Assembly (NCBI GenBank): GCA_017965445.1
Contig: JAGCPZ010000068.1
Span: 1-64,000 of the forward strand
Length of the DNA stretch: 64,000 nt
From: Fibrobacter sp.
GTDB lineage: Bacteria; Fibrobacterota; Fibrobacteria; Fibrobacterales; Fibrobacteraceae
Reading direction: 5' to 3'
Shown here: one piece after another, positions 1-64,000 of the stretch
How positions within the stretch are numbered: the first letter of the stretch is position 1
How the letters are laid out: every line of letters starts with the position of its first letter
The notes under the pieces: generated by a model
Told to the model about the DNA's origin: nothing
What the model saw: the letters and a program-made list of their open reading frames with translations, nothing else
Database searches by the model: none
Position numbers and translations under genes: made by a program

Positions 1-743
1 CTAAAATTACACAATTTTACCTCTTCCTGCAATACCTTGAATATCGGGTCCGAAGAGTACCCGCTGAAATCGGCCTCGCGGTTGAGCGTGTCGATAGCAC
101 GGAGCCACTGTGCCAGGCGGCTACAGTCTGTCGCGAACGATTCGGCATGTTTGAGGAACTTGCTCACTTCGATGATTGTGATGGCAAGCTGGTCGTAATA
201 GAGCAGTTTCTGCTGGTTGTAAAGTTGCACCTTGTGACGGTAGTCTTGCGACAGTCGCCATGGGAACGCGTCCGTGAACTGGAAACTGATGAGATTCAGG
301 TTCTCGAGAACGGGCGGTTCGTTCTTCTTCACCATGTTGCTGACGTGGCGGGATACATAGAGCACGACTCGTTGCCTGTAAACGGAACCGCTATCGTGCT
401 GGATTTCGATGGAGATGCGGTCGCGGGGAGCCATCCCTTCACGGTCGTTGGTCAGCAACAGGTCCGGCTCGGCGTTCCTGTAGCCGAGTTCGCTCGGGAT
501 GAAGGGGTTCACGAGTTTCGGGTGATCGATGCAGTCGGGACCGACAAGGTCCAGGGCCGCGTTGATGAGGTCGGTCGTGAGCGCGATGTTCTTTTCGCTG
601 GCCAAAATTTTCTTGATGCAGGCGTCGTTGTAGAAATAGACATTCTGCCTTTCGTATGATTTCACGATGGCGTCGGTGTCCTGGCCGTTCTTGTCGGCGT
701 TCCTGAGTTTGTCGAGGAACTGGGCAAATTCTTCTCTGGTCAT
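1..743 (-). CDS. Rpn/PD-(D/E)XK nuclease family protein, 3' end outside window
   Basis: The minus frame opens at ATG 743 and runs off the left edge without a stop (247 codons seen). The protein has a DLLL motif followed about 20 residues later by ISIEIQ, the Asp...Glu-x-Gln layout of the PD-(D/E)XK core in recombination-promoting nuclease/putative transposase (Rpn, PDDEXK_2) proteins. It is preceded by a 74-bp leader that recurs identically before the next Rpn gene. Rpn proteins are DNA endonucleases that raise RecA-independent recombination in E. coli; the function here is inferred from family resemblance. The C-terminus cannot be assessed. Confidence 0.7.
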   Translation of the reverse strand, partial: MTREEFAQFLDKLRNADKNGQDTDAIVKSYERQNVYFYNDACIKKILASEKNIALTTDLINAALDLVGPDCIDHPKLVNPFIPSELGYRNAEPDLLLTNDREGMAPRDRISIEIQHDSGSVYRQRVVLYVSRHVSNMVKKNEPPVLENLNLISFQFTDAFPWRLSQDYRHKVQLYNQQKLLYYDQLAITIIEVSKFLKHAESFATDCSRLAQWLRAIDTLNREADFSGYSSDPIFKVLQEEVKLCNF

Positions 744-770
744 TGGTGTCCTTATTCTAGGTAGAGAAAG

Positions 771-844
771 CCCTCTACCTATTATATTAACACGCTTTTT
801 TGCTCCGTTTGTCCGGAAATTTTGTGTAAAAAAATATTAGAGGC
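771..844 (-). repeat. 74-bp Rpn leader repeat, copy 1
   Basis: This stretch is identical over 74 bp to 2158-2231 (offset 1387 bp), and similarity continues at lower identity on both sides. Its ends carry CCTCTA and TAGAGG as an inverted pair, with further imperfect symmetry inside (AACAC/GTGT, TCCG/CGGA). It lies 28 bp upstream of the Rpn-like gene that starts at 743. Read on the minus strand it contains TAATATAATAGG, a plausible -10 element, so it probably carries the promoter and the start of the 5' leader. Confidence 0.85.
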
Positions 845-870
845 TAGGAACGCTAATGAAACTGTGTAAG

Positions 871-1090
871 GCGACCCCGAAACAAGTCCGGGGTGACAGA
901 GAAAAGTTCCATGTATGTGATTAATTCCGTGTAAGGCGACCCCGAAACAAGTCCGGGGTGACAGTGTGATAGGTTCTGTAACTGGATCCTTCCGCCTTCG
1001 ACGTCAGGATGACGTGACCCCGTGATCCCGCAACTAGTGCGGGACAGGCTCTGCACGGGGTGACAGTGCGAAAGCCGGGGTGACAGGGAA
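871..1090. repeat. cluster of small palindromic intergenic repeats
   Basis: Two near-identical palindromes of the type GCGACCCCG...CCGGGGTGACA lie at 871-898 and 936-963. A CTGGATCCTTC...CAGGATGACG element lies at 982-1014, and a nested CCCCGTG...CACGGGG palindrome at about 1014-1064. The 353-bp space 744-1096 contains only these and the leader repeat. Short frames that translate through the palindromes are artefacts. Confidence 0.8.
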
Positions 1091-1096
1091 AAAAAA

Positions 1097-2107
1097 TTAT
1101 TTGATGGCAAGCATTGCCGAAATCAGATCATCTGAGACATTATGAGAACGAAGGAACTCCACCCGACGACTGTTCACGGCCTCGTTCTTCTTACGTTCCT
1201 GTTCGGCACCTTTCTCCAAACCTTTCTCCAAACCTTTCTCCATGCCTTTTTCCAAACCCCGTTTCATTCCACGACGAAGGCCGGCACGTTCTGCGGCACG
1301 GCGACGGTCACCCGCCGTCTTGATTCCTAAGACCTGTCCGATACTCATTTGCATACGCAGTTCCTCTACAACTTCTTCGTCGATGTACTCTCCTAAATAT
1401 AGGTTAATTTTGTCAACAAGGGTAGCTCTCGCTTCATTATCCATTTTCGAGAGCATCTTATTAAGCGAACCCACGAGGCCCTTCAATCCATCGGGATCGA
1501 ACGCATGTTTCATCACCAACGCACCAACGGCAGCCTCGATGTTGGGTTCCGCAAGGCAAATCCTGTCGGGAATATCAACGAGATTTACGAGGACGCATTC
1601 GAAAGGAAGATTTTGGCCGTTTACCCTATCCTTGTGATTTTCGCGAAAATCCGCCATCGGGTCCCAATCGCTTTGGCCGTTGTATATTATGATGGCCTTC
1701 GTATGGAGCCAACAGAAATCTGTTGCGTTTTTGTTCACCATCACCTCAAACGTGTACTTGTATATCTGCGAGAGTACATCGCTTTTGCGGTAGGACTTAT
1801 GCTCCAACAGAATACCCACGAAAAATTCGGAGCCGTCCTTGAATTTGGCCTTAAACGCAAGATCTGACTGGCCCCATTCCTTGACACTGCTGAAGCTGCC
1901 GGGGATAAGTTCTAGACTTAGCATGTCAACGGATGAGAGCATGCGGCGGAGTTTCAAATTCTTGTATTCCGCCAGCCGGAGAAGTGTCCGCGCATTTTCA
2001 GGATCGGCATAGATATAGCGGAAAAACGGGTCGTGTTTACGACGGGTTGGCTTTCGGGCAACTCTATTTGTTGTCTTTTTCAAAATTTTCAACTTCTTCT
2101 TATTCAT
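1097..2107 (-). CDS. Rpn family recombination-promoting nuclease (YhgA-like)
   Basis: 336 residues. The basic N-terminus is followed by HDPFFRYI and a DPENARTLL segment, typical of the YhgA/Rpn (Transposase_31) family. GQSDLAFKAK then FFVGILLEHKS gives the Asp...Glu-x-Lys core of a PD-(D/E)XK nuclease. The C-terminus holds a run of near-repeats (EKGL/EKGM, residues about 283-300) encoded by tandem DNA repeats at about 1208-1260, which is common in this family. The start at ATG 2107 is about 50 bp below the second copy of the leader repeat. The role as a recombination-promoting DNA endonuclease is inferred from the family. Confidence 0.8.
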   Translation of the reverse strand: MNKKKLKILKKTTNRVARKPTRRKHDPFFRYIYADPENARTLLRLAEYKNLKLRRMLSSVDMLSLELIPGSFSSVKEWGQSDLAFKAKFKDGSEFFVGILLEHKSYRKSDVLSQIYKYTFEVMVNKNATDFCWLHTKAIIIYNGQSDWDPMADFRENHKDRVNGQNLPFECVLVNLVDIPDRICLAEPNIEAAVGALVMKHAFDPDGLKGLVGSLNKMLSKMDNEARATLVDKINLYLGEYIDEEVVEELRMQMSIGQVLGIKTAGDRRRAAERAGLRRGMKRGLEKGMEKGLEKGLEKGAEQERKKNEAVNSRRVEFLRSHNVSDDLISAMLAIK

Positions 2108-2157
2108 TTTAGCGTGTTTATTTTGGGGAAACGCTCCCGTAAAGCAAGTAGATATAC

Positions 2158-2231
2158 CCCTCTACCTATTATATTAACACGCTTTTTTGCTCCGTTTGTC
2201 CGGAAATTTTGTGTAAAAAAATATTAGAGGC
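2158..2231 (-). repeat. 74-bp Rpn leader repeat, copy 2
   Basis: Identical over 74 bp to 771-844. It sits upstream of the Rpn gene that starts at 2107. The similarity extends rightward through a GTGTAAGGCGACCCC palindrome and the CTGGATCCTTC element (2304-2336), as in copy 1, so a whole intergenic block has been duplicated. Confidence 0.85.
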
Positions 2232-2257
2232 AAGGAATGCTGATGGAACCGTGTAAG

Positions 2258-2431
2258 GCGACCCCGGTATAAAACCGGGGTGACAATGTGATAAGTTCTG
2301 CAACTGGATCCTTCCGCCTTCGGCGTCAGGATGACGATGAAAAGAGGCGACCCCGTCCCCATACGCGGATCATGACCACATAAGCACTAAAGTGCTAAGT
2401 GGTCAAAGAGAATAAATCCGGGGTGACATTC
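2258..2431. repeat. palindromic repeats, one interrupted by a second palindrome
   Basis: A GCGACCCCG...CCGGGGTGACA palindrome lies at 2258-2285 and a CTGGATCCTTC...CAGGATGACG element at 2304-2336. A third palindrome has its halves at 2347-2355 and 2418-2428, separated by an insert. The insert contains an inverted repeat at 2374-2404 (GACCAC...GTGGTC outside, AGCACT/AGTGCT inside). With the leader repeat these fill the 358-bp gap 2108-2465. Confidence 0.75.
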
Positions 2432-2465
2432 CGAATCACTCGTCTCTTTTTTATAAATAAATTAA

Positions 2466-3212
2466 TTAAATCTGGAATCCGAACGCGGCGTTCACGTCAA
2501 TGACAAAGCCCTTGTCCATCTTGAAATAAGCCCTGTCGCGTTCCGCTTCAAAGTCGCTAGTCCACATATAACCAATCCCGACATCCACCGAAAGGGCAAA
2601 ACGGCCCAAAAAACCTTCGCCACCATTCAAGATTTTCTTGACGCCACCATTGATCATAAAGCCGTACAGCCAGCCGTCAAATCGTCCGTCATTATCCGAC
2701 TTGACGTGCAAATGACTCAAGAGCAGCCCAGCCTCAAGATATCGCCACCTACCGCCAACGCCATACCAGCGATAGCTTTCCTGCAAACCGATATCGTAAA
2801 TCTTGTAACCGTCACTAGAGCGATCGACCCGCACATAGTGCGGCATCGTAACCAAGGACGATTTTTCAAAAAGCTTCCATTCCAGCGTCAAGTTCAACGA
2901 CGGATAGTCGGTAAGCCCGTTCGGAACATAGAAACCGCCCCAAAAGTGCGAGTAAGGGGCGATAAAATTCATCGGGTGTATGTACAACGTAAAAGTCGAA
3001 TCGACAAGGGAATCTTCCCCAGCGGAACTACCCGTTTCCGAGGCCCCGGTATTCACGGACGATTCGGCCGCACTCGCCGATTCCACCGCATCTTCTGATG
3101 AAACAGACTCTACGGTCTCGACCTTCATTTGCTTTTTCTGCGATGTATGCTTCACCGGTTTGGCGACAGAAAAAATAGACAGAACAAGCAGCAGAAGGAC
3201 GACTCTTTTCAT
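2466..3212 (-). CDS. exported outer-membrane-like protein, unknown function
   Basis: 248 residues. An N-terminal signal peptide (MKRVVLLLLVLSIFSVAK) is followed by a Ser/Glu/Ala-rich linker to about residue 70. The rest alternates aromatic/hydrophobic and polar residues, with a terminal aromatic strand (NAAFGFQI), as in small outer-membrane beta-barrels. No family recognised. TAAATTTG lies only 5 bp upstream of the ATG (3218-3225), so the transcript may be very short-leadered. Confidence 0.6.
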   Translation of the reverse strand: MKRVVLLLLVLSIFSVAKPVKHTSQKKQMKVETVESVSSEDAVESASAAESSVNTGASETGSSAGEDSLVDSTFTLYIHPMNFIAPYSHFWGGFYVPNGLTDYPSLNLTLEWKLFEKSSLVTMPHYVRVDRSSDGYKIYDIGLQESYRWYGVGGRWRYLEAGLLLSHLHVKSDNDGRFDGWLYGFMINGGVKKILNGGEGFLGRFALSVDVGIGYMWTSDFEAERDRAYFKMDKGFVIDVNAAFGFQI

Positions 3213-3241
3213 ACATGCAAATTTAGTTTATTTTTTCTCCT

Positions 3242-4012
3242 TCATCTAATCCATCGCGATACATGAACGCCATTCCATCCTAAAGTATTGTGGTGGAATC
3301 CGCGCTCATACGAGGCACCAAATCGTCCCCACCGAACCGACAGTTGGACAGCCACGGCAAAATCCGGGAAACGGTAACATGTCGTCATATCGAAGAATTT
3401 CCACCGGAAAACAGCCCCCACATGCAGGTAGTCAAAATCACTTTCGACAAACGCAGAAATCGACTCGTCAGAAATCCAATGAATACCGACAACGGGAGAA
3501 ACGCCCTCATCCAAGAACCCGCTCAACATTCCCGATACCGAAACCTGCCGCCATAGATAATTCGCCCCCCATTTAAACCGATGCCTCGTCCAAAAAACAT
3601 CGCCGGGAACCCATTCCATGTCGATTCCGTAGCCCATGCCGACAGCAAGCCTCGCCCACGTCTTCGCAAAAGAGGCCTCCGAATACAGGTTTCGATACAG
3701 GGAATCCATGGACTGGTAACTGACAAAAGTCCCCACGCGATATGCGTCACTTCCAAAGTCGAGCGACAAGTTCCACGAAATTTCGTCAACATCGTCCATC
3801 CAGTAAAACGACACACCATAAGCGCCTTCCGCAAAACGCGCAGGAGACGAATGGAACCCACCAAGCCCCTTCGGGGATGTCCCGCCAGAAAGAAGCGATG
3901 TGAACGAAGCGCGACCTTCCGAAGCCATCCCTGGCACTCCGAGGAACAGAACAGCGGATAAAACCCCAAAACAGCCGAGCCACCTACGGGCGAACAAGAA
4001 TACCGACAACAT
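3242..4012 (-). CDS. exported beta-barrel-like protein, unknown function
   Basis: I start it at ATG 4012, which gives a clean signal peptide (MLSVFLFARRWLGCFG..., predicted cut after GMAS). The longer frame opening at 4081 adds unlikely residues. The mature part is Trp/Tyr-rich with alternating strands and ends HVSRWIR. It overlaps the last 29 bp of the upstream lamin-tail gene, implying translational coupling. Family unknown; it resembles PorP/SprF-like or other FCB barrels only in general character. Confidence 0.6.
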   Translation of the reverse strand: MLSVFLFARRWLGCFGVLSAVLFLGVPGMASEGRASFTSLLSGGTSPKGLGGFHSSPARFAEGAYGVSFYWMDDVDEISWNLSLDFGSDAYRVGTFVSYQSMDSLYRNLYSEASFAKTWARLAVGMGYGIDMEWVPGDVFWTRHRFKWGANYLWRQVSVSGMLSGFLDEGVSPVVGIHWISDESISAFVESDFDYLHVGAVFRWKFFDMTTCYRFPDFAVAVQLSVRWGRFGASYERGFHHNTLGWNGVHVSRWIR

Positions 4013-5324
4013 TCTCGTACTCCCCTGCAGAAAAAGTGACATAACCAACACCAATTCCAAGATGAACTTGCACAGGCACATTCACCCACACATTCGACAT
4101 CGCCGGAACCACAGCTTTCCACACGTAGCGTCCTGCCGAATCTAGCAAGCCAACAGTCACCTCATTTTCAGATTCCACGCGGACCCGAAGAGGATCGCCC
4201 CGCTTCGAGACCACCCGCGATGAAAGTTTATACGTAAACGGTGCGTTCAGCAAGACCTGCGAACCAGTTGCATTCGTGGCAGATGACAGCCCCGCCTTCG
4301 CATTTTTCGATTGATACCCTGGAGTAAATTCTCGACGCCCTGTCAGCGGATTGAAGCCCGATGGACACGCGACCTCCCCCTTCTTCCAAACAACGCTATC
4401 CACGACATCGTTGAGAAAGCAGAGACGCAGCGTGCCTTCTACGTTATTCAAAAAACCAAGCGACACTTGAATCAACCTGATGTCGGGAATCCCAAGTGCT
4501 ACCCTCAGCGAAGCAGTATCCTTGCTTACAAGCACTGTCTGGTATGGCAAAATCGAATCCCCTGCACGACCCAAGGCGCCCCCGCGGTCGCAAAAGCGGA
4601 ACGTTTCTAACGGTAACGGATATGCGCTCGCATTGTGGAGTTCCACCCACTCCGGCATGGGTTCTTCGGGACAGTGGTGCACTTCGGTCACACGCAAGGG
4701 AAATGTTCCATCCCCCATCATCGCCACCATAAGCGAATCACGCTCGCCGTTCTCCGACACGGCACTGGATTCCTCGGCAAAAGTCCATTCGTTCGTCATT
4801 CCAACGCGGTGGATGACTTTTCCTGATTTCGGACGTGGCACCGTCACGGAATCCACGCACGTACCCGCCCAAAGTTTCCAACCAGACTCCCTGGAATTCG
4901 GGAGCGTCGTATTCCCTAAAGAGCCGCAAACAACGCCACTCCGCGGCGCATCTTGATTGCGCGATTCACTTTGCAACCTACTTTGCAATCCACTTTGCGA
5001 CAGACTCTGCGGTTCATATCGCAGCGTATCCTGCGACGAGCCTTGCACGGAAATTCGAGCAGCACATTGTGCCGAATCGTGCACAAGCACTAGCCGCTCC
5101 GCATCGGGCCACGGGAACGCAAGAATCTCCTTGGACTCAAACCGCACAAAAAGCGATTCCGCACGAAAATCGTCCATCAGGATTTCGACGTATTCCCCAT
5201 CCTTGTCCGAAACGTCTTTCGGGTCAGGATAGAATTCAACAAACATCGGACACGAATGCGTGACCGAAAAAAGTGCCAAGCCAATACACGCAAAGGCCGG
5301 CACAAAACAGCCATATTTTTTCAC
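3984..5324 (-). CDS. exported lamin-tail-domain protein
   Basis: The start is GTG 5324, with GGAGGG 4 bp upstream; the frame is open to an ATG at 5351 but that has no ribosome site. After a signal peptide, the N-terminal segment (VEFYPDP...GEYVEIL) and a central one (LRVTEVHHCPE...EWVELHN) both look like lamin-tail domains, a surface Ig-like fold common in secreted bacterial proteins. Between them is a Ser/Gln/Arg repeat linker (about residues 110-130). A beta-sandwich-like C-terminus follows. It probably forms an operon with the M23 peptidase upstream (49-bp gap) and the barrel protein downstream. Confidence 0.65.
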   Translation of the reverse strand: MKKYGCFVPAFACIGLALFSVTHSCPMFVEFYPDPKDVSDKDGEYVEILMDDFRAESLFVRFESKEILAFPWPDAERLVLVHDSAQCAARISVQGSSQDTLRYEPQSLSQSGLQSRLQSESRNQDAPRSGVVCGSLGNTTLPNSRESGWKLWAGTCVDSVTVPRPKSGKVIHRVGMTNEWTFAEESSAVSENGERDSLMVAMMGDGTFPLRVTEVHHCPEEPMPEWVELHNASAYPLPLETFRFCDRGGALGRAGDSILPYQTVLVSKDTASLRVALGIPDIRLIQVSLGFLNNVEGTLRLCFLNDVVDSVVWKKGEVACPSGFNPLTGRREFTPGYQSKNAKAGLSSATNATGSQVLLNAPFTYKLSSRVVSKRGDPLRVRVESENEVTVGLLDSAGRYVWKAVVPAMSNVWVNVPVQVHLGIGVGYVTFSAGEYENVVGILVRP

Positions 5325-5373
5325 GACACCCTCCCGGGCGCGCCCCTCCAAGCGTAAAAAACGCTAGCGAGAA

Positions 5374-6294
5374 TTAATCGACTTCATAGTCGTTAGGGAG
5401 AATATAAGGAAGAGGGTTCACCGGGACGCCATTACGCCAGACCTCGTAATGGAGGTGCGGACCGACGGAACGTCCAGTATTGCCCATATAGCCAAGGATT
5501 TGATAACGATGTACAAATTGGCCCGGAGTCACGGCGGACATCTGCAAGTGCCCGTAACGGGTCTTGAGTCCGTTGCCATGATTCAGGACGATAAAATTCC
5601 CAAAAGAGGAACTCAGCTGGGAAATCTCTACGACGCCATCCGCCGGGGAATAAACCGGAGTCCAGCGGTCGTTGGCGATATCGATGCCCTGGTGCATCTT
5701 GCCAATTTCACCCGTCACCGGATGGATTCGCGGACCAAAAGCGGAGGCATAACGGCCGGCAGTCGGAGAAACCGACGGAATATAACGCCAAACAGAACGG
5801 CTCTGGTCGATGTACTTGGTCAGAGCGTCAAAAGATTCTTCGTTGTTCTGGATTTTTCCATAAATGCGCCAAACATCTTCGTGCATTTTGGCGGTGCGTT
5901 CAAAAACAGGAGAAGTATTGCGCAAAAGCTGCACTTCCGGTTCGATATGTCCACCGGTCGCCAAATCACGGGAAGCCTCGTCCGGCAACGGAAGTCCAAG
6001 CTTCGCGTGCAGCATTTTTTCGGCTTTGAAAAAATCCTTGGAAGTGTTCGAAATGTAATCGACAGTACTCTGGATTTGCGTCAGTTCCTTGTTCAACTTC
6101 TGACGGCTCGCAAAAGCATGTTTCAAAACACCATCATAAACCGAAGTCGAAAGGATTTGCACTAAAAAAAGAATGAATCCGGTAATCATCACAATCCGCA
6201 CAAAAAGTCCGCCACGGAAAAGGAATGCAGGAACCTTGACAGTCAGCATCCGGGATGACTTTTGAAAATGGATTGATGTCTTTACAAAATTCAT
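5374..6294 (-). CDS. M23 family metallopeptidase (LytM domain), membrane-anchored
   Basis: 306 residues. A single N-terminal membrane segment (about residues 30-50, IVMITGFILFLVQIL) is followed by a helical, probably coiled-coil region and a C-terminal LytM domain. The zinc site is complete: MHQGIDIA (HxxxD) and HLHYE (HxH). The domain starts with SAFGPRIHPVTG, typical of peptidoglycan DD-endopeptidases of the MepM/NlpD-like group. The likely role is cleavage of peptide cross-bridges in the periplasm, or activation of an amidase. Confidence 0.88.
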   Translation of the reverse strand: MNFVKTSIHFQKSSRMLTVKVPAFLFRGGLFVRIVMITGFILFLVQILSTSVYDGVLKHAFASRQKLNKELTQIQSTVDYISNTSKDFFKAEKMLHAKLGLPLPDEASRDLATGGHIEPEVQLLRNTSPVFERTAKMHEDVWRIYGKIQNNEESFDALTKYIDQSRSVWRYIPSVSPTAGRYASAFGPRIHPVTGEIGKMHQGIDIANDRWTPVYSPADGVVEISQLSSSFGNFIVLNHGNGLKTRYGHLQMSAVTPGQFVHRYQILGYMGNTGRSVGPHLHYEVWRNGVPVNPLPYILPNDYEVD

Positions 6295-6449
6295 TTAAGG
6301 GAAATTTAAAAAAAGACCCTTTAAAATGCAAAGGTTTTAATCCTTCTTTTTCATTACTTTTCAGGACAAATGCGCAAAAAGACGTGTTTTAGACCAATTT
6401 ACAAGAATTTTAGACCATAAATTTCAGATAACACGTGATAACCGACACT

Positions 6450-7214
6450 TTATATAGGATTATCCAGGTCTATAAATTTCGCAGGAATATTCAGCTCCGA
6501 CTCGATTTTTTTAGCCAAAGCACTCACGCCAAAAATTTCTGTACGGTGGTGTCCGCACGAAACCAGGTTCACCCCGTTCTCCTGACAGAATATCGGTACT
6601 TCTTCCTTGATGCTCCCGGTGATAAAAGCATCGCAATTCAATTCCATCGCCTCGCGGATTCCCGAGACACCACAGCTGCCGCTACAAATGGCGACGCGCT
6701 TAATTTGTTCAGGCCCGTAGAAAAAATGATTCTGCACTCCATACTGGAAAGCCGCACCCATGCGGTCGAGAAACCCGGTCTGCGTTACAGGAGCTTTCCA
6801 CTCAGCAATAACACCCACAGCGCCTTCGCCTTCGTAAAGAAACCCCTGAACCGGTTCGAGTCCCAGTTTTTTTGCGATAACGGCATTGTTGCCGACTTCG
6901 GGGTGCCCGTCCAGCGGCAAATGGAATCCGAAAACGGAAATGCCATTTTTCATCAGCTTACGGAGACGTTCTGCAAATTTTCCGACCGGGAGCTGGCTCT
7001 CGCCTTTCCAGAAGCCATTCGGATGGTGGACAATAATGCAATCAGCCTTTTCTTCAATGGCCGCATCAATCAGCTGGTCGCGCAAGCTCACACCCGTCAC
7101 GATTCTGGTGACTTTATCGTTGGCTTCGACGCAAAGACCATCCACGCAGAAATCACTAAAAGATTTAGGATTAAGCAAGTTATCTAGCCATGCAGAAAAA
7201 AAAGGCAAATCCAT
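6450..7214 (-). CDS. Nif3-like dinuclear metal centre protein (YbgI family)
   Basis: 254 residues, normal length for the single-domain YbgI/Nif3 family. Metal-binding signatures are present: IIVHHPNGFW near residue 60 and HHRTE near residue 222. The central segment includes a GSCG turn. Members are hexameric with a two-metal site; proposed activities include GTP cyclohydrolase I type 2, but the true substrate is unsettled. Divergent from metK. The start has AAGGAGCG upstream. Confidence 0.88.
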   Translation of the reverse strand: MDLPFFSAWLDNLLNPKSFSDFCVDGLCVEANDKVTRIVTGVSLRDQLIDAAIEEKADCIIVHHPNGFWKGESQLPVGKFAERLRKLMKNGISVFGFHLPLDGHPEVGNNAVIAKKLGLEPVQGFLYEGEGAVGVIAEWKAPVTQTGFLDRMGAAFQYGVQNHFFYGPEQIKRVAICSGSCGVSGIREAMELNCDAFITGSIKEEVPIFCQENGVNLVSCGHHRTEIFGVSALAKKIESELNIPAKFIDLDNPI

Positions 7215-7250
7215 AAACGCTCCTTGTTTTCACCAGTCTTCAACGGAATT

Positions 7251-7305
7251 ATAGTAATTTAGTTACTAGTTCTGAGTTACTAGTTACTAGATACTAGAGA
7301 TTGCT
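7251..7305. repeat. 7-bp-period array (GTTACTA type)
   Basis: Successive 7-mers from 7262 are GTTACTA, GTTCTGA, GTTACTA, GTTACTA, GATACTA, GAGATTG. The phase extends back to about 7251. A further TAGTTACTAG lies at 7320-7330. It sits between the divergent Nif3-like gene and metK. Confidence 0.85.
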
Positions 7306-7387
7306 ATAAGAACGTTTCCATAGTTACTAGAGAAGATTTGGCAATATTATTTTCCATGGTAATTTAATCGGTAACAATAGTCATAGA

Positions 7388-7452
7388 CTATCACGCAACC
7401 GTTTGGAGTGCAAAAAAGCCCTATTGGATTGCTTTTTCGTTGCCACAATCTA
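7388..7452 (+). other. possible structured metK leader
   Basis: The 298-bp space before metK contains GCAACC at 7394, then GCAAAAAAGC (7409-7418) facing GCTTTTTC and GTTGC (7431-7443). This allows a nested hairpin about 70 bp before the start codon. SAM-dependent leaders often control metK, but I cannot match this to a known SAM riboswitch class. The A/T-rich stem could simply be a weak terminator. Confidence 0.25.
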
Positions 7453-7512
7453 TGCATTTAACTAAATTTACGCATAGAAAGAATTTTAACGGAATTATTT
7501 ATAGGAGCCCCA

Positions 7513-8706
7513 ATGGCACATTATCTCTTTACCTCCGAATCTGTTTCTAAAGGCCACCCGGACAAGGTTGCCGACCAGATCTCCGACTCCATTCTTGACG
7601 CCTGCCTCGCCCAGGACCCGAAAAGCCGTGTCGCTTGCGAAACGCTCGTAAACACAGGCCTCGTCGTCATCTCCGGCGAAATCACCACCAAGGCCGTCGT
7701 CGATTTCCAGGAAGTCGCACGCAATACCATCAAGAACATCGGCTACGTGAACCCCGACCTCCAGTTCGACTACAAGGGCTGCGCCGTTCTCGTCGCCATG
7801 GACAAGCAGTCTCCGGATATCGCCCAGGGCGTTGACGCCAAGGCTGCCGAAGGTAAAGAAGACGACAAGCAGGGTGCCGGCGACCAGGGCATGATGTTCG
7901 GTTACGCCGTGAAGGAAACCAAGGAACTCATGCCACTCCCGATTAGCCTCGCCCACAAGCTCATGGAAGAAATCCAGAACCTCCGCGAAAAAGGCAAAAT
8001 CAAGTGGCTCCGCCCGGACGCCAAGTCCCAGGTGACTGTGGAATACGACGAAAACGACAAGCCCGTGCGCGTCGATACCGTCGTCATTTCTACCCAGCAC
8101 GACGAAAAGGTGAACGGCAAGGAACTCAAGCACTCCCAGATCGAAAAGGAAATCATCGAAAAGCTCATCAAGAAGGTGATTCCGGCGAAGTTCCTCGACA
8201 AGAAGACCCGTTACCTCGTGAACCCGACCGGCAAGTTCGTTGTCGGCGGCCCGCACGGTGACTGCGGCCTCACTGGCCGTAAGATTATCGTCGATACCTA
8301 CGGCGGCATGGGCCGTCACGGTGGTGGCGCATTCAGCGGTAAGGACCCCTCCAAGGTGGACCGCAGTGCAGCATACGCAGCACGTTATGTTGCCAAGAAC
8401 ATCGTTGCTGCAGGCCTCGCCTACCGTTGCGAAGTGCAGCTCGCTTACGCTATCGGTTACTCCAAGCCGGTTTCCGTGCTCGTCAATACTTTTGGCACTG
8501 GCAAAATCGACGACCGCAAGATCGAAGAAATCGTCGCCAAGAACTTCGACCTCTCTCCGGCAGGCATCGAAAAGATGCTCGACCTCCGCAAGCCGGGTTA
8601 CGTGCAGACCGCCGCCCTCGGTCACTTCGGCCGCACGGGGGAGCGCTTCACGTGGGAAAAGACCGACAAGGCCGAAGCCCTGAAGAAGGCTGCTGAAGCT
8701 GTATAA
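7513..8706 (+). CDS. metK: S-adenosylmethionine synthase
   Basis: 397 residues, full family length. It makes SAM from methionine and ATP. It opens [13 protein letters not shown] and contains the conserved [12 protein letters not shown] loop and [14 protein letters not shown] segment that bind ATP/phosphate. AGGAG lies 6 bp before ATG. It is codon-biased (AAG/CTC/GGC rich), as expected for high expression. A terminator follows at 8769. Confidence 0.97.
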
Positions 8707-8743
8707 GACCGCCCGCGGCTCTAGACCGCCTGCGGCTCTAAGG
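8706..8743. repeat. short direct repeat after metK
   Basis: Two copies of GACCGCC(C/T)GCGGCTCTA lie in tandem directly after the metK stop codon. Each contains a small GC palindrome. Confidence 0.6.
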
Positions 8744-8768
8744 CAAAAAAAATTACACCTCAAACATT

Positions 8769-8803
8769 GTGGTCCTGGACATGGTTCCAAGGCCACTTTT
8801 TTA
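8769..8803 (+). terminator. metK: terminator of metK
   Basis: GTGGTCCTGGA pairs with TCCAAGGCCAC (one mismatch, one wobble) and is followed by TTTTTT. The T-run overlaps the stop codon of the converging gene. Confidence 0.8.
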
Positions 8804-9394
8804 ATGGAAAGAAATTGACATATTCAGCATAATCGACGATGAACGGAATACACCATCGTCCTCGGACCAGTACTCGCCGGAATCAAACGATGCCGAGACG
8901 CCTAAGGCAAGACGCTCGCTCACCCACCAGTCCTTACCAACCCCGAGATTAAAGCTAAACGCTCTAAGCCCTGTATTCCCGGAATACTTGTGGCAGTTGA
9001 GCCTGTAGCCAGTCACGCCTAGCGCACCGCTTAAAAATACGTTGTCCCAAGTCGGCACGTAATATGTCGCCCCAGCACCGACAAACACAGAACTCACCAC
9101 GTAAAAATCGTGGTCCACGTACGTCGGGACGCCATACCGCGCTTCGCGGAAGTTGGAATACATCACATAGCCCATGTTCGCATGCAATGCCAAGTCACGG
9201 ACAACATAATAACCAAGCTTTCCATGTAGATTCATTCCGAATCCATCTGCCGTCAAGGATTCCTTGTTGTCTGCATTTTCAAACGACGCATAGCCAACGC
9301 CCATCGCAGCACTTGCAAACAACCCGTCATGCGTAAACGGTTCGGCCAAAACAGCCGACGACACAAGCAACAAAATGGCGATAAGACGTTTCAT
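8801..9394 (-). CDS. small outer-membrane beta-barrel protein
   Basis: The start is ATG 9394, giving signal peptide MKRLIAILLLVSSAVLAEP (a TTG three codons earlier is less likely). The mature part of about 180 residues has eight-strand-like alternation (GVGYASF, LHGKLGYYVV, VGAGATYYV, NLGVGKDWW) and ends in the aromatic strand MLNMSISFH typical of BAM substrates. It resembles OmpA/OprF-type or PF13505 barrels. Specific function unknown. Confidence 0.65.
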   Translation of the reverse strand: MKRLIAILLLVSSAVLAEPFTHDGLFASAAMGVGYASFENADNKESLTADGFGMNLHGKLGYYVVRDLALHANMGYVMYSNFREARYGVPTYVDHDFYVVSSVFVGAGATYYVPTWDNVFLSGALGVTGYRLNCHKYSGNTGLRAFSFNLGVGKDWWVSERLALGVSASFDSGEYWSEDDGVFRSSSIMLNMSISFH

Positions 9395-9450
9395 GATCAG
9401 CAAAAAATTTAGAAAAAAAGAAAATTACCTTGCCCAGCTATTGTGGCGTT

Positions 9451-10794
9451 CTATTCTTTATTTTTACGGGGCGAAACGGCAATGAAAATAAGCACGCTCA
9501 CTAGCAAAAGGAACGGATAGAACATATATGGAATCAAATTGAACGCGCTCACATTGGCATCCGGCAAAGCCGCAGAAATTGCAGCAAGAGCCACGAGCAT
9601 CTGTGCACCGTAAGGTAAAATGCCCTGCACCACGCAACTGAAAATATCCAAAAGCGACGCCGTCTTCTTGGGAGAAATTCTGTATTCATCCCCCATCTGC
9701 TTGGCAATCGGTCCCGCCATCACGATAGCGACCGTATTGTTCGCCGTAGCAATGTCCAAGGCACTCACCAAAAGACCGACGCCCACCTGACCGCTGCGAT
9801 ACCCCTTGAACACCTTATGGATAAAATCGAGCAACGCAGCAAAACCGCCATGAATGCGAATCAAACCGCACAAAGCGCTCACCAGCACAGCAACGAGAAT
9901 CGTTTCGTACATGCCAGAAATTCCGTTCCCGACATTCTGTAACAACCCAATCATGTCAAGCGGACCAAAAGCGACCATGATAACCGAGGCCGCGACAATA
10001 CCCACCAACAGCACCGTGAACACGTTAATGCCCGTGAGTGCAAGCGCCAAAACAAGGACATAAGGAATCAGCTGGATTAGGTTATATGAATTTTCAGCAA
10101 CGATATTGGCATGTGTTGCAAAGGAAATCGCCGTAATAATCAAGACCGCAAGGATTGCCGCCGGGAGCGCAATAATAAAGTTCACATGGAACTTGTCCTT
10201 CATCTTGCAGCCCTGTGTCGAAGTTGCTGCGATCGTCGTATCCGAAATAAAACTCAAGTTATCGCCGAACATGGCACCGCCAATAACTGTCGCCACGCAG
10301 AACGGAACGCCAAAGCCAGCCATCTGGGCCACCTCGACCGCAATCGGCGAGACCACGGCGATTGTCCCCACCGACGTTCCCATCGCCGTAGAAACGAACG
10401 CGGCAACTACGAACAGCACCACTACAGCGAACTGAGCGGGGATAAAATCCAGCAGCAAGTACGCTGCAGCAGAGGCGCTCGAACGCCCGAGGATTCCAGC
10501 AAAAATACCCGCACAAAGGAAGATGAGAATCATCAAGAAGATATTGCGGTCGCCAAGCGCCCCCGCCATAATGTTCATCTTCTTGTCAAAATTCAGCTTT
10601 CGGTTCTGCAGGCATGCGACAAAAATCGCTACCAGGAACGCAGCCACGATAGGGATATTGTAAAACCCCATCGGAATCTTGAGAACGTATTCAAACGTAA
10701 TGCCAAGTCCAAGATAAAGGACCAAGAACACGGCGACAGGCAAAAGGGCAATGGGATTTCCCTTGATCTTTTCTTCAATATTTTCGTTTTGCAT
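9451..10794 (-). CDS. NhaC-type Na+/H+ antiporter
   Basis: 447 residues with about 11-12 hydrophobic segments. Contains GTSVGTIAVVSPIA and GGAMFGDNLSFISDTT, the hallmark of NhaC family antiporters, including the membrane-embedded DN and SDT acids. It exchanges Na+ for H+ (some members carry other substrates) at the inner membrane. TATCTTTC lies 5 bp before the ATG with no ribosome site, so the message may be leaderless. Confidence 0.88.
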   Translation of the reverse strand: MQNENIEEKIKGNPIALLPVAVFLVLYLGLGITFEYVLKIPMGFYNIPIVAAFLVAIFVACLQNRKLNFDKKMNIMAGALGDRNIFLMILIFLCAGIFAGILGRSSASAAAYLLLDFIPAQFAVVVLFVVAAFVSTAMGTSVGTIAVVSPIAVEVAQMAGFGVPFCVATVIGGAMFGDNLSFISDTTIAATSTQGCKMKDKFHVNFIIALPAAILAVLIITAISFATHANIVAENSYNLIQLIPYVLVLALALTGINVFTVLLVGIVAASVIMVAFGPLDMIGLLQNVGNGISGMYETILVAVLVSALCGLIRIHGGFAALLDFIHKVFKGYRSGQVGVGLLVSALDIATANNTVAIVMAGPIAKQMGDEYRISPKKTASLLDIFSCVVQGILPYGAQMLVALAAISAALPDANVSAFNLIPYMFYPFLLLVSVLIFIAVSPRKNKE

Positions 10795-10823
10795 GCAAAG
10801 AAAGATAAAAAAATTGCGAAACC

Positions 10824-12443
10824 CTAATTGCGGTAATAGACCAACTTAACAAGGTGCCATGTGAATCCAAGCGATACAAATGGTGAAAGGCCTTTGCCAT
10901 GCCCAATTTCAGAAATATTCATGTTTTGCAGCCCAAGCTTTAGGCGCACACCAAAGCGGTTTCCCAAGCCCTTTTCCCAAAAGCTATTTACAGGTTTACC
11001 GATAAGGCTCGGGAAAAGCGCATCAAAATAAATTCCAAGCCCATAGCGGAAATATCGCTCATGCTGGTATTTGGAATCGGACGTTCCCTTTATAGGCGGA
11101 ACCTCCACCGCCGAGAACCCTAGATTTCCCCATACGCCACTTTCCACGTATTTTGTTTTCATCCACAAATAGCCAAGTTCAAAATGAGCTCCATAATCGC
11201 CGGTACCACAGGAATCGCACTTGGCATCCAATGTACGAATGCTAACGCCTATTCCACCAAACCAATCACCCGCATAAAAATGAAAACCAAGGCCAAAATA
11301 AAACATCGGATCAAAATCAGGGAATTTTCCAATCAAGAATGGGTGGCCGAAATCAAAGAACGCATTAAATCTAAAGCCACCCTCCCGCACAACGACAGGC
11401 TCGGGATATTCCCTTTGTGCCACTTTTCTCAGCACTCCACAAACCGCAGAGCCATCCACATCAGGTTCTTTTTGTACAGAACGGCAATACCCGCCTTGGC
11501 TATATTCGTTTATGATAGCCTCGTCTAAAGCATCATCTAGGCTATCGGCATAAACGAATCCGTTATAATCGTCTAGGTAACGCCCTGTCGAATCTCCATT
11601 CACCATAAAGGCATAATCCCGGTTTAGAATTTTAACAATGATCTTTGAACGGGGCGATAAATTTGCAGAATCCGCTAGCAAGCCTGCGGCCTTGTAATCG
11701 CCGTTTTTAATTAAAACCTGCATTTTTTCGCGAATGGTCATAGCCGCTGTGGGCTTGACATCATATTTCAAGCGGTGCGGATAAAAGGTCAATCTTTCAA
11801 GAATCGAAGTATCCACCAAGGCATAGCACTCTTGCGAATATCCATCCATGAAAAAGATTCTCTTTACCAGTTTAGACTTGTCATCAGGTTCGTTCAAATG
11901 GCTCATCATTCTCTGCGAAATCATCCATGAAGAATCTTGGGCAATATCGGGGCCGACATACGCAAATGAAAAAAGTTCCTTTTTAGCATCTTCTGGTTTA
12001 GGAGTCACCCATGTCTTAGTCGCCTTATCATAGACCTTGTCCACTCGGATTTCGTCATGAATCAAGAAAAATCCCTTCACGGCCATCGACGAATAGCGTT
12101 CTTCAAACATATGCTGGTATTTTTCCGGAGCCTGCGATAAAAGTTCATTCTGCCGTTTCAGCTTATAATCAGACCAGCCAATAAAAGACTTATACACCTC
12201 GGGAAATTTTTTTGCAAACACCAGATGGTTCATTCCGTCAAATTCTTTGTGCAAATATTCTCGCTGAATAAGGCTACCATAATAAGCGACCGGAGCCGTT
12301 TCCAATTTTTCAGCCACAGTTTGCTTTTGCGAGAATTTATCTGCAACAGAATCAAAAGGAACTTGCCGATATGAGATATATCGACCAGCAAAAGACAGTG
12401 CAGCAAACATCAAAAGCAAAAGGAATACACGCCGGATTATCAT
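10824..12443 (-). CDS. exported protein with C-terminal barrel-like domain, paralog 2
   Basis: The start is ATG 12443 (GAGGGG 5 bp upstream). The signal peptide ends near LSFAG. Residues to about 335 are helical and charged; the last 200 are strand-rich and Gly/Tyr/Phe-rich (FYFGLGFHFYAGDWFGG, FGVRLKLGLQN), like an outer-membrane barrel. It follows its paralog 14 bp after the stop and shares layout (soluble helical half then barrel half). Function unknown. Confidence 0.6.
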   Translation of the reverse strand: MIIRRVFLLLLMFAALSFAGRYISYRQVPFDSVADKFSQKQTVAEKLETAPVAYYGSLIQREYLHKEFDGMNHLVFAKKFPEVYKSFIGWSDYKLKRQNELLSQAPEKYQHMFEERYSSMAVKGFFLIHDEIRVDKVYDKATKTWVTPKPEDAKKELFSFAYVGPDIAQDSSWMISQRMMSHLNEPDDKSKLVKRIFFMDGYSQECYALVDTSILERLTFYPHRLKYDVKPTAAMTIREKMQVLIKNGDYKAAGLLADSANLSPRSKIIVKILNRDYAFMVNGDSTGRYLDDYNGFVYADSLDDALDEAIINEYSQGGYCRSVQKEPDVDGSAVCGVLRKVAQREYPEPVVVREGGFRFNAFFDFGHPFLIGKFPDFDPMFYFGLGFHFYAGDWFGGIGVSIRTLDAKCDSCGTGDYGAHFELGYLWMKTKYVESGVWGNLGFSAVEVPPIKGTSDSKYQHERYFRYGLGIYFDALFPSLIGKPVNSFWEKGLGNRFGVRLKLGLQNMNISEIGHGKGLSPFVSLGFTWHLVKLVYYRN

Positions 12444-12457
12444 CGACACCCCTCGAA

Positions 12458-13699
12458 CTAGAAATCGAATTGTACAGGTCTTTTCGTATATTCATGCATA
12501 GTCCATTCAATGGAGGCAAACAACCTTATACCAGATTTTTTCAAGACATCTCCAGAAAAAAGACTCCTAAATCCGGTCCTAAAGCGAAGTCCATTGTGAA
12601 AACGGCCTCTATCCGTAAAGAACAAGTCCATCATCACGCCGGCCCCAAAAGACGGATAAAACTGGAACGGCAAATCATCATTCGACTTGTCATTAGAATT
12701 TTTCCCGCGAACATAAAATGAATTCATACCAAAGCCAGCCGCTGCATAGCCATAAAGGAACATATTATCATTCTTTAAAAACGTGTAGCCAAAATTAAAA
12801 TCCCAGCGCATATCCACAAATTGCAAAGAGTCCGGGTCTTTATTTTGAACTCCATTAATATCCATAAACCATTCATACAGAAAATCATTTCGAATAAAAT
12901 CGATTCCCAGATACATACCAGGGCTCCAATTAATCTTATCTGCCAAGCCCCCTAAAGACTTTATGACGGCTGCGCCTAAAGAAAAAACGGAATAGTTTTT
13001 CGTATCGAATTCTTCTTTTTCCCAGAAACGGGTCACGAGAAAATACAACTGTTTTTTATCCGTCAACTGTGGCCTATATCTTTCAATCAGCTTTGACGTC
13101 ATCGTCTTATTTTTAAACAAACTATTCATTACAATATAAATAAAAGCACGATTACTTTCATCACCAACGCCCTTAAGGTATTCCTCTATTTTTCCCGATT
13201 CGATATGTTTCCACAACTTGCGATTCAGTTCATCTTGTAATTCATCTGGATAAGACCGGTTCAACATGCGGGTTACCGAATCCACATTGCTCAAACAATC
13301 AAAATCCCCTACAAAATATTTTAGGATAAGTTTTTCATTACCAAAAAAGACACGGTAAAATTTGGCGTTCCGATCAAAACTTTCAGCCTCCTGAAGAATC
13401 TGTTTCAAGTCATCGATTCGATCTTCTTCCAAGGCTTTTTCCATCGCCAAACGATAAATCAATGCTTCATTTTTTTCACTTGCAGCGACAGTATTCATGT
13501 CGCCTGGAACATACATATTTGGAGATGTTTCAACAAGAACCAACGAGTCTCGAGTGTTAGGGTTCTGGACAAACAAGTGCATCACGGAATTAAGCGACAC
13601 GCTGTCAGACGCATTTTCGGCAACACGTTCCACAGCATATACGACATGCGACAAGAATAAAAAACAAAAAACAGCAGAATGGAACAAGTATTTAGGCAT
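12458..13699 (-). CDS. exported protein with C-terminal barrel-like domain, paralog 1
   Basis: The start is ATG 13699, which yields the signal peptide MPKYLFHSAVFCFLFLSHVV; the frame is open further upstream. An N-terminal helical part precedes a barrel-like half (FNFGYTFLKNDNMFLYGYAAAGFG). Architecture and several C-terminal strands resemble the next gene, with which it forms an operon. Base composition is more AT-rich than its neighbours. No family recognised. Confidence 0.6.
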   Translation of the reverse strand: MPKYLFHSAVFCFLFLSHVVYAVERVAENASDSVSLNSVMHLFVQNPNTRDSLVLVETSPNMYVPGDMNTVAASEKNEALIYRLAMEKALEEDRIDDLKQILQEAESFDRNAKFYRVFFGNEKLILKYFVGDFDCLSNVDSVTRMLNRSYPDELQDELNRKLWKHIESGKIEEYLKGVGDESNRAFIYIVMNSLFKNKTMTSKLIERYRPQLTDKKQLYFLVTRFWEKEEFDTKNYSVFSLGAAVIKSLGGLADKINWSPGMYLGIDFIRNDFLYEWFMDINGVQNKDPDSLQFVDMRWDFNFGYTFLKNDNMFLYGYAAAGFGMNSFYVRGKNSNDKSNDDLPFQFYPSFGAGVMMDLFFTDRGRFHNGLRFRTGFRSLFSGDVLKKSGIRLFASIEWTMHEYTKRPVQFDF

Positions 13700-13770
13700 A
13701 ATTTCAATATATATAAATTCAACATTGCCAGACCACAAGCAAGTCGAGCAATTTTAAAAAACACCCTAAA

Positions 13771-13800
13771 CAAAAAGGACCCCGCATTTCTGCGGAGTCC
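13771..13800 (-). terminator. celF: terminator of the GH51 gene
   Basis: On the minus strand GGACTCCGC/GCGGGGTCC forms a 9-bp stem with loop AGAAAT, followed by TTTTTG. It sits 25 bp past the stop of the GH51 gene. Confidence 0.88.
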
Positions 13801-13824
13801 ATTTGCTTTCGCGACAATTACACC

Positions 13825-16800
13825 TTACTGCAAAGTAATGAGCGTAAGGGTGCGCTTGCCGACCTTGATACCCTTAGAGATATCGACAGTCTTGGCCTTC
13901 TTGGACGGATCGTTCGTCCAGCCTTCTTTGAGCTTTTCGGAGCTCTTGTCGAGAGTCTGGACGCTGGCCTTGCCCTTGAAGTCCGGGATATCGAGCTTGA
14001 TGTCGAAATCGCTGTAGGGGCTCTTGTTCACGAGAAGGAGCTGCTTCTTGTTGCCGTTCACAGTGTAATAAGCGGTCAAGAGAGCGTCTTCGTCACCCTT
14101 GATGGTGGTCTTCATGAGCTTGCCGCGGAGAGCGTCGGAAGCCATCTGGAATGCCCAGTAGCTCGGACGCGGGCAGTTCATGCAATCTTCACCAGAACGG
14201 GTCAAGTAACCGTAGTCACCGCCTTCCGGAGTGATGTCGTTGTGGATATCCCAGTACTGAGCGTTATCGACGTTTTCAGTAGCGAGCATACCGAGGTAGT
14301 CAGCGACGAACAAGCCGTTTTCGACAGACAAAGTCTGCGGGCCCGGGTTGAAGTCAACGGAGTTCCATTCGGTGAGCCAGAGTTCAATCTTCTTGTCCTT
14401 GTTGAACTTGGAAGTCCACTTGTCAACGACCTTGTGCAAGCGTTCGTAGATCGCGGTGAGCGTCTGCGGAGCGGAGAGCAAGGCGAAGTCGTTTTCTTCA
14501 CCGAAGTGCTGCGGATAGTGGTGAACAATGAGACCATCAGCGATGTCACCCGTTTCGGCGAGAACCTTGTCGTTCCAGTCGCCTTCGAGAACGCCGAGCA
14601 CAGCCACCTTGATGGACGGATCCACTTTCTTCATGGCTTCGATGAACTTGCGAGCACGCTTACCATAGATGGTACCGCCGTCCTTACCATACTTTTCGTA
14701 GTACGGATGCCAGTTACCATAGACTTCGTTACCGATTTCCCAGTAGAGGATGCCGGCCTTCTTGTCAACGTTCGTGTGCTTGACCCAGGCTGCAGCTTCC
14801 TGTTCCGTGCCAGAACCGAAGTTCACGGTGAACATAGCGTTACTGCCAGTCTTCTTCAACCATTCGAGGAATTCGTCAGTATCGACCATCCAGTCGTGGT
14901 TGTCGAGGATTTCCTTCCAGTGGTCGTCATCAGCACGGAGACCACCCGGATAACGGATAATGCCGTGGTTGATGCGCTTTGCAAATTCACGAGTCTGAAC
15001 CTTGAAGTTCTTGTTGTCGAGCATGTCGCCATCCCAGAGGGCTGCGTTGATACCGAACAAGCCACCAGAGATATTCGGGTTGAGGACATCCTTTTCGCCC
15101 TTCACTACGACCTTGATGACAGCCGGACGTTCCTTGGCCTTCACTTCGCGCTGGTTGGTCAAGCGAACGTTGTCAATCTTGAAGCCACCGGCAGTACCTT
15201 CGCCACTGGGCTTGAAGTCGAGGTTGACAACACCCTTGAGGTCAAAGATGCCGTTTTCGACAGCCTCAGGCGGCTGGTAGTACGGGAACTTGCCGAAGGT
15301 GCGGAACGGAACGAGGAGGGTCGTCTTGCCCTTCGGAGCACCAACGTTGGAAACGAAGATTTCGTTGCCGGCATCCTGCACCTGGACGGTGATGGACTGC
15401 CATGCCTTTTCGGAATAGACATCGAACATGATGCCCCAGTGCTTGGTCCAGTCGCGATCCGTTGCCGGGCGGCCAGTCTTCTTCATGTCAAACACCACAT
15501 CGACCCAGTCGGCGAGGAGGTAGTGTTCGATGTTCAAGCAGTTGCTCTTGAATTCGGGGCAGTTTTCGATCTTGAACTTGAGCTGAGACTTCGGACCCGT
15601 AGAAGGTTCCCACTTGTCCTTAGCAAACTTGCTTTCGAAGTCCGTAATGACGAGATCCGGAGCGTTGGACTTGAAGGAATCCCACTTGAGATCCGGGTCA
15701 ACCCAGTCGATGTTTTCAGTAAACGTAATCTGGTCAACAAAGACAGTCACAGGAGCCGGCTTGCCCGGTTCGCCCTGGTTTTCGCCCTTGCCGACAGAGA
15801 AACGGATTTCCTGAATCTTGTTCCACTGCACGTCCTTCGCGACTTCGGCCTGCTTGTTAGCGTCCCAAGCCTTGCCCTTGTCCATGAAGCGCTTCAGAGG
15901 AATCTTGACGAGCTGCCAGTCCTTGGAGACCTTGATCCAGTCATTGAGGCCAAGCTTGGTCTGGCTCTTCACGTCGTTGCCCTGGTTATCAAGGATACCG
16001 ACATAGAGTTTTTCGCCACCGAGCTTACCCTTGATCCAGAAATAGAGACCGCCCTTGTTGCGGACCTTGGAAAGGTCGATGAACTTGCCTTCACCGAGAG
16101 AATAGGTCACGCCAGACCAGTCGTTGTTGTCGATGTACATGGCGAGCACGTTCTTGTTGCCCGGAGTCTTAGATTCGGCTTCGCGCTGAGCGGTGAGGCC
16201 ACCGTAGCTGTAAGAGAAGCCCTTGACTTGGTTGTCATAGAACGTAGCGAGTGTCTTGGCCTTGCCGTCGAGCTTTTCAGGATTCTTCGGGCCATCGATG
16301 ACGTCGTTGTTTTCGTCCCAGTAGATCATCTTCTTCTTCGGGGCAGCCTTCTTGTTGCCCTTCACGATTTCGATGTTATCTACCCAAACTTCGAATTCGC
16401 TTGCAGCGCTCTTGTCAATGGAGAAGCGGACTTCCGCAATCTTGTCCCAGTCGATACGTGCCGGGAATTCGGACTTGCGGGTGTTGTCCCAGTAGAGGCC
16501 ACGGTCCGGGAAATCGACGAGAGGAATGGAAACCTTCTTCCAGTCCTTCGTGACGGCGCCGCCTTCGATGTACTTGTTCATCGGAACGACAACCTGCGTC
16601 TTCTTGCCGTCAGAGACTTCTTCGTCAAGGAGACCGACCTTCACGGCTTCGCCACCGTTCTTGCCCCTAATCATGAATTCGAGCTTGGAATCAAGCATGT
16701 ACTTGTTCAAGTCGAAGAATTCATTGTAAAGGCAGATGGATGCGCCGGAGTATTCCTTCGGATCCAACTTGATGTTCAAAGCGGCCTTGGACTTGTAACC

Positions 16801-16986
16801 ATCAGACTTGGTGATGGTGACACCCTTGCTTGTGCCGCCGTAAGAGTAGTCGTATCCGCCCGGACGATACTGTTCATCGAAGAACTTATATACGGCCAGA
16901 TGCGGTCTTTTCGGCTGAGCCATTGCAGCTGTAACGCTGAGTCCAAGAACTGCAAGCGAGGCAACTTTCAATGATTGCTTAATCAT
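13825..16986 (-). CDS. celF: GH51 endoglucanase with N-terminal cellulose-binding modules
   Basis: About 1053 residues from ATG 16986 (AAAGG 9 bp upstream; the ATG three codons earlier overlaps that site). Signal peptide ends at AMA. Three beta-sandwich modules follow (about 25-215, 240-430 and 445-620), the first two repeating phrases such as VWVDNIEIV/VFVDQITF. These match the CBM30/CBM11-like modules of F. succinogenes endoglucanase F. The catalytic (beta/alpha)8 domain (about 640-960) keeps acid/base Glu in WEIGNE and nucleophile Glu in WLTEWNS. A C-terminal beta-sandwich closes it. It cleaves beta-1,4-glucan outside the cell; size matches the reported 118-kDa enzyme. Confidence 0.88.
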   Translation of the reverse strand: MIKQSLKVASLAVLGLSVTAAMAQPKRPHLAVYKFFDEQYRPGGYDYSYGGTSKGVTITKSDGYKSKAALNIKLDPKEYSGASICLYNEFFDLNKYMLDSKLEFMIRGKNGGEAVKVGLLDEEVSDGKKTQVVVPMNKYIEGGAVTKDWKKVSIPLVDFPDRGLYWDNTRKSEFPARIDWDKIAEVRFSIDKSAASEFEVWVDNIEIVKGNKKAAPKKKMIYWDENNDVIDGPKNPEKLDGKAKTLATFYDNQVKGFSYSYGGLTAQREAESKTPGNKNVLAMYIDNNDWSGVTYSLGEGKFIDLSKVRNKGGLYFWIKGKLGGEKLYVGILDNQGNDVKSQTKLGLNDWIKVSKDWQLVKIPLKRFMDKGKAWDANKQAEVAKDVQWNKIQEIRFSVGKGENQGEPGKPAPVTVFVDQITFTENIDWVDPDLKWDSFKSNAPDLVITDFESKFAKDKWEPSTGPKSQLKFKIENCPEFKSNCLNIEHYLLADWVDVVFDMKKTGRPATDRDWTKHWGIMFDVYSEKAWQSITVQVQDAGNEIFVSNVGAPKGKTTLLVPFRTFGKFPYYQPPEAVENGIFDLKGVVNLDFKPSGEGTAGGFKIDNVRLTNQREVKAKERPAVIKVVVKGEKDVLNPNISGGLFGINAALWDGDMLDNKNFKVQTREFAKRINHGIIRYPGGLRADDDHWKEILDNHDWMVDTDEFLEWLKKTGSNAMFTVNFGSGTEQEAAAWVKHTNVDKKAGILYWEIGNEVYGNWHPYYEKYGKDGGTIYGKRARKFIEAMKKVDPSIKVAVLGVLEGDWNDKVLAETGDIADGLIVHHYPQHFGEENDFALLSAPQTLTAIYERLHKVVDKWTSKFNKDKKIELWLTEWNSVDFNPGPQTLSVENGLFVADYLGMLATENVDNAQYWDIHNDITPEGGDYGYLTRSGEDCMNCPRPSYWAFQMASDALRGKLMKTTIKGDEDALLTAYYTVNGNKKQLLLVNKSPYSDFDIKLDIPDFKGKASVQTLDKSSEKLKEGWTNDPSKKAKTVDISKGIKVGKRTLTLITLQ

Positions 16987-17033
16987 AATGTGCATCCTTT
17001 TGTTGTTTTTGATTTTAAATTACAAATCTTTAA

Positions 17034-17071
17034 AAGAAAAAACGTACACGCTGTGATTTTCAACGTGCACG
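17034..17071 (-). terminator. terminator of the DsbA-like gene
   Basis: On the minus strand GTGCACG...CGTGTAC can pair (one wobble) and is followed by GTTTTTTCTTTT. It separates the thioredoxin-fold gene from the GH51 gene. Confidence 0.6.
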
Positions 17072-17084
17072 CTTGAAAACAGAA

Positions 17085-17819
17085 TTACTTGGCTTCCTTC
17101 AACATCTTTTCGACGAGATCCGGGCTGAAACGGTCCTGACGCTTGCCGTTGATGTAGAAGTTCGGAGTACCCTGAACGCCAACCTTGACACCCAACTGGA
17201 AGTCCTTGTCGATACGAGCCTTCATGGCAGAGTCGAGCACCATGTCCTTCTTGAACTGTTCGACATTGAGGCCAATTTCCTTAGCGACAGCGAGATAGAC
17301 GGAATCGGAAAGTTCGCGGCTATGCGGAGCGAGTGCGTAGCGGTATTCCCAGAACTTGCCCTGCTTCTGAGCTGCGATAGAAGAAGCAGCTGCGGCCTGG
17401 GCGTTGGAGTGGAAGCTCAGCGGGAAGTGCTTATAGACGAACTTGATTTGGTCCGGATACTTCTTGTTGAGGTCCTGCATCACCGGAGCGATACGAGAGC
17501 AGTACGGGCACTGGAATTCGGTGAATTCCACAATCGTGAGCTTCGGGTTCGTGGTGTTGCCAAATACCGGGCTGTCTTCGTCCGGGATGTCCCAGACCTT
17601 GTTGTCTTCTTCCATTTCCTTGCGGGCCTGTTCAAGAGAAATGCCGCGCTTGTCAAGAGCGTACTTGATGATTTCGAATTCTTCCTTGACCTGCTTGAAA
17701 TCCTTTTCGAGGCTGTCCAAGCGGGACTGCTGGTTGAACGAACCACCAGCGGAAGCCTGATTGCAAGCGACGAGGCTGGAGACCAAAATAGCCATACCGA
17801 TAAGAGAGAGACGTTTCAT
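17085..17819 (-). CDS. DsbA-like thiol-disulfide lipoprotein
   Basis: 244 residues. A lipobox SLVAC places the lipidated Cys at 19. Residues 30-70 form a probable coiled coil. The thioredoxin-fold domain has FQCPYCSR as the redox CxxC and the cis-Pro loop GVQGTPNFYING, as in DsbA/Com1-like and membrane-bound oxidoreductases. Likely role: forming or isomerising disulfides in exported proteins; the neighbouring lipoproteins and glycosidases are Cys-containing. It has its own terminator. Confidence 0.85.
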   Translation of the reverse strand: MKRLSLIGMAILVSSLVACNQASAGGSFNQQSRLDSLEKDFKQVKEEFEIIKYALDKRGISLEQARKEMEEDNKVWDIPDEDSPVFGNTTNPKLTIVEFTEFQCPYCSRIAPVMQDLNKKYPDQIKFVYKHFPLSFHSNAQAAAASSIAAQKQGKFWEYRYALAPHSRELSDSVYLAVAKEIGLNVEQFKKDMVLDSAMKARIDKDFQLGVKVGVQGTPNFYINGKRQDRFSPDLVEKMLKEAK

Positions 17820-18097
17820 GTTTGTCCTTTGATAAAAAATGTGTGGGCGGTTAGCCCCGTAAGTTTAGTGAAATATAATAATGAAAAATTAGTTTGATAT
17901 AAGGGAAACTTCAAAAAAACATACACAATCGTCTCATCTGTATTTCATAAAAACGAATGTAAATTCCGTTTTTTCGTGTTTTTTTGCACAAACCAAACTC
18001 CGTAACTATATACGGTTTAACAAGTTACAAAAGAGCATTCGACATAAAACGTGCGATAAAGCACAAATAAAAAATTTACAAAGGGAGTAGAGAGTAG

Positions 18098-18343
18098 CTA
18101 ATCCTTGACGCAGCGGACAGAAGATCCGAAACTTTTTCCTTCCGTTCGCACATGCATGCCGTTTTCGTACCAATGGGAATATGCCGCATAAGCGTAATCC
18201 TCAGAGTAATCAAAATCCCTATCTTTACGTTCGTCCCCATCCGCAGCATTGTTCACGCCATCGTCACTACACGCGACTAGCATAAAAACAGTCAAAACGG
18301 CAATTAGACTTTTGAATCCAAGACTCCTTAAAAATTTATTCAT
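18098..18343 (-). CDS. short lipoprotein ending in a FISUMP-domain remnant
   Basis: 81 residues: signal peptide with lipobox LVAC (Cys 25), about 15 charged residues, then a stretch ending GKSFGSSVRCVKD. That ending, with the preceding DYAYAAYSHWYENGMHV, matches the last ~40 residues of the Fibrobacter succinogenes major paralogous domain (TIGR02145), which usually closes with SVRCVKD. The rest of the ~200-residue domain is absent, so this is probably an internal-deletion derivative. TATATTGC lies 3 bp before the ATG and no ribosome site is seen. The 278 bp upstream of its neighbour (17820-18097) show nothing recognisable. Confidence 0.55.
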   Translation of the reverse strand: MNKFLRSLGFKSLIAVLTVFMLVACSDDGVNNAADGDERKDRDFDYSEDYAYAAYSHWYENGMHVRTEGKSFGSSVRCVKD

Positions 18344-18411
18344 AATGCAATATACAAATTTTAATCATTCATCATTACTCAAACTTTCAACCAATAATAA
18401 CCTGAAACTAT

Positions 18412-18474
18412 TAACCAAAGACCAAACATCAATAACCAACAACTAATCACAAACCACCAATCACTAACCACTAG
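18412..18474. repeat. 7-bp-period array (TAACCAA type)
   Basis: Nine consecutive 7-mers in phase: TAACCAA, AGACCAA, ACATCAA, TAACCAA, CAACTAA, TCACAAA, CCACCAA, TCACTAA, CCACTAG. It ends 10 bp before the TATATTTA box of the metX-metW gene. Confidence 0.85.
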
Positions 18475-18491
18475 CATCTTTTACTATATTT

Positions 18492-20291
18492 ATGCATATG
18501 AGTGAATATTTGCATAAATCATTCGGTCCCGTTATTCCTAAGGATTTTAAAAAGGATTATGGTGATAAGGGATTTTTGCTGGAGAATGGCAAGACGCTCC
18601 CCGCCCTCACCATCCGTTACGAGACCTACGGCACATTGAACGACGCCGGCGATAACGCCGTGTGGGTTTGTTCGCCGTTGACCGCCGATGCGCATGCGGC
18701 CGGCTGGTACACCGAAAATGACAAGAAGCCCGGCTGGTGGGACGAACTCATCGGACCCGGCAAAGCTATTGACACAGACCGTTTCTTTGTAGTTTGCAGC
18801 AACATTTTGGGCGGATGCAAGGGCACCACGGGCCCGGCAACAATCAACCCGCGCACAGGCAAGCCTTACGGCAGTTCCTTCCCCATCATCACGATTGGCG
18901 ACATGGTACACGCGCAGAAGGAACTTGCGGACGGTCTTGGTATCAAGGAATTCTACGGCGTCATTGGCGGATCCATGGGCGGATTCCAGGCGATGAAATG
19001 GGCTATTTACTACCCGGAACAGGTAAAGCGCATTATCGTCATTGCAAGTTCTCCGCGATTCTCCAGCCAGGCGCTCGGTTTCGAAGTGGTGGCCCGCGAC
19101 GTGATTACACAAGACCCGAACTTCCACGGTGGCGACTACTACGAAGAAGGCATGACGCGTCCGGACATCGGACTTGCGAACGCACGCAAGCTCGCGCATA
19201 TCACGTACCTCTCTGCCGTGGGCATGGAAAAGAAGTTCAAGCGCGCCCAGGACCAGGAAAACAAGAACCACGCGGTGACATACTCGACGCCGTACGACTT
19301 GAACTTGCCCATCGAAAGTTATTTACGTTATCAAGGAACAAAGTTCGTCGATCGCTTTGACGCCAACAGCTACCTGCATATCGCCCACGCCACCGATGCA
19401 TTCGACCTCGAAACGGAATACGGCAGCATCGAAAACGCGTTCAAGGACATCAAGGCAGAAGTCCTGAACGTGAACCTTTCGACGGACTGGCTGTTCCCGC
19501 CCCACGAGAGCCGACGCATCACGAGCGCGCTTTTGAACGACGGCAAATCGGTCACGAGTCTCGAACTTGACACGCAATTCGGGCACGACGGATTCTTGAT
19601 TGAAGTCGGCGAACTCGGTAAAGCAGTGGGCCGCTTCCTCGATTCCAAGATTATCCCGCAAAAAGGAACGCAAGCGGTTCCCGTATTCCACAACCAGAGC
19701 GACTTCGACCTTATCGGCAAGCTCGTCAAAGAAGGGAGCCATGTGCTCGACCTCGGCTGCGGCAGCGGCGACATGCTCGAATACCTTATCCGCAAAAAGA
19801 ACGTCACGGGATTCGGTATCGAAAAGAACATCAAGGGAATCCTCGACTGCCTCGAAAACGACGTACAAGTTATCCAGCGAGACTTGGACGAAAGCGGCAT
19901 TGCCGACCTCAAGGACGGAAGCTTTGATTATGCCATCATCAACCGCACGATTCAGGAAATCCGCGACCCGGTGGCACTCTTGAACGAACTATTGCGCGTT
20001 GCAAAGCAGGTCATCGTGACATTCCCGAATTTCGGACACTGGTCCGCCCGCGGAAGCCTCATGCTGCACGGACGCATGCCAATTTCCAAGGAGCTCCCCT
20101 ACGAATGGTACAACACGCCGAACATCCGCTTGCTTACAGTAAAGGACTTCTACACCTTGTGCCATAAGGAAGGCTTCAAGATTGAAAACTTGCACTTCCA
20201 GAACGAACACAAGATGAGCAAGTTCCTGACCGCCATCGGTCTTCCGAACTTCGGTGCAGAACACGTCATCGCAACTATATCAAAGATATAG
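18492..20291 (+). CDS. metX: homoserine O-acetyltransferase fused to MetW-like methyltransferase domain
   Basis: 599 residues in one frame. Residues 1-390 are a MetX alpha/beta-hydrolase: nucleophile Ser 161 in GGSMGGFQA, Asp in STDWLFPP, His in FGHDGF. Residues about 395-599 are a MetW-type SAM-binding domain (VLDLGCGSGDM, then FDYAIINRTIQEI). In proteobacteria metX and metW are adjacent separate genes; here they are one polypeptide. It acylates homoserine in methionine synthesis; the MetW part is thought to be needed for activity or regulation. Start is ATG 18492 or 18498, no ribosome site; TATATTTA ends 5-6 bp before the latter. Confidence 0.9.
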   Translation: MHMSEYLHKSFGPVIPKDFKKDYGDKGFLLENGKTLPALTIRYETYGTLNDAGDNAVWVCSPLTADAHAAGWYTENDKKPGWWDELIGPGKAIDTDRFFVVCSNILGGCKGTTGPATINPRTGKPYGSSFPIITIGDMVHAQKELADGLGIKEFYGVIGGSMGGFQAMKWAIYYPEQVKRIIVIASSPRFSSQALGFEVVARDVITQDPNFHGGDYYEEGMTRPDIGLANARKLAHITYLSAVGMEKKFKRAQDQENKNHAVTYSTPYDLNLPIESYLRYQGTKFVDRFDANSYLHIAHATDAFDLETEYGSIENAFKDIKAEVLNVNLSTDWLFPPHESRRITSALLNDGKSVTSLELDTQFGHDGFLIEVGELGKAVGRFLDSKIIPQKGTQAVPVFHNQSDFDLIGKLVKEGSHVLDLGCGSGDMLEYLIRKKNVTGFGIEKNIKGILDCLENDVQVIQRDLDESGIADLKDGSFDYAIINRTIQEIRDPVALLNELLRVAKQVIVTFPNFGHWSARGSLMLHGRMPISKELPYEWYNTPNIRLLTVKDFYTLCHKEGFKIENLHFQNEHKMSKFLTAIGLPNFGAEHVIATISKI

Positions 20292-20295
20292 TTGC

Positions 20296-20371
20296 GAGTT
20301 CCAAGTTACTAGTTACTAGAATATTTTTTCTAGATTCACTAGTAACTAAGAACTATTAACTAGTAACTAGG
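20296..20371. repeat. inverted pair of 7-bp-period arrays
   Basis: GTTACTAGTTACTAG at about 20305-20319 faces CTAGTAA, CTAAGAA, CTATTAA, CTAGTAA, CTAGGAT at about 20338-20371, the reverse-complement unit. An AT-rich spacer separates them. They fill the gap between the metX-metW and yicC genes. Confidence 0.8.
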
Positions 20372-20396
20372 ATGCGGCAAAGCCGCAAGAATCAAA

Positions 20397-21278
20397 ATGT
20401 CCATAATTTCCATGACCGGGTTCGGCAAGAGCGAATCCACACTGCAAGGAATCACGTGCGTTATCGAAGTACGCAGCGTGAACAGCCGTTTCCTCGAAAT
20501 TTCCAGCAAGATTCCCAAGAACTTCGCCTATCTCGAAAATGACTTCAAGGCTCAAATCAAGGACAAGCTGGTCCGCGGTTCAGTGAACCTTTCCATTACG
20601 CTTGGAGCGGGCAACGTCGGGAACATCCCCGTTTGCTACAACGAGGCCGCCGTGGCCAAATTCGTCGAAATCACGAAGGCGATGCAGGCCAAGTACGGTA
20701 TCACAGGGGAAATCAAGCTGGAACACGTGCTCGCCATCCCCGAAGTTTTGCAGTTCACCGATGGCAACAACGATAACGAGCTTTGGGAAAAGCACCTCAA
20801 GGCAGAACTCGACAAGGCTTTGGACGGAGTCATCGCCATGCGCGAAAAAGAAGGCGCGAACCTCGCCGTGGACCTCACCCGTCGCGTCAACCACCTGAAC
20901 GATGTCATCGACAAGGTCGAAGTTCTCGACCCTCAGCGTATCGAAACATGGAAGGTCAAGTTCCGCGAACGCATCAACACGCTCATGAAGGACTCCGAAA
21001 TCGACGAAGTACGCCTTTTGCAAGAGGCCTGCATCATGGCCGACAAACTCGATATCCACGAAGAAATCACGCGTTTCCGCAGCCATAACAAGCTGTTCCT
21101 CGATGCGCTATCCAAGGGTGGCGCCCAGGGCAAGAATCTCGGGTTCATTTTGCAGGAAATGGGCCGCGAAGCGAATACGCTCGGCACCAAGTGCCAAAAT
21201 GCCGACATAGCCGCCCTCGCCATCGAACTCAAGAACGAAATCGAGTGCATCCGCGAGCAAAGCTTAAACATCGCCTAA
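20397..21278 (+). CDS. yicC: YicC family endoribonuclease-like protein
   Basis: 293 residues, usual length. Opens with SMTGFGKSE and has EVRSVNSRFLEIS, both family signatures, and the C-terminal DUF1732 part with ALSKGGAQGKNLGFILQEMGRE. E. coli YicC is reported as an endoribonuclease; the protein often sits near gmk/rpoZ, not seen here. A strong terminator follows at 21317. Confidence 0.92.
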   Translation: MSIISMTGFGKSESTLQGITCVIEVRSVNSRFLEISSKIPKNFAYLENDFKAQIKDKLVRGSVNLSITLGAGNVGNIPVCYNEAAVAKFVEITKAMQAKYGITGEIKLEHVLAIPEVLQFTDGNNDNELWEKHLKAELDKALDGVIAMREKEGANLAVDLTRRVNHLNDVIDKVEVLDPQRIETWKVKFRERINTLMKDSEIDEVRLLQEACIMADKLDIHEEITRFRSHNKLFLDALSKGGAQGKNLGFILQEMGREANTLGTKCQNADIAALAIELKNEIECIREQSLNIA

Positions 21279-21316
21279 TTTTCAACACGATTTCTCATCA
21301 TGGATTTTTTATCCAT

Positions 21317-21344
21317 AAAAAGCCCTGCAAAAGTAGGGCTTTTT
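21317..21344 (+). terminator. terminator of yicC
   Basis: AAAAAGCCCTGC AAAA GTAGGGCTTTTT: a near-perfect stem with T-run on the plus strand and A-run opposite, so it may work in both directions. Confidence 0.9.
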
Positions 21345-21452
21345 ACATCAAAACAATCTAACTTATAATCAGAAAGAATTAAAACATCCACACTCCAACA
21401 ACAAGCGTCTTGAGCAAACTGCCCAAGGCGCTTTTTGGTAATTGTTAAAATG

Positions 21453-21480
21453 GCGACCCCGGAATAAATCCGGGGTGACA
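21453..21480. repeat. GCGACCCCG/CCGGGGTGACA palindrome
   Basis: Same element as at 871-898 and 2258-2285, with spacer GAATAAAT. It lies 10 bp from the end of the minus-strand membrane-protein gene. Confidence 0.8.
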
Positions 21481-21489
21481 TTGTAAGAG

Positions 21490-22359
21490 TTACTTCTTTT
21501 TCGTAGATTTCTTTTTCTTGTCGCTCATTTTGACGCGGCGAGAACCAGCGCGGAGACGTTCCCACGGGGCAAAGGACATCGTCCCGAACGTAAAACCAAA
21601 AAACCAAAGGTTAAACGACACCCAAAGAATCGCGGCGCTCCCGATTTTTTTCCCGTCAACGGTCCCGCCCATATCGACAACCAACGCCGAAAGTGCAAGA
21701 AGCGATGCAATCAGAACCGGCGTAAGCATCTTCTTACCCGCCTTGACGAGAGCGCCCGCCTGTGGAGTCCCTTCGCCAAGTTCCTTCCCGGCAATCAGCG
21801 CGCAGGCGATAACGCCCGAAAAAGCAATCCCGCTAAGCACCGCCCACATGAGCCAGGCCTTCCCTATCATCATCGGGAACCAGCCCAGAAAACCGGTCAA
21901 CAGCAGCCACGAAAGCACAAACGGGAACAACGCGCATGCAACGCTCCACTTGACAAAAAGCAGGAACAAAAGTGAAAGCCCCGCAAAAACACCAAAGAAC
22001 ATGAGGAGCATTTCTTCGTCTCCACCCAATGCAAAAAGCGACCCCACAAAAGCGGCTAGAGCGAGCAAGCCACCGACGCCACCACGTACCCCGCCAAAGA
22101 CAAAGTAGAGCACAATCATGGAAAGCCCGGCCACAAAAATGTACTGCGAAGAATTCCATGCCGACATGACGTTTGTAAATCCGGCTATCCACATGCCAAG
22201 CGCTTCAGAGGCGCCAAGCGGGAGCGAACCCATCTGCTGCCACCCCTTCACCAAGAAGGCAACAGTGAAACCAACCATTAAAACAACAAAAATCAAGCGA
22301 AAGCGGAGTGAAAGTTCCAAAAGTTTCTGAACTTTCCCCGGTTTTTCACGCAATTCCAT
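21490..22359 (-). CDS. polytopic membrane protein, unknown function
   Basis: 289 residues with about seven to eight hydrophobic segments, beginning near residue 20 (FRLIFVVLMVGFTVAFLV), and a basic Lys/Ser tail (KMSDKKKKSTKKK). Its start lies 3 bp after the stop of the PorU-like gene, so the two are probably co-translated and functionally linked. No family recognised. Confidence 0.6.
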   Translation of the reverse strand: MELREKPGKVQKLLELSLRFRLIFVVLMVGFTVAFLVKGWQQMGSLPLGASEALGMWIAGFTNVMSAWNSSQYIFVAGLSMIVLYFVFGGVRGGVGGLLALAAFVGSLFALGGDEEMLLMFFGVFAGLSLLFLLFVKWSVACALFPFVLSWLLLTGFLGWFPMMIGKAWLMWAVLSGIAFSGVIACALIAGKELGEGTPQAGALVKAGKKMLTPVLIASLLALSALVVDMGGTVDGKKIGSAAILWVSFNLWFFGFTFGTMSFAPWERLRAGSRRVKMSDKKKKSTKKK

Positions 22360-22362
22360 TTT

Positions 22363-25300
22363 TTACCTCGATATCAACAATTTCTGTTTTTTAGTCCAAG
22401 TTCTTGTTTTGGTGCTTGCTTTTTCTTCGTTCTGGGTATTCACCTTTGCTTCGCTTCGAACAACGTAGTGGTACAGCCCATTTGCCAGCAAGCGACCGTA
22501 ATTGTCTTTTCCATTCCAATGGGTTTCACCGGACTTTGCATCCTTAATGACCTTGACAAGGCGGCCATGCTGATTGTAAATGAAAATCGTGACCTTCGGA
22601 GACTGATCCCCTGCAAGATTCTTGAAGTAGAAAGTCGTGCCCTTCTTCCCCATCGGATTCGGGACATTGAACACATCCGAAAGCCCTGTCTGCATAGACT
22701 CGGTAATTTGGAGATTCACGGTTTTCGTAGAGATGTTACCCAACACATCTAGGGCGCGTACCCTAAACGTGTAATCTCCCGGCGGATACGCTTCGGTCGT
22801 TAGCGATTTGCGTGCAACAGCACGTTTAGACGTCTGTTCCAACAGCGGAGCCGGATGATACGGGTCTTCCAAACCAAAGATTTCAAATGTTATGCCTTCG
22901 TCGGCCTGTTCGCGGTAATCAAGCGCGGTTTCGTCTTCGATGACGATTTGCAGGCAAGCAGGCGTTTGGAACTTGACAAACTGGTTGTCGGCAAAACAAG
23001 ACGAAGCCCCGGCATAGCACGACTGGATGCAGATGTTTGGCGCAGTCTTGTCATTCAACGAATCCGCATAATTGGATACGCCAGAAATTTTAATATTCAT
23101 CCCGTGATAGCGTCCAACGGAAACATCGTTCGACGAATATGCCCACGCACGCATTTCCGCAAGAGAGTCTCCGATATTCAGTTTCTTCGGAGTCACGAAT
23201 TCCGTTTCAAAGCGCCCACCTGCTACAGGAATGACTTCTGAATAAATGAGCGTACCATCATATTTGACTTCAAGCGTGTCTCCAGCCGACCTTTGCGTCG
23301 GCAGGAGCTTGATATAGCGGCCTTCTCTAAGCGTCAATGCAATATTGCCATTCGAAAGTCCCGAAACCGTTCCAGACAACTTAATCTTATCCAAAGCCTT
23401 TATCGTATCTATCGGAGAATCGAGAGATATCTTGTAATTTGCAAAAGGCATCTGAATGACAGGTTCGCCAATCAAGACATAATGTTCCGTATTATAGACA
23501 ACATCTACATCTCTGATTCCAGAATCGGGATTTTTGGACATCATGTAGGCAACGCCGAGATAATTGCCATTAACAAGCAAAGCCTTACTGACAAAATTAT
23601 GGGCAAACTGTCTATTGGATTCAGCATAAGTTTCGCGAGCCGCACCGATAGCCGCAATAGCACCGACGTCCGGTTCAAGGACAAACGCTTCGGACAAAGA
23701 CCTGGAGTTACCTTCATCAAATCGGCCTACCGTACACGAGAAAGAATTCAATATCGTATAAGTTTTTTTATTCGAAAGTTTCGAAAGGTACGGAAGCTTT
23801 AGCAAGCCCTCGGATGCCCATGCGACCTTGGAGCCGTGCCCAAAATACATGGTCATCAAAGCGCCCTGGTTCATGATGTTCAAGAAGTCGTTCGTCGCTT
23901 CCTGTTTCTGTCCGGCGGCATCATACTCATAATCCAGCAAATAGACTTTTTTCTGGTTCCACCTGAAGCCCTGCGCTTTAGAAAGCGAGTCGATTAAATT
24001 TGCCAAGGACTCCTGATGACGCGTGTGTTCGGCATCGTCCTGAGCATTGCCGTTACGGGCATCATCGGCAGCAAACAAAAGCGTTGATTTCCATTCGCTA
24101 TGGTCGAACGTCCCGATTTCTTCGTAGTCCTTTGCCTTTTGGACGTATCCGTAAAATTCAGAAACAGACGAAACAGGCACTCGTCCCAAAGCCAAATCGA
24201 TGTCATACGCATCGCGACCTCGAACAACTTCACCCGAATCCAGAACGGCGAAGAAGTCTTCCGTTACAGAAGATTCCTTTTCGAACGGCGGCAAATAGTT
24301 CTTGCCAAGTTTTGTATTGAGTCCGCGATAGTCGTAATGACCGGCCCCGGCCAACAAGACAAAACGCAAATCTGGGCAAACACTTCTGGCGTATGCGATA
24401 AAGTTTCGTATAGCAACCGGAGACGGAGAACCACTGGTATAATGCCTGTAAATATTTTCTGCTGGAACGACCGCCGTCACCAACGGATTCGCCGCTTTTT
24501 CACTGGAGCGGAACACGGCTAGCGACTCTGCCGGAGCTAGAAATTCCTCTGGAGTTATAATCAGATATTCCGTCTTCGCCGAAATCTGCGAAAGTTTCTG
24601 CACTGCATTTTTCGAAGGTTCCATGATGCCTTGAACCGCCAATGTCGCCTTACGACGGTCCTTGTCGCGGAACAGCAAGTAACGGACATCATCGGATGCG
24701 CCAATGCTATCGACAGCGAAACCATTCGACACAGTCAAAAGTCCGATTTGTCTGAAGTTCTTGAACTTCATCACGCGAAGGTCATTGTTCTTCCCGACCG
24801 GAATTCGGATAACGCCTGTCGCAAATCCAGGCAACAGCCACTCCGAAGAATCAATCGCCACAGAAGAAGGATCCCATTGATATGCCACGGAATACCCGTC
24901 AAAGCGGTCGTACTGTTTCTGGTTTGGGAGCATTTTCAATTCGTACTTGTTGCCTGTTTTTGAAAGCGAATTGACAGCAAAAGCGAAGTTTCCGCCGGGC
25001 AATAACGTGCCATCGGACCAGAATTGGGTTTCACCATTTACAGCAATGATAAAACGAATGAACTGCATTCTATAGTCGTAATCTCTGATTGAAAATGTGT
25101 CCGCTGTTGATTGGTCGGTCCCCGACGACGACTTGAGCGTGCGATAAGGGAAAAACGAATATGCAACATAGCCTTTCCCGCCCGAGACTAGGCCAGGCAA
25201 GTCCGTTGTCGATTGGAACCTCAAGTCTTGCGCGGAATACGAGTTTGTATCGGACCTGGCATGCCATTTCCAGAACCATTCCTTACCGGTAGCGCGTTCC

Positions 25301-26463
25301 CAGTCGATACCCTTGCCATAATAAGTATCAATCAAGAGTTCATCTTCTTCGGCACGCACATACCTGAACCAGTCAATATCCTTCGGCGTCGCTTTCGGCT
25401 GGGCGAGCGTTTCCATACGGAGGCCTTTCCCCACTTCTTTGTAGCCAAACACGAAATGCTGATAATAGGAATATGGCGAGTACGAATGGAAATAACTCAT
25501 ACCCGTTTTAGAATAATTAAGCGGTTCGGAATCGACGCGTTTCCAGAACGCATTTCCATAACCTACGAAATAAAGAGAGTCGCCTTCGCTGAAAATGCCA
25601 TCGCCATTGCGATCGTTCACTTTGATGGGCAATTCAAAAAGTTGGTTCGGGTTGCGAAGCTTTGCGCCCGGAGCCATATCCGGGAGTGTATCCGGCGAAG
25701 CGCCATAAAGACAAATTTTTTCAACAGGGATTCCGCTCAAACCCCTGCGTCCGATTTTATTAAGCGCATTATTGATAGCTTCGTAGCTGACCGCATACAT
25801 TCCGTCTTCACTGAACGACGCTATAGCCGAGGAACCCTTGTCCCCGACGATAAACTCGGCAAGTTGCACCACGTTGTCGATTTCGGAAGAAGCTTCGCGA
25901 CGCAAGGAAGAAACGGAAGCGCCGGCAACGCCGAACTGGGACGCCGATTTCGCATTCGATACTTGCATCAAAGCACGTGCACCTGGATTCCGGCCACCTA
26001 CCGCAGCAGAGGCGAAATCGACCTTCAAGCGGAAAGCCTTACGGAGAGCCACAGAATTTCCCTGCTTGACGTAAAGCGGCACGCGCACGTCAACCATCCA
26101 TAAGTTGTCCTTCAGGAACGGAGCCGAGACAGAAACCGGAATGAATTTCGCCGGAGTCGATTTGCAAAGCGGGGCGTCCAACGGGAGAAGTTCGCTATTC
26201 GTCACCGAGACCGAAGGTTTGTTGTTCGACGGGACGGCTAAACGATAATGACGTATCGGGACCGAACTGGAGTCCATGTAGAAAGCGTCTTCCGGGTGGA
26301 AGAACTTCCCCGAACCGTCTTCGCAGGTCTCCTTGGAAGAATCCAGGACCTCGTCGTCCAAAATAAAATGTTTCTTGGAATCTTCCACAATAGAAGATGC
26401 CAGACTGGAAGCCGTTGCGCAGGCAACTAACAATATCTGAAATTTTTTAATGATAGAATTCAC
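22363..26463 (-). CDS. C25 (gingipain-fold) peptidase, PorU-like
   Basis: 1366 residues: signal peptide, long beta-rich pro-region, then a Peptidase C25 domain (about 640-1020) with His 876 in YFGHGSK and Cys 910 in NSFSCTVG, the gingipain dyad. Ig-like segments follow, and a FlgD-like C-terminal domain (FNVPNPM...NGLYHYVVR). This layout matches PorU, the sortase that removes the C-terminal signal and attaches cargo in type IX secretion. It could instead be a secreted protease. The GH8 and GH10 enzymes in this window end in strand-rich modules that could be such signals. Probable operon 27449-21490. Confidence 0.75.
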   Translation of the reverse strand: MNSIIKKFQILLVACATASSLASSIVEDSKKHFILDDEVLDSSKETCEDGSGKFFHPEDAFYMDSSSVPIRHYRLAVPSNNKPSVSVTNSELLPLDAPLCKSTPAKFIPVSVSAPFLKDNLWMVDVRVPLYVKQGNSVALRKAFRLKVDFASAAVGGRNPGARALMQVSNAKSASQFGVAGASVSSLRREASSEIDNVVQLAEFIVGDKGSSAIASFSEDGMYAVSYEAINNALNKIGRRGLSGIPVEKICLYGASPDTLPDMAPGAKLRNPNQLFELPIKVNDRNGDGIFSEGDSLYFVGYGNAFWKRVDSEPLNYSKTGMSYFHSYSPYSYYQHFVFGYKEVGKGLRMETLAQPKATPKDIDWFRYVRAEEDELLIDTYYGKGIDWERATGKEWFWKWHARSDTNSYSAQDLRFQSTTDLPGLVSGGKGYVAYSFFPYRTLKSSSGTDQSTADTFSIRDYDYRMQFIRFIIAVNGETQFWSDGTLLPGGNFAFAVNSLSKTGNKYELKMLPNQKQYDRFDGYSVAYQWDPSSVAIDSSEWLLPGFATGVIRIPVGKNNDLRVMKFKNFRQIGLLTVSNGFAVDSIGASDDVRYLLFRDKDRRKATLAVQGIMEPSKNAVQKLSQISAKTEYLIITPEEFLAPAESLAVFRSSEKAANPLVTAVVPAENIYRHYTSGSPSPVAIRNFIAYARSVCPDLRFVLLAGAGHYDYRGLNTKLGKNYLPPFEKESSVTEDFFAVLDSGEVVRGRDAYDIDLALGRVPVSSVSEFYGYVQKAKDYEEIGTFDHSEWKSTLLFAADDARNGNAQDDAEHTRHQESLANLIDSLSKAQGFRWNQKKVYLLDYEYDAAGQKQEATNDFLNIMNQGALMTMYFGHGSKVAWASEGLLKLPYLSKLSNKKTYTILNSFSCTVGRFDEGNSRSLSEAFVLEPDVGAIAAIGAARETYAESNRQFAHNFVSKALLVNGNYLGVAYMMSKNPDSGIRDVDVVYNTEHYVLIGEPVIQMPFANYKISLDSPIDTIKALDKIKLSGTVSGLSNGNIALTLREGRYIKLLPTQRSAGDTLEVKYDGTLIYSEVIPVAGGRFETEFVTPKKLNIGDSLAEMRAWAYSSNDVSVGRYHGMNIKISGVSNYADSLNDKTAPNICIQSCYAGASSCFADNQFVKFQTPACLQIVIEDETALDYREQADEGITFEIFGLEDPYHPAPLLEQTSKRAVARKSLTTEAYPPGDYTFRVRALDVLGNISTKTVNLQITESMQTGLSDVFNVPNPMGKKGTTFYFKNLAGDQSPKVTIFIYNQHGRLVKVIKDAKSGETHWNGKDNYGRLLANGLYHYVVRSEAKVNTQNEEKASTKTRTWTKKQKLLISR

Positions 26464-26491
26464 AAATCATAAAATAGAAAAAAATATACAC

Positions 26492-26521
26492 GGAGATGCC
26501 CGCTCACAGGCGGGCATGACA
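26492..26521. repeat. GGAGATGCCCGC...GCGGGCATGACA palindrome
   Basis: Same element as 62138-62167, differing in the loop. It sits in the 71-bp gap between two minus-strand genes, so a hairpin in the mRNA could modulate downstream expression. Confidence 0.75.
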
Positions 26522-26534
26522 AATGACAAGAAAA

Positions 26535-27422
26535 TTAAGGCCGTGTAATGACCATTTCAAGGAACCCGTTCCCCGTTGTGCGCATTTCGATAACTTCGCC
26601 ATCCGAGGCTTTGGCTTTGAACACGGTGATGTAATCGGGAGGAAACCCTCTAGAAAGAATCATTTCGATTTCCTTGGGCGTAATCATGTATTTCGAATTC
26701 CACTTGTCCATGTACCAATGCCACGGCTGCCAATTGAAAATGCCACGAGTCGATTGGACAAAAGCACGGAGCATCATGGAATATTCGTATTTCAAAAAGC
26801 CCAGATAGTCTTTTACTTCGGCATTTTTATCGACAAGCGTTTTCGTTGAAAAATCTGGATCGTAGCGTAGCGGTGTCTTGTCGGGATTGTCGTAAGTAAA
26901 CTTGATTAATTTATCCAATACCGAAATCTTGAGATTCTGACGGTCGAGATGGATAAATTCCGTTTCCGACACTTGTCTGTAATCCCTAAATACGACATCT
27001 GGAGTCAGAACTTTATTCAGCTTCAACTGCACCGGCTTGGCATCCAGCGCCCCCAGTTCGTAAAACACGAGCACCTCGCCCGCCCCCTTCGGCAACAGTA
27101 CCGAAAGCAAAGGAGTGTCGCGTTCGGTAATGAGCCAAATCATCTTCGGCTTGTTCGAAGACTTCAAAAGCGGGTCAAGAACCTTCATCAAGGATGGGTC
27201 GCGAACACCGTTCACGTCCCATTCCATCCACGTTCCCGTACCACCGACAGAGTCGAGCACGTCAAAAAGACGAGAGCCTACAAAGCCATCCTTCGCTTCA
27301 ATCGCTCCATAGATTTTCATCGAGGATGCCTGTTGCTTTGATTTTGGAGACGTCGCTGGCGCTGCTGAGGACATTACCGCAAAAGCAAGAACAAGTGCGC
27401 AGGAAGCGAGAATTTTACGCAT
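26535..27422 (-). CDS. exported protein, unknown function
   Basis: 295 residues with signal peptide MRKILASCALVLAFAVMSSA. The mature part is mixed alpha/beta with no motif I recognise; it ends MEMVITRP-like (FLEMVITRP). It follows the lipoprotein gene by 26 bp and precedes the PorU-like gene, suggesting a periplasmic or surface partner in the same operon. Confidence 0.6.
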   Translation of the reverse strand: MRKILASCALVLAFAVMSSAAPATSPKSKQQASSMKIYGAIEAKDGFVGSRLFDVLDSVGGTGTWMEWDVNGVRDPSLMKVLDPLLKSSNKPKMIWLITERDTPLLSVLLPKGAGEVLVFYELGALDAKPVQLKLNKVLTPDVVFRDYRQVSETEFIHLDRQNLKISVLDKLIKFTYDNPDKTPLRYDPDFSTKTLVDKNAEVKDYLGFLKYEYSMMLRAFVQSTRGIFNWQPWHWYMDKWNSKYMITPKEIEMILSRGFPPDYITVFKAKASDGEVIEMRTTGNGFLEMVITRP

Positions 27423-27448
27423 AAACTCTATATCCTAATTTTAAACCC

Positions 27449-28174
27449 TTAAAAACCAATCGGTTCCAGCAGAGAATCGTCTAGACGTGAATACTGCAAG
27501 TGGTACTTTTTGTCGAGCCAGTAAAGGGCAAGCTTTGCCCCCGTCCAGCTTTTCTTTGCAGCCGTCGCTTCAACACCTTTCGTTATGAGCGGGAGTGTCT
27601 CGACAAGGTCAAGTTTCCACTTCGTGTCGTCCCATTCAAACAGCATGATAGGCACCTTCGGGCTCGAGGCAAGCCCCACACTTCCGCGGTCGTTCTTGAT
27701 TTCGAACGGGCCCATGTTCACGCGATCCACCACGTCCAGAAATCCGCTGTTGTACAAAAGCAGGTAGAGCATGCGGTAGTCGGGAACTTCCCATAGATGT
27801 TCGCGTTCAAAGAGCCTATAAAGCACAATGGCGTAAGCCTCGTAGAACTGGCAGGTATCCATGGCTGCAGCATCGTATATCTTGGCATGGTTTTCAAGCG
27901 TATCGAGCCAGTATTCAGAAGAGTCCGTCAAGAAACCCAGTAAAATATCGGACGGGGCGTGATTCTTGACCGAATTCTTGAAAAGTTCGTACATGCCTTC
28001 GAGCATCGCAAGTTTGTCCGCTTCCTGAGCCTTGACCTTTGCATCGCGGACCGCGGCGGTCTCGACAGATTCGCCAGTAGCACCGGAATCCTTGGAAGAA
28101 CCGGCACAACCAGCCATAAACGCAAGTACGCTCACCAAAAGCGCTAGAACTATTTTATTTTTCAGAACATGCAT
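27449..28174 (-). CDS. lipoprotein, unknown function
   Basis: The start is ATG 28174, 7 bp after AGG and giving MHVLKNKIVLALLVSVLAFM with lipobox ...AGC (Cys 23); the frame stays open to 28291 but that would bury the signal. The body is mostly helical (DKLAMLEGMYELFKNSV) and may be TPR-like. First gene of the likely operon leading to the PorU-like peptidase. Its start codon is back to back with a plus-strand ATG (the two form ATGCAT). Confidence 0.6.
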   Translation of the reverse strand: MHVLKNKIVLALLVSVLAFMAGCAGSSKDSGATGESVETAAVRDAKVKAQEADKLAMLEGMYELFKNSVKNHAPSDILLGFLTDSSEYWLDTLENHAKIYDAAAMDTCQFYEAYAIVLYRLFEREHLWEVPDYRMLYLLLYNSGFLDVVDRVNMGPFEIKNDRGSVGLASSPKVPIMLFEWDDTKWKLDLVETLPLITKGVEATAAKKSWTGAKLALYWLDKKYHLQYSRLDDSLLEPIGF

Positions 28175-28660
28175 CGCGATACCTACCTGAAAATGAACCT
28201 CGATGAACTTTTGCGGGCCTGCACCCTGAAGGGATATCAAGGCAGCGGCCCCGGCGGTCAGCACAGAAACAAGACCAATACCGGAGTCCATCTATCGTTA
28301 CCACAATATAATTTAGAAATTAAATCGTCAGAAAGCCGGAGCGCGAAAGAGAACAAAATTCACGCACTGCACCGCATGCAAATGGCTCTTGCGCTGAATG
28401 TCCGCGAAACACCCCCCGAAGTCGAGATGAAATTCCCGGGCAGCAACGGGCATATCCAGCCGAGCAACCCGCAGTTTCCGTTGTTCGTCGCGCATGTTTT
28501 TGACATTATGGCGACCAAGAACGGCGACACGAAAGCAGCGGCGGCAGCATTTGGGCTTAGTCCGAGCGCACTCGTGAAAATACTTCGACAGGATAAGGCC
28601 TGCGCTGCGAAGTTGCAAGGCAACCGCATAGAAAACGGCAAAAGCAAGCTGCATCTGTAG
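28169..28660 (+). CDS. release-factor-like protein with GGQ motif
   Basis: 163 residues if started at ATG 28169. A second ATG at 28193 (MNLDELLRAC) avoids overlap with the divergent lipoprotein start and is equally plausible. GSGPGGQHRNKTNTGV is the RF-1 domain whose GGQ reaches the peptidyl-transferase centre. The stop-codon-reading domain is missing, as in ArfB/YaeJ and other single-domain release-factor-like proteins that rescue stalled ribosomes. The C-terminus (AAAAFGLSPSALVKIL) looks like a small helix-turn-helix rather than the usual basic tail. Confidence 0.82.
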   Translation: MHRDTYLKMNLDELLRACTLKGYQGSGPGGQHRNKTNTGVHLSLPQYNLEIKSSESRSAKENKIHALHRMQMALALNVRETPPEVEMKFPGSNGHIQPSNPQFPLFVAHVFDIMATKNGDTKAAAAAFGLSPSALVKILRQDKACAAKLQGNRIENGKSKLHL

Positions 28661-28782
28661 GTTTTAGTTAGCAAGCAAATGCTACGGAAATTCCGTTTAA
28701 ACAATTTTACATAAAAATTTCAGACCAAACATCTTGTTACTGCGTGTTAAGTAAGTAGGACCAACCAAAAACAGGAGGTTAT

Positions 28783-30030
28783 ATGAGTCCTACAACAAAA
28801 AAACACGTCTGCCTCGGCGCAGCCTCAATCATCGCAGCTCTATCCCTTTGGAACTGCTCCAGCGAAACCCAAGCCGAAACGTCCAATCCGACAATCCAAA
28901 TGGGGACAACAGCCAATGTAGCCCTCAACTTGGACTTTTCCGAAACGCCGCTCCTCGATAGCCTCGTACTCGACTGCTACGGCACGGACACGCTCCATCT
29001 CGTACATTCCATCGAGAAGAAGTCGTTCAACCTCGACCTATTCCCCGGTGAAGAATGGATGTTCAACGCCAAGCTCTACGCCAACGGAGCGTTGATGCAA
29101 GAAGGCGAAATCACGACATCGCTCGAAGCGGGTTCGTCTGTTAACCTAAAAATTCCATTGCACGCGCTGGTCGGTTTTGTCTATGTGAAGATTCCCATCG
29201 GCTTTGGCAACCCAGCTGGAATCAAGACGGGCGAAATGAAGCTCACGAGCAGCGGAGAAACGTTCACCTACCCCATGGTGTTCGACTCCGAGAACGTCAC
29301 ATTCACCAGCGACGACCTCAAGCTCGACCGCGAATACCACATCTCCATTTCGATGCAGGACGAAAGCGGCAAGACCATCTTCAGCATGGAAGACGACTTC
29401 ACTCTCGACGAAGACTCGCCCATTCCGAGTTTCCAAATTGAATCGCTCCGGAGCAAGATTGCACTTGCCATCGACATCGCCAAGGATGTGAATTTGCAGG
29501 TTTCGCTCCAGCTCCCGGCGATAAAGCGCGCCCCGGCCGCAAACGATATCGTCATGAGCGAATTCTTCGTGCAGCCCAACACCAAGGATTCCACGCAATT
29601 CACGTTCGTGGAATTCTACAACGGAAGCACCGACACGCTCGTACTGGACAAGTGCACCCTCGGAAAGACCTCGAACGTGAGCGGTTCTGCCGAAATCGAG
29701 ACGCTGGAGTTACCGCCCAACAAGGTTCTTGTCGTGGGCGACCGCGAAGACGCCGAAAGCGCCGGCATATACAAATTCACAGAAAATATGCCGACATTTG
29801 GAAAGACCTACGGTTCCATCGTTTTGCAGTGTAACGGCAACGTTCTCGACTCGCTCTATTACGGCAAGGCAGATTCGCTGCACGTGTCACCGCTTCCCAT
29901 CGGTTCGTCTTCGGCAGCAGTGCGCAAGAGTTCGCAACTGAACATCGGGCTCTGGAACAAACGTAATGAAGCCGATTCCTGGTGCACAGGCTTACCGACA
30001 CCTGGAATCATTTCCGCCTGCGGAAACTAG
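28783..30030 (+). CDS. lipoprotein with C-terminal lamin-tail domain
   Basis: 415 residues; AGGAGG lies 5 bp before the ATG. Lipobox LWNC sets the lipid Cys at 25. Residues 40-230 are beta-rich (Ig-like). Residues about 250-410 are a lamin-tail domain (DIVMSEFFVQPNT...FVEFYNGSTDTLVLD...NKVLVVGDRE). Related in domain to the exported protein at 3984-5324. Probably surface-exposed; a bidirectional terminator follows. Confidence 0.75.
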   Translation: MSPTTKKHVCLGAASIIAALSLWNCSSETQAETSNPTIQMGTTANVALNLDFSETPLLDSLVLDCYGTDTLHLVHSIEKKSFNLDLFPGEEWMFNAKLYANGALMQEGEITTSLEAGSSVNLKIPLHALVGFVYVKIPIGFGNPAGIKTGEMKLTSSGETFTYPMVFDSENVTFTSDDLKLDREYHISISMQDESGKTIFSMEDDFTLDEDSPIPSFQIESLRSKIALAIDIAKDVNLQVSLQLPAIKRAPAANDIVMSEFFVQPNTKDSTQFTFVEFYNGSTDTLVLDKCTLGKTSNVSGSAEIETLELPPNKVLVVGDREDAESAGIYKFTENMPTFGKTYGSIVLQCNGNVLDSLYYGKADSLHVSPLPIGSSSAAVRKSSQLNIGLWNKRNEADSWCTGLPTPGIISACGN

Positions 30031-30128
30031 TCCTCATCGACTCCCGAAAAAATGGTGAATTCATTCACATCGCGCAATGGATTCATCATTTTCTATCTCT
30101 TAAGAAGGACTCTGTTACAGCACTATGT

Positions 30129-30153
30129 AAAAAGCCCGACAGAAGCCGGGCTT
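30129..30153. terminator. bidirectional terminator
   Basis: AAAAGCCCG ACAGAAG CCGGGCTTT between converging genes (lipoprotein on plus, receiver-like gene on minus). Confidence 0.8.
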
Positions 30154-30174
30154 TCATGGAAAAAAATTTTCAAG

Positions 30175-30633
30175 TTATGCGTGAATCTGCGTGCTAGCGC
30201 GTTCGATGTCGAACAGGCGGCGCAGGTTTTCGGCCTTGGCAGGTTCGCGTTCTTCGGGGAGCGTCAAAGGTCCCATGTTGATGGCGACCAGAATCGACCC
30301 CGGATAGTTGTTCACACGCTTGATGAAGTCGCTCACGGAAACGCCTTCGGTATAGAAATCCACGACGAACGTATCCCAGTCGTCTTCTTCGAGCTGCTGC
30401 ATCGCCTCAGCTTCGGTCTTGACGGCCTTGAAGAAAGCGCCAACGAGCAAATCCGAAAGGACTTCGAGGCAGGCCTCACGGCGGGCATCGTCCTCTTCCC
30501 AGATAAGGATGCGGCGGTCACTGTAGTCACGAACTTGCGGAACGAAGTTTTCTTCGGCATTCAATGCGTCAAGCATCGCACCGGTTTCTTCGTCCATCTC
30601 TTCATCATCAAAATTATCGAAATCTTTAGCCAT
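30175..30633 (-). CDS. receiver-like (REC) protein, degenerate
   Basis: 152 residues: acidic N-terminus of about 35 residues, then a REC-like fold: RILIWEEDDARREACLEVL (acidic pocket), FVVDFYTEG (candidate phospho-Asp) and SILVAINMG. The Thr/Ser and the Lys usually found after beta-4 and beta-5 are not clear, so phosphorylation is uncertain. No output domain. Possibly a single-domain adaptor. No kinase gene nearby. Confidence 0.55.
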   Translation of the reverse strand: MAKDFDNFDDEEMDEETGAMLDALNAEENFVPQVRDYSDRRILIWEEDDARREACLEVLSDLLVGAFFKAVKTEAEAMQQLEEDDWDTFVVDFYTEGVSVSDFIKRVNNYPGSILVAINMGPLTLPEEREPAKAENLRRLFDIERASTQIHA

Positions 30634-30653
30634 GGTATAAAATATAGTAAAAC

Positions 30654-30709
30654 ATTAGGGGTTAGGTTTTAGGAGTTTGGTATTAGGAGTGTATTAGACG
30701 AAAGACGAC
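30654..30709. repeat. 7-bp-period array (ATTAGGG/TTTAGGA type)
   Basis: Eight in-phase 7-mers: ATTAGGG, GTTAGGT, TTTAGGA, GTTTGGT, ATTAGGA, GTGTATT, AGACGAA, AGACGAC. Beyond it, 30710-30800 holds CGAGC/GCGAAGC-rich filler and an AAAGCGAATGTACAAAGACGAG segment that also occurs reversed near 42100. Confidence 0.8.
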
Positions 30710-30860
30710 AACCAAACAAGGCGAGCGACGCGACCAACGCAGTTGGGCATGGCCGAGCCGAATGGTTGGTACATGAGCAAAGCGAATGTACAAAGACGAG
30801 AGAGGAAAGAATTTTCATAGAATCAGTGCTTGTCGAGCCCTAAGCTCTTATTCTACACAT

Positions 30861-30909
30861 GGCTCACGGCTCATTGCTCATTGCTCATGGCTCACGGCTC
30901 ATTGCTCAT
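30861..30909. repeat. 7-bp-period array (GGCTCAT type) covering the ruvX stop codon
   Basis: Seven in-phase 7-mers: GGCTCAC, GGCTCAT, TGCTCAT, TGCTCAT, GGCTCAC, GGCTCAT, TGCTCAT. The ruvX stop (30899-30901) and its last two codons lie inside the array. Confidence 0.88.
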
Positions 30910-31309
30910 CGAACCAGCGTTGCAAAATGATTGCGGCGGCGGTGCGGTCGATAATGGCCTTGTTCTTCTGCTTTTTCTTTTTACTCAGGTAAGACGTGAA
31001 TTCCTGCGCCTGAACGCTGGAATACGATTCGTCCTGCGTGTGGATTTTCATCCCCGGGAAGCGGAGTGCCAGATCCTTGATAAAGGCCTCCACCACCACA
31101 TTTTTTCCGTCCTTGCGGCCATCCGGGTGGTACGGCATCCCGACCACGAACTCGTCAATTTTGTTGATGCGCACAAGCTGGTCCAGTCGCTCGAACAGAT
31201 TGGTCGTCTTCTGGTCAATCGTCTCTCTCGAGAAGGCCATTTTAAGTTCGGAATCGCCAAAAGCGACCCCGACCCGATGTTCTCCGTAATCCAAAGCCAA
31301 GTAATTCAC
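30899..31309 (-). CDS. ruvX: Holliday junction resolvase-like protein RuvX/YqgF
   Basis: About 136 residues from GTG 31309, which gives the family N-terminus (M)NYLALDYGEHRVGVAFGD. A GTG at 31354 would overlap the divergent typA promoter. DYG, the VVGMPYHPDG segment and DRTAAAIIL near the end match the RNase H-like fold of YqgF, needed for 16S rRNA maturation and proposed as a resolvase. The C-terminus is set by a 7-bp-period array. Confidence 0.9.
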   Translation of the reverse strand: MNYLALDYGEHRVGVAFGDSELKMAFSRETIDQKTTNLFERLDQLVRINKIDEFVVGMPYHPDGRKDGKNVVVEAFIKDLALRFPGMKIHTQDESYSSVQAQEFTSYLSKKKKQKNKAIIDRTAAAIILQRWFDEQ

Positions 31310-31340
31310 ATCACTAAATATAGAATACGAGGCATAAATA

Positions 31341-31371
31341 TTGCATTTTTCCACTCATTTTTCTATCTTTG
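31341..31371 (+). promoter_or_regulatory. typA: FCB-type promoter candidate of typA
   Basis: TTG at 31341 and TATCTTTG at 31364-31371 are 20 bp apart, fitting the Bacteroidetes -33/-7 pattern (TTG, N19-21, TAnnTTTG). The ATG is 34 bp downstream. Confidence 0.55.
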
Positions 31372-31405
31372 CGCCCGAAAATTAAACGCCAACGGTGGAT
31401 AAAAT

Positions 31406-33238
31406 ATGGATCAATCAAAAATCAGAAACGTCGCCATCATCGCCCACGTTGACCACGGTAAAACAACCCTGGTGAACCAGCTTCTCAAACAGTGCGGAAC
31501 ATTCCACGAAGGTGAAGAAATTGTGGACCGCGTGATGGACTCCGACAACCTCGAACGCGAACGCGGCATTACCATCCTCTCCAAGAACACGAGCGTGATG
31601 TACAAAGGATACCGCGTGAACATCGTCGATACCCCGGGGCACGCCGACTTCGGTGGCCAGGTGGAACGCGTTTTGGGAACTGTCGATGGCGTTCTTCTGG
31701 TTGTTGACGCATTCGAAGGTCCGATGGCCCAGACCCGCTTCGTGACGAAGAAGGCTTTGGAACTCGGCCTTACCCCGATTGTCGTCGTGAACAAAATCGA
31801 CCGCGACGGTTGCAACCCGCTCCTCGCACTCGACAAAGTCTTTGACTTGTTCTGCGAACTCGACGCATCCGAAGAACAGCTCGATTTCGACAGGGTTTTC
31901 GGCAGTGGCCGTAAGGGCATTTGCCGCGCCGAACTGGAAGACCCGGATGGCGACTTCAGCATCTTGATGGACAAGATTATCGAACGCATCCCGGCTCCGA
32001 AGGGCGACCCGAACGGCGAACCGCTCCTCCAGATTGCCTCCCTCGAATACTCCAGCTTCCTTGGCCGTTTGGCCGTGGGCCGCGTGCAGCAGGGCGTGTT
32101 CAAGCCGAACCAGACTTACGCTCAGGCATTCCCCGACGGAACCGTCAAGAACATCCGTCCGCAGAAACTCCTCCGCTACGAAGGCCTTACCCCGAAGCCG
32201 GTTGACGAAGCCGGTCCGGGCGAAATCATCCTCATCGCCGGTCTTGACTACTTCGATATTGGCGATACCATCAGCGCAACGAGCAATCCAGTTCACTTGC
32301 CGCGTATCCACATTGACCCGCCGACAATCTCCATGATCTTCACCGTAAACACGTCCCCCTTGGCAGGCAAGTACGGTGGAAAGTTCATGACGGGTAACCA
32401 GCTCCAGGAACGCTTGGAACGCGCCCACATGGCTGACCCCGCCCTCCTCGTCGAAAAGGTCGATGGAGCATCGACGTTCAAGGTCTCTGGCCGTGGCATT
32501 TTGCACCTCACGATTCTCGTCGAAAACATGCGCCGTGAGCTTTACGAATTCACCATCGGGAGTCCGCAGGTCATTTTCCAAAAAGACGAAAATGGCAAGC
32601 TCTTGGAACCGGTCGAAGACTTCAAGGTCGAAGTCCCGAACGAATTCAGCGGTGCTTGCATCCAGGAAATCCAGTTGCGCAAGGGCGAAATGGTCAACAT
32701 GACGACCGATGAAAACGACCGCGTGTCTCTCGAATTCATCGTTCCCTCCCGTGGCCTTATCGGTATCCGTCCGAAACTTCTCTCGCTTTCCAAGGGTTAC
32801 GCCGTGACGCAGTCCTTCTTCAAGGAATACCAGCCGTACAAAGGCGAAATCCCGGCTCGTATCAACGGTGTGCTCATCGCAAAAGAACCGGGCGAAGCCG
32901 CAAGCTACGCGCTTTCTAACCTGGAAGACCGTGGCTACCTCATCATTGGTCCGGGTGCCGAAGTTTATCCGGGCATGATTGTGGGCGAACACAACCGCGA
33001 CGTCGATATCACTGTGAACGTCACGAAGGGCAAGCACCTTACCAACATGCGTTCCAAATCTGCTGACGACATGATTCAGCTCACGCCGTACCGTCGCATG
33101 ACTCTGGAAGAATGCGTCACCTTCATTAACGAAGACGAATGCATCGAAGTCACTCCGGAAGTGCTGCGCCTCCGCAAGAACGAGCTCGACCCAATCCGCC
33201 GCAAGCAGCTCTCCAAGCGCCCGGCGGAAGAAGAGTAG
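31406..33238 (+). CDS. typA: ribosome-associated GTPase TypA/BipA
   Basis: 610 residues, full length. G1 AHVDHGKT, switch ERERGITI, G3 [10 protein letters not shown] and G4 NKIDR are intact. The C-terminal BipA-specific part has SRGLIGIR and [15 protein letters not shown]. It acts in 50S subunit assembly and stress adaptation. Strongly biased codon use. Divergent from ruvX. Confidence 0.97.
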
Positions 33239-33355
33239 CCCGCAAGGCGAGCGTCGCAGGAAAAATGCTCGCATTTTTCCTATGACCGAGCCGAAGGGCA
33301 GACGCTGAAGCGAAGCGAAAGCGTCAGTAGCCAGTAAGGCAGTTGGCGTTTTAGT
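33239..33355. repeat. mixed palindromes and short 7-bp repeats after typA
   Basis: Contains GGAAAAATGCTCGCATTTTTCC (a perfect inverted repeat around GCTC), GACGCT...AGCGTC, and three 7-mers (CAGTAGC, CAGTAAG, GCAGTTG). No gene seen. Confidence 0.55.
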
Positions 33356-33356
33356 C

Positions 33357-33386
33357 AAAAGGCTCCTCAGGGAGCCTTCTTTATTT
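33357..33386. terminator. typA: terminator of typA, possibly bidirectional
   Basis: AAAAGGCTCC CTCA GGGAGCCTTCTTTATTTT (one mismatch). The A-run on the left could also serve the converging thiD gene. Confidence 0.82.
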
Positions 33387-33481
33387 TATACAGAATTTTC
33401 GTAATTTTGGCCAAATTGTTGGCACGAGCCATACCTGATTCAAAAAATCCCGACCTTTTGCGATTGGGAGCTTTTTTCAGC

Positions 33482-34234
33482 TTAAAAATCTTTTGCGAGG
33501 CGCCCTTCCCCGCTTTTCAGGAGTTCGTTGAGGTATTCCTTCGCAATCTGGCACGATTCCGGGAGCGAACGCCCAAGAGCCAAGTTCGCGAGAATAGCAG
33601 ACGAAAGGTGGCAACCCGTTCCATGCTTTCCGTGACCAGGCAAGCGCGGGCTTGAAAATTTATACTGGTTTCCTTCCTTATCCCAAAGAATATCGACAGA
33701 TTCTTTACCTCTGGAATGCCCTCCTTTCAAGAGGAGCGCAAAATCCTTCCCGAGTTCAATCGTCCCACGGGATGCCGCAAGTCCAAGCCCCAAAAAACTA
33801 AATTCATCATGGTTCGGCGTCACCAAGTCAATCTGTTTCATCACGGGCATGAACTTGCTCTGCTCCGCGGCACGCAAAAAATGGAACCCCGCCGAAGCAC
33901 TTGCAATCGGGTCCCAGATAAGAAAGGCATCCGGAGATTTTTCTCGCACAAATTCGACAATCCGCTTGAGGACTTTCGCTTTTTCCACAAGCCCTATTTT
34001 CACGTACTTGAACGTGCGTTTTTTGAACAAAGTTTCAAGTTGAGCTTCGATGCGTTCCCAGATGACCCAACCGGGAGCCACGAATTCGTCCTCGTTCTGC
34101 TGCGTGAGCGCAGTGCATGCAGATTCGCAATAGACGCCAAAATGCGCCATTGTCTTGACATCGGCCAAGATGCCCGCCCCGGCAGAGCCGTCAAAACCGG
34201 CAATCGTCAATGCAAAAATCATTTTCTCGGACAT
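33482..34234 (-). CDS. thiD: hydroxymethylpyrimidine/phosphomethylpyrimidine kinase
   Basis: 250 residues. Opens ALTIAGFDGSAGAGILADVKT, the ThiD substrate-binding signature (Asp replaces the usual Ser in GSDSSGGAG). Later LVTPNHDEF, LLLKGGHSRG and the anion-hole motif GHGKHGTGCHLSSA. It phosphorylates HMP and HMP-P in thiamine synthesis. It is 21 bp after the MgtC-like gene, with no TPP riboswitch between them, and no other thi gene is present. Confidence 0.9.
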   Translation of the reverse strand: MSEKMIFALTIAGFDGSAGAGILADVKTMAHFGVYCESACTALTQQNEDEFVAPGWVIWERIEAQLETLFKKRTFKYVKIGLVEKAKVLKRIVEFVREKSPDAFLIWDPIASASAGFHFLRAAEQSKFMPVMKQIDLVTPNHDEFSFLGLGLAASRGTIELGKDFALLLKGGHSRGKESVDILWDKEGNQYKFSSPRLPGHGKHGTGCHLSSAILANLALGRSLPESCQIAKEYLNELLKSGEGRLAKDF

Positions 34235-34255
34235 AAGACACCCAATGATAACAAA

Positions 34256-35539
34256 TCATGACATGCTATAAATTCCAATCATCACAATAGTCACACTACA
34301 AATGAGCACCACCGCCGGAATTATCGGTCGCCGCATCGATTTCGCCCCGAGGAAATACACGATCCCGCCCTTCGTCACCGTATTCGCAAGGCTAGCGAAC
34401 AGAAGTGCCAAAATCAAATTTTGATTTTCGAGAGTCGCCTTGCGACACATGTCGATGAGCGAAAACGCCACAGCATCCATCTCCGCGGCACCGCCCAAAA
34501 AGCTACATGCAATAAGCGCCCCGGAACCGAAATACACACGCGCCGCATTCGCCAAGAACATCACAATGGTGAAAACCAAACCAAACTTGACCGCAGGCAA
34601 AAGTTTGAACGGGTTGTTGAAATCGGTCGTTTTCTGAACATGGTTGTTGGACTCGCGAACTTTGAGATAGGCGGCATAGCCAAGCCCAGGAATCACGGGT
34701 ACCAAGAGAGGCGCCAACAACGGAAGCGCAAGCGAAGGCACTAGGAACACGCAAATCAGGTACAAACGAGCGTACATCACAGCCCAGCTGAGCACGATGC
34801 CCACCGTAAAATCCGAGGCATACTCTTCGTTTTCGCAACTGCGGCCAGCCAAATTGAGCGTGAGCGCGGTACTGCTCGCAAGCCCTCCCAAAAGTCCCGT
34901 AAGCCAAATGCCCTTGCCCGGCCCGACAAGTTTGATGAGCACATAGCCCACAAAGCCTATGCCGCTGATGAACACCACGAAAAGCCAAATCGTATGCGGA
35001 TTCAGAACCTCCAGCCCCGCAGGCCCGAAAGCCCTGTTCGGCAGGAACGGCAAAATCATAAGGGAAATCACCGCAAACTTGACTGTCGCTATGATATCTT
35101 CTGTCGAAATCTTTTTGGCAAAGTCATGCAACTGCCGCTTGACCGCCAAGAGCCACAAAAGCACAATCATGAGGATGCACGCTTCCAGGAGCCGGTTGAA
35201 CCAGCAAAGCGCACCCAAGAAATAAATCATGATGAGCGCGGCACTCGTCGTGACGCCCGCAGGCCCGCCATTTCCGCGATTCGAAAGACCGTACGCAATA
35301 TGGCTTGCCACAAGCAAAAGCCCGACAATGACAAGACCTATAACAAAGGGAACAATGGAACCCATCAAGTCGCCCAGATAGCAAGACAAGGCGCCACAAA
35401 GACTCACAATCGAAAACGAGCACAGCCCGGCCGGATGCCTGGAATTGTTCTGCGAATATGAATTTTCACGCTGCATACCGATAATGAAGCCGATACCCAG
35501 CGCCGCCGCAAGCTTATAGAAGATGTTAAATTCTATCAT
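34256..35539 (-). CDS. MgtC/SapB family protein with DUF4010 domain
   Basis: 427 residues with about 12 membrane segments. The N-terminal part LAAALGIGFIIGMQRE is the MgtC/SapB signature (G-x-x-IGxxRE). The C-terminal half from about residue 180 (GIGFVGYVLIKLVG...GLLGGLASSTALTLNLAGRS) is DUF4010. An inner-membrane protein of unclear transport or regulatory role; some relatives act in Mg2+ homeostasis. Upstream of thiD on the same strand. Confidence 0.85.
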   Translation of the reverse strand: MIEFNIFYKLAAALGIGFIIGMQRENSYSQNNSRHPAGLCSFSIVSLCGALSCYLGDLMGSIVPFVIGLVIVGLLLVASHIAYGLSNRGNGGPAGVTTSAALIMIYFLGALCWFNRLLEACILMIVLLWLLAVKRQLHDFAKKISTEDIIATVKFAVISLMILPFLPNRAFGPAGLEVLNPHTIWLFVVFISGIGFVGYVLIKLVGPGKGIWLTGLLGGLASSTALTLNLAGRSCENEEYASDFTVGIVLSWAVMYARLYLICVFLVPSLALPLLAPLLVPVIPGLGYAAYLKVRESNNHVQKTTDFNNPFKLLPAVKFGLVFTIVMFLANAARVYFGSGALIACSFLGGAAEMDAVAFSLIDMCRKATLENQNLILALLFASLANTVTKGGIVYFLGAKSMRRPIIPAVVLICSVTIVMIGIYSMS

Positions 35540-35590
35540 AATTCAAAATCTATACAAAAAAACGGTCATGAGTTATTAGTTTTTAAAATT

Positions 35591-35685
35591 GTCATTCTCG
35601 ACTGAGCACCGCGAAGGAGGGAATCCAGTTATTTCTAGTGAATTATTTCTCTGGATCCTTCGTCACTACGTTCCTCAGGATGACG
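35591..35685. repeat. inverted pair of GGATCCTTC/TCATTCTC elements
   Basis: GTCATTCTCG...GAATCCAG (35591-35628) and CTGGATCCTTC...CAGGATGACG (35651-35685) are the same dispersed element in opposite orientation, giving a large imperfect palindrome. Three weak 7-mers (AGTTATT, AGTTTTT, AAAATTG) precede it. The rest of 35540-35770 shows nothing else. Confidence 0.7.
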
Positions 35686-35770
35686 AGATGACAGGTCTAG
35701 GATGACAGTGGCTGCGTCATGGCGGACTAAGGTCACTGAGCCTGCCGAAGTGCCGCCATCTGTAACAACA

Positions 35771-37465
35771 CTATGCCGGTTTCTGCTGCTTACTGGCGAG
35801 TTTCATGGCGTACATGTTCGCATCGGCCATGCGATAAACGTCCATGGCGGTCACGGCATCACCCCGACGGCGCACAGAATAACCGTATGCGACATTCAGC
35901 GTCATCGGAAGCTTGACCTCTTTTTCCAAAAGGACCATCGTTTTCAGGGCCGTACTGAGGTCCGAGAGATGCTCGGCGCGGACAATCGCCACAAATTCGT
36001 CGCCCCCCATGCGGATGGTCGTCCCAATTCCGTTGAACGCCGTCTTGAAAACGTCGGCGAAGGTGCACAGGAGCTTGTCGCCCATAGTATGCCCAAAGTG
36101 GTCGTTCACCATCTTGAGCCCGTTCACATCGATGCTCACGATGGCATAGTCGCTGTCATCCCGGTCAAGAACTTCGAAAATATGTTCGCACTTTGCACGG
36201 TTGTAAATACCGGTCAAAGCATCTCTGAAGGCTATCTGGCGAAGGACTTCCTTTTCGGTCTTGTCCATCAATTCTTCGTACATATAGACAAGGTAGCCCA
36301 CCATCAAGAGCAAGATGAAAAGAAGCGTCCCGACAGGCAAACATGTGGATTCCATAAACGGTTTGTCCAACCCAAAGATGTTCTGGATGTTGTAACGGAA
36401 CAAGTCCGCAATGGCAAAGAGGACAAAGACAACCGTCCCAGACGCCAAAATCTTTTCTTGCAACCCGGCACCACGGTCATAAAGCACGCGGAAAACAACC
36501 ATGAACACAAACGAAACAAAGATATAGCAGTGGTAGGTCAGCAGGAATGTCGGATAATGGGCAACATCAGTCACATGCAAAATGGTCGTCACCACAAAGA
36601 ACAAGGCACCAAAGGCCACAAGGCCTTTCAGCACATTCATCTTCCAGGTCGCAATCTTGCCAGAGCGCATATTGACGATAAGGAGCCCGAACGGAATCGC
36701 CGCAAGATAGAGCGAAATGTACTCCAGCGTCGTATCCAAGGCGTAGTTTATGGAGAATATCTGGATACCCTTTGCATAATTGATCGTCCAAAGCCCCATC
36801 AAAGTCGCAAAAAGGCCTATCAAGCTAAGACGGTAATACGCCCTGTCGAAACCGACTGCACAGCAACCCGTAATAAAAGCTATCATCCCAAAGAACATCA
36901 AAAAGATGCCTATCGTGATCGATGCGGAATTGTTCGCATAATAGTCCGTCATGCTGCTGGAACGCAACAGTTCTATAGACGTCAGAGATTTTGCGGCCGC
37001 TTTTTCCGTTACGACAGTCACCACGCGAATCGTATGGTTGTTCAACTGCTCCGGCATATTCACGAGATGTATTCCGCTGCCGACAAGCTTTCCCTCCTTG
37101 AAACGGCCAAAACCGTAGCGATAATAGCAGATGCTATCTACGTAAACGGCGACAGCGACATGATAGGCATGGAAACGGAGCGTCGTAGGCAACGGAATCG
37201 ATTCGGCATCCTTCATGTTCCGTTCGTAAATGATGGTATCGCCCGGTTGAACATTCGAAGGAACCCGGAATTCCGATATGCGGTCTATTGCAGGGAGGTG
37301 GACATCCGAGAAAGAAACGGACCACCCATCGCTGAGCCTTATCACAAGGTCAATCGTGTCATGCCGGCACATCCCGTTAAAGCTGACTACTAATAACGTG
37401 ACGATGACAGCGGCAAGAGTCGCGATGAGAACTTTAAGAAGTTTCTTTCCCTTTTTCAAAAGCAT
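35771..37465 (-). CDS. diguanylate cyclase with 7TM sensor region
   Basis: 564 residues. One N-terminal membrane segment, an extracytoplasmic beta-rich domain (about 40-180, 7TMR-DISM-like), then seven predicted membrane helices (about 190-395). A C-terminal GGDEF domain follows (DALTGIYNRAKCE...IRMGGDEFVA). The catalytic GGDEF loop is intact; the inhibitory RxxD site five residues upstream is absent. It makes cyclic di-GMP in response to an unknown periplasmic signal. Confidence 0.92.
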   Translation of the reverse strand: MLLKKGKKLLKVLIATLAAVIVTLLVVSFNGMCRHDTIDLVIRLSDGWSVSFSDVHLPAIDRISEFRVPSNVQPGDTIIYERNMKDAESIPLPTTLRFHAYHVAVAVYVDSICYYRYGFGRFKEGKLVGSGIHLVNMPEQLNNHTIRVVTVVTEKAAAKSLTSIELLRSSSMTDYYANNSASITIGIFLMFFGMIAFITGCCAVGFDRAYYRLSLIGLFATLMGLWTINYAKGIQIFSINYALDTTLEYISLYLAAIPFGLLIVNMRSGKIATWKMNVLKGLVAFGALFFVVTTILHVTDVAHYPTFLLTYHCYIFVSFVFMVVFRVLYDRGAGLQEKILASGTVVFVLFAIADLFRYNIQNIFGLDKPFMESTCLPVGTLLFILLLMVGYLVYMYEELMDKTEKEVLRQIAFRDALTGIYNRAKCEHIFEVLDRDDSDYAIVSIDVNGLKMVNDHFGHTMGDKLLCTFADVFKTAFNGIGTTIRMGGDEFVAIVRAEHLSDLSTALKTMVLLEKEVKLPMTLNVAYGYSVRRRGDAVTAMDVYRMADANMYAMKLASKQQKPA

Positions 37466-37508
37466 CTATCATATAATAAGTAATTCTAGGCAGAATAGAA
37501 ACTTATTT

Positions 37509-37994
37509 TTATCGTACCCAAACCTCAAAAGCCGTCGGAAAATCGTTTTTTTCGTCAGACGGGTACGATTCTTCACTTATTTTTTGGAACCCAGCCCCCC
37601 ATTCGGGGAAATAAACGTCCCCGTCCACATGCGCCAAGACCTTTGTCAGGTAAAGTTTATTGACAAGCGGCATGGCTTCGCGATAGACGGCGGCACCGCC
37701 AATAATGAAGCATTCGGTCTCGCCTGCGGCACGGGCAGCCTCGATAGCCTCCCCAAGGGAGGAGCAGACAACGCAACCGGGGGCCTGGAAATCCTTGTTA
37801 CGGGTCAGCACGTAGTTTACGCGGTTCGGGAGCGGGCGTCCGATGTCCTCGTAATTCTTGCGGCCAAGGATGATGGCATGCCCCGTCGTGATGGCCTTGA
37901 AGCGCTTGAGGTCCTGCGAAAGGTGCCACGGCAAGTGCCCGTCGCGCCCGATGACATTGTTTTCAGAAACAGCTACAATTGCGGAAATAAGCAT
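37509..37994 (-). CDS. folA: dihydrofolate reductase
   Basis: 161 residues. AIVAVSENNVIGRDGHLPWHLSQDLKRFK is cut here as two known blocks: IGRDGHLPW (Trp in Met20 loop) and DLKRFK. Then ILGRKNYE and FIIGGAAVY. It reduces dihydrofolate with NADPH. The usual GRKTFES is GRKNYED here, a mild variant. No thyA in the window; downstream of rlmH on the same strand. Confidence 0.95.
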   Translation of the reverse strand: MLISAIVAVSENNVIGRDGHLPWHLSQDLKRFKAITTGHAIILGRKNYEDIGRPLPNRVNYVLTRNKDFQAPGCVVCSSLGEAIEAARAAGETECFIIGGAAVYREAMPLVNKLYLTKVLAHVDGDVYFPEWGAGFQKISEESYPSDEKNDFPTAFEVWVR

Positions 37995-38187
37995 AATGGG
38001 TTATGGGGTCGCCCGCTACAGCGGGCTTTGGGGTATGGGGTTATGGGGTAAGCTGCATGAGGTTTTTGGATGGTCACATTCGTAAAACTCTGAGGTAAGG
38101 AAAAAGAATAAAACAAGCTCAAAGCGAAGCGAGCTCAAAGCACCGCAGGTGCGACCCCAAAGCGAAGCGACCTCACACCTCATACTC
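37985..38187. repeat. mosaic of small repeats between folA and rlmH
   Basis: Contains a GCCCGCTACAGCGGGC hairpin, GGGGTAT/GGGGTTA 7-mer steps (about 38031-38051), AAAGCGAAGCGAGCTC repeated twice, and ACCTCACACCTCATACTCCTACC with 7-bp spacing. No gene is seen. Confidence 0.65.
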
Positions 38188-38649
38188 CTACCTATGATGA
38201 TACGGGTGATTCTGCATGACCATCTGGACGCGGTAGAGCTGTTCAGCCGTGATAATCCGCGCATGGTCGTGGGTAAAAGTCAACGGGGAAAGGCTCAAAA
38301 GCAAGTCGGCGGACTTCTTGAGGTTTTCGTCGATGCCGTAAGCCGAACCTATCAAAAACACGATATTTCCAGGAAAACGGGCCTGTAACGTATCGGCGAG
38401 CTTCACCGTGTCCATGAGCTTGCCTTCTTCGGAAAGAATCACGCGGCGGTACTCGTTACGCGGGAATTTTTTCTCGAAAAGGGCGGCTTCCTGGGCAAGC
38501 GCCTGGGCGTGGTCGTCAATTTTGGATTCCTTGAGCTCAACAACTTCTAGCGGCATTGCCGAACCGCGCAAACGCTTCACATACTTTTCGACTTCGTCCG
38601 CAATCAGCGGCGAACCAGCACGACCGAAAACAGCGAGAATCCATTTCAT
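38188..38649 (-). CDS. rlmH: 23S rRNA (pseudouridine1915-N3)-methyltransferase RlmH
   Basis: 153 residues, normal size. SAM-binding knot motif FLIGSAYG and the C-terminal THDHARIITAEQLYR...YHHR are the family hallmarks. It methylates pseudouridine 1915 in helix 69 of 23S rRNA. Between the phosphoesterase gene and folA, all on the minus strand. Confidence 0.95.
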   Translation of the reverse strand: MKWILAVFGRAGSPLIADEVEKYVKRLRGSAMPLEVVELKESKIDDHAQALAQEAALFEKKFPRNEYRRVILSEEGKLMDTVKLADTLQARFPGNIVFLIGSAYGIDENLKKSADLLLSLSPLTFTHDHARIITAEQLYRVQMVMQNHPYHHR

Positions 38650-38800
38650 AGGGCTATGAGGTCGGGCCTACGGCCCTTTGAGGTATGAGCGATGAGCAAA
38701 TAAAACATCAAAAACCTTTCTACATTTTCAGGGCGAACTTCAGCAAACAACCTCACCCCCCAAAGGGAGCCCCATGGGCGACCGAGCTCACACCCCATAG

Positions 38801-39529
38801 CTATCTTCCTACACTTAACCGGTCGATGAGGAACGAGGGCATTCCGGCCTTTTTCATGCGGTTCTGCGTCTCGCGGATGTCGTATTCCACACGGATAAGC
38901 CGCACGCACTTTGTTTCGGTATCCAGCAGGCACCAGCAGGCTCGCGGGTCGCGGTCGCGGGGCTGCCCCACGCTGCCGACGTTCACCAGCAATCGTTCCG
39001 TATTGGCAATCACGTACTCGTATTCGTCGAGAATCTTCGGAATCGCCATGGGGCGGCTTGCAATGATGACCGGGCTATGCGTATGGCCGACAAAACAGTA
39101 ACGTTCCGAGAAATGGTCGAACGCGTTCAGTGCATCTTCGAGGTCCGTCACATAGACCCAATCCGCCGGGGACAATGGCGATGCATGCACAAAACAGATA
39201 TCGTTTTCTTCCTGGATGTACGGGAGAGAGCGGATATAGGCTACGGATTCCTTGGACAAATGTTTCTGTGTCCATTCGACCGCCTGTTTCGCATAAGGAT
39301 TGAATCCAGAACTCGTTTCGTATTTGACCGCAACGCTATCGTGGTTTCCAATCAAGCAAATATCCATGTTCTCTTTGACCAAATCGACACACTCATCAGC
39401 ATCGACACCATATCCCACAATATCACCAAGACATACTCTCCGTTCAACGCCATTATCACGCATGGACTGGAGAACAGCCTCAAATGCGGTAGCATTGGAA
39501 TGGATATCAGAACAAATACCGTAAAGCAT
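38801..39529 (-). CDS. metallophosphoesterase family protein
   Basis: 242 residues with the calcineurin-like motifs: DIHSN, GDIVGYG, GNHD, and the late CFVGHTHSPV. This matches the YfcE/PrpE-like group (PF12850). Binds two metals and cleaves phosphoesters; the natural substrate is unknown. First gene of the minus-strand run leading to rlmH and folA. Confidence 0.88.
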   Translation of the reverse strand: MLYGICSDIHSNATAFEAVLQSMRDNGVERRVCLGDIVGYGVDADECVDLVKENMDICLIGNHDSVAVKYETSSGFNPYAKQAVEWTQKHLSKESVAYIRSLPYIQEENDICFVHASPLSPADWVYVTDLEDALNAFDHFSERYCFVGHTHSPVIIASRPMAIPKILDEYEYVIANTERLLVNVGSVGQPRDRDPRACWCLLDTETKCVRLIRVEYDIRETQNRMKKAGMPSFLIDRLSVGR

Positions 39530-39611
39530 GCCTGTAATTTAGAAAAAACAAATATATGTAGGCAGCCCCGCTTTACTCGCCTTACGCAAAAGTTACTAAA
39601 TTTATGTGCGT

Positions 39612-40232
39612 ATGGTAGTCATTCAAGATAGAATGAAGGTGAGCATCGCCTACACCCTCAGAGAAGGCAGACGGATTCTCGAAGAAGTCCCAGCATCCCA
39701 ACCCTTTGTATATATCCACGGATACAACAACATCATTCCTGGACTCGAAGACGCCCTAACTGGGAGACGCCTGGGAGAAAGGTTCACTGTGAATATACCG
39801 GCGAGCCTCGGATACGGAGAATACCGCAACGACCTAATCCTCACTGTTCCCAAAGAAGAACTCCGCGATGTCGGGGAACTATGGCTTGGCATGGAACTTG
39901 AAATGTTCCAGGACAACGACATGCGCGAATTCCAGTTGCCGGACACTGCCGAAGAATTTGTAAACGACCTGAATTTGGACGACGAAGACGGTCAAAACGA
40001 CGGCATCTACACCGTCAAGGAAATTCTGGAAGATTCTGTCATCGTTGACGGGAACCACCCGTTTGCGGGCAAGGACCTCGTTTTTAACGTCGAAGTTGTG
40101 GATATCGCTGAAGCGAGCTTCACCGAGCTGGAGTCCGGATTCCCGGACGAAGACGACTACGACGACAGCTACGACAGCTACGACAATCGCCTTGGCGACG
40201 ATTTTGATTCTAACGAAAGGAGATGGCACTGA
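39612..40232 (+). CDS. slyD: SlyD-like FKBP-type peptidyl-prolyl isomerase
   Basis: About 206 residues from ATG 39612; a GTG two codons earlier is possible. VVIQDRMKVSIAYTLREG aligns with the SlyD start, and GYNNIIPGLEDALTGRRLGERF and ASLGYGEY match the FKBP and IF domains. It ends in an Asp/Tyr-rich acidic tail instead of the His-rich metal-binding tail of E. coli SlyD. TAAATTTA lies 7 bp before the ATG. The stop overlaps the rpiA start (TGATG). Confidence 0.85.
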   Translation: MVVIQDRMKVSIAYTLREGRRILEEVPASQPFVYIHGYNNIIPGLEDALTGRRLGERFTVNIPASLGYGEYRNDLILTVPKEELRDVGELWLGMELEMFQDNDMREFQLPDTAEEFVNDLNLDDEDGQNDGIYTVKEILEDSVIVDGNHPFAGKDLVFNVEVVDIAEASFTELESGFPDEDDYDDSYDSYDNRLGDDFDSNERRWH

Positions 40233-40921
40233 TGGCTTCGATGGATGAACTCAAGAAAGCTGCAGGTGTTCGCGCTGCGGACATGATCAAGGACGGAATG
40301 ACGGTCGGTCTCGGGACCGGCAGCACGGCGGCCCACATGGTGAACCGACTCGCCGAGCGCATCAAGACCGAAGGCATCCACGTCGTTGGCGTTTCGACCA
40401 GCTGGAGCACGACGCTCCAATGCCGTAGCCTCGGCATCCCGCTCAAGGAAATGGGCGAAGTCTCCCACCTCGACATGGTTATCGACGGCGCCGACGAAAT
40501 CGACCCGCAGCGTAACCTCATCAAGGGCCGCGGAGCCGCGCACCTCCTCGAAAAGATAGTCGCCTCCATGACGGACAACTACGTGATTATCGCCGACTCC
40601 GGCAAGGCCGTGCAGCAGCTCGGCACCAAGTTCGCCGTACCGCTCGAAATCATCCCGGGCGCTATCGCCGTCGTCACCGAACGCGTGAAAAAACTCGGTG
40701 GCGAAGTCAAGGTGCGCATGGGAGCTCCAGGCAAGGACGGCCCGGTCATTAGCGACTCAGGCAACCTCATCGCCGATGCGAAGTTCGCCCCCATCGCAGA
40801 CCCGGACAAACTCGCCCGCGACCTCGAACATATCGTGGGCATTGTCGGTCATGGCCTGTTCATCGGCATGGCAACGAAAGTCATCCTCGCCGACGAAGCG
40901 AAAGGATTGATAGAGTTTTAA
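40232..40921 (+). CDS. rpiA: ribose-5-phosphate isomerase A
   Basis: 229 residues from ATG 40232, which overlaps the slyD stop and has AAAGGAG 8 bp upstream; an ATG at 40223 lies inside that site. GLGTGSTAAHM, DGADEID and KGRGAAHLLEKI are the RpiA signatures (general base Asp and phosphate loop). It interconverts ribose-5-P and ribulose-5-P. Translationally coupled to slyD. Confidence 0.95.
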   Translation: MASMDELKKAAGVRAADMIKDGMTVGLGTGSTAAHMVNRLAERIKTEGIHVVGVSTSWSTTLQCRSLGIPLKEMGEVSHLDMVIDGADEIDPQRNLIKGRGAAHLLEKIVASMTDNYVIIADSGKAVQQLGTKFAVPLEIIPGAIAVVTERVKKLGGEVKVRMGAPGKDGPVISDSGNLIADAKFAPIADPDKLARDLEHIVGIVGHGLFIGMATKVILADEAKGLIEF

Positions 40922-40926
40922 TATTA

Positions 40927-40961
40927 AGTTATTAGTTAATAGATACTAGTTACTAGTGATT
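40927..40961. repeat. 7-bp-period array (AGTTACT type)
   Basis: Five in-phase 7-mers directly after rpiA: AGTTATT, AGTTAAT, AGATACT, AGTTACT, AGTGATT. Confidence 0.85.
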
Positions 40962-40977
40962 GCAATAAGGACTCATT

Positions 40978-41006
40978 GAAAAAGGCTCCCCGCAGGGAGT
41001 CCTTTT
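40978..41006 (+). terminator. terminator of slyD-rpiA
   Basis: AAAAGGCTCCC CGCA GGGAGTCCTTTT, with one bulged T. It lies 57 bp beyond the rpiA stop. Confidence 0.75.
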
Positions 41007-41044
41007 CAATATCCTAGAACCTGTAACCAGAAAACGATCACCTA

Positions 41045-41965
41045 TTACGCGTTCTCAAATGTCCAGCGGATGTGTTCATCCAAGAATTCATGGGCATCAA
41101 AGGCGAGATTGAAATAGTCTTTGATTTTTTGAACGCTGTAGAGCATGGGATCATCGCCCCAGCCCGTGTCAACTTCCACGATTTTCGACTTGCAGCCAGG
41201 CTTGAGGGCAATCATCTTTTCGGCAATTTCTTTCCAGCTAATCCATTCGGAACCAAGTCCGAGGAAGATTTCTTCGTTCAGGTCCGATTCCAGCAATTTC
41301 ATATAAATTTCAGCTTGCTGCGAAGCGTGGATAAATTGCGTGCCATCGTTCTTGATAATTTGTATGTCACGGTCTTCCTTGACGGCGTAAGCCATTTCAA
41401 AGAAACGGCGGTCCGGCTGCGAACAGCCATCGGGAAAAGCAGGATTCCCGAACGTATAGCCCGGACGGATGATGTTGCGCTTCATCGTCACTTGCGGGAA
41501 CTGGCTCCCGAAGCCATGACTGAAACCGAGCACAAAAGCCTCGCCCGCCGCCTTGGTCGCGCCATAAAGGTCTATCGGCAAATTGCTCGTCGATTCGCGC
41601 ATTTCAGAACGCACACGTCCCATAGCCGCCGTACTGCTGGTATAAATAAATTTCTTGCAACCGGCACGTGCAGCCATTTCCAAAAGAGTAATCGTCGCAC
41701 GAGTGTCGTTCATGAGCATCGCACTCGGGGTATCGCCCCAACCGAGAGCCACGTGAATGCAGGCATCACAGCCAACGAGTCCCGCGTCCATTTTTTCGAA
41801 ATCCGTCAATGCGGCTTCGACAAACGTTACATTCGGATTCGACCTCAAAGTCGGAACCTTGTTCGGGTGGCGTGTCGCAACAACGACTTCATGTCCACAT
41901 GCCAAAAGGGCCTTGACCACATAATGCCCAATAAAGCCGGTTCCACCCGTAACAAAGACTCGCAT
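41045..41965 (-). CDS. NAD-dependent epimerase/dehydratase (extended SDR)
   Basis: 306 residues. Rossmann motif VTGGTGFIGHYVV at the N-terminus, catalytic Ser in YTSSTAAMG and YxxxK in YGATKAAGE. Substrate unknown; nucleotide-sugar epimerases and dihydroflavonol-reductase-like enzymes share the fold. AAAGGAGATAAT precedes the ATG. Gene is single, not next to sugar genes. Confidence 0.88.
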   Translation of the reverse strand: MRVFVTGGTGFIGHYVVKALLACGHEVVVATRHPNKVPTLRSNPNVTFVEAALTDFEKMDAGLVGCDACIHVALGWGDTPSAMLMNDTRATITLLEMAARAGCKKFIYTSSTAAMGRVRSEMRESTSNLPIDLYGATKAAGEAFVLGFSHGFGSQFPQVTMKRNIIRPGYTFGNPAFPDGCSQPDRRFFEMAYAVKEDRDIQIIKNDGTQFIHASQQAEIYMKLLESDLNEEIFLGLGSEWISWKEIAEKMIALKPGCKSKIVEVDTGWGDDPMLYSVQKIKDYFNLAFDAHEFLDEHIRWTFENA

Positions 41966-42127
41966 ATTATCTCCTTTTTATCACGTGCTCTTCAATATAG
42001 ATTATATCACATAGTTCCGGCAAGAAAATAATAGTTTAATTTGCAGATTTTATACACTCTCAAAAGTTAGATAGCTCAAAGCCCCCACTCCAAACCTCTC
42101 ATCTTTGTTCATTCGCTTTATGCAGTT

Positions 42128-42169
42128 GTCGTCTCTTCTCTCGTCTCTCCACACTCCTCTCTATTTACT
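42128..42169. repeat. 7-bp-period array (AGAGACG type, minus orientation)
   Basis: Read on the minus strand: AGTAAAT, AGAGAGG, AGTGTGG, AGAGACG, AGAGAAG, AGACGAC, six in-phase units. It ends 32 bp before ddl. Confidence 0.8.
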
Positions 42170-42201
42170 AGATTAAACACAAAGATTTTAAAGAGGTTTT
42201 T

Positions 42202-43236
42202 ATGTCTCGTTTACGCGTTTTGGTTTTGATGGGCGGTCCATCTACTGAACATGATGTTTCTGTCGTCAGCGGCACCGGCGTTGTGCGCGCCATGGATCCG
42301 GAAAAGTACAACATCCACCCCGTGCTCATCGATAAAGACGGCACTTGGCATTGGTCTTCCCGCGAACTCTCTCCGTACCAGAAAACGAATTTTTCCGTCA
42401 ACTATTTCCATAGTCTTGAAGGAACAGCAGCAAACAAGAAGAAATCCCCGGCGCTTTCGGAACTTCCGTCTGCCGATATCGCGTTCCTTGCGTTGCACGG
42501 CAAATGGGGCGAAGACGGCCACATCCAGGCGATGCTCGAAAACTGGAATATTCCATACACGGGCTGCGGTCTCCTCGCTTCGGCCTTGGCAATGGACAAA
42601 ATCAAGACGAAAGAAATCTACCGCGCCAACAACATCCCGACTCCGCCATACCGCGTCATCTGGAAGCACGATTTTACCGGTGACACCCTCGTGAACGTCT
42701 CGGATGAACTCGGATTTCCATTGGTCATCAAGGACCCGCTGGGAGGTTCTTCCATCGGCATCGGCATAGCAAAGAATCTTGACGAAGCCGGAAAAATTGC
42801 TCAGGACTTGTTCAAGGATACGAACCGCCTGCTCTGCGAAAAGTTCATCGCCGGCGGCGAAGCCAGCTGCGGCTACATCGAAGGCGAAAAGCCTTTGCCG
42901 CCCACCGAAATGCGCATGACGACCCGCGAATACTTCGACTTTGAAGCGAAGTACAACGGCGAATGCCAAGAAGTCACTCCGGCAGAATTTGCACCGGAAC
43001 TCACCGCACGCATCCAGGAACTCGTGAAAAACGCCCATTACGCTTTGGGCGGCGCGGGCTACAGCCGCACGGATGTCCGCATCACCAAGGACGGTGAACT
43101 ATTCGCCATTGAAACGAATACGCTCCCGGGCATGACTCCGACGTCGCTGTTGCCGCAACAGGCTGCTTGCGTCGGCATCACCTACAGCCAGCTTATCGAC
43201 CTCATCATCGACAAGAGCCTGGAGATAAAGCGTTAA
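42202..43236 (+). CDS. ddl: D-alanine--D-alanine ligase
   Basis: 344 residues. N-terminal LMGGPSTEHDVSVVSG, ATP-grasp loop KDPLGGSSIGIG and C-terminal ETNTLPGMTPTSLLPQQA are characteristic. It makes D-Ala-D-Ala for peptidoglycan. AAAGAGG upstream. Confidence 0.96.
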   Translation: MSRLRVLVLMGGPSTEHDVSVVSGTGVVRAMDPEKYNIHPVLIDKDGTWHWSSRELSPYQKTNFSVNYFHSLEGTAANKKKSPALSELPSADIAFLALHGKWGEDGHIQAMLENWNIPYTGCGLLASALAMDKIKTKEIYRANNIPTPPYRVIWKHDFTGDTLVNVSDELGFPLVIKDPLGGSSIGIGIAKNLDEAGKIAQDLFKDTNRLLCEKFIAGGEASCGYIEGEKPLPPTEMRMTTREYFDFEAKYNGECQEVTPAEFAPELTARIQELVKNAHYALGGAGYSRTDVRITKDGELFAIETNTLPGMTPTSLLPQQAACVGITYSQLIDLIIDKSLEIKR

Positions 43237-43239
43237 GCC

Positions 43240-43388
43240 GCTTCGCGGCTTTGGGCTATGAGGTATGAGCGCGGACCTTACGGTCCTATGAGGTATGAGT
43301 TTTTTAACTCTTAGCCCAAGCCTCAAAGCGGAGCGAGCCGAGAGGCACAACGTGCCGACCCCATACCCAAAATTCAAAAAGCCGGGCA
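43240..43388. repeat. mosaic of small repeats between ddl and tsaB
   Basis: GCCGCTTCGCGGC hairpin, GGCTATGAGGTATGAGC steps repeated (CTATGAGGTATGAG at about 43254 and 43287), and CAAAGCGGAGCGAGCC. Similar in style to 37985-38187. No gene seen. Confidence 0.6.
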
Positions 43389-43437
43389 ATCAACCAACAA
43401 CCAATGACTATTGACCAACGACTATTGACCAATGACC
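43389..43437. repeat. 7-bp-period array running into the tsaB start codon
   Basis: Seven in-phase 7-mers: ATCAACC, AACAACC, AATGACT, ATTGACC, AACGACT, ATTGACC, AATGACC. The last unit contains the tsaB ATG (43432). Confidence 0.88.
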
Positions 43438-44064
43438 AACTTCGACTTAATAGTAGATACCTCCCGCAAGGGAATTTCGATGGCACTTTGTGCGGACTCC
43501 GTTTACGAAGAAATCGTGGAACCGACAGGCAAAGGCGAAATTCTAAGCGCTAGCTTGGACTCGCTATTGAACAAAGTCGGAGCAACGCTCGATGACGTAA
43601 AGCGAGTCATGGTGACAGTCGGTCCGGGTTCGTTCAGCGGACTGCGCACGGGAGTTGCGTTCTGCCAAGGGCTTTGCTTTAGCGGCAAGCGCAACCTATA
43701 TGGCGTAACGACGTTGCAGGCACTCGCCTGTTTTTCGGGAGTCGCCGACAACGATACGGCGGTCGTCATCCGTGCACGCAACGGATTCTGGTACTTGCGG
43801 TTGGATGGCATCGAAAGCTTTATCGAAACCGCAGAAATTGTTGAACGGCTCAAGGCTAGTTCCGTGAAGAACGCCGTCGTCGATGCGGCTGCATTCGCCG
43901 ACGAAACGCTCACTGCAATTTTCAAGGACAAGGGAATTGCAACAACGCTCGATACGGACAAGCCGCTCAGCATGTGGTCTCCGCTTTTTGAAACGGTAAA
44001 GCCTTCGCTTATTCAAGAAGCGAACTACATCCAGCCATCGTACTTCGAGAAGTTGAGTAAGTAG
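43432..44064 (+). CDS. tsaB: tRNA threonylcarbamoyladenosine complex subunit TsaB
   Basis: 210 residues, normal size. LIVDTSRKGISMAL at the N-terminus and VTVGPGSFSGLRTGVAFCQGL are the TsaB signatures (ASKHA fold). With TsaD/TsaE it makes t6A37 on tRNAs. The start codon is the last repeat unit of one 7-bp array and the stop codon lies in the first units of the next, and no ribosome site is visible. rimI follows, a usual neighbour. Confidence 0.93.
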   Translation: MTNFDLIVDTSRKGISMALCADSVYEEIVEPTGKGEILSASLDSLLNKVGATLDDVKRVMVTVGPGSFSGLRTGVAFCQGLCFSGKRNLYGVTTLQALACFSGVADNDTAVVIRARNGFWYLRLDGIESFIETAEIVERLKASSVKNAVVDAAAFADETLTAIFKDKGIATTLDTDKPLSMWSPLFETVKPSLIQEANYIQPSYFEKLSK

Positions 44065-44119
44065 TAGGAAGTAGGAAGTAGGAAGTAGGCAGTAGGAAGT
44101 AGGCGGTAGACTGTAGACT
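44057..44119. repeat. 7-bp-period array (GTAGGAA type) covering the tsaB stop codon
   Basis: Nine in-phase 7-mers: GTAAGTA, GTAGGAA three times, GTAGGCA, GTAGGAA, GTAGGCG, GTAGACT twice. The stop TAG of tsaB (44062-44064) is inside. Confidence 0.92.
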
Positions 44120-44139
44120 GTTGAAAACAAGAAGAATGC

Positions 44140-44177
44140 GTCATTCTGAACGAAACGAAGTGGAGTGAAGAATCCAG
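44140..44177. repeat. GTCATTCTGAACG...GAAGAATCCAG element
   Basis: Same dispersed element as 982-1014, 35591-35685 and 63537-63571, in the reverse orientation. It lies 40 bp before rimI. Confidence 0.7.
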
Positions 44178-44217
44178 TAAAGTCTTGTAATTAGAGGTGC
44201 ATAAAAAGGAATCACAA

Positions 44218-44688
44218 ATGCAAATTCGCAAGATGACAGAAAATGATTTGCCAAAAGTTCTCGAACTGCAACGGGAACTGGCGTTTCAGGATTGGAACGA
44301 GAAACAGTTCCTGTCCGAAATTCGCGCAAGCTATGCTTGTTGCGTCGTCTGCGAATCTTTAAGAACAACGGATGGTAGCGTCCCAGACGGAATTCCCAAC
44401 GGGACACTCTTGGGCTATGCCATATTCCACTTGGTGGGACCGGACTCCGAACTGCTGAGCATCGCCACCCGCGAATCGGAACAGCGCAAAGGCATCGGCT
44501 CACAGCTTTTAAATGCAGGCCTTGCGCAGTTGACAGCCGATGACCAATGTTTTTTAGAAGTCCGCAACGGAAACGCCAAGGCACGCGCATTCTACGAGAA
44601 ACATGGATTCAAGCTGTACAATGTCCGTAAGAAATACTACGCCGACGGCGAAGACGCTGCCTTGTATAAATTTTCACCAACACGATAG
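44218..44688 (+). CDS. rimI: ribosomal-protein-alanine N-acetyltransferase (GNAT)
   Basis: 156 residues from ATG 44218 (AAGGAA 7 bp upstream; an ATG 21 bp earlier has none). GNAT core with ATRESEQRKGIGSQLL, the acetyl-CoA loop, and EVRNGNAKARAFYEKHGF, as in RimI. It acetylates the N-terminus of ribosomal protein S18 in E. coli. Next to tsaB, as in many genomes. Confidence 0.88.
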   Translation: MQIRKMTENDLPKVLELQRELAFQDWNEKQFLSEIRASYACCVVCESLRTTDGSVPDGIPNGTLLGYAIFHLVGPDSELLSIATRESEQRKGIGSQLLNAGLAQLTADDQCFLEVRNGNAKARAFYEKHGFKLYNVRKKYYADGEDAALYKFSPTR

Positions 44689-44700
44689 CAGGTAATTACT

Positions 44701-45714
44701 TTGTCAAATATTCTAAAATCCGACAAAAAGGATAGCCGTAAAAAAAAGAATTTCAGTTTGGGCATCGGCCTCCTGATTTTATTCGTCATCGCCGTCTTCA
44801 CGTACTTCGTATTTGAAAAAAGCGGACACTGGCTTGTAGAAGACGACGAGTTTGAACACGTCAAATGGGTAGCCGTTCTCGACGGACAAACTGCCGACCT
44901 CGAACGCAGCGACTATGTTGCAAACCTCTTGAAAGAAGGCATTGCAGATTCCGTTCTCATTCTCGGGCGACGTGCTTTCCGCGACCGTAGCAATTCCGAA
45001 TTCTACGCCGAAGACTTCATGAGACTCGGCTCATTCGACAGCAACGCAGTCTTTCTCGTCCCGCACAACGACCCCTCCACCATCAGCGAAGCGTACTCGC
45101 TCATTCCATGGCTCAAAAAACACGAAGCCGATACGGTTCTGCTCATCACCGGAGCATCGGCGACTTACCGCGTCAAGAGAATTTTCCAAAAGCTTTCGGG
45201 CAACAGCCCCGTTTACCTGACCAAGGATATTCACCACGTCACCTACAATCCCAAATGCTGGTACAGCAACCGTGAATCCCGCAAAGGTTGGCTTATCGGA
45301 TGGGCCTCTCTTATCGCTTCTTACTTTGACCTGTTCAACGCCGACACGCTTGAAGCCGCCGATTCATCCTATTACAAGCCAATTCGTTCCTATGCAGAAT
45401 ACAAACGCGATGTCCGCGCCAACGTCAATTTGCAAAAACTCCTTCCGAAGATTGAAGACAAGATAAAAAACGAATCTGAAAAAGATGCAATGAAGGATTC
45501 GACGACAGCTCCAGAAAAAGTTCAAGTCAAGGAACCTGCAAAAGAAAGTGCCAAGGAAGCCGTAAAGGATGCGGCCAAAGAAAAGGAAAAAGAAAAAGCT
45601 GCCGAAAAAGCACCAAGCGCCCCGAAAGGTGCGGTAAAAGAAACGAAAAAGGACGCGGTCAAGGAGCCTGCAAAGGCACCCGCTAAAGCCAAGGCGCCCA
45701 GTACAAAGAAATAG
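44701..45714 (+). CDS. membrane-anchored DUF218/YdcF-like protein with Lys/Ala/Glu-rich tail
   Basis: 337 residues from a TTG start 12 bp after rimI (no in-frame ATG near). One membrane helix (about 20-40) is followed by a DUF218-like domain: WVAVLDGQTADLERSDYVANLL, SVLILGRRAF and TVLLITGASATYRVKRIF. Family members (SanA/ElyC/YdcF) act in envelope integrity. Residues about 255-337 are a low-complexity tail of KEPAKE/KDAAKE repeats, histone-H1-like. Its stop is 1 bp from the stop of the converging GH9 gene. Confidence 0.65.
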   Translation: MSNILKSDKKDSRKKKNFSLGIGLLILFVIAVFTYFVFEKSGHWLVEDDEFEHVKWVAVLDGQTADLERSDYVANLLKEGIADSVLILGRRAFRDRSNSEFYAEDFMRLGSFDSNAVFLVPHNDPSTISEAYSLIPWLKKHEADTVLLITGASATYRVKRIFQKLSGNSPVYLTKDIHHVTYNPKCWYSNRESRKGWLIGWASLIASYFDLFNADTLEAADSSYYKPIRSYAEYKRDVRANVNLQKLLPKIEDKIKNESEKDAMKDSTTAPEKVQVKEPAKESAKEAVKDAAKEKEKEKAAEKAPSAPKGAVKETKKDAVKEPAKAPAKAKAPSTKK

Positions 45715-45715
45715 C

Positions 45716-47359
45716 TCAAGTTCCAGACAACAGCAATAACGCGGCCGTCAGCGGAGCACTCCAATTTATCGCGACCTCGTTACTAGCAAAAGAGCACTGC
45801 TCATCGGCGTAAGACATTCCGCGGGCATTTCCGAGATAATGCGGATGCCGATGCGTATCCTGCCGATCTTCGTTAATGCCACCGACAACAAGCCCGGGTA
45901 CCGATTCAACAACGTTGTCCGAATGGCTGATGCGATGATGCGGGAACTTCGGGGAACTCCACGCAGAGCCCGTCACAAAGCTCACATCGACGGGATTCAT
46001 GCCGTAAACAAACTTAATTTGTTCCAAAGCCGCGGTACGATACTTGGAATCATTAAACCAAATATATACCAGATAAAGAGTCAGCGCATGGTTCGCGATG
46101 TCGCCATTACTCCCCCAAATGAACTTGCGGATTGAAAGTCCATACGGGTCTATCGCGCACAAATTAAGAATTTCCTCGGCGGTATATTTAAACGCCATCC
46201 GGGCTTTTTCCGTCCATTCGCATTCCATGGTCGCAAGTGCGAACCAAGCCAAGTTCTGGGTCGAGCGCCATTGCAACCCGTACGTCGGTAAATACGATTC
46301 CATATCCGCAGGAATTTGGCGTTCAATCCGTGCACACAGATCTGCCCATTCCGTTCCGCATTTCAGTTCACGGTAAAGCATCGCCCGTGCCCAGAAAAAG
46401 TCATCCCCCAAGTCGGGGTCTCCATATCCACCACTGCCTTCCGTATTGTGCGGCCAATCCACATCAGGATTTTTTTCGGCCCACAAGTATGCACGAACGC
46501 CCGCATCCAAGCACTTGGACGCAAACGCCTCATCGACATCCGCAAAAACGTGATGCGCTTGCGCCAGCGCCCCTGCAAAATTCAATGTCGAAGATGTCGA
46601 TTTCCCGAGAATATAGCGTTTCTGCAAAGCATCCGATTCTGTCGGAGTCACAAAGCCATCCCAACGGTACGGTGTCACCTTGAAAAAAACGCCGCCATCG
46701 TCATCCTGCATCCGCAAGAAAAATTCCAGTTCAAAACGAACCTCGTCCAACAAACTCGCAGGCTGTTCAAACGAAGCGGAAAAACCCGCACCGCCGACAA
46801 ATGCAGAATTCTTGCGCAATTCGCAAGCAAGCATCAATGTTGCAACACTCACGCCGCCATTCACGATGTACTTGCCATAATCACCGGCATCGTACCAGCC
46901 ACCATGAGCGTTCCAAAATCCTGCACGGTTCATTGTCGGATGGAACTCCAGCTTATCATCCAAATGCGCAGCCGGACGTGCCCAAGCCCCAGCAAACTGT
47001 TCCGGCAAATCCACACCGCTCCGCTGATAATAGAACGACTTGATATTCGCCCGAACTTCACGAGAAAGCCATTCATCCGAGATTTCAAACAAATGCGATT
47101 CAGCATTGAAATCGGTCAGAGAAATCTGGTATTGCCCAGGTTCAGTCACTGCTGAAAAATCACCCTTATATAGGATTTCGCCCGTATATTCACAGTAACG
47201 GAATTTTTCAGCAATTCCTTCATAAACAACATTTGATGCCGAATCCAAAACTTTAAACTTAACAACTAAAAAATTCGGATTTTCAGAAAAACCGATCAAG
47301 AAGTTTTTCGTATCGGCAGGGGTATATCCCGGATGGCAATAATGAATTGTCGCATTCAT
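45716..47359 (-). CDS. GH9 glycosidase (endoglucanase family), no signal peptide
   Basis: 547 residues. N-terminal Ig-like CelD_N domain (IHYCHPGYTPADTKNF) then an (alpha/alpha)6 GH9 domain: GGWYDAGDYGKYIVNGG with the nucleophile/base Asp pair, PHHRISHSD, and ASNEVAINWSAPL with the catalytic Glu. The frame begins directly at the Ig domain and no hydrophobic leader is encoded, so the enzyme is predicted cytoplasmic or exported otherwise. GGAG lies only 1 bp before ATG 47359. Substrate is probably beta-1,4-glucan or cello-oligosaccharides. Confidence 0.88.
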   Translation of the reverse strand: MNATIHYCHPGYTPADTKNFLIGFSENPNFLVVKFKVLDSASNVVYEGIAEKFRYCEYTGEILYKGDFSAVTEPGQYQISLTDFNAESHLFEISDEWLSREVRANIKSFYYQRSGVDLPEQFAGAWARPAAHLDDKLEFHPTMNRAGFWNAHGGWYDAGDYGKYIVNGGVSVATLMLACELRKNSAFVGGAGFSASFEQPASLLDEVRFELEFFLRMQDDDGGVFFKVTPYRWDGFVTPTESDALQKRYILGKSTSSTLNFAGALAQAHHVFADVDEAFASKCLDAGVRAYLWAEKNPDVDWPHNTEGSGGYGDPDLGDDFFWARAMLYRELKCGTEWADLCARIERQIPADMESYLPTYGLQWRSTQNLAWFALATMECEWTEKARMAFKYTAEEILNLCAIDPYGLSIRKFIWGSNGDIANHALTLYLVYIWFNDSKYRTAALEQIKFVYGMNPVDVSFVTGSAWSSPKFPHHRISHSDNVVESVPGLVVGGINEDRQDTHRHPHYLGNARGMSYADEQCSFASNEVAINWSAPLTAALLLLSGT

Positions 47360-47523
47360 GCTCCAAGAATAACTTTTTTTTGCCCAAATCGGATAAAAAA
47401 AAGCAATATTCCCCGTTTACCGCAGAATACAGACACAATTTGTAAAACCCATCTTTCCAATTAACAACCTTGTTGAAGAGTTTGTTACACACTATTCTTA
47501 CAATTATATTTAGATTTTATTCT

Positions 47524-49893
47524 ATGAAGAAGCCTCTCAAAATTTTCCTTATCGTCCTAGGATCCTTGATCCTCCTCTATTTTATCATCCTTCTCGTAGC
47601 GCCCAAAATCGCTCGCAGCTACATCGAGGACCACTCCAAGGAAATGATTGGTCGAAGTATCACTATCAAGGACATCAGCCTGAACCCGTTCACCTATGTG
47701 CTTGATATCGACACGCTCGCCATCATGGAGGCAGACGACAAGACGCGGTTTGTCGGGTTCGACAAGTTCAGCATAAACATCAACCCCCTCAAGCTATTTA
47801 CAAGGACGCTGGACATTAGCGACATATACATGAAAGCGCTCTATGTCCGCGTAAACCAGCATGGGGAACGGTTCAACTTCACCGACATCCAGGAATACCT
47901 CGACACGAAAGACAGCCTCTACTACGCCGAACATCCGGATGAGAAAAAGCCTAAAGACAACACGGCAAAGACCGCAGCCGAAATCGCAGCAGGATTTCCG
48001 GTCAAGATATGTCTCCGCAACATCGTCTTCGAAAAAGGCAATATCATTTACCAGGACACAAAAGTCGGTTCCAAGTTCCATCTCAAAGATTTCTCGATTA
48101 ACATTCCCGCCATCTATCTCGAAGACAACAAGACCGGCGTTGACGTTAGCCTCAAATTTGCTGATGGTGGCGACCTGAAAGTCAAGGTCAATGCCAACAT
48201 GGCAACATACGATTACAGTATCTTCCTTGACTTGAACCGTTTTGCCCTCACCTGCATCAAGCCGTATCTTAACGATGCTCTCAGCTACAAGGACCTCGAA
48301 GGTTTCCTCTCAGCCGACATTTCCATCGCAGGGAACATCAATAGCATACTCGCCTCGAACATCAAGGGAGCCGTTTCCGTCGATAACCTCGCCCTCACCG
48401 AACTCAGCGGCAAACAAATCGGCGCACAAAACATCCAAATCGGCATCAACAAAGCAAACCTCGCCGATAATGAATACATCATTGATTCTGCAGTTGTAGA
48501 TGGACTTCACTCTCACATCGACTTGTTCAAGGACGGTAAAACGAACTTTGACGTACTCCTCAAGACAAGCAACAAAGACGCAGAAAATTCCGCAGGAGAC
48601 TCGACATCAGTAAAGACGGAAGAAAAACCAGAAACGGTCACTCAAGACGCTCCGAAACCGAAGGCGGAACCTGTTCCTGAGCCAGCCCCAGTCGCCGAAG
48701 CCAAGGTTGATTCCTCAAGCGCCACAGAAGAGTCCGACAAGCCGGCACCATCCAAGCCCCTCAAGGCCAAAATCAATAAGCTCCTCGTCAAGAACTCCTA
48801 CATCACCGTCACCGACCATACGATTATCCGCCCGTTCAATTACAAGGTGAGCGACATTACCGTCAGCGGCCAAAACATCAACTACGACACACCCTGCAAC
48901 GTGAATGTCACGGCATCATTCCCAGAAGGCGGAAGCATGTCGCTCAAGTACCATGGCGCCCTGAGCAACCTCAAGACGATGGACATCTACATCAGCATCA
49001 AGAACCTCGCCCTCAAGCACTTCTCGAACTACTCGCTGCACTACACGGCCTACCCTCTCAAGGCTGGCACGCTAGCCTTCGCCAGCGACAGCAAGATTGT
49101 CAATAGGAACCTGGACAGTAAGAACACCATCGACATCTACAACATCACCGTCGGCGACAAGGATAGCAATATAGACCCGGAATATACAGTCCCGATGAAA
49201 ATTGGCCTCTACATCCTCAAGGACAAAGACGACAAAATCCAGTTCGATATTCCGGTCAAGGGCAACCTGGACGACCCGGAATTCTCTTACGGCAAAATCA
49301 TCTGGAAGACCGTCATGAACCTGCTCGTCAAAGTGGCACTTTCACCGTTCAAGCTGGTCGGCAACCTCGCCAGCGCAGGGGCTAGCGCACTGGGCTTCAG
49401 CCTTGGCGAAAACGACGAAGTGCTGATAGACTCGAATAGCGAAACATTCACGAGCGAACAGTATGCAAAAGCAATCAAGATGATCGAAACCATCCGAAAA
49501 GATCCGAAGTTGACCCTGACCTACACGCAATACTACAATCCGCGCAAGACCGCCAGGGAATACAAGATTCAACAGCTCAAGATTGACTACTATAAAGAAA
49601 CGAACAACAAGACACAACTGAACGAACTGGATTACAGGGCCATCGAAGAAATCAAGGAAAGCAGCAAGGGATTCCAGGCCTACACCAAGGAACACTCCGC
49701 CGAAATCGACAAAAACTACATGATGAAAGTCCTTCCGCAGATGGCGGCAAAACGCAATGCGGACCTCCTGAAAGTGCTGCGCGAACAGCCCGGCATCACG
49801 AAAAACAACGTGAAAGTCGTCACGGCCCCCCGAGACCAGCTCCGCAGCTACAAAGGCAAACCGATGTACAAGGTGACCATCGACGTGCAGTAG
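47524..49893 (+). CDS. DUF748 (AsmA-like) envelope protein
   Basis: 789 residues from ATG 47524 (MKKPLKIFLIVLGSLILLYFIILL); the frame is open 54 bp further up but the membrane helix fits this start. AsmA/DUF748-type repeats (VLDIDTLAI, LYVRVNQHGERFNFTDIQ) lead to a Pro/Ala/Glu-rich linker (about 365-425) and a second beta-rich half. The C-terminal 100 residues are helical with KVVTAPRDQLRSYKG. Such proteins span the periplasm and are linked to lipid transport or outer-membrane assembly. TATATTTA lies 11 bp upstream. Confidence 0.8.
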   Translation: MKKPLKIFLIVLGSLILLYFIILLVAPKIARSYIEDHSKEMIGRSITIKDISLNPFTYVLDIDTLAIMEADDKTRFVGFDKFSININPLKLFTRTLDISDIYMKALYVRVNQHGERFNFTDIQEYLDTKDSLYYAEHPDEKKPKDNTAKTAAEIAAGFPVKICLRNIVFEKGNIIYQDTKVGSKFHLKDFSINIPAIYLEDNKTGVDVSLKFADGGDLKVKVNANMATYDYSIFLDLNRFALTCIKPYLNDALSYKDLEGFLSADISIAGNINSILASNIKGAVSVDNLALTELSGKQIGAQNIQIGINKANLADNEYIIDSAVVDGLHSHIDLFKDGKTNFDVLLKTSNKDAENSAGDSTSVKTEEKPETVTQDAPKPKAEPVPEPAPVAEAKVDSSSATEESDKPAPSKPLKAKINKLLVKNSYITVTDHTIIRPFNYKVSDITVSGQNINYDTPCNVNVTASFPEGGSMSLKYHGALSNLKTMDIYISIKNLALKHFSNYSLHYTAYPLKAGTLAFASDSKIVNRNLDSKNTIDIYNITVGDKDSNIDPEYTVPMKIGLYILKDKDDKIQFDIPVKGNLDDPEFSYGKIIWKTVMNLLVKVALSPFKLVGNLASAGASALGFSLGENDEVLIDSNSETFTSEQYAKAIKMIETIRKDPKLTLTYTQYYNPRKTAREYKIQQLKIDYYKETNNKTQLNELDYRAIEEIKESSKGFQAYTKEHSAEIDKNYMMKVLPQMAAKRNADLLKVLREQPGITKNNVKVVTAPRDQLRSYKGKPMYKVTIDVQ

Positions 49894-49905
49894 CGCGGCT
49901 TCGCC

Positions 49906-49933
49906 GAGTAGAGAGTAACTAGTTACTAGAAAA
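49906..49933. repeat. short 7-bp-period array
   Basis: GAGTAGA, GAGTAAC, TAGTTAC, TAGAAAA directly after the DUF748 gene, running into a terminator. Confidence 0.65.
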
Positions 49934-49962
49934 GGACGCCGGAATAACCGACGTCCTCTTTT
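49930..49962. terminator. bidirectional terminator
   Basis: AAAAGGACGCCGG AATAA CCGACGTCCTCTTTT (near-complete stem). Lies between converging DUF748 and nucleotidyltransferase genes. Confidence 0.82.
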
Positions 49963-50010
49963 AATTTTGCCTACAAATAGCGAGCAACGACTCACTCGCA
50001 TTAAATTACT

Positions 50011-50934
50011 TTATTCGTGCACGATAGTACCCGCGAGGTTCTTGTCCGAGACCTTCACGCCATTCCAGAGAATCGCATCGCACACTTCGGAATTCTCAAT
50101 AACGCAACCATCTCCAACCGACACGTTAGGACCGACCGTCGAATTCTTGATAACCACATTCTTACCAATGTAGCAGGGCTCGATAATTTCGGAACCTTCG
50201 AAATGGGGTGAATTTGACTTTGCTTCACGGCCGAGAATATGGGCATTCGTTTCGAGCAAGGTTTCCGCGAGACCGCAATCCAGCCATTTCTGGACCGGAG
50301 CCGTGCGGAACTTGCAGCCACCTTGAATCATACGTTCAAGAGCATCCGTCAGCTGGAATTCACCCTTCGTGCGGATGTCGTTCTTCATGAGGTAGCTCAA
50401 CGCTTCCTTGAGCGCCTTGACATCCTTGATGAAGTAGATGCCGACAATGGCCTCGTCAGACACGAACTCCTGCGGCTTTTCCACTAAACGTTCGATGCGA
50501 CCGTCCTTATCCGTCACGGCAACGCCAAAACGCTTGGGATCATCAACCTTGAACGTATAGAGAATGTTTTCTTCGGCCTTGTTGAGAATCGAAAGATCGG
50601 CCTCGAAAAGCGTATCGCCCAAAATAATCAAAAGAGGTTCGTCATCATTTGCATACGGGAGCGCAAGGCTGATAGCCTCGCCAAGACCTTGAGGGTTGGA
50701 TTGAACAACTGTGCGAACAGCGCCCCACTCCGGTTTCTGCTTTAAATATTCGTCAATAACAGACGCCTTGTAGCCCGTAATAAAAATCGTTTCGGAAGGA
50801 TTTAAAAAAAGAGCATCATCGACAATCCAATCTATGATTGTCTTACCAGCAACAGGAAGCAAGCACTTAGGAAGATTTTCCGTGTATGGACGTAGGCGAA
50901 GCCCATTTCCAGCAACAGGAAGAACTATTTTCAT
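50011..50934 (-). CDS. sugar-1-phosphate nucleotidyltransferase
   Basis: 307 residues. N-terminal VLPVAGNGLRLRPYTENLPKCLLPV is the NTP-transferase signature (here VAGNGLRLRP and PKCLLPVAGK). LGDTLFEAD and LVEKPQEFVSD follow. The last ~60 residues look like left-handed beta-helix hexapeptides (NSTVGPNVSVGDGCVIENSEV). Related to glucose-1-P thymidylyltransferases and mannose-1-P guanylyltransferases; substrate not certain. TATATTTTAG upstream. Confidence 0.85.
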   Translation of the reverse strand: MKIVLPVAGNGLRLRPYTENLPKCLLPVAGKTIIDWIVDDALFLNPSETIFITGYKASVIDEYLKQKPEWGAVRTVVQSNPQGLGEAISLALPYANDDEPLLIILGDTLFEADLSILNKAEENILYTFKVDDPKRFGVAVTDKDGRIERLVEKPQEFVSDEAIVGIYFIKDVKALKEALSYLMKNDIRTKGEFQLTDALERMIQGGCKFRTAPVQKWLDCGLAETLLETNAHILGREAKSNSPHFEGSEIIEPCYIGKNVVIKNSTVGPNVSVGDGCVIENSEVCDAILWNGVKVSDKNLAGTIVHE

Positions 50935-51080
50935 TTACAATCCCTTTTTGAGTCGTATAATCAAACACTCTAACTTAAGCTAAAATATAAAAAATTTGTA
51001 TTCAAAAAAAAGCATCTTCATTGTTTTTCGTCATTTTTTCATTCTATGTAAATGATGGTCCATCAAGAAGTTTCCTAAAC

Positions 51081-51110
51081 AAAAAACTCCATCCTTTCAG
51101 ATGGAGTTTC
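51081..51110 (-). terminator. terminator of the tRNA-Lys genes
   Basis: On the minus strand ACTCCATC TGAAAG GATGGAGT followed by TTTTTTG, directly after the downstream tRNA gene. Confidence 0.9.
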
Positions 51111-51111
51111 G

Positions 51112-51184
<73 letters not shown>

Positions 51185-51330
51185 AAAAATCTTTGGTCGC
51201 ATTCCCGTCTTTCGATGGGAGCTATGTCTTTGCAAAAATCAAAAGTCGCAGTTTCAAAGTTCGTTAGACGCTTAGCTTTGTCTGACGCTTTTGTATTTTG
51301 CAGCACCTCGCCTTGCGGTTTGATGCCTAG

Positions 51331-51403
<73 letters not shown>

Positions 51404-51556
51404 ATTGTCGCTTGGACGCGCACAATTATAGAAATAACAGGGTGAACTGGCAAGGGAAATGTGCGTTTTTTTTGAAAAATTTTATATTCAGTCGTAAAAG
51501 AATCCAAACGAGTGTCAAATACAGCGAGCGATCTAAGTTTTGCCAACTATAAACCT

Positions 51557-52459
51557 ATGAGTCTCAATTCCAACCGTCTAGACGCATTTCTTTCGCACTT
51601 GGGTGTGGAGCGGAACCTTTCGCCCGCCACTATCCAGAGCTATCAAGAAGACCTGCGGCACTTTGTCGCATGGCTAGATGATTGCGGCATAGACCTCAAG
51701 GACTTGAAGCCAGAAAAGCTCGACGAATTCTTGACACTCACCGCCGGGCAAGTGGAGTACTCCCCCACGTCCGTCGCGAGGCACTTTTCAAGTCTGCGCG
51801 GGTTCCTCAAATATATGCAGAACCAGGGCGAGTACGATTACAGCACGGAATCGATGCTCGCCACGCCAAAGCTTGGGCATTATCTGCCGCAGTACCTCAC
51901 CCGTGAAGAAATCGACAGCGTTTTCGAAAGCGCCGCGAATGGCAAGAACCCGCTTCGCGATACGGCTTTGTTCGAACTCATGTACAGTGGCGGGCTGCGC
52001 ATTTCGGAAGCGCTCGGGATTAAGCTTGCGCAAGTGGACCTCGACAACGAGTGGCTCACGCCGATTGGCAAGGGCAACAAGCAACGCCTTGTGCCGCTCG
52101 GCAGCAAGGCCAAGGATAATTTGAAGGCATGGATTCAAGAAGGCCGCCCGCTCACGCACCCCAAAACAGATAATGTTATTCTAAACGCTCACGGAAAGCC
52201 TATGACCCGCATGGGGGCCTGGAAAATTGTGCAGCTGCATACGATGCACTTGAGCAAACAAGTTTCGCCGCATACGTTCCGCCACAGCTTTGCCACGCAC
52301 TGCCTAGAAGCCGGTATGGACTTGCGCGTTTTGCAAGAACTGCTCGGCCACGCCGACATAAGCACCACGCAAATCTACACGCACATCGATAAGGAATTCA
52401 TCAAGCAGGAACACCGTAGTCACCATCCGCGGGAAATCGCAAGACTAGATTCCAACTAG
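51557..52459 (+). CDS. xerD: tyrosine recombinase XerC/XerD
   Basis: About 300 residues from ATG 51557, matching the family N-terminus (LDAFLSHLGVERNLSPATIQSY); a GTG at 51512 would add 15 residues. SAM-like N-domain and catalytic domain with Arg in GGLRISEAL, HTFRHSFATH, LGHADISTTQIYTH (Tyr nucleophile) are intact. It resolves chromosome dimers at dif. XerC or XerD cannot be told from this alone. TATATTCA lies at 51483. Confidence 0.88.
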   Translation: MSLNSNRLDAFLSHLGVERNLSPATIQSYQEDLRHFVAWLDDCGIDLKDLKPEKLDEFLTLTAGQVEYSPTSVARHFSSLRGFLKYMQNQGEYDYSTESMLATPKLGHYLPQYLTREEIDSVFESAANGKNPLRDTALFELMYSGGLRISEALGIKLAQVDLDNEWLTPIGKGNKQRLVPLGSKAKDNLKAWIQEGRPLTHPKTDNVILNAHGKPMTRMGAWKIVQLHTMHLSKQVSPHTFRHSFATHCLEAGMDLRVLQELLGHADISTTQIYTHIDKEFIKQEHRSHHPREIARLDSN

Positions 52460-52535
52460 CAACAAAACACGAATAAACTAAAACAACGTGTTTTGAGTTA
52501 AAAATATAGCAAAAACTTTGCCAACATTGGGCATA

Positions 52536-53612
52536 TTACACGCCAGCGTTTTCGAGGCGTTTCACGTGGCAGTAGGCCAATTCCTTAGTTCGTTCATCTC
52601 TGAGATGTAGGCTGGAGCCTTCGCAGTAGCGCCAATATTTGCATTTTTTGCATTCACCAATTCTCGCCCAGCTGCGGTCACGCATCACCTGATAACGGTT
52701 CTGCCAGACATCCCACAAATCGTCCTTGTAAATATTCCCTTGGATGTAATCACCGCGCAAGCTGGGGCACGCCGAAATGCTCCCGTCACAAAGCACAGAA
52801 GATATATTCACGCCTGCCCAACAGAAGAACGGCTGATCGCGAACCACTTTTTCGTAACTGCCCAGGAACCCTTCACAATCGTAATTCACATTGATGATGT
52901 TTTGCTTTTTGGCTTCACGGATAAACTCAAAAACCTGACGAAATTCTTCATTCGACAACAAGAACAGCGGATTGTCTTTTGCGCGCCCCTTCGGGAACAC
53001 GTTTGAAACTCTCCACCGCTTGACGCCCAGATTCAAAAGCAAATTAAAGATTTGCGGCAATTCCTTGAGGTTCTTGCGATTCACACAAGTCATCACGTCA
53101 AACAATATGCCATCGGTATGCGCCGCCATGTTAATCGCTCGTATAGCACGTTCATAGCTATGCGGATTTCCACGGAAATGATTGTGATTATCTTCAAGTC
53201 CGTCAAGGCTTATCGTGAGCGATTTGAGTCCGGCATTCAAAAGTTTCGTATAACGTTCAGGCGTCAACGCCAAAGCATTTGTCACCATGCCCCACGGGTA
53301 ACCACGAGCCTTGATTTCTTTAGCGCATTCTTCAAGGTCCGGCCGCATCAAAGGCTCGCCGCCCGTAATCACCACAGCAAAATCCTTAGGGTCAATATGT
53401 GGGGCCAAGTTATCCAAAACCCGCATAAAGTCTTCACGCGGCATGTCCGGAATCGCATCGACCAAGCAGTCGCTACCGCAATGCAAGCAGTGCAAATTGC
53501 AGCGCAACGTACATTCCCAGAAAAGGTACGTTAACTTGTGCGTTTTGATTTCGCTATGACGATAAAGGCGATACGCCTCAAGGGCAAGTTTCTTTTTTAA
53601 ACCAAGCTGCAT
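52536..53612 (-). CDS. radical SAM/SPASM enzyme of the rSAM/lipoprotein type
   Basis: 358 residues. The [4Fe-4S] SAM motif is C38NLHC42LHC45, with extra Cys 34 and 49 nearby. FAVVITGGEPL (GGEP, SAM ribose contact) and TISLDG follow. A C-terminal SPASM region (residues about 265-350) has CxxC (CKKCKYWRYC) and further Cys for auxiliary clusters. The N-terminus (HKLTYLFWECTLRCN) and the ending resemble TIGR04133, the radical SAM member of the rSAM/lipoprotein pairs of Bacteroidetes, from memory. The neighbour upstream is a lipoprotein, as expected for such a pair. Substrate unproven. Confidence 0.82.
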   Translation of the reverse strand: MQLGLKKKLALEAYRLYRHSEIKTHKLTYLFWECTLRCNLHCLHCGSDCLVDAIPDMPREDFMRVLDNLAPHIDPKDFAVVITGGEPLMRPDLEECAKEIKARGYPWGMVTNALALTPERYTKLLNAGLKSLTISLDGLEDNHNHFRGNPHSYERAIRAINMAAHTDGILFDVMTCVNRKNLKELPQIFNLLLNLGVKRWRVSNVFPKGRAKDNPLFLLSNEEFRQVFEFIREAKKQNIINVNYDCEGFLGSYEKVVRDQPFFCWAGVNISSVLCDGSISACPSLRGDYIQGNIYKDDLWDVWQNRYQVMRDRSWARIGECKKCKYWRYCEGSSLHLRDERTKELAYCHVKRLENAGV

Positions 53613-53616
53613 TTTT

Positions 53617-53728
53617 AGACGAGAGACGAAAGACGAGAGATTATTGTGATTAGTGATTAGATTTCAGTGGTTAGTGGTTGGTGGTTAGGATTTATGAATT
53701 AAGAATTAAAAATTAAGAATAAAAATTT
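53617..53728. repeat. long 7-bp-period array, 16 units
   Basis: In-phase 7-mers drift from AGACGAG, AGACGAA, AGACGAG, AGATTAT through TGTGATT, AGTGATT, AGATTTC, AGTGGTT (twice), GGTGGTT, AGGATTT to ATGAATT, AAGAATT, AAAAATT, AAGAATA, AAAATTT. Phase is unbroken for 112 bp. It begins 4 bp upstream of the radical SAM start codon. Confidence 0.92.
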
Positions 53729-53742
53729 CTTTTTTTATTTTT

Positions 53743-53805
53743 CATCTTTAATTTTTCATTTTATTATCCTGTTTACTAACCACTGTTTACTGCTTACTAC
53801 CTACT
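53743..53805. repeat. opposed 7-bp-period array covering the lipoprotein stop codon
   Basis: Nine in-phase 7-mers ending GTTTACT, AACCACT, GTTTACT, GCTTACT, ACCTACT; on the minus strand AGTAGGT, AGTAAGC, AGTAAAC, AGTGGTT, AGTAAAC and so on. The lipoprotein stop (53801-53803) is inside. It faces the other array across an AT-rich centre. Confidence 0.88.
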
Positions 53806-54793
53806 TTTCTTCGTCGCAGGTGCCGTTGAACATGCAGGGCGGGCCATAAACGGCAATCGGCTCATCAAAATTTAAAATTTCGTACTTGTCCAAAAATTCT
53901 TTTTCGCTTAAATCTCTATAAAATTCATTACTATAAGTTCTATTTCCTTTTTCATCTGTATCTATTGAAAAAGACTGGCCATCGTCACATTCAACATAAT
54001 CACCACGCTTGTAGCAAGGAATTTTCTCTTCAGGCTTTGAAACAAACGTAAGCATGTCATAACGGGCCTTGAATTCCGCTTCGTTATAGACCTTGCCATC
54101 GGAACATTTATATATCTTATCCTTGATGATGACAACACCGTATTTCGCACAGATTTGGTCACCGGAACAGCTCGGAAACTGCGATTTTTCCGTTACGGAT
54201 TCGACACAAGTCACCCCGCCATTACAACTCAATGTCGAATCGTTTTCTGCTTTTACACAAACGTTTGACACGACGCCGTACAACGGAACAGCTTCAAAGC
54301 CCTGACTAGAGCTCGACATTACCGGAACGCCGTACTTGGGAGCAATCATGCCCTTGCTGCTGGAACTCATTGGGACGCCGTACTTGGGCGCAATAATCAT
54401 GCCCGCACTACTACTAAGTTCGGCACCGCAAACATCTGGCGGACAACCGTAAAGGTCTGCATTCTGGTCCAAGCTACTGGAACTAACCTTCTCTTTGACA
54501 GAACTTGAAGACGCGACTACCGCGGAACTGGACTTTGCTGTTACAGAGCTGGAACTTGGATTCGGAGCGACCGCACTCGAAGCAGGCTTCTGCTCCGAAG
54601 AACTAGGAGTCGCATTTTCAACAGCGGAACTGGAGACAGGCGTGTTCGTTGCAGAACTCGAAGTGGGTTCTATATTAGTTCCCGAACTTGAATTTGGCGT
54701 AACTTGCGGAGCGGTCGGCGTGGAACTATTGTCGCATGAGTTCCAAAAAAATGCAGTCATCGCCAGCAAAATTTTTTTCCAATGCTTATACAT
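53801..54793 (-). CDS. lipoprotein with Ser-rich linker and Tyr-Gly repeats (likely radical SAM substrate)
   Basis: 330 residues. Signal peptide with Cys 20 as lipid site. Residues 25-108 are a Ser/Thr/Pro linker with SSS every 10-15 residues. Then come six Tyr-Gly motifs at 115, 138, 154, 172, 218 and 316, three of them in near-repeats (IAPKYGVP + MSSSS). The remaining domain is Cys-rich (12 Cys after residue 115). Tandem sites next to a radical SAM enzyme suggest that the YG(V/P) motifs are modified. Surface location is inferred from the lipobox. The start has AAGGAGGTGGTTTA upstream. Confidence 0.72.
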   Translation of the reverse strand: MYKHWKKILLAMTAFFWNSCDNSSTPTAPQVTPNSSSGTNIEPTSSSATNTPVSSSAVENATPSSSEQKPASSAVAPNPSSSSVTAKSSSAVVASSSSVKEKVSSSSLDQNADLYGCPPDVCGAELSSSAGMIIAPKYGVPMSSSSKGMIAPKYGVPVMSSSSQGFEAVPLYGVVSNVCVKAENDSTLSCNGGVTCVESVTEKSQFPSCSGDQICAKYGVVIIKDKIYKCSDGKVYNEAEFKARYDMLTFVSKPEEKIPCYKRGDYVECDDGQSFSIDTDEKGNRTYSNEFYRDLSEKEFLDKYEILNFDEPIAVYGPPCMFNGTCDEEK

Positions 54794-54850
54794 TAAACCA
54801 CCTCCTTATGAGAGATATTTTCTCCTTTAATATAAATAAGCAAAAGCAAT

Positions 54851-54882
54851 TTTACAATTGTGAAAAAACGTCCAATTGTAAA
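54851..54882. promoter_or_regulatory. 10-bp inverted repeat, candidate operator
   Basis: TTTACAATTG, 12 bp, CAATTGTAAA: perfect arms. A third half-site, CTCAATTGTATAATATAG at 54922-54939, overlaps a -10-like TATAAT. It sits between divergent genes, the lipoprotein/radical SAM pair (minus) and the GH10 gene (plus). Symmetric AT-rich arms are usual for transcription-factor sites. The rest of 54794-55023 is AT-rich without other signals. Confidence 0.55.
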
Positions 54883-55023
54883 AAGAACTCGTTTTAAAGG
54901 GGAAAAAGCAAATTTTTCGCTCAATTGTATAATATAGACATATCACTATTGAAGTTATAGTCAATAATAAACAGTCTTTTTTTTGAAATCATTAGCAATA
55001 TGAATATATTTTTATAGTGGTTT

Positions 55024-56289
55024 ATGTCTTCTAGAATTTCAAAAATTGTCACTCTTGCGCTTTTATACGCATTTACGGGTGTATTTGCCGGCCCAGGCCT
55101 TGCTGACGGGGCGGCTAAATTTGTCGGTAGCACAACTGTCAATGGGCCAGTACCTTCTGACTTCGGGACTTACTGGAACCAGATTACCCCAGAAAGGCAA
55201 TGCACATGGCGAACCGTCGAACAAACTCGCGGCAGCTTTGATTTTTCCGAATGCGACATCCCCTACAACTGGGCAAAAGAGAATAAAGCCACATTCAAAT
55301 TTCATGCCCTATTGTGGGCTTCTGGGAACCCCTCCTGGCTTAGAGACCTTAGTGCAGACGAAACAAAAGAAGCCATTACCGCCTGGTTCGATGCCGTTGC
55401 GGAGCGTTATCCGGACCTGGAATACATAAACGTGGTCAGTGAAGCCAGGCGAATCCATTCACAAATAGGCAGCAACAACAAAATTATCGAAGCCCTTGGC
55501 GGCGACAACGAAGACTATAAATTCATAACCACCGCGTTCAAGATGGCCCGCGAACGCTGGCCCCAAGCAATTCTCATTTACAACGACTACAATACAATCC
55601 AGTGGGAAAGGAATGATGGCATTGAGCTCGTCAATACAATCAAGAACAACGGGGCCCCAGTTGACGCCTACGGACTTGAAGGCAACGATTTGATTGTAAT
55701 GGGAACTGGCCCCATGAAATGCTACAGTCCAGACTTGCTCAAGAGCGCTCTTCAGGAGATTTACGAGAAAACAAAAACACATCTACTCATTTCTGAATAT
55801 AACATCAGCACCGAAGACGATAGCACACAAAAAAACTGCTTTTCGGAACATATTCCCGTTTTTATGGAAGCCGAATATGTAATGGGTGTCACCCTGTGGG
55901 GGTATCTCTACAACTTGTCCTTATTGCAATGCATCACAAACCCAGGGATTAGCTGTTGCGGCATCATCAGGGACGGCAAAGACCGCCCGGCAATGACATG
56001 GCTCAAGGAGTATTTCAATTTTCAGGAAGATAGTACAGCGAAAGATTCGACCATCGCGGATTCCACGATTTCAATCGGTGGCGGCCTCCACCTGCAAGCG
56101 AATACCCTCCAGGCATACGACGTATTTGACCTGAACGGCGTCCGCCTCGGCCGCCTGCGCGCCTACACTATCGACGAGGCCGTTTCGATACTCAAGAATA
56201 CTAGCGACATCAAGGTCCAGGGCATCTACATGCTCCGCTCCGTCAATAACGGCACCGTAAAGCAAGTGCGGATTGCACAGGCTAAATAA
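55024..56289 (+). CDS. GH10 xylanase-like enzyme with altered active site
   Basis: 421 residues. Signal peptide (cut near FAG) and a GH10 barrel (about 35-340): HALLWASGNPSW, INDYN-like IYNDYN, nucleophile Glu 258 in LLISEYN. The acid/base Glu 140 lies in YINVVSEA, where clan A enzymes have Asn-Glu; here the Asn is Ser 139. The loop YGLEGND replaces the usual GLQGH. A C-terminal strand-rich module (YDVFDLNGVRLGRLRAY...GIYMLRS) matches the terminal modules of other Fibrobacter secreted enzymes. Activity is uncertain. Confidence 0.82.
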   Translation: MSSRISKIVTLALLYAFTGVFAGPGLADGAAKFVGSTTVNGPVPSDFGTYWNQITPERQCTWRTVEQTRGSFDFSECDIPYNWAKENKATFKFHALLWASGNPSWLRDLSADETKEAITAWFDAVAERYPDLEYINVVSEARRIHSQIGSNNKIIEALGGDNEDYKFITTAFKMARERWPQAILIYNDYNTIQWERNDGIELVNTIKNNGAPVDAYGLEGNDLIVMGTGPMKCYSPDLLKSALQEIYEKTKTHLLISEYNISTEDDSTQKNCFSEHIPVFMEAEYVMGVTLWGYLYNLSLLQCITNPGISCCGIIRDGKDRPAMTWLKEYFNFQEDSTAKDSTIADSTISIGGGLHLQANTLQAYDVFDLNGVRLGRLRAYTIDEAVSILKNTSDIKVQGIYMLRSVNNGTVKQVRIAQAK

Positions 56290-56325
56290 ATAGGGAGATT
56301 GGGCCCGCACACTCGGGCCGCGGCG

Positions 56326-58449
56326 CTAACGGTTAATCCTTACCGGATAAAAACGGCCGTCAACCCGCAGCAGGTAAGAACCGGCGCGGGGTATCTCGAT
56401 AGCCTCGTTTGCGTTCACGACCCTTTCGAGAACAACCTTCCCCTGCATGTCGAACAACTGCACTCTGGAAGCGTTGGGTACGTTCGAGACGCTTACGGAA
56501 TGCCCTGCAACATGGACCTTCGCCTTCAAGCTATTTGAAGGGACTGGCTTCACGGTGACGGTCTTGATTTCCGACGCCGTGGTATCGATTTTAAGTTCAT
56601 CGTAAACCTTGGCCAGTTTTCCGTCCTTGTTCAAGAACTTGATATCCTGGATTTCGATAGAGGCGTATCCACCCGAAGTCATCATGGGTTCGAAAGCAAA
56701 GCCCTTGACCTTGCCCATGCTTTCTCTTTTCATATCATAATTATTGATGGCAAAACTCAAGGTCGTAAATTCATCGCTCGGATGAATGAGATTATTTTCC
56801 CAATAGGTGATTCGATTCCCTTCATCATTCTTGCCGTAGCAAAGTGCAGAAACTCCGATAACCCCCTGCGTCTTGAGCGTCATGCGGATAGTATCCGCAT
56901 CGCTCAGGTCTTGGTACTTGTCGTCAAGATAAAGAGCGAGTCCGCTAAAGACATCTTCGCGGTCGTCACAATATGCTCCAGAGCATTCCTTGCCTACGCT
57001 AGACTCCGCGCGCATTTCCGCTTTGACAAGAGCCTTTCCGTTATCGGCAAAAAGCGGTTTCTTGGTAGAATCGGGGAAGATGGTGATTTTGTTAAAGCCG
57101 TTCGATTTGGTAACCCAGTTCCCGAAGCCGGAAACCTTGAGCGTGGAATCCTGCGTACCTTTGGGCATCTGAGGCTGTCGCATAACCGAAGCTGTCGCAA
57201 TATCTTTCGCATTTTCCATATGCGTCAAGTCCGGCATGTTGCCCGTCAAGAGCAACAGTTCCAAAATACGTTCCGTCTCCGTTCTTGCCGTTTTGGTATT
57301 CAGGTTCATCAGTGATTCGTAGACCGTCTCCAAATAGGGATCGTACTTGTCTGTAGAACTGAATGCTAGACCGACGCCGCTAGCTTCTGCGACGTCCTTC
57401 TTGCCGTAAATCGAGTTTGAACCATCCAATTTATAATAGGTTTTGATATAGCTAGCATGTCCATACGATGCAGATGACAACCACTTGGCAAGTTTATCGT
57501 TAACTTTCTTGGCGTTTTCGTCGCCGTACCAATAATACGCCGTAGCCATTCTCCATGGGACCAACAAAGCATCGTAAATGAAACCAGGGCCTTCTTCATA
57601 AGAATAAGAATCTTGAACCTTCACCGGTTTATGCGTGCTGTAATCGCACCAGAGTGGAACGAGTCCTGTTGTAGAATCCTGACAGAGAGCAAGTTCTGCT
57701 GCTGTATTCTTTGCCAATGTGTTCCATGCATCCTTGAGCGCGGCTCCAGATTCAGCAAAAATTTTAAAGTTGGCAAAGGCGGAATAACTAGGGTTAAATG
57801 CAGCGTCATAGTTCGAGAATGCATTTATATGCATCTTTTCGCCGGTTTCTATATCGTTGTCATAGATGTCCTGCAATAGTGTTTTTGCATAGGTCGCATA
57901 TTTTTCTGCACCCTCGGAACCCCACTGCTTGTCGGCCAAGAGAAGTGCAAGAGCGGCATCCATGTCGGCATCGGGGTTGGATACCCCTGCATACCGAACT
58001 AATGCGGAATCTTCTTCGTAGACTTCGCCTGCCATAATTTTGAAGCTTGGACTTTTGCAGGTTTTCGGTTCCTTATTCTCGTTTGCGAAACAACGGTAGA
58101 AATTCATGAACTGGTTGAATAATGATTGGGCGTCGTTGGAGGCGTCGGCCATATACACGGAGAGCAACATGCCGAAAGCGATATCCCTAGATGAAATGCG
58201 GAGTATCTTAGAATCCGACATTTTGATGTATGCGGTTTTGACACCGTCTATCTCGACGTTCTCGGTTACCCAATTTTTGCGCCAGTCTGCAAACTTTTGT
58301 TGAATGGCAGTTTCCGTTTTTTTCAGGTCGGGGTTGAAAATTTGCCCATAGGCGTACTGCTTGTTTTGCGGGAACGGGTACTGCGGTGCCGCGCCGGCTA
58401 AGACAGATGCAAGCAAAAGCAGCATCGAAAAACGGAACAACATGTGCAT
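56326..58449 (-). CDS. GH8 family glycosidase, catalytic acid position changed
   Basis: 707 residues from ATG 58449 (AAAGGAG 5 bp upstream). Signal peptide, GH8 (alpha/alpha)6 domain to about residue 420, then a beta-rich module (about 440-610) and a C-terminal FlgD/T9SS-like domain (VQLFDMQGKVVLER...GSYLLRVDG). NPDADMDAALALLLADKQWG keeps the Asp 160 of the family and IYDALL keeps Asp 293, the base of C. thermocellum CelA. Where CelA has SEGMGYGM, with proton donor Glu 95, this has SRDIAFGM. Size resembles F. succinogenes Cel8B. Confidence 0.82.
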   Translation of the reverse strand: MHMLFRFSMLLLLASVLAGAAPQYPFPQNKQYAYGQIFNPDLKKTETAIQQKFADWRKNWVTENVEIDGVKTAYIKMSDSKILRISSRDIAFGMLLSVYMADASNDAQSLFNQFMNFYRCFANENKEPKTCKSPSFKIMAGEVYEEDSALVRYAGVSNPDADMDAALALLLADKQWGSEGAEKYATYAKTLLQDIYDNDIETGEKMHINAFSNYDAAFNPSYSAFANFKIFAESGAALKDAWNTLAKNTAAELALCQDSTTGLVPLWCDYSTHKPVKVQDSYSYEEGPGFIYDALLVPWRMATAYYWYGDENAKKVNDKLAKWLSSASYGHASYIKTYYKLDGSNSIYGKKDVAEASGVGLAFSSTDKYDPYLETVYESLMNLNTKTARTETERILELLLLTGNMPDLTHMENAKDIATASVMRQPQMPKGTQDSTLKVSGFGNWVTKSNGFNKITIFPDSTKKPLFADNGKALVKAEMRAESSVGKECSGAYCDDREDVFSGLALYLDDKYQDLSDADTIRMTLKTQGVIGVSALCYGKNDEGNRITYWENNLIHPSDEFTTLSFAINNYDMKRESMGKVKGFAFEPMMTSGGYASIEIQDIKFLNKDGKLAKVYDELKIDTTASEIKTVTVKPVPSNSLKAKVHVAGHSVSVSNVPNASRVQLFDMQGKVVLERVVNANEAIEIPRAGSYLLRVDGRFYPVRINR

Positions 58450-58522
58450 AAGATCTCCTTTCTTCCAAAACACTCATTTAAAATAGAATCTTTCCCCCGA
58501 AGAAACCATTCACTCTAGCTAA

Positions 58523-59659
<1,137 letters not shown>

Positions 59660-59742
59660 TCAATTTGTCATTCCCCTACGGGGCCTGACTTGTTCGCCTC
59701 GGTAATGCGAAAGCAAGCTTTCGCGCTACTCTCGGTTTCATT

Positions 59743-59792
59743 GTCATTCCCGGCGCCTGTCCTCGCTAGACGGGGATGACCGGGAATCTCCC
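59743..59792. repeat. dispersed CCCGGTCAT/TGTCATTCCCGG element
   Basis: TGTCATTCCCGGCGCC...GACCGGGAATCTCC is the reverse of the GGAGATGCCCGC...GGGCATGACA family. Preceded by CTACGGGG and AAAGCAAGCTTTCGC palindromes (about 59680-59735). Confidence 0.6.
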
Positions 59793-59803
59793 TTCTTTAA
59801 AGG

Positions 59804-59836
59804 AAAAGCGGCCGGATTTCTCCGGTCGCCTTTTTT
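59804..59836 (+). terminator. leuB: terminator of leuB
   Basis: GCGGCCGGA TTTC TCCGGTCGC (one G-T) then CTTTTTT. Confidence 0.88.
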
Positions 59837-59857
59837 ATTCCCCCTTACTTTTACAAA

Positions 59858-61177
59858 TTAATCACTTAAAGACATGCAGTGAGCGAATAGGGAATCGGCA
59901 GGAATCATCCCCTCACTAAGCGATTCTATAACCTTACCAAATTCCTCTTGTTTTTCTGCAAATTCAATCGATTCACTTTCAGTTCCATCGGCGCATATAA
60001 GCCAATGAGGTTGAGGATTATCACAAGGACGGGACACATCGCCTTCTGCTGCCATTACAAATAATCGACGCAAGCTATCAAGGGTACTTTTTATACATTT
60101 TTTCGATGAATCAGAAAGTAGTACAGAATCGTTTTCCGTTTCGTATTTTTTATCCTCGAAATTCATATAGTTCCCATGTGAAATAATTAAATTAGCTTTT
60201 TCTTCCGAGAAATCACAATCACAGAAGGTTTCGAACACCGCAATCGGTTCACACGTTTCATCGACAGGATGAAGATTCGTCGTTGGAATATCAGCCAAAT
60301 GATATCGGCCAATACTTATAATATTAAAGTCTGTATTTGACGCACTAAAGAGGAAGTTAAAGCGCACTCCTTTTAAATGGGCGACAACGTCATCAATCGA
60401 AACATGTACAAGTTTAGGCACTTCTTGATTACCGGCTATAGATGTGTACAATGCAAATCGATACCAAGGGAAACACACTTCTTTACTTTCAGGCAAAGAA
60501 CCATCATGTTGATTCCAGAAATAAGGCATATTAACATTATAGCTAGAGAATTTATTCAAATTAGCAATCGAATCATTGGGTAAAAGTTCCAAGCTAGAAA
60601 TATTCCCCGAATATTCAATACAAATTCCCTGCATGGAGCTGACATTCGCTTCTCCTATATTACCCAAAGCATCTTTCCCCGCAAAATAGAATTCGACATA
60701 AGCACTTCCACGAGGCTCAATATACGCAGCGGCAGAATCTATTTTATTTTCAATTGGTTCATACACAATCTTTCCACACAAGCTACCACCACACTTGTCT
60801 ATAACATCGGCAAGTGCCATCGAATCATATTCTGCCGTAGCTATTCCAGGCCAATCAAATCGAACATTGTTATAATATCCTTGTTCTACATGCCAAGTCC
60901 AAATACCCGAAGTATTCGTCCCGTTATCGAAACCTGTACGCACACGGTATCCCGATGTACGGCTCCACATTTCAGGCGACCAGATGCAGCCTTTTTCCAA
61001 AGCTTCCAAGGAATCTGTCACGCCAATCACGCTACACAACACAGGCGATTCAGGCGTTAAATTATTACCCATATTCGGAACGCTTGTTGATCCCGAAACA
61101 GTAGGCGCATTGTCGGAGCACGCAGCTGCAAGGAGAAGGGCTCCAAAAGCAATCAAACTGTAGATTTTTTTATTCAT
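59858..61177 (-). CDS. lipoprotein, unknown function, partner of TIGR02147 regulator
   Basis: 439 residues from ATG 61177, which follows the regulator stop by 1 bp; signal peptide with lipobox AAAC (Cys 20). Body is beta-rich with several Cys and a carbohydrate-binding-like stretch (TWHVEQGYYNNVRFDWPG...AYVEFYFAG). Probably surface-exposed. No family recognised. Confidence 0.65.
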   Translation of the reverse strand: MNKKIYSLIAFGALLLAAACSDNAPTVSGSTSVPNMGNNLTPESPVLCSVIGVTDSLEALEKGCIWSPEMWSRTSGYRVRTGFDNGTNTSGIWTWHVEQGYYNNVRFDWPGIATAEYDSMALADVIDKCGGSLCGKIVYEPIENKIDSAAAYIEPRGSAYVEFYFAGKDALGNIGEANVSSMQGICIEYSGNISSLELLPNDSIANLNKFSSYNVNMPYFWNQHDGSLPESKEVCFPWYRFALYTSIAGNQEVPKLVHVSIDDVVAHLKGVRFNFLFSASNTDFNIISIGRYHLADIPTTNLHPVDETCEPIAVFETFCDCDFSEEKANLIISHGNYMNFEDKKYETENDSVLLSDSSKKCIKSTLDSLRRLFVMAAEGDVSRPCDNPQPHWLICADGTESESIEFAEKQEEFGKVIESLSEGMIPADSLFAHCMSLSD

Positions 61178-61178
61178 A

Positions 61179-62012
61179 TTAGTTGTCCTCATCTTTATTT
61201 AATTTCCAAGTTAGCGGGAACAGTTGCATGTTCAAATGATAGATTTGATCAGCATTTTCTGTTTCCGAGGCCATTGCCACAATTTTTTTTCTGAATGCAT
61301 CTACTTCTTGAGCGATGCGTTCGTAACATTCGCGGTTGACTGTAAAAGTCACACTTGACACGCTGCGGTCTTGCGGTTCAAAACGTTCGATGGATTCATC
61401 GGCAAGCTGCAACATCTTGTGATGCATCGCATGTACTGCATAAGCCAAGCCCTCCTTTGATGCGGTCACGTTCTTTTCAGTCTGGCGATACGCGCCGTCC
61501 GCGCCTTTTTTCAGGAAACCCGCTTTCGTCAGGAACTCAAGCGATTTGCTGACTTCAGCCGCAGAAATTTCGTTGCAGCACGTTTTGGCAATCTGCCCTG
61601 GGGTAGCACCGCTCATCATCGGTGCAAGTTCGCGAACGACCTGATTTTTCCAGCCATCAAAATACTCGACAGCCTCCTTATCGACGACGCGTACTTTGTA
61701 CTCAATCGCAATCTGGCGCATTTCTTTCCAATACGGCTTTTTGGATTCGTCATCCTTGGCATTGCAAAAATTGACGAGCGCAATGAAGTAGTTTGCTTCA
61801 AAGCCCGCAAGCCCCATTGCCGAAATCATGCGGTTCATCGATACACGGCTCAAGTTGCTCTTGCCTTCGCTCACAAGTCGCAAATAAGTCGGCGAAGAAA
61901 AACCAGCAAGTTTCGCGAATTCCCGCCAGGAGAAGTACGAAGTCCGTTTTTGATCTTCGTAAAAATCCTTGATCAAGGGATGGTAATCTTTGTATTCTGT
62001 TATCGGTTTCAT
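61179..62012 (-). CDS. TIGR02147 (DUF4423) family DNA-binding regulator
   Basis: 277 residues, typical of the Fibrobacter paralogous family. N-terminal helix-turn-helix-like part (FSWREFAKLAGFSSPTYLRLVSEG) and C-terminal DUF4423 (GATPGQIAKTCCNEISAAEVSKSLEFL). Members are usually next to secreted or lipoprotein genes, as here. TATATTTG lies 5 bp before the ATG with no ribosome site, a sign of a leaderless message. Confidence 0.85.
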   Translation of the reverse strand: MKPITEYKDYHPLIKDFYEDQKRTSYFSWREFAKLAGFSSPTYLRLVSEGKSNLSRVSMNRMISAMGLAGFEANYFIALVNFCNAKDDESKKPYWKEMRQIAIEYKVRVVDKEAVEYFDGWKNQVVRELAPMMSGATPGQIAKTCCNEISAAEVSKSLEFLTKAGFLKKGADGAYRQTEKNVTASKEGLAYAVHAMHHKMLQLADESIERFEPQDRSVSSVTFTVNRECYERIAQEVDAFRKKIVAMASETENADQIYHLNMQLFPLTWKLNKDEDN

Positions 62013-62137
62013 GTTATCAAATATACCCTATTTACAGGCTATCATGACACAAAATATTGGTTTTTAATCAAATTTTATCGTTAAAAATAAAGATTTTTTC
62101 TATATGACACACTCAAGCATTTTCAAATACTAAAAAT

Positions 62138-62167
62138 GGAGATGCCCGCTCGGTGGCGGGCATGACA
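62138..62167. repeat. GGAGATGCCCGC...GCGGGCATGACA palindrome
   Basis: Same as 26492-26521 except the loop. In the 243-bp gap upstream of the TIGR02147 gene, which otherwise holds only a terminator. Confidence 0.8.
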
Positions 62168-62195
62168 GCGTGAGCAGACCCAGGGCAAACGACAC

Positions 62196-62230
62196 AAAAA
62201 AAACACCATCGACATTTCGCCGACGGTGTT
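62196..62230 (-). terminator. terminator of the repeat-containing lipoprotein
   Basis: On the minus strand ACACCGTCG...CGATGGTGT followed by TTTTTTTT, 25 bp past the stop. Confidence 0.88.
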
Positions 62231-62255
62231 CGTTTTGAAAAACTGCGGAATTGAA

Positions 62256-63410
62256 TTACTTAGCGCAGCCTGTGCCGAGAGTTCCTTCAAGGTCAGATTC
62301 GCACATTGCGGCCAAACCAAGACCTTCTTCGCTACCAGTCGGGAATTCAAGGCATTCACCTACAACACCTGGAATATCGCAAGAGACCATGTCACCCGTG
62401 GCTGCTGTTGCAGAGCTTGAGCTAGTTTCAGAACCCGTTACAGAGCTTGAACTGGATTCCGTTTCGCTACCAGCCGGAATCTTGTCCTTGCACATGCGGA
62501 GTTCGCTATTGTACATAGATTCCTTTTCAGACGTAATGCCCGAAGAAGAAACATCCATCAAGCCATCCGCAGAGCAGTAGTTGTTTCCTGAAATATCCGT
62601 GAAGTTCTTCGCAATGCATTCTGCATGCTGCAACGGATGCTGTTCAGCCTTCACGCGCAATTTTTTATCAAAAAGGAACGACTGAATCACGACGACACTG
62701 TCCTGACCACGCCAGCCTTCGTCAAGATAAGAATAAGACCATTCATTGTCTTCGGCCTTGAAATCGCAAGTCGTCTTTGTGGCAAGAGGAATCTTGTCAT
62801 AATTTCCGCCGTTTACAGCGACGCCACAAGCCTTTTTCACTGCAGCATGGACCGTTTCACGCGAGTTCGCAGCAAAGTAACCCTTTTGCGTAACCGTACC
62901 GGTAATGATCACCGTGCTGCCGTCGCAATACTGCACACCAACAAACTTGCCGTCACTGGAGCTAAAATCAGAAGTGCCATCAGCGATTCTGCAAACCATG
63001 CTTGCCTGACTTCCCGTATAGCGGATAGTATCGAGAATTACAAGGTTTTCGCCATCAATTTTATAGATAGTCTTGACATTGGCATTGCCCTTGCTATTGC
63101 TTGCCTTGTACGACATTTCCCAGACATTGTCTGCAGCTGCAAAAGTACACGGTTCCACTTCAGCAACGGAAGAACTTGAAACAGATGCAGAAGAACCAGG
63201 AACACTTACAGACGAACTAGAATTCACGTTAGAAACACTCGAAGAACTTGTTCCAGATGGGTTAGATTCCGGAGAAGTCCCGCCAACACTAGAAGAAGAC
63301 ACATGATTCACAGCATCCACAATCGGATTCGATGAAGAATCGTCTCCGCAAGCCATGAAACACATAGCCGTTGAGAGAGTAAGGCCCAAACCACACTTTT
63401 TTAAATTCAT
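62256..63410 (-). CDS. lipoprotein with Ser-rich linker and two related domains
   Basis: 384 residues. Lipobox CFMAC (Cys 21), Ser-rich linker to about 85. Two domains follow that share a beginning: CTFAAADNVWEMSYK (88) and CDFKAEDNEWSYSYL (215). A second Ser-rich linker at about 315-340 precedes a Cys-containing C-terminus (CDIPGVVGECLEF). Ends with GTGCAK. AAAAAGGAG lies before the ATG. Surface protein, function unknown. Confidence 0.68.
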   Translation of the reverse strand: MNLKKCGLGLTLSTAMCFMACGDDSSSNPIVDAVNHVSSSSVGGTSPESNPSGTSSSSVSNVNSSSSVSVPGSSASVSSSSVAEVEPCTFAAADNVWEMSYKASNSKGNANVKTIYKIDGENLVILDTIRYTGSQASMVCRIADGTSDFSSSDGKFVGVQYCDGSTVIITGTVTQKGYFAANSRETVHAAVKKACGVAVNGGNYDKIPLATKTTCDFKAEDNEWSYSYLDEGWRGQDSVVVIQSFLFDKKLRVKAEQHPLQHAECIAKNFTDISGNNYCSADGLMDVSSSGITSEKESMYNSELRMCKDKIPAGSETESSSSSVTGSETSSSSATAATGDMVSCDIPGVVGECLEFPTGSEEGLGLAAMCESDLEGTLGTGCAK

Positions 63411-63481
63411 TACAACTCCTTTTTATAATATGTTGGGCGCAATATACAAAACAAGATAAAGAAAAACAAGATATAAGATGC

Positions 63482-63510
63482 AAAAAAAAGCCCGACTCGA
63501 ACGAGCCGGA
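63482..63510 (-). terminator. adk: terminator of adk
   Basis: On the minus strand CCGGCTCG TT CGAGTCGG GC then TTTTTTTT. Confidence 0.85.
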
Positions 63511-63536
63511 ACTTTATCTAAAGGATTTCAACTTGA

Positions 63537-63571
63537 CTGGATTCTTCACCTCTTCGAGGTTCAGAATGACG
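63537..63571. repeat. CTGGATTCTTC...TTCAGAATGACG element
   Basis: Dispersed element, as at 982-1014, 35651-35685 and 44140-44177, between adk and its terminator. Confidence 0.7.
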
Positions 63572-63591
63572 AATCAGCCGACATCAAGAAC

Positions 63592-64000
63592 TTAAGCGTT
63601 CTTCGTGAAATCGACGTATGCCTTGAGCACATCGAGGAAGACTTCGTCCGGAGTGTTGTCACCAACGATGTGGCTGATGATCTTCGGGTCGTACTTTTCG
63701 AGCACCTTGGCGGTGGATTCCTTATAGACGTTCAAGCGGTTCTTGATGACGTTCACGTCAGCGTCGTCCTTGCGGCCTTCAATCTTGGCGCGGTTGAGGA
63801 GACGAGCGACGATAGTTTCTTCGTCCTTGATGTCGAGAACGAAGATGTGCTTCACGTCAACGATCGGCTTGATGAGATCGACCTGTGCAACCGTGCGAGG
63901 AATACCGTCGAGGAGGAGGGTATCCTTTTCCGGGTTGAGCTTGTTCGTGTTCACGAGGCCTTCGACAAAGCGGCCGAAGATTTCAACGGTTGCTTCATCC
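63592..64000 (-). CDS. adk: adenylate kinase, N-terminus outside window
   Basis: 136 codons seen; the frame continues past the right edge. DGIPRTVAQVDLI matches the DGFPRT adenylate-binding motif with Phe changed to Ile. ARLLNRAKIEGRKDDADVNVIKNRL is a short LID without the zinc insert, fitting short-type kinases, and the C-terminus is complete. It interconverts AMP, ADP and ATP. The P-loop is not in the window. Confidence 0.85.
   Translation of the reverse strand, partial: DEATVEIFGRFVEGLVNTNKLNPEKDTLLLDGIPRTVAQVDLIKPIVDVKHIFVLDIKDEETIVARLLNRAKIEGRKDDADVNVIKNRLNVYKESTAKVLEKYDPKIISHIVGDNTPDEVFLDVLKAYVDFTKNA

Follow-up and report, generated by a model that had tools for sequence, protein, structure and literature searches.

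Seven-base-pair repeat arrays at the ends of tsaB and other genes in Fibrobacter

The tsaB gene and the period-7 arrays around it

How does a gene come to have its start codon in one tandem repeat and its stop codon in another? The question is raised by tsaB in a 64 kb stretch of DNA from the gut bacterium Fibrobacter, here called the window, whose source genome comprises 79 contigs and is 71.88% complete. The gene (43432-44064, + strand) encodes 210 amino acids, and TsaD-like (E 6e-16) is the sole Pfam match of its product. Upstream of it lies ddl, the gene for D-Ala-D-Ala ligase (42202-43236, +), which delimits the spacer between the two; a GNAT acetyltransferase gene is its neighbour on the other side.

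A sequence-only reading of the window had placed the ATG and the TAG of tsaB in two different 7-bp arrays, and both the sequence and TRF confirm this. The 5' array consists of CCAATGA, CTATTGA and CCAACGA units and occupies 43387-43439 on the + strand (TRF row 43393-43440). The start codon lies in its last unit, at 43432-43434, in the context ...CTATTGACCAATGACC. Because an in-frame TGA is found two codons 5' of this ATG, a longer start of tsaB is impossible. The 3' array, with units AGTAGGA, AGTAGGC and TGTAGAC, runs from 44056 to 44124 on the same strand (TRF row 44056-44116), and the TAG at 44062-44064 lies in its first units (AGTAAGTAGTAGGAAGTAGG...). Besides the CAATGAC array, the 195-nt ddl-tsaB spacer (43237-43431, +) contains TATGAGG units and short GC palindromes.

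The same reading went on to say that the arrays limit the gene exactly at both ends. This is overstated, and the direction proposed here is the reverse: selection on the gene limits the array. More generally, we think it probable that array DNA grows or is replaced where spacers are free of constraint, and that selection on genes sets the edges of the arrays. Array edges do lie at stops and starts; we infer that selection is the cause.

That a single gene should have an array at either end is probably a coincidence. Among 259 sampled genes, 3 have a 5' array, 11 have a 3' array and only tsaB has both, where 0.13 such genes are expected (P ~0.12); gene starts in this sample come from a simple ORF caller and are less certain than stops. 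The case of tsaB thus falls within the simplest explanation of such contact, that arrays are common in short spacers and hence some of them overlap gene ends by chance, and the rarity of contact on the start side (3 of 259 genes) agrees with it as well. Whether chance also accounts for stop codons is taken up below.

Arrays of this kind can be detected with a local scan, in which 28-position windows with at least 67% match are sought at each lag separately. At lag 7 the scan finds 11 stretches in the 64 kb, all 11 non-coding and none coding. The identical scan at lags 5, 8, 10, 11 and 13 gives no stretch in the window, and a Markov shuffle likewise gives none. Period 7, together with its multiple 14, therefore stands out among the lags scanned locally. 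In 52 loci from across the genus (474 kb), 66 lag-7 stretches are non-coding and 4 coding. Plain lag autocorrelation of whole intergenic DNA gave a lag-7 excess in the window but hardly any in G044, a more complete relative, and was replaced by local detection. The 400 kb sample of that relative (L083-L102) has 14 non-coding and 5 coding stretches. This is far fewer arrays per kb, 14 non-coding ones in 400 kb against 11 in 64 kb, so the array load may differ among species.

Unrelated families occur within one genome, among them AGTAGGA, TAGTTAC, TTAGTGG, AGACGAA, GAGCAAT and CAATGAC. Probes for AGTAGGA give 88 matches at 37 places in the window's genome (1 match for the reversed control), and a 23-base probe of the 5' array of tsaB finds one further place there with up to three mismatches. 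Differences in unit number were met between species only (at most 92% DNA identity) and not between strains. AGACGAA arrays in several loci (L181:17000, L184:11757, L189:1865, L191, L201 and L203) carry differing short palindromes at one fixed point, TAGACGAAAGAACG[palindrome]TATAGACGA. Small hairpins appear to have been repeatedly inserted there, or altered by a templated process.

Gene ends across the genus

Evidence for how arrays come to meet genes can be provided by observing one locus in many species. Matches to tsaB were obtained in 60 of 61 genomes by protein search and in 76 of 80 by DNA search, the window's own genome included. A first set comprised 75 distinct tsaB loci, with 14 left out by a motif rule. 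A looser motif gave 83 distinct loci, with none dropped by the motif and identical starts merged, and this is the set described here.

The spacer between ddl and tsaB is compact in 30 of these loci (20 nt or less, the genes sometimes overlapping) and filled in 48 (at least 40 nt); 2 are intermediate and 3 unusable. On the tsaB tree the two states interchange 17 times, and at least 11 of these changes are forced by starred branches. Spacer types also track the first codons of tsaB, so some of the changes may be due to recombination. An example of two sister loci with different states can be found in L009 and L010, one empty and the other filled.

An array is detectable in 42 of the 48 filled spacers. 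It comes within 6 nt of the tsaB ATG in 31 of the 42 and equally close to the ddl stop in 20. About a dozen unrelated families take part, for example CAATGAC, CTAACCA, CTAAGTT/CTAAGCT, CTAGTAA, AACTCAG, CACATTC, ACCTACC and ATTCATA, and in many filled spacers a purine-type array is followed by a short GC palindrome and then by a complementary array. The 5' array of tsaB in the window is also present in G019, with point changes and an identical spacer length of 195 nt. Three loci (L110, L030 and L016) have spacers of 10-19 nt in which the ATG is preceded by no more than one or two CAATGAC-like units; these units are possible seeds, or possible remnants, of the array in the window.

Despite this turnover, the ends of tsaB hardly move. 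In 82 of 82 loci the protein ends 2 or 3 residues beyond YFEK. The expectation that gene ends would shift in phase with unit number did not hold: the array at the 3' end counts about 8 units in L001, 6 in L002 and 5 in L003, and the stop occupies an identical codon in all three. A 7-bp unit with a stop can be read through for about 18 nt at most, and so gene ends need not follow the number of units. Orthologues with the same terminal codons and no array, which had been proposed as a sign that the overlap is chance, do exist: L007 and L110 at the start, and L011, L013 and L110 at the stop position, where the codon is TAA. Others, however, have different arrays flush at the same points, which argues that the contact is not mere chance.

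Small changes at the ends of tsaB are nevertheless found. Where the window has AGTAAG as the final two sense codons, its relatives L002 and L003 have AAAACG. In four relatives the start codon lies within the array-like CTAACTATG, where compact relatives have ATGACC, and the start has moved by one codon. In these loci, L129, L159, L133 and L136, the start reads CTAACTATGTTC, against ATGACCTTC or ATGACCTTT in compact relatives.

Other genes of the window also end in or beside arrays. A GGCTCAT/TGCTCAT array (GAGCAAT/GAGCCGT) at 30850-30914 (- strand) encloses the stop of ruvX (30899-30901), as had been claimed. The similar claim concerns a lipoprotein gene. Its stop (53801-53803, -) lies in a weaker 7/14-bp stretch, TGTTTACTAACCACTGTTTACTGCTTACTACCTAC; neither TRF nor the lag-7 scan flags this at the stop itself, and the flagged array ends at 53767, some 34 nt away. 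The spacer between this stop and a radical-SAM gene (53613-53800, -) contains nested complementary arrays, GTGGTTAG / CTAACCAC and AATTAAG / CTTAATT.

The lag-7 scan adds two stops, at 20291 and 40921, to those listed before. A TAGTTAC-type array (40917-40961, +) begins at the stop codon of rpiA, which ends at 40921. Complementary TAGTTAC and GTAACTA arrays form the arms of a hairpin (20290-20379, +) in the spacer 3' of the stop at 20291. The open reading frame that ends there (18498-20291) encodes an alpha/beta hydrolase domain with a MetW domain after it, apparently as a fused methionine-biosynthesis protein.

Across the genus, the C-terminus of RpiA is IEF* in all 30 loci examined, and from the next base onward there are several unrelated types of array, or none. 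The lipoprotein ends in EEK* in all 4 close loci examined, followed by two different types. The end of RuvX varies by one or two residues in close relatives and by more in distant ones; some loci have arrays of several families and others have none.

The clearest case of array DNA that has become coding is a DsbD-like gene (L304:3-1526 and L341-L370; Pfam DsbD_TM and Thioredoxin_7), at the end of which one of the AGTAGGA places is found. Its tail was read in 30 of 66 matching genomes. In 17 of these 30 loci the last 3-5 codons are array DNA, although the tail VGK* of L368 is doubtfully array-coded, and the families differ between species. The unit GTAGGAA is read as VGSRK, VGRRK or VGSR; GTAGAC as VDSRQ or VDGRL; and ACTAGTTACTAG as VTSY, VTSN or ATSY. 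Most of the other tails are TGK, TK or SAK. The tree requires 4 changes between an array tail and none. The window's genome has TAG as the stop, with more units beyond it. Three genomes (G019, G006 and G038) have kept a VGSRK or VGSRE tail with no array behind it.

The earlier alternative, between growth of arrays as far as the coding sequence and recruitment of array material for gene ends, is thus not an either/or, since both occur. The first is seen in the nearly fixed ends of tsaB next to a spacer that is empty or holds unrelated arrays, and in the preserved ends of RpiA and the lipoprotein. The second is seen in the DsbD-like gene and, at tsaB, in the terminal codons and in the start that moved by one codon.

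The mechanism that probably produces both outcomes is as follows. Arrays of 7 bp invade Fibrobacter spacers and turn over there, often in the form of a purine-type array that a short GC palindrome separates from the complementary array. They would be made at the level of DNA, probably through slippage combined with template switching between inverted copies. Such DNA could spread, be replaced and be lost freely until it met bases under selection, and its edges would be left at stops and, within operons, at starts.

At the 3' end the consequences follow from the unit itself. A 7-bp unit that contains TAG, TAA or TGA presents a stop in every frame within 21 nt, so that an array entering the end of a gene replaces the last few codons only and supplies the stop. 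What sets the gene end is the phase at which the frame runs into the array, and not the number of units; gain or loss of distal units therefore leaves it in place. At the 5' end, an array would pass through the start only where its unit carries, or mutates to, an in-frame ATG, examples being CCAATGA and AACTATG at tsaB. The tsaB gene would then be one gene that has undergone both events. The 37 places of AGTAGGA count against this account, since they call for a route of dispersal that slippage alone does not give; so does the restriction of differences in unit number to comparisons between species.

A bolder reading would make heptamer arrays a genus-wide source of gene ends. They would repeatedly overwrite the last codons with tails that are specific for the family (VGSRK, VDSRQ, VTSY), and would supply stops and, in some genes, starts. 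Protein ends would thereby evolve as selfish or slippage-made repeats are exchanged, and the occurrence of identical units in unrelated phyla would point to a shared generating mechanism with a sequence preference. This is put forward tentatively, as something we doubt more than we believe.

Contact with gene ends and its possible causes

Touching gene ends is the rule for these arrays. In spacers other than those that flank tsaB, 20 of 47 array edges are no more than 3 nt from a stop, whereas random placement within the same spacers would give 10.7 (P 0.00025). In 17 of the 47 the edge lies at -16 to 0 nt.

The AGTAGGA family provides a second comparison. One of its 37 places (L326) was dropped for an unusable gene call. 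Where the neighbour to the left of the array is a 3' end, 14 of 18 places overlap the stop or start no more than 5 nt from it, the one at tsaB in the window among them. Where it is a 5' end, only 2 of 18 lie within 5 nt and none overlaps (P 0.0001). The largest overlap is -28 nt; array units spell VGSRK* over 18 nt of it.

With stop-side contact at about twice its expectation, and with 14 of 18 places in the AGTAGGA set, chance contact is largely refuted for stop codons. For starts, 31 of the 42 array-bearing spacers reach that of tsaB, though the species are related. As an explanation of the pattern in general, chance is accordingly improbable.

Three further associations gave little. The stop codon TAG is weakly linked to arrays (18 of 39 against 281 of 891, P 0.08), somewhat more clearly in the AGTAGGA set (8 of 14 against 67 of 265, P 0.014). 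In tests that also left aside the spacers flanking tsaB, arrays are not significantly rarer between divergent genes (36/350 against 7/115, P 0.20), and an avoidance of such promoter-bearing spacers is not claimed. A purine polarity of arrays relative to genes, suggested by eye, was not borne out in co-directional (P 0.26) or convergent spacers (P 0.22). The palindrome is identical on both strands, and so polarity relative to genes cannot be read from it.

If arrays meet gene ends too often for chance, they might do so because they function in expression. On the stop side they would provide stops in three frames. On the start side they would form an unstructured leader or a site for protein binding, and complementary arms would fold, either to bring a stop and the following start close to each other and so couple translation, or to stabilise the 3' end of an mRNA. 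Arms that are flush with the ddl stop (20/42) and the tsaB start (31/42) in many species would suit such a role. So would the filled spacers that score below their shuffles (z < -2 in 29/42), as would the TAACTGA arrays of Beggiatoaceae, most of which are placed directly 5' of start codons (PMC4679880). Yet 30 of the 83 loci do with a compact spacer, sister species differ, and the sequences are unrelated among clades.

Folding of the two strands also bears on this. The sample contains up to 40 spacers per class, and its genus class includes the ddl-tsaB spacers. Among co-directional spacers with arrays, 22 have a coding strand that folds better than its reverse complement and 32 have one that folds worse; among those without arrays the numbers are 55 and 26 (P 0.002). 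This comparison supports an origin of arrays at the level of DNA rather than of sense RNA. Of the features of an intrinsic terminator, a sense-strand hairpin with a U tract after it, folding was scored, and array spacers have no strand preference in it. In the filled ddl-tsaB spacers the sense strand has no advantage in folding over the antisense strand (20 against 22), unlike in array-less spacers, and the idea of a hairpin bridge for translational coupling was lowered for this reason. Taken with both sides of the evidence, a function in expression appears unlikely.

Median fold z-scores for spacers with and without arrays are -2.37 and -2.17 in G000, and -2.58 and -1.39 in the genus. Spacers with arrays are not clearly better folded, and the case for hairpins therefore depends on inspection of the arms. 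Array-less spacers also score below shuffles, and the z-score is thus no evidence for arrays in particular.

Alternatively, the units may be a mobile element, MITE or REP-like, whose terminal inverted repeats are the heptamer arrays and which inserts at stop codons. REP and BIME sequences are dispersed palindromic repeats of enterobacteria and pseudomonads that have one conserved stem and no 7-bp arrays. Like these, the Fibrobacter units are dispersed palindromic DNA 3' of genes. One family occupies 37 places, 14 of 18 of its 3'-end places are at the stop, complementary arms flank a core, and the sister loci L009 and L010 differ in being empty or filled, all of which could be expected of an element. 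However, cores and arm lengths differ between copies by eye, and the short GC palindromes likewise change, again by eye, from copy to copy, with no conserved stem seen in this way. The complementary arms, which recall a MITE, vary in length and family, and no target-site duplication was seen by eye at the junctions compared. The many unrelated unit families have period 7 alone in common. Insertion of an element is slightly less likely still than a function in expression, and growth or replacement of array DNA up to bases under selection is the explanation retained here.

In phase-variable simple sequence repeats a change of unit number switches reading frame or expression. As regards the reading frame the arrays differ from these, for unit number varies between species while the tsaB stop stays fixed.

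The both-ends case of tsaB is ordinary; what is worth following is the contact that arrays make with gene ends in general, and the protein tails that they encode. When a gene takes its protein tail and stop codon from a 7-bp array, repeat DNA becomes coding by a route that can be counted. A unit that is not divisible by three and contains a stop limits the damage, and keeps the gene end fixed while the length of the array changes. With about 80 Fibrobacter genomes, and one locus that is empty or holds one of about a dozen families, the birth, replacement and loss of arrays can be traced directly.

Heptamer repeats in other bacteria

The heptanucleotide repeats of cyanobacteria are known as STRR. 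Tandem repeats of 7 bp have been described from several groups, and among the closest to those of Fibrobacter are the TAACTGA direct repeats that MacGregor (2015, PMC4679880) described from marine Beggiatoaceae, cyanobacteria and Bacteroidetes. According to that paper, many arrays end just 5' of a start codon, and 13-14 sets overlap the stop of the upstream open reading frame. It is argued there that stops in all frames cap the overlap at 18 nt or less, and that insertion succeeds at the periphery of the protein. Head-to-tail intergenic arrays of 7 bp, contact with starts and stops, and an overlap of stops limited to about 18 nt are all found in Fibrobacter too. The differences are that TAACTGA is one dominant unit, with related heptamers rare, whereas Fibrobacter has many families with the period alone in common; and that in Fibrobacter the arrays often form complementary arms, turn over at a single locus from species to species, and spell differing protein tails.

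A second example can be found in the GGGAATC and GGGGATT repeats of Xanthomonas and Nostoc (PMC4692102). As described in the portions available of that paper, these are also heptameric, intergenic and near open reading frames, and vary in length and sequence among related species. They are G-rich quadruplex formers with one motif type per organism, unlike the Fibrobacter arrays, and capture of starts or stops does not appear in those portions. The same portions cite an over-representation of heptamers in bacteria, the idea of polymerase slippage, and three tandem heptanucleotides of Calothrix.

The arrays of Fibrobacter are a strong variant of these known heptamer repeats and not a new system. 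No description of heptamer arrays in Fibrobacter was found in the literature searched, the coverage of which takes in few subscription journals.

Some units are shared with other phyla. The CAATGAC array of the window matches arrays on plasmids in 11 records, 7 of them from Nostoc or Fischerella, with up to 89.6% over 48 bases in Nostoc (best E 7e-9). On a plasmid of Nostoc sp. C052 (L371:23866-23979), a CAATGAC array fills nearly all of the 103-nt spacer between two permease genes, and holds the stop codon of the first at its start. The variant unit CTATTGA occurs there together with CCAATGA, as in the tsaB array. Cyanobacteria being another phylum, the STRR and Nostoc arrays may share CAATGAC with Fibrobacter by descent, transfer or convergence alike.

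Searches of plasmids with other queries gave less. A non-array spacer had no match, nor had an AGTAGGA-family array, a result of little weight since the search masks low-complexity DNA. A TAGTTAC query matched Borreliella only (E 0.06) and was set aside.

That CAATGAC recurs in Nostoc and Rhizobium, and CCACTAA in Pseudoalteromonas, makes the origin of heptamer arrays testable. A plasmid of Rhizobium sp. N324 (L340:690-752) carries a CAATGAC array that resembles the one at tsaB. Pseudoalteromonas donghaensis has long intergenic arrays of period 7 with the units CGCACCT and CCACTAA (L372:19113-19420 and 22831-23053), and the CCACTAA array occupies part of a spacer.

Follow-up and report, generated by a model that had tools for sequence, protein, structure and literature searches.

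A candidate lipoprotein splicease system with repeated Tyr-Gly sites in a rumen Fibrobacter

A lipoprotein gene followed by a radical SAM gene

The window analysed here, a stretch of 64,000 nucleotides from a rumen Fibrobacter, carries a two-gene system that consists of a lipoprotein with Tyr-Gly (YG) sites and a radical SAM enzyme (Table 1). An earlier note on this DNA had placed a SPASM radical SAM gene directly behind a six-YG lipoprotein gene, and both ORFs were confirmed. The enzyme gene lies downstream of the lipoprotein gene on the same strand, after a gap of 188 bp. This spacer (window 53613-53800) is AT-rich and made of short near-repeats (ttaattcttaattcataa; ccaaccactaaccact; ctctcgtctttcgtctctcgtct); two tested stretches of it have no second copy within the window. 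The pair is flanked on the enzyme side by a convergent gene (51512-52459, plus strand) that resembles tyrosine recombinases, and on the lipoprotein side by a divergent one (55024-56289) that encodes 421 aa. The neighbouring ORFs give no sign of a larger operon around the pair. A promoter and terminator scan was uninformative, and no phage carrying the pair was found. The window genome (72% complete) contains one TIGR04133 copy above the cut-off.

Table 1. Features of the gene pair, in window coordinates
Feature	Position	Strand	Remarks
Lipoprotein gene	54793->53801 (53801..54793)	minus	ORF, 330 aa; putative substrate, six Tyr-Gly sites
Signal peptide MYKHWKKILLAMTAFFWNS	54737..54793	minus	precedes lipobox Cys20; putative leader for the enzyme
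Ser-rich linker, residues 21-112	54458..54733	minus	from sequence; length varies among orthologs
YG site 1, DLYGCP, Tyr115	54446..54451	minus	from sequence
YG site 2, PKYGVP, Tyr138	54377..54382	minus	from sequence
YG site 3, PKYGVP, Tyr154	54329..54334	minus	from sequence
YG site 4, PLYGVV, Tyr172	54275..54280	minus	from sequence
YG site 5, AKYGVV, Tyr218	54137..54142	minus	from sequence; invariant in ten orthologs
YG site 6, AVYGPP, Tyr316	53843..53848	minus	Y316, G317 invariant in ten orthologs
Cys-rich C-terminal region, residues 179-326	53816..54259	minus	10 of the 13 Cys of the lipoprotein
TIGR04133 radical SAM/SPASM gene	53612->52536 (52536..53612)	minus	358 aa; putative lipoprotein splicease
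N-terminal helix, residues 5-24	53541..53600	minus	ahead of the radical SAM barrel; AF2 model
CX3CX2C motif of the radical SAM cluster, C38, C42, C45	53478..53501	minus	followed by G46-S47
SPASM region, auxiliary-cluster C264, C282, C321, C324, C330, C348	52569..52823	minus	PF13186 match

The signal of the lipoprotein ends in FFWNSC, the last residue being the lipobox Cys. The protein has 56 Ser in total. Its Cys-rich domain, described before, is indeed there, with most of the 13 Cys in the C-terminal half, and so are the near-repeats PKYGVP, PKYGVP and PLYGVV (sites 2 to 4). In the mature protein Gly follows 6 of the 14 Tyr (binomial P about 1e-4), and GY does not occur. When ten Fibrobacter orthologs were aligned, Y218-G219 and Y316-G317 were found to be invariant, as are H4, W5, K6, K7, F15, F16, W17 and C20 of the signal peptide. 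Linker and copy number, by contrast, are variable, and L037, one of the orthologs, reaches eight YG sites by means of a duplicated SSSSKGMIAPKYGV unit.

The enzyme contains PF04055 and SPASM (PF13186) domains and matches TIGR04133 (rSAM_w_lipo) with 596.5 bits over 350 of 350 positions (cut-off 425). It also has the adjoining gene that is a trait of this family, a lipoprotein gene directly upstream on the same strand. The six SPASM Cys listed in Table 1 are invariant in 26 relatives, and G46-S47 is common to TIGR04103 and TIGR03913. The earlier note had suggested kinship with TIGR04133/TIGR04134 pairs. This is correct for the enzyme, according to the profile search, but not for the lipoprotein: since neither NCBIfam nor Pfam gave a match to it at E<=1, membership of TIGR04134 (cut-off 39.8 bits) was ruled out. 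The window lipoprotein belongs to a Fibrobacter-specific family of putative substrates. In NCBIfam (June 2026) TIGR04133 and TIGR04134 stand without an assigned function, and a literature search on the two, within whose reach Scott 2022 (Chem) and Richter 2024 (Chem Sci) did not fall, found no paper.

Tyr-Gly proteins beside the enzyme in other genomes

TIGR04133 was detected in 68 of 101 sampled Fibrobacteraceae genomes. Its distribution was also followed in 63 fetched loci, from assemblies labelled Fibrobacter, Bacteroidales, Treponema, Neomarinimicrobiota, Hydrogenedentota, CPR and deltaproteobacteria, the most distant of which have an enzyme that scores below the TIGR04133 cut-off. The earlier note had named a lack of co-occurrence of enzyme and YG lipoproteins in other genomes as one refutation of its proposal; co-occurrence outside Fibrobacter was in fact found in several phyla. 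Of 42 same-strand ORFs called directly upstream of a non-Fibrobacter TIGR04133 gene, 41 contain YG, whereas among background proteins of these loci (60-200 aa) it is found in 20 of 115. Per Tyr, YG amounts to 0.225 beside the enzyme and 0.063 in the background; the control dipeptide GY amounts to 0.029 and 0.067, respectively. Fisher tests were applied to the YG linkage, with related sequences counted at full weight. A chance origin of the YG sites was ruled out by the background proteins together with the GY controls. Ten further loci, in which no ORF was called by the script or which were read by eye, mostly have YG ORFs as well (for example L045, L049, L054, L091, L094 and L099).

The proteins beside the enzyme are otherwise dissimilar, YG being the feature in common. 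In Fibrobacter they are Ser/Cys-rich lipoproteins, and in Bacteroidota TIGR04134 beta-sandwich lipoproteins with a carboxypeptidase-regulatory-like domain. Another type comprises short lipoproteins with YG immediately after the lipobox Cys. The CPR candidates are small membrane proteins, 83-86 aa long, whose C-terminus is hydrophobic (AEYGVTY, LYGPPPAQALYGVP); those of deltaproteobacteria are KYGGPP proteins. It could be argued that YG is merely a docking or structural motif, or that the pairing is a coincidence of annotation and the enzyme acts on a substrate elsewhere. The recurrence of YG in proteins as unlike as those of Fibrobacter, Bacteroidota, CPR and deltaproteobacteria makes this very improbable. 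As judged from these sequence comparisons, the pairing of enzyme and YG protein is real.

Three loci labelled bacterium DS4.bin43, Moraniibacteriota and Microgenomates (L088, L090 and L092) have a TIGR04133-like enzyme with small YG proteins nearby, two of which have a hydrophobic C-terminus.

Within Fibrobacter, the signal common to the putative substrates reads MxYKHWKK(I/L)xLALTAFFWxSC. The conserved pairing and YG sites sought in this genus are apparent: YG is present in 78 of 82 untruncated KHWKK-signal lipoproteins, a set assembled from pattern searches and fetched loci and thereby enriched for loci fetched for their enzyme, and two sites are invariant in the orthologs (Table 1). Several KHWKK-signal lipoproteins are encoded far from any enzyme gene, one of them being the second in the window genome (contig C43). 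By hand count, a KHWKK-signal lipoprotein is present in at least 28 of the 34 sampled genomes of the genus Fibrobacter that have TIGR04133. Among the 20 genomes of the family without TIGR04133 there is one, in a genome that is 71% complete, and the remaining pattern hits in these 20 are chance matches. Within the genus, co-occurrence of KHWKK lipoprotein and TIGR04133 gives a Fisher P of 0.001. Since KHWKK lipoproteins occur away from the enzyme gene and yet co-occur with it, these data suggest that the enzyme may recognise the signal peptide in trans, as a portable tag.

Clustered runs of several different KHWKK-signal YG lipoproteins were seen in other Fibrobacter genomes (L043, L044; G054:C12, G094:C152), sometimes with two TIGR04133 genes. 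An aromatic-x-Lys signal motif across all phyla was also considered. It is found in 25 of 42 non-Fibrobacter targets and in 12 of 50 background lipoproteins, some of which are themselves KHWKK lipoproteins; being a tendency only, it was set aside as evidence.

Predicted chemistry and role

PlpX removes tyramine at X-Tyr-Gly and leaves an alpha-ketoamide; its natural sites are MYG and LYG, and the tags tested include PIRPLYGLPI and AVAAGYGVVFP (PMC11002830, PMC10533398). A Nostoc TIGR04103 gene adjoins a Nif11 precursor ending in IALYGLPPELF and a downstream partner of 71 aa. As this is the layout described for PlpX, TIGR04103 is most likely the family of PlpX (IPR026482). In our literature search IPR026482 appeared in one paper and TIGR04103 in none, and a paper on RiPP mining in Bacteroidales mentions neither lipoproteins nor spliceotides.

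TIGR04103 is the second-best profile for the window enzyme, with 144 bits, which is below its cut-off of 725. TIGR04053 and AhbD give 137 and 128 bits. These scores do not single out TIGR04103 and a tree was therefore built. In the maximum-likelihood tree, TIGR04133 (with a Fibrobacter paralog), TIGR04103, TIGR03913 and TIGR04103-like enzymes group together with support of 100/99, AhbD, AhbC/NirJ1, TIGR04053 and TIGR04347 being on the other side of that branch; other SPASM families are thinly sampled in it and PlpX itself is absent. A quick tree including PqqE and MftC gave the same grouping, more weakly. The clade has in common HCGS after the cluster motif and W200; in the outgroups G46 is absent, and S47 and W200 are rare. 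As for the sites, the 165 distinct ones in KHWKK lipoproteins have the consensus (V/I)(P/A)(L/K/E)YG(V/I)(P/V). With P/A at -2, L/K/E at X, V/I at +1 and P/V at +2, it matches the PlpX tags RPLYGLP and AAGYGVV (PMC10533398), and the P/A at -2 and V/L at +1 expected of PlpX-type sites are found.

Two further observations concern relatives of the enzyme. A TIGR04133 paralog (L143-L146; about 273-276 bits, below the cut-off) has directly downstream of its gene that of a zinc-ribbon protein, in which an IYGPPI site is conserved and a signal peptide is absent. On an Agathobacter rectalis plasmid (L104 3710-3916), a small unannotated ORF ending in NLFGPVMYGTGVRM lies beside a TIGR04103-like radical SAM gene and is possibly a missed precursor.

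The earlier note left the chemistry open. We think that it can be predicted from family kinship and site context: given the shared clade with TIGR04103 and the residues around YG, tyramine excision is the best reading. On this evidence the window enzyme would be splicease-like, yet not a member of TIGR04103. The main rival is another chemistry at YG, such as a Tyr side-chain crosslink, a Cys-Gly thioether or epimerisation, which would give a decorated or crosslinked lipoprotein without ketoamide. The solved folds nearest to the enzyme model (AF2, pLDDT 91.7) are the peptide maturases SkfB and SuiB, which make crosslinks; a PDB search by sequence revealed no near structural template for either TIGR04103 or TIGR04133. 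The similar profile scores to several unrelated families and the many Cys close to the YG sites of Fibrobacter lipoproteins fit such a chemistry too. Against it stand the clade shared with TIGR04103, the splicease-like context at -2, X, +1 and +2, and the fact that no crosslink partner residue is conserved beside YG across phyla, Cys being near in some substrates only. We regard it as unlikely. In many Treponema and Bacteroidales substrates, the lipobox Cys itself occupies position X (QACYGTP, SCYGMP), as seen in the upstream lipoproteins of L070, L073, L076, L079, L084, L096 and L099. The predicted change would then fall on the lipidated residue, which we count against the splicease reading. 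The chemistry may have diverged within the TIGR04133/TIGR04103 clade.

We consider it rather probable that the window pair is a lipoprotein splicease system in which tyramine is excised at YG and the product acts as a protease trap. Before export, the TIGR04133 enzyme would recognise the lipoprotein signal peptide as a leader and would excise tyramine at the Tyr-Gly sites, leaving a backbone ketone (alpha-ketoamide) at X, with a predicted mass change of -135.07 Da per YG site. The lipoprotein would then be exported by Sec, lipidated and anchored. The Ser-rich stalk and the Cys-rich domain would thus carry up to six electrophilic ketoamides in the envelope, presumably exposed at the surface, where their most likely role would be that of a reversible covalent trap for proteases.

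Ketoamides are reversible traps for cysteine and serine proteases. A sister system of about ten Fibrobacter genomes (L134-L142), not found in the window genome, gives an independent hint of this role. There, a TIGR04103-like radical SAM enzyme with a C-terminal extension is encoded beside a protein with 11-21 YG sites, mostly in KYGYP repeats (KYGYPCGVQDA-type), in which no signal peptide is evident. The N-terminal domain of this protein has a weak match to the chagasin family (Inhibitor_I42), with a best E of 0.00065 and a score short of the gathering threshold. The two PDB entries nearest to its AF2 model are EhICP2, a cysteine-protease inhibitor of Entamoeba, and amebosin; chagasin itself ranks lower. 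As a candidate splicease substrate with many sites, this protein may be more striking still.

Alternatively, tyramine could be excised and the lipoprotein be a precursor or an attachment device, whose ketones form covalent links with envelope or matrix amines, or whose modified segments are cut off and released. Ketones are known to condense with amines and hydrazines, the site adjoins the lipid anchor in some substrates, and the Fibrobacter proteins carry arrays of sites on a linker. However, no protease or exporter gene adjoins the pair among the ORFs of the window, the sister system has a domain resembling protease inhibitors, and spliceotides are cited as protease inhibitors (PMC11117315, PMC10373908). 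This alternative appears somewhat doubtful to us. Because of the ketoamide chemistry, the spliceotide inhibitors and the chagasin-like sister domain, a protease trap is favoured over covalent attachment, with modest confidence and by analogy.

It is quite possible, if not yet probable, that a large splicease branch, so far unrecognised, is formed by TIGR04133/TIGR04134 and their relatives. It would rewrite the backbone of envelope lipoproteins, with the signal peptide doubling as leader, and would place arrays of electrophilic ketoamides at the cell surface in Fibrobacter, Bacteroidales and Treponema of rumen and gut, as well as on CPR small membrane proteins. The members of TIGR04133/TIGR04134 come from Bacteroidales, Treponema and Fibrobacter of these two habitats. 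Should they be spliceases, backbone splicing would extend beyond specialised-metabolite peptides to membrane-anchored envelope proteins, a signal peptide would act as a RiPP leader, and new splicing tags and enzymes for protein labelling could be obtained. The study of Scott et al. 2022 (Chem 8:2659), which has 'peptides and proteins' in its title, is cited for 27 further characterised and 939 predicted splicease systems. Part of our proposal for TIGR04133 may already have been published.

Comparison with known systems

The closest parallel is PlpX/PlpY from Pleurocapsa. Both systems combine a SPASM radical SAM enzyme of the same clade with X-Tyr-Gly sites, the same flanking preference and several sites per substrate. 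The putative substrates here differ in being Sec-exported lipoproteins: the window protein starts with a lipoprotein signal peptide, and a Nif11 or nitrile-hydratase-type leader is absent from it. The window enzyme also differs in staying below the TIGR04103 cut-off and in that no PlpY-like partner was found for it, a tblastn search of all loci with the Nostoc partner, a very small query, giving nothing convincing (best E 0.063). We speculate that the N-terminal helix seen in the enzyme model may replace the missing partner. SkfB and SuiB, from the sactipeptide and streptide pathways, share the radical SAM barrel and SPASM domain as the closest solved folds, but they form side-chain crosslinks and are only about 16-20% identical to the window enzyme.

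The TIGR04133/TIGR04134 pair of Bacteroidota has the same enzyme family, a lipoprotein gene directly upstream and YG near the start of the mature protein. Its lipoproteins match TIGR04134 and have one or two sites, whereas the window lipoprotein has six, a Ser-rich linker and a Cys-rich region, and no beta-sandwich was found in it. Finally, the GDL-motif (DUF1843) system of TIGR03913 differs in its longer enzyme and its tiny peptides without signal peptide, and its enzyme belongs to the same clade as that of the window. Among five of its small peptides that were read, two have PYG near the N-terminus (RPYGPAM, IQPYGAG). These two (L101 4711-4881, L102 3290-3502) are encoded beside TIGR03913 enzymes, and the other three are without PYG. 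Judging from these peptides, TIGR03913 may share the chemistry at YG.
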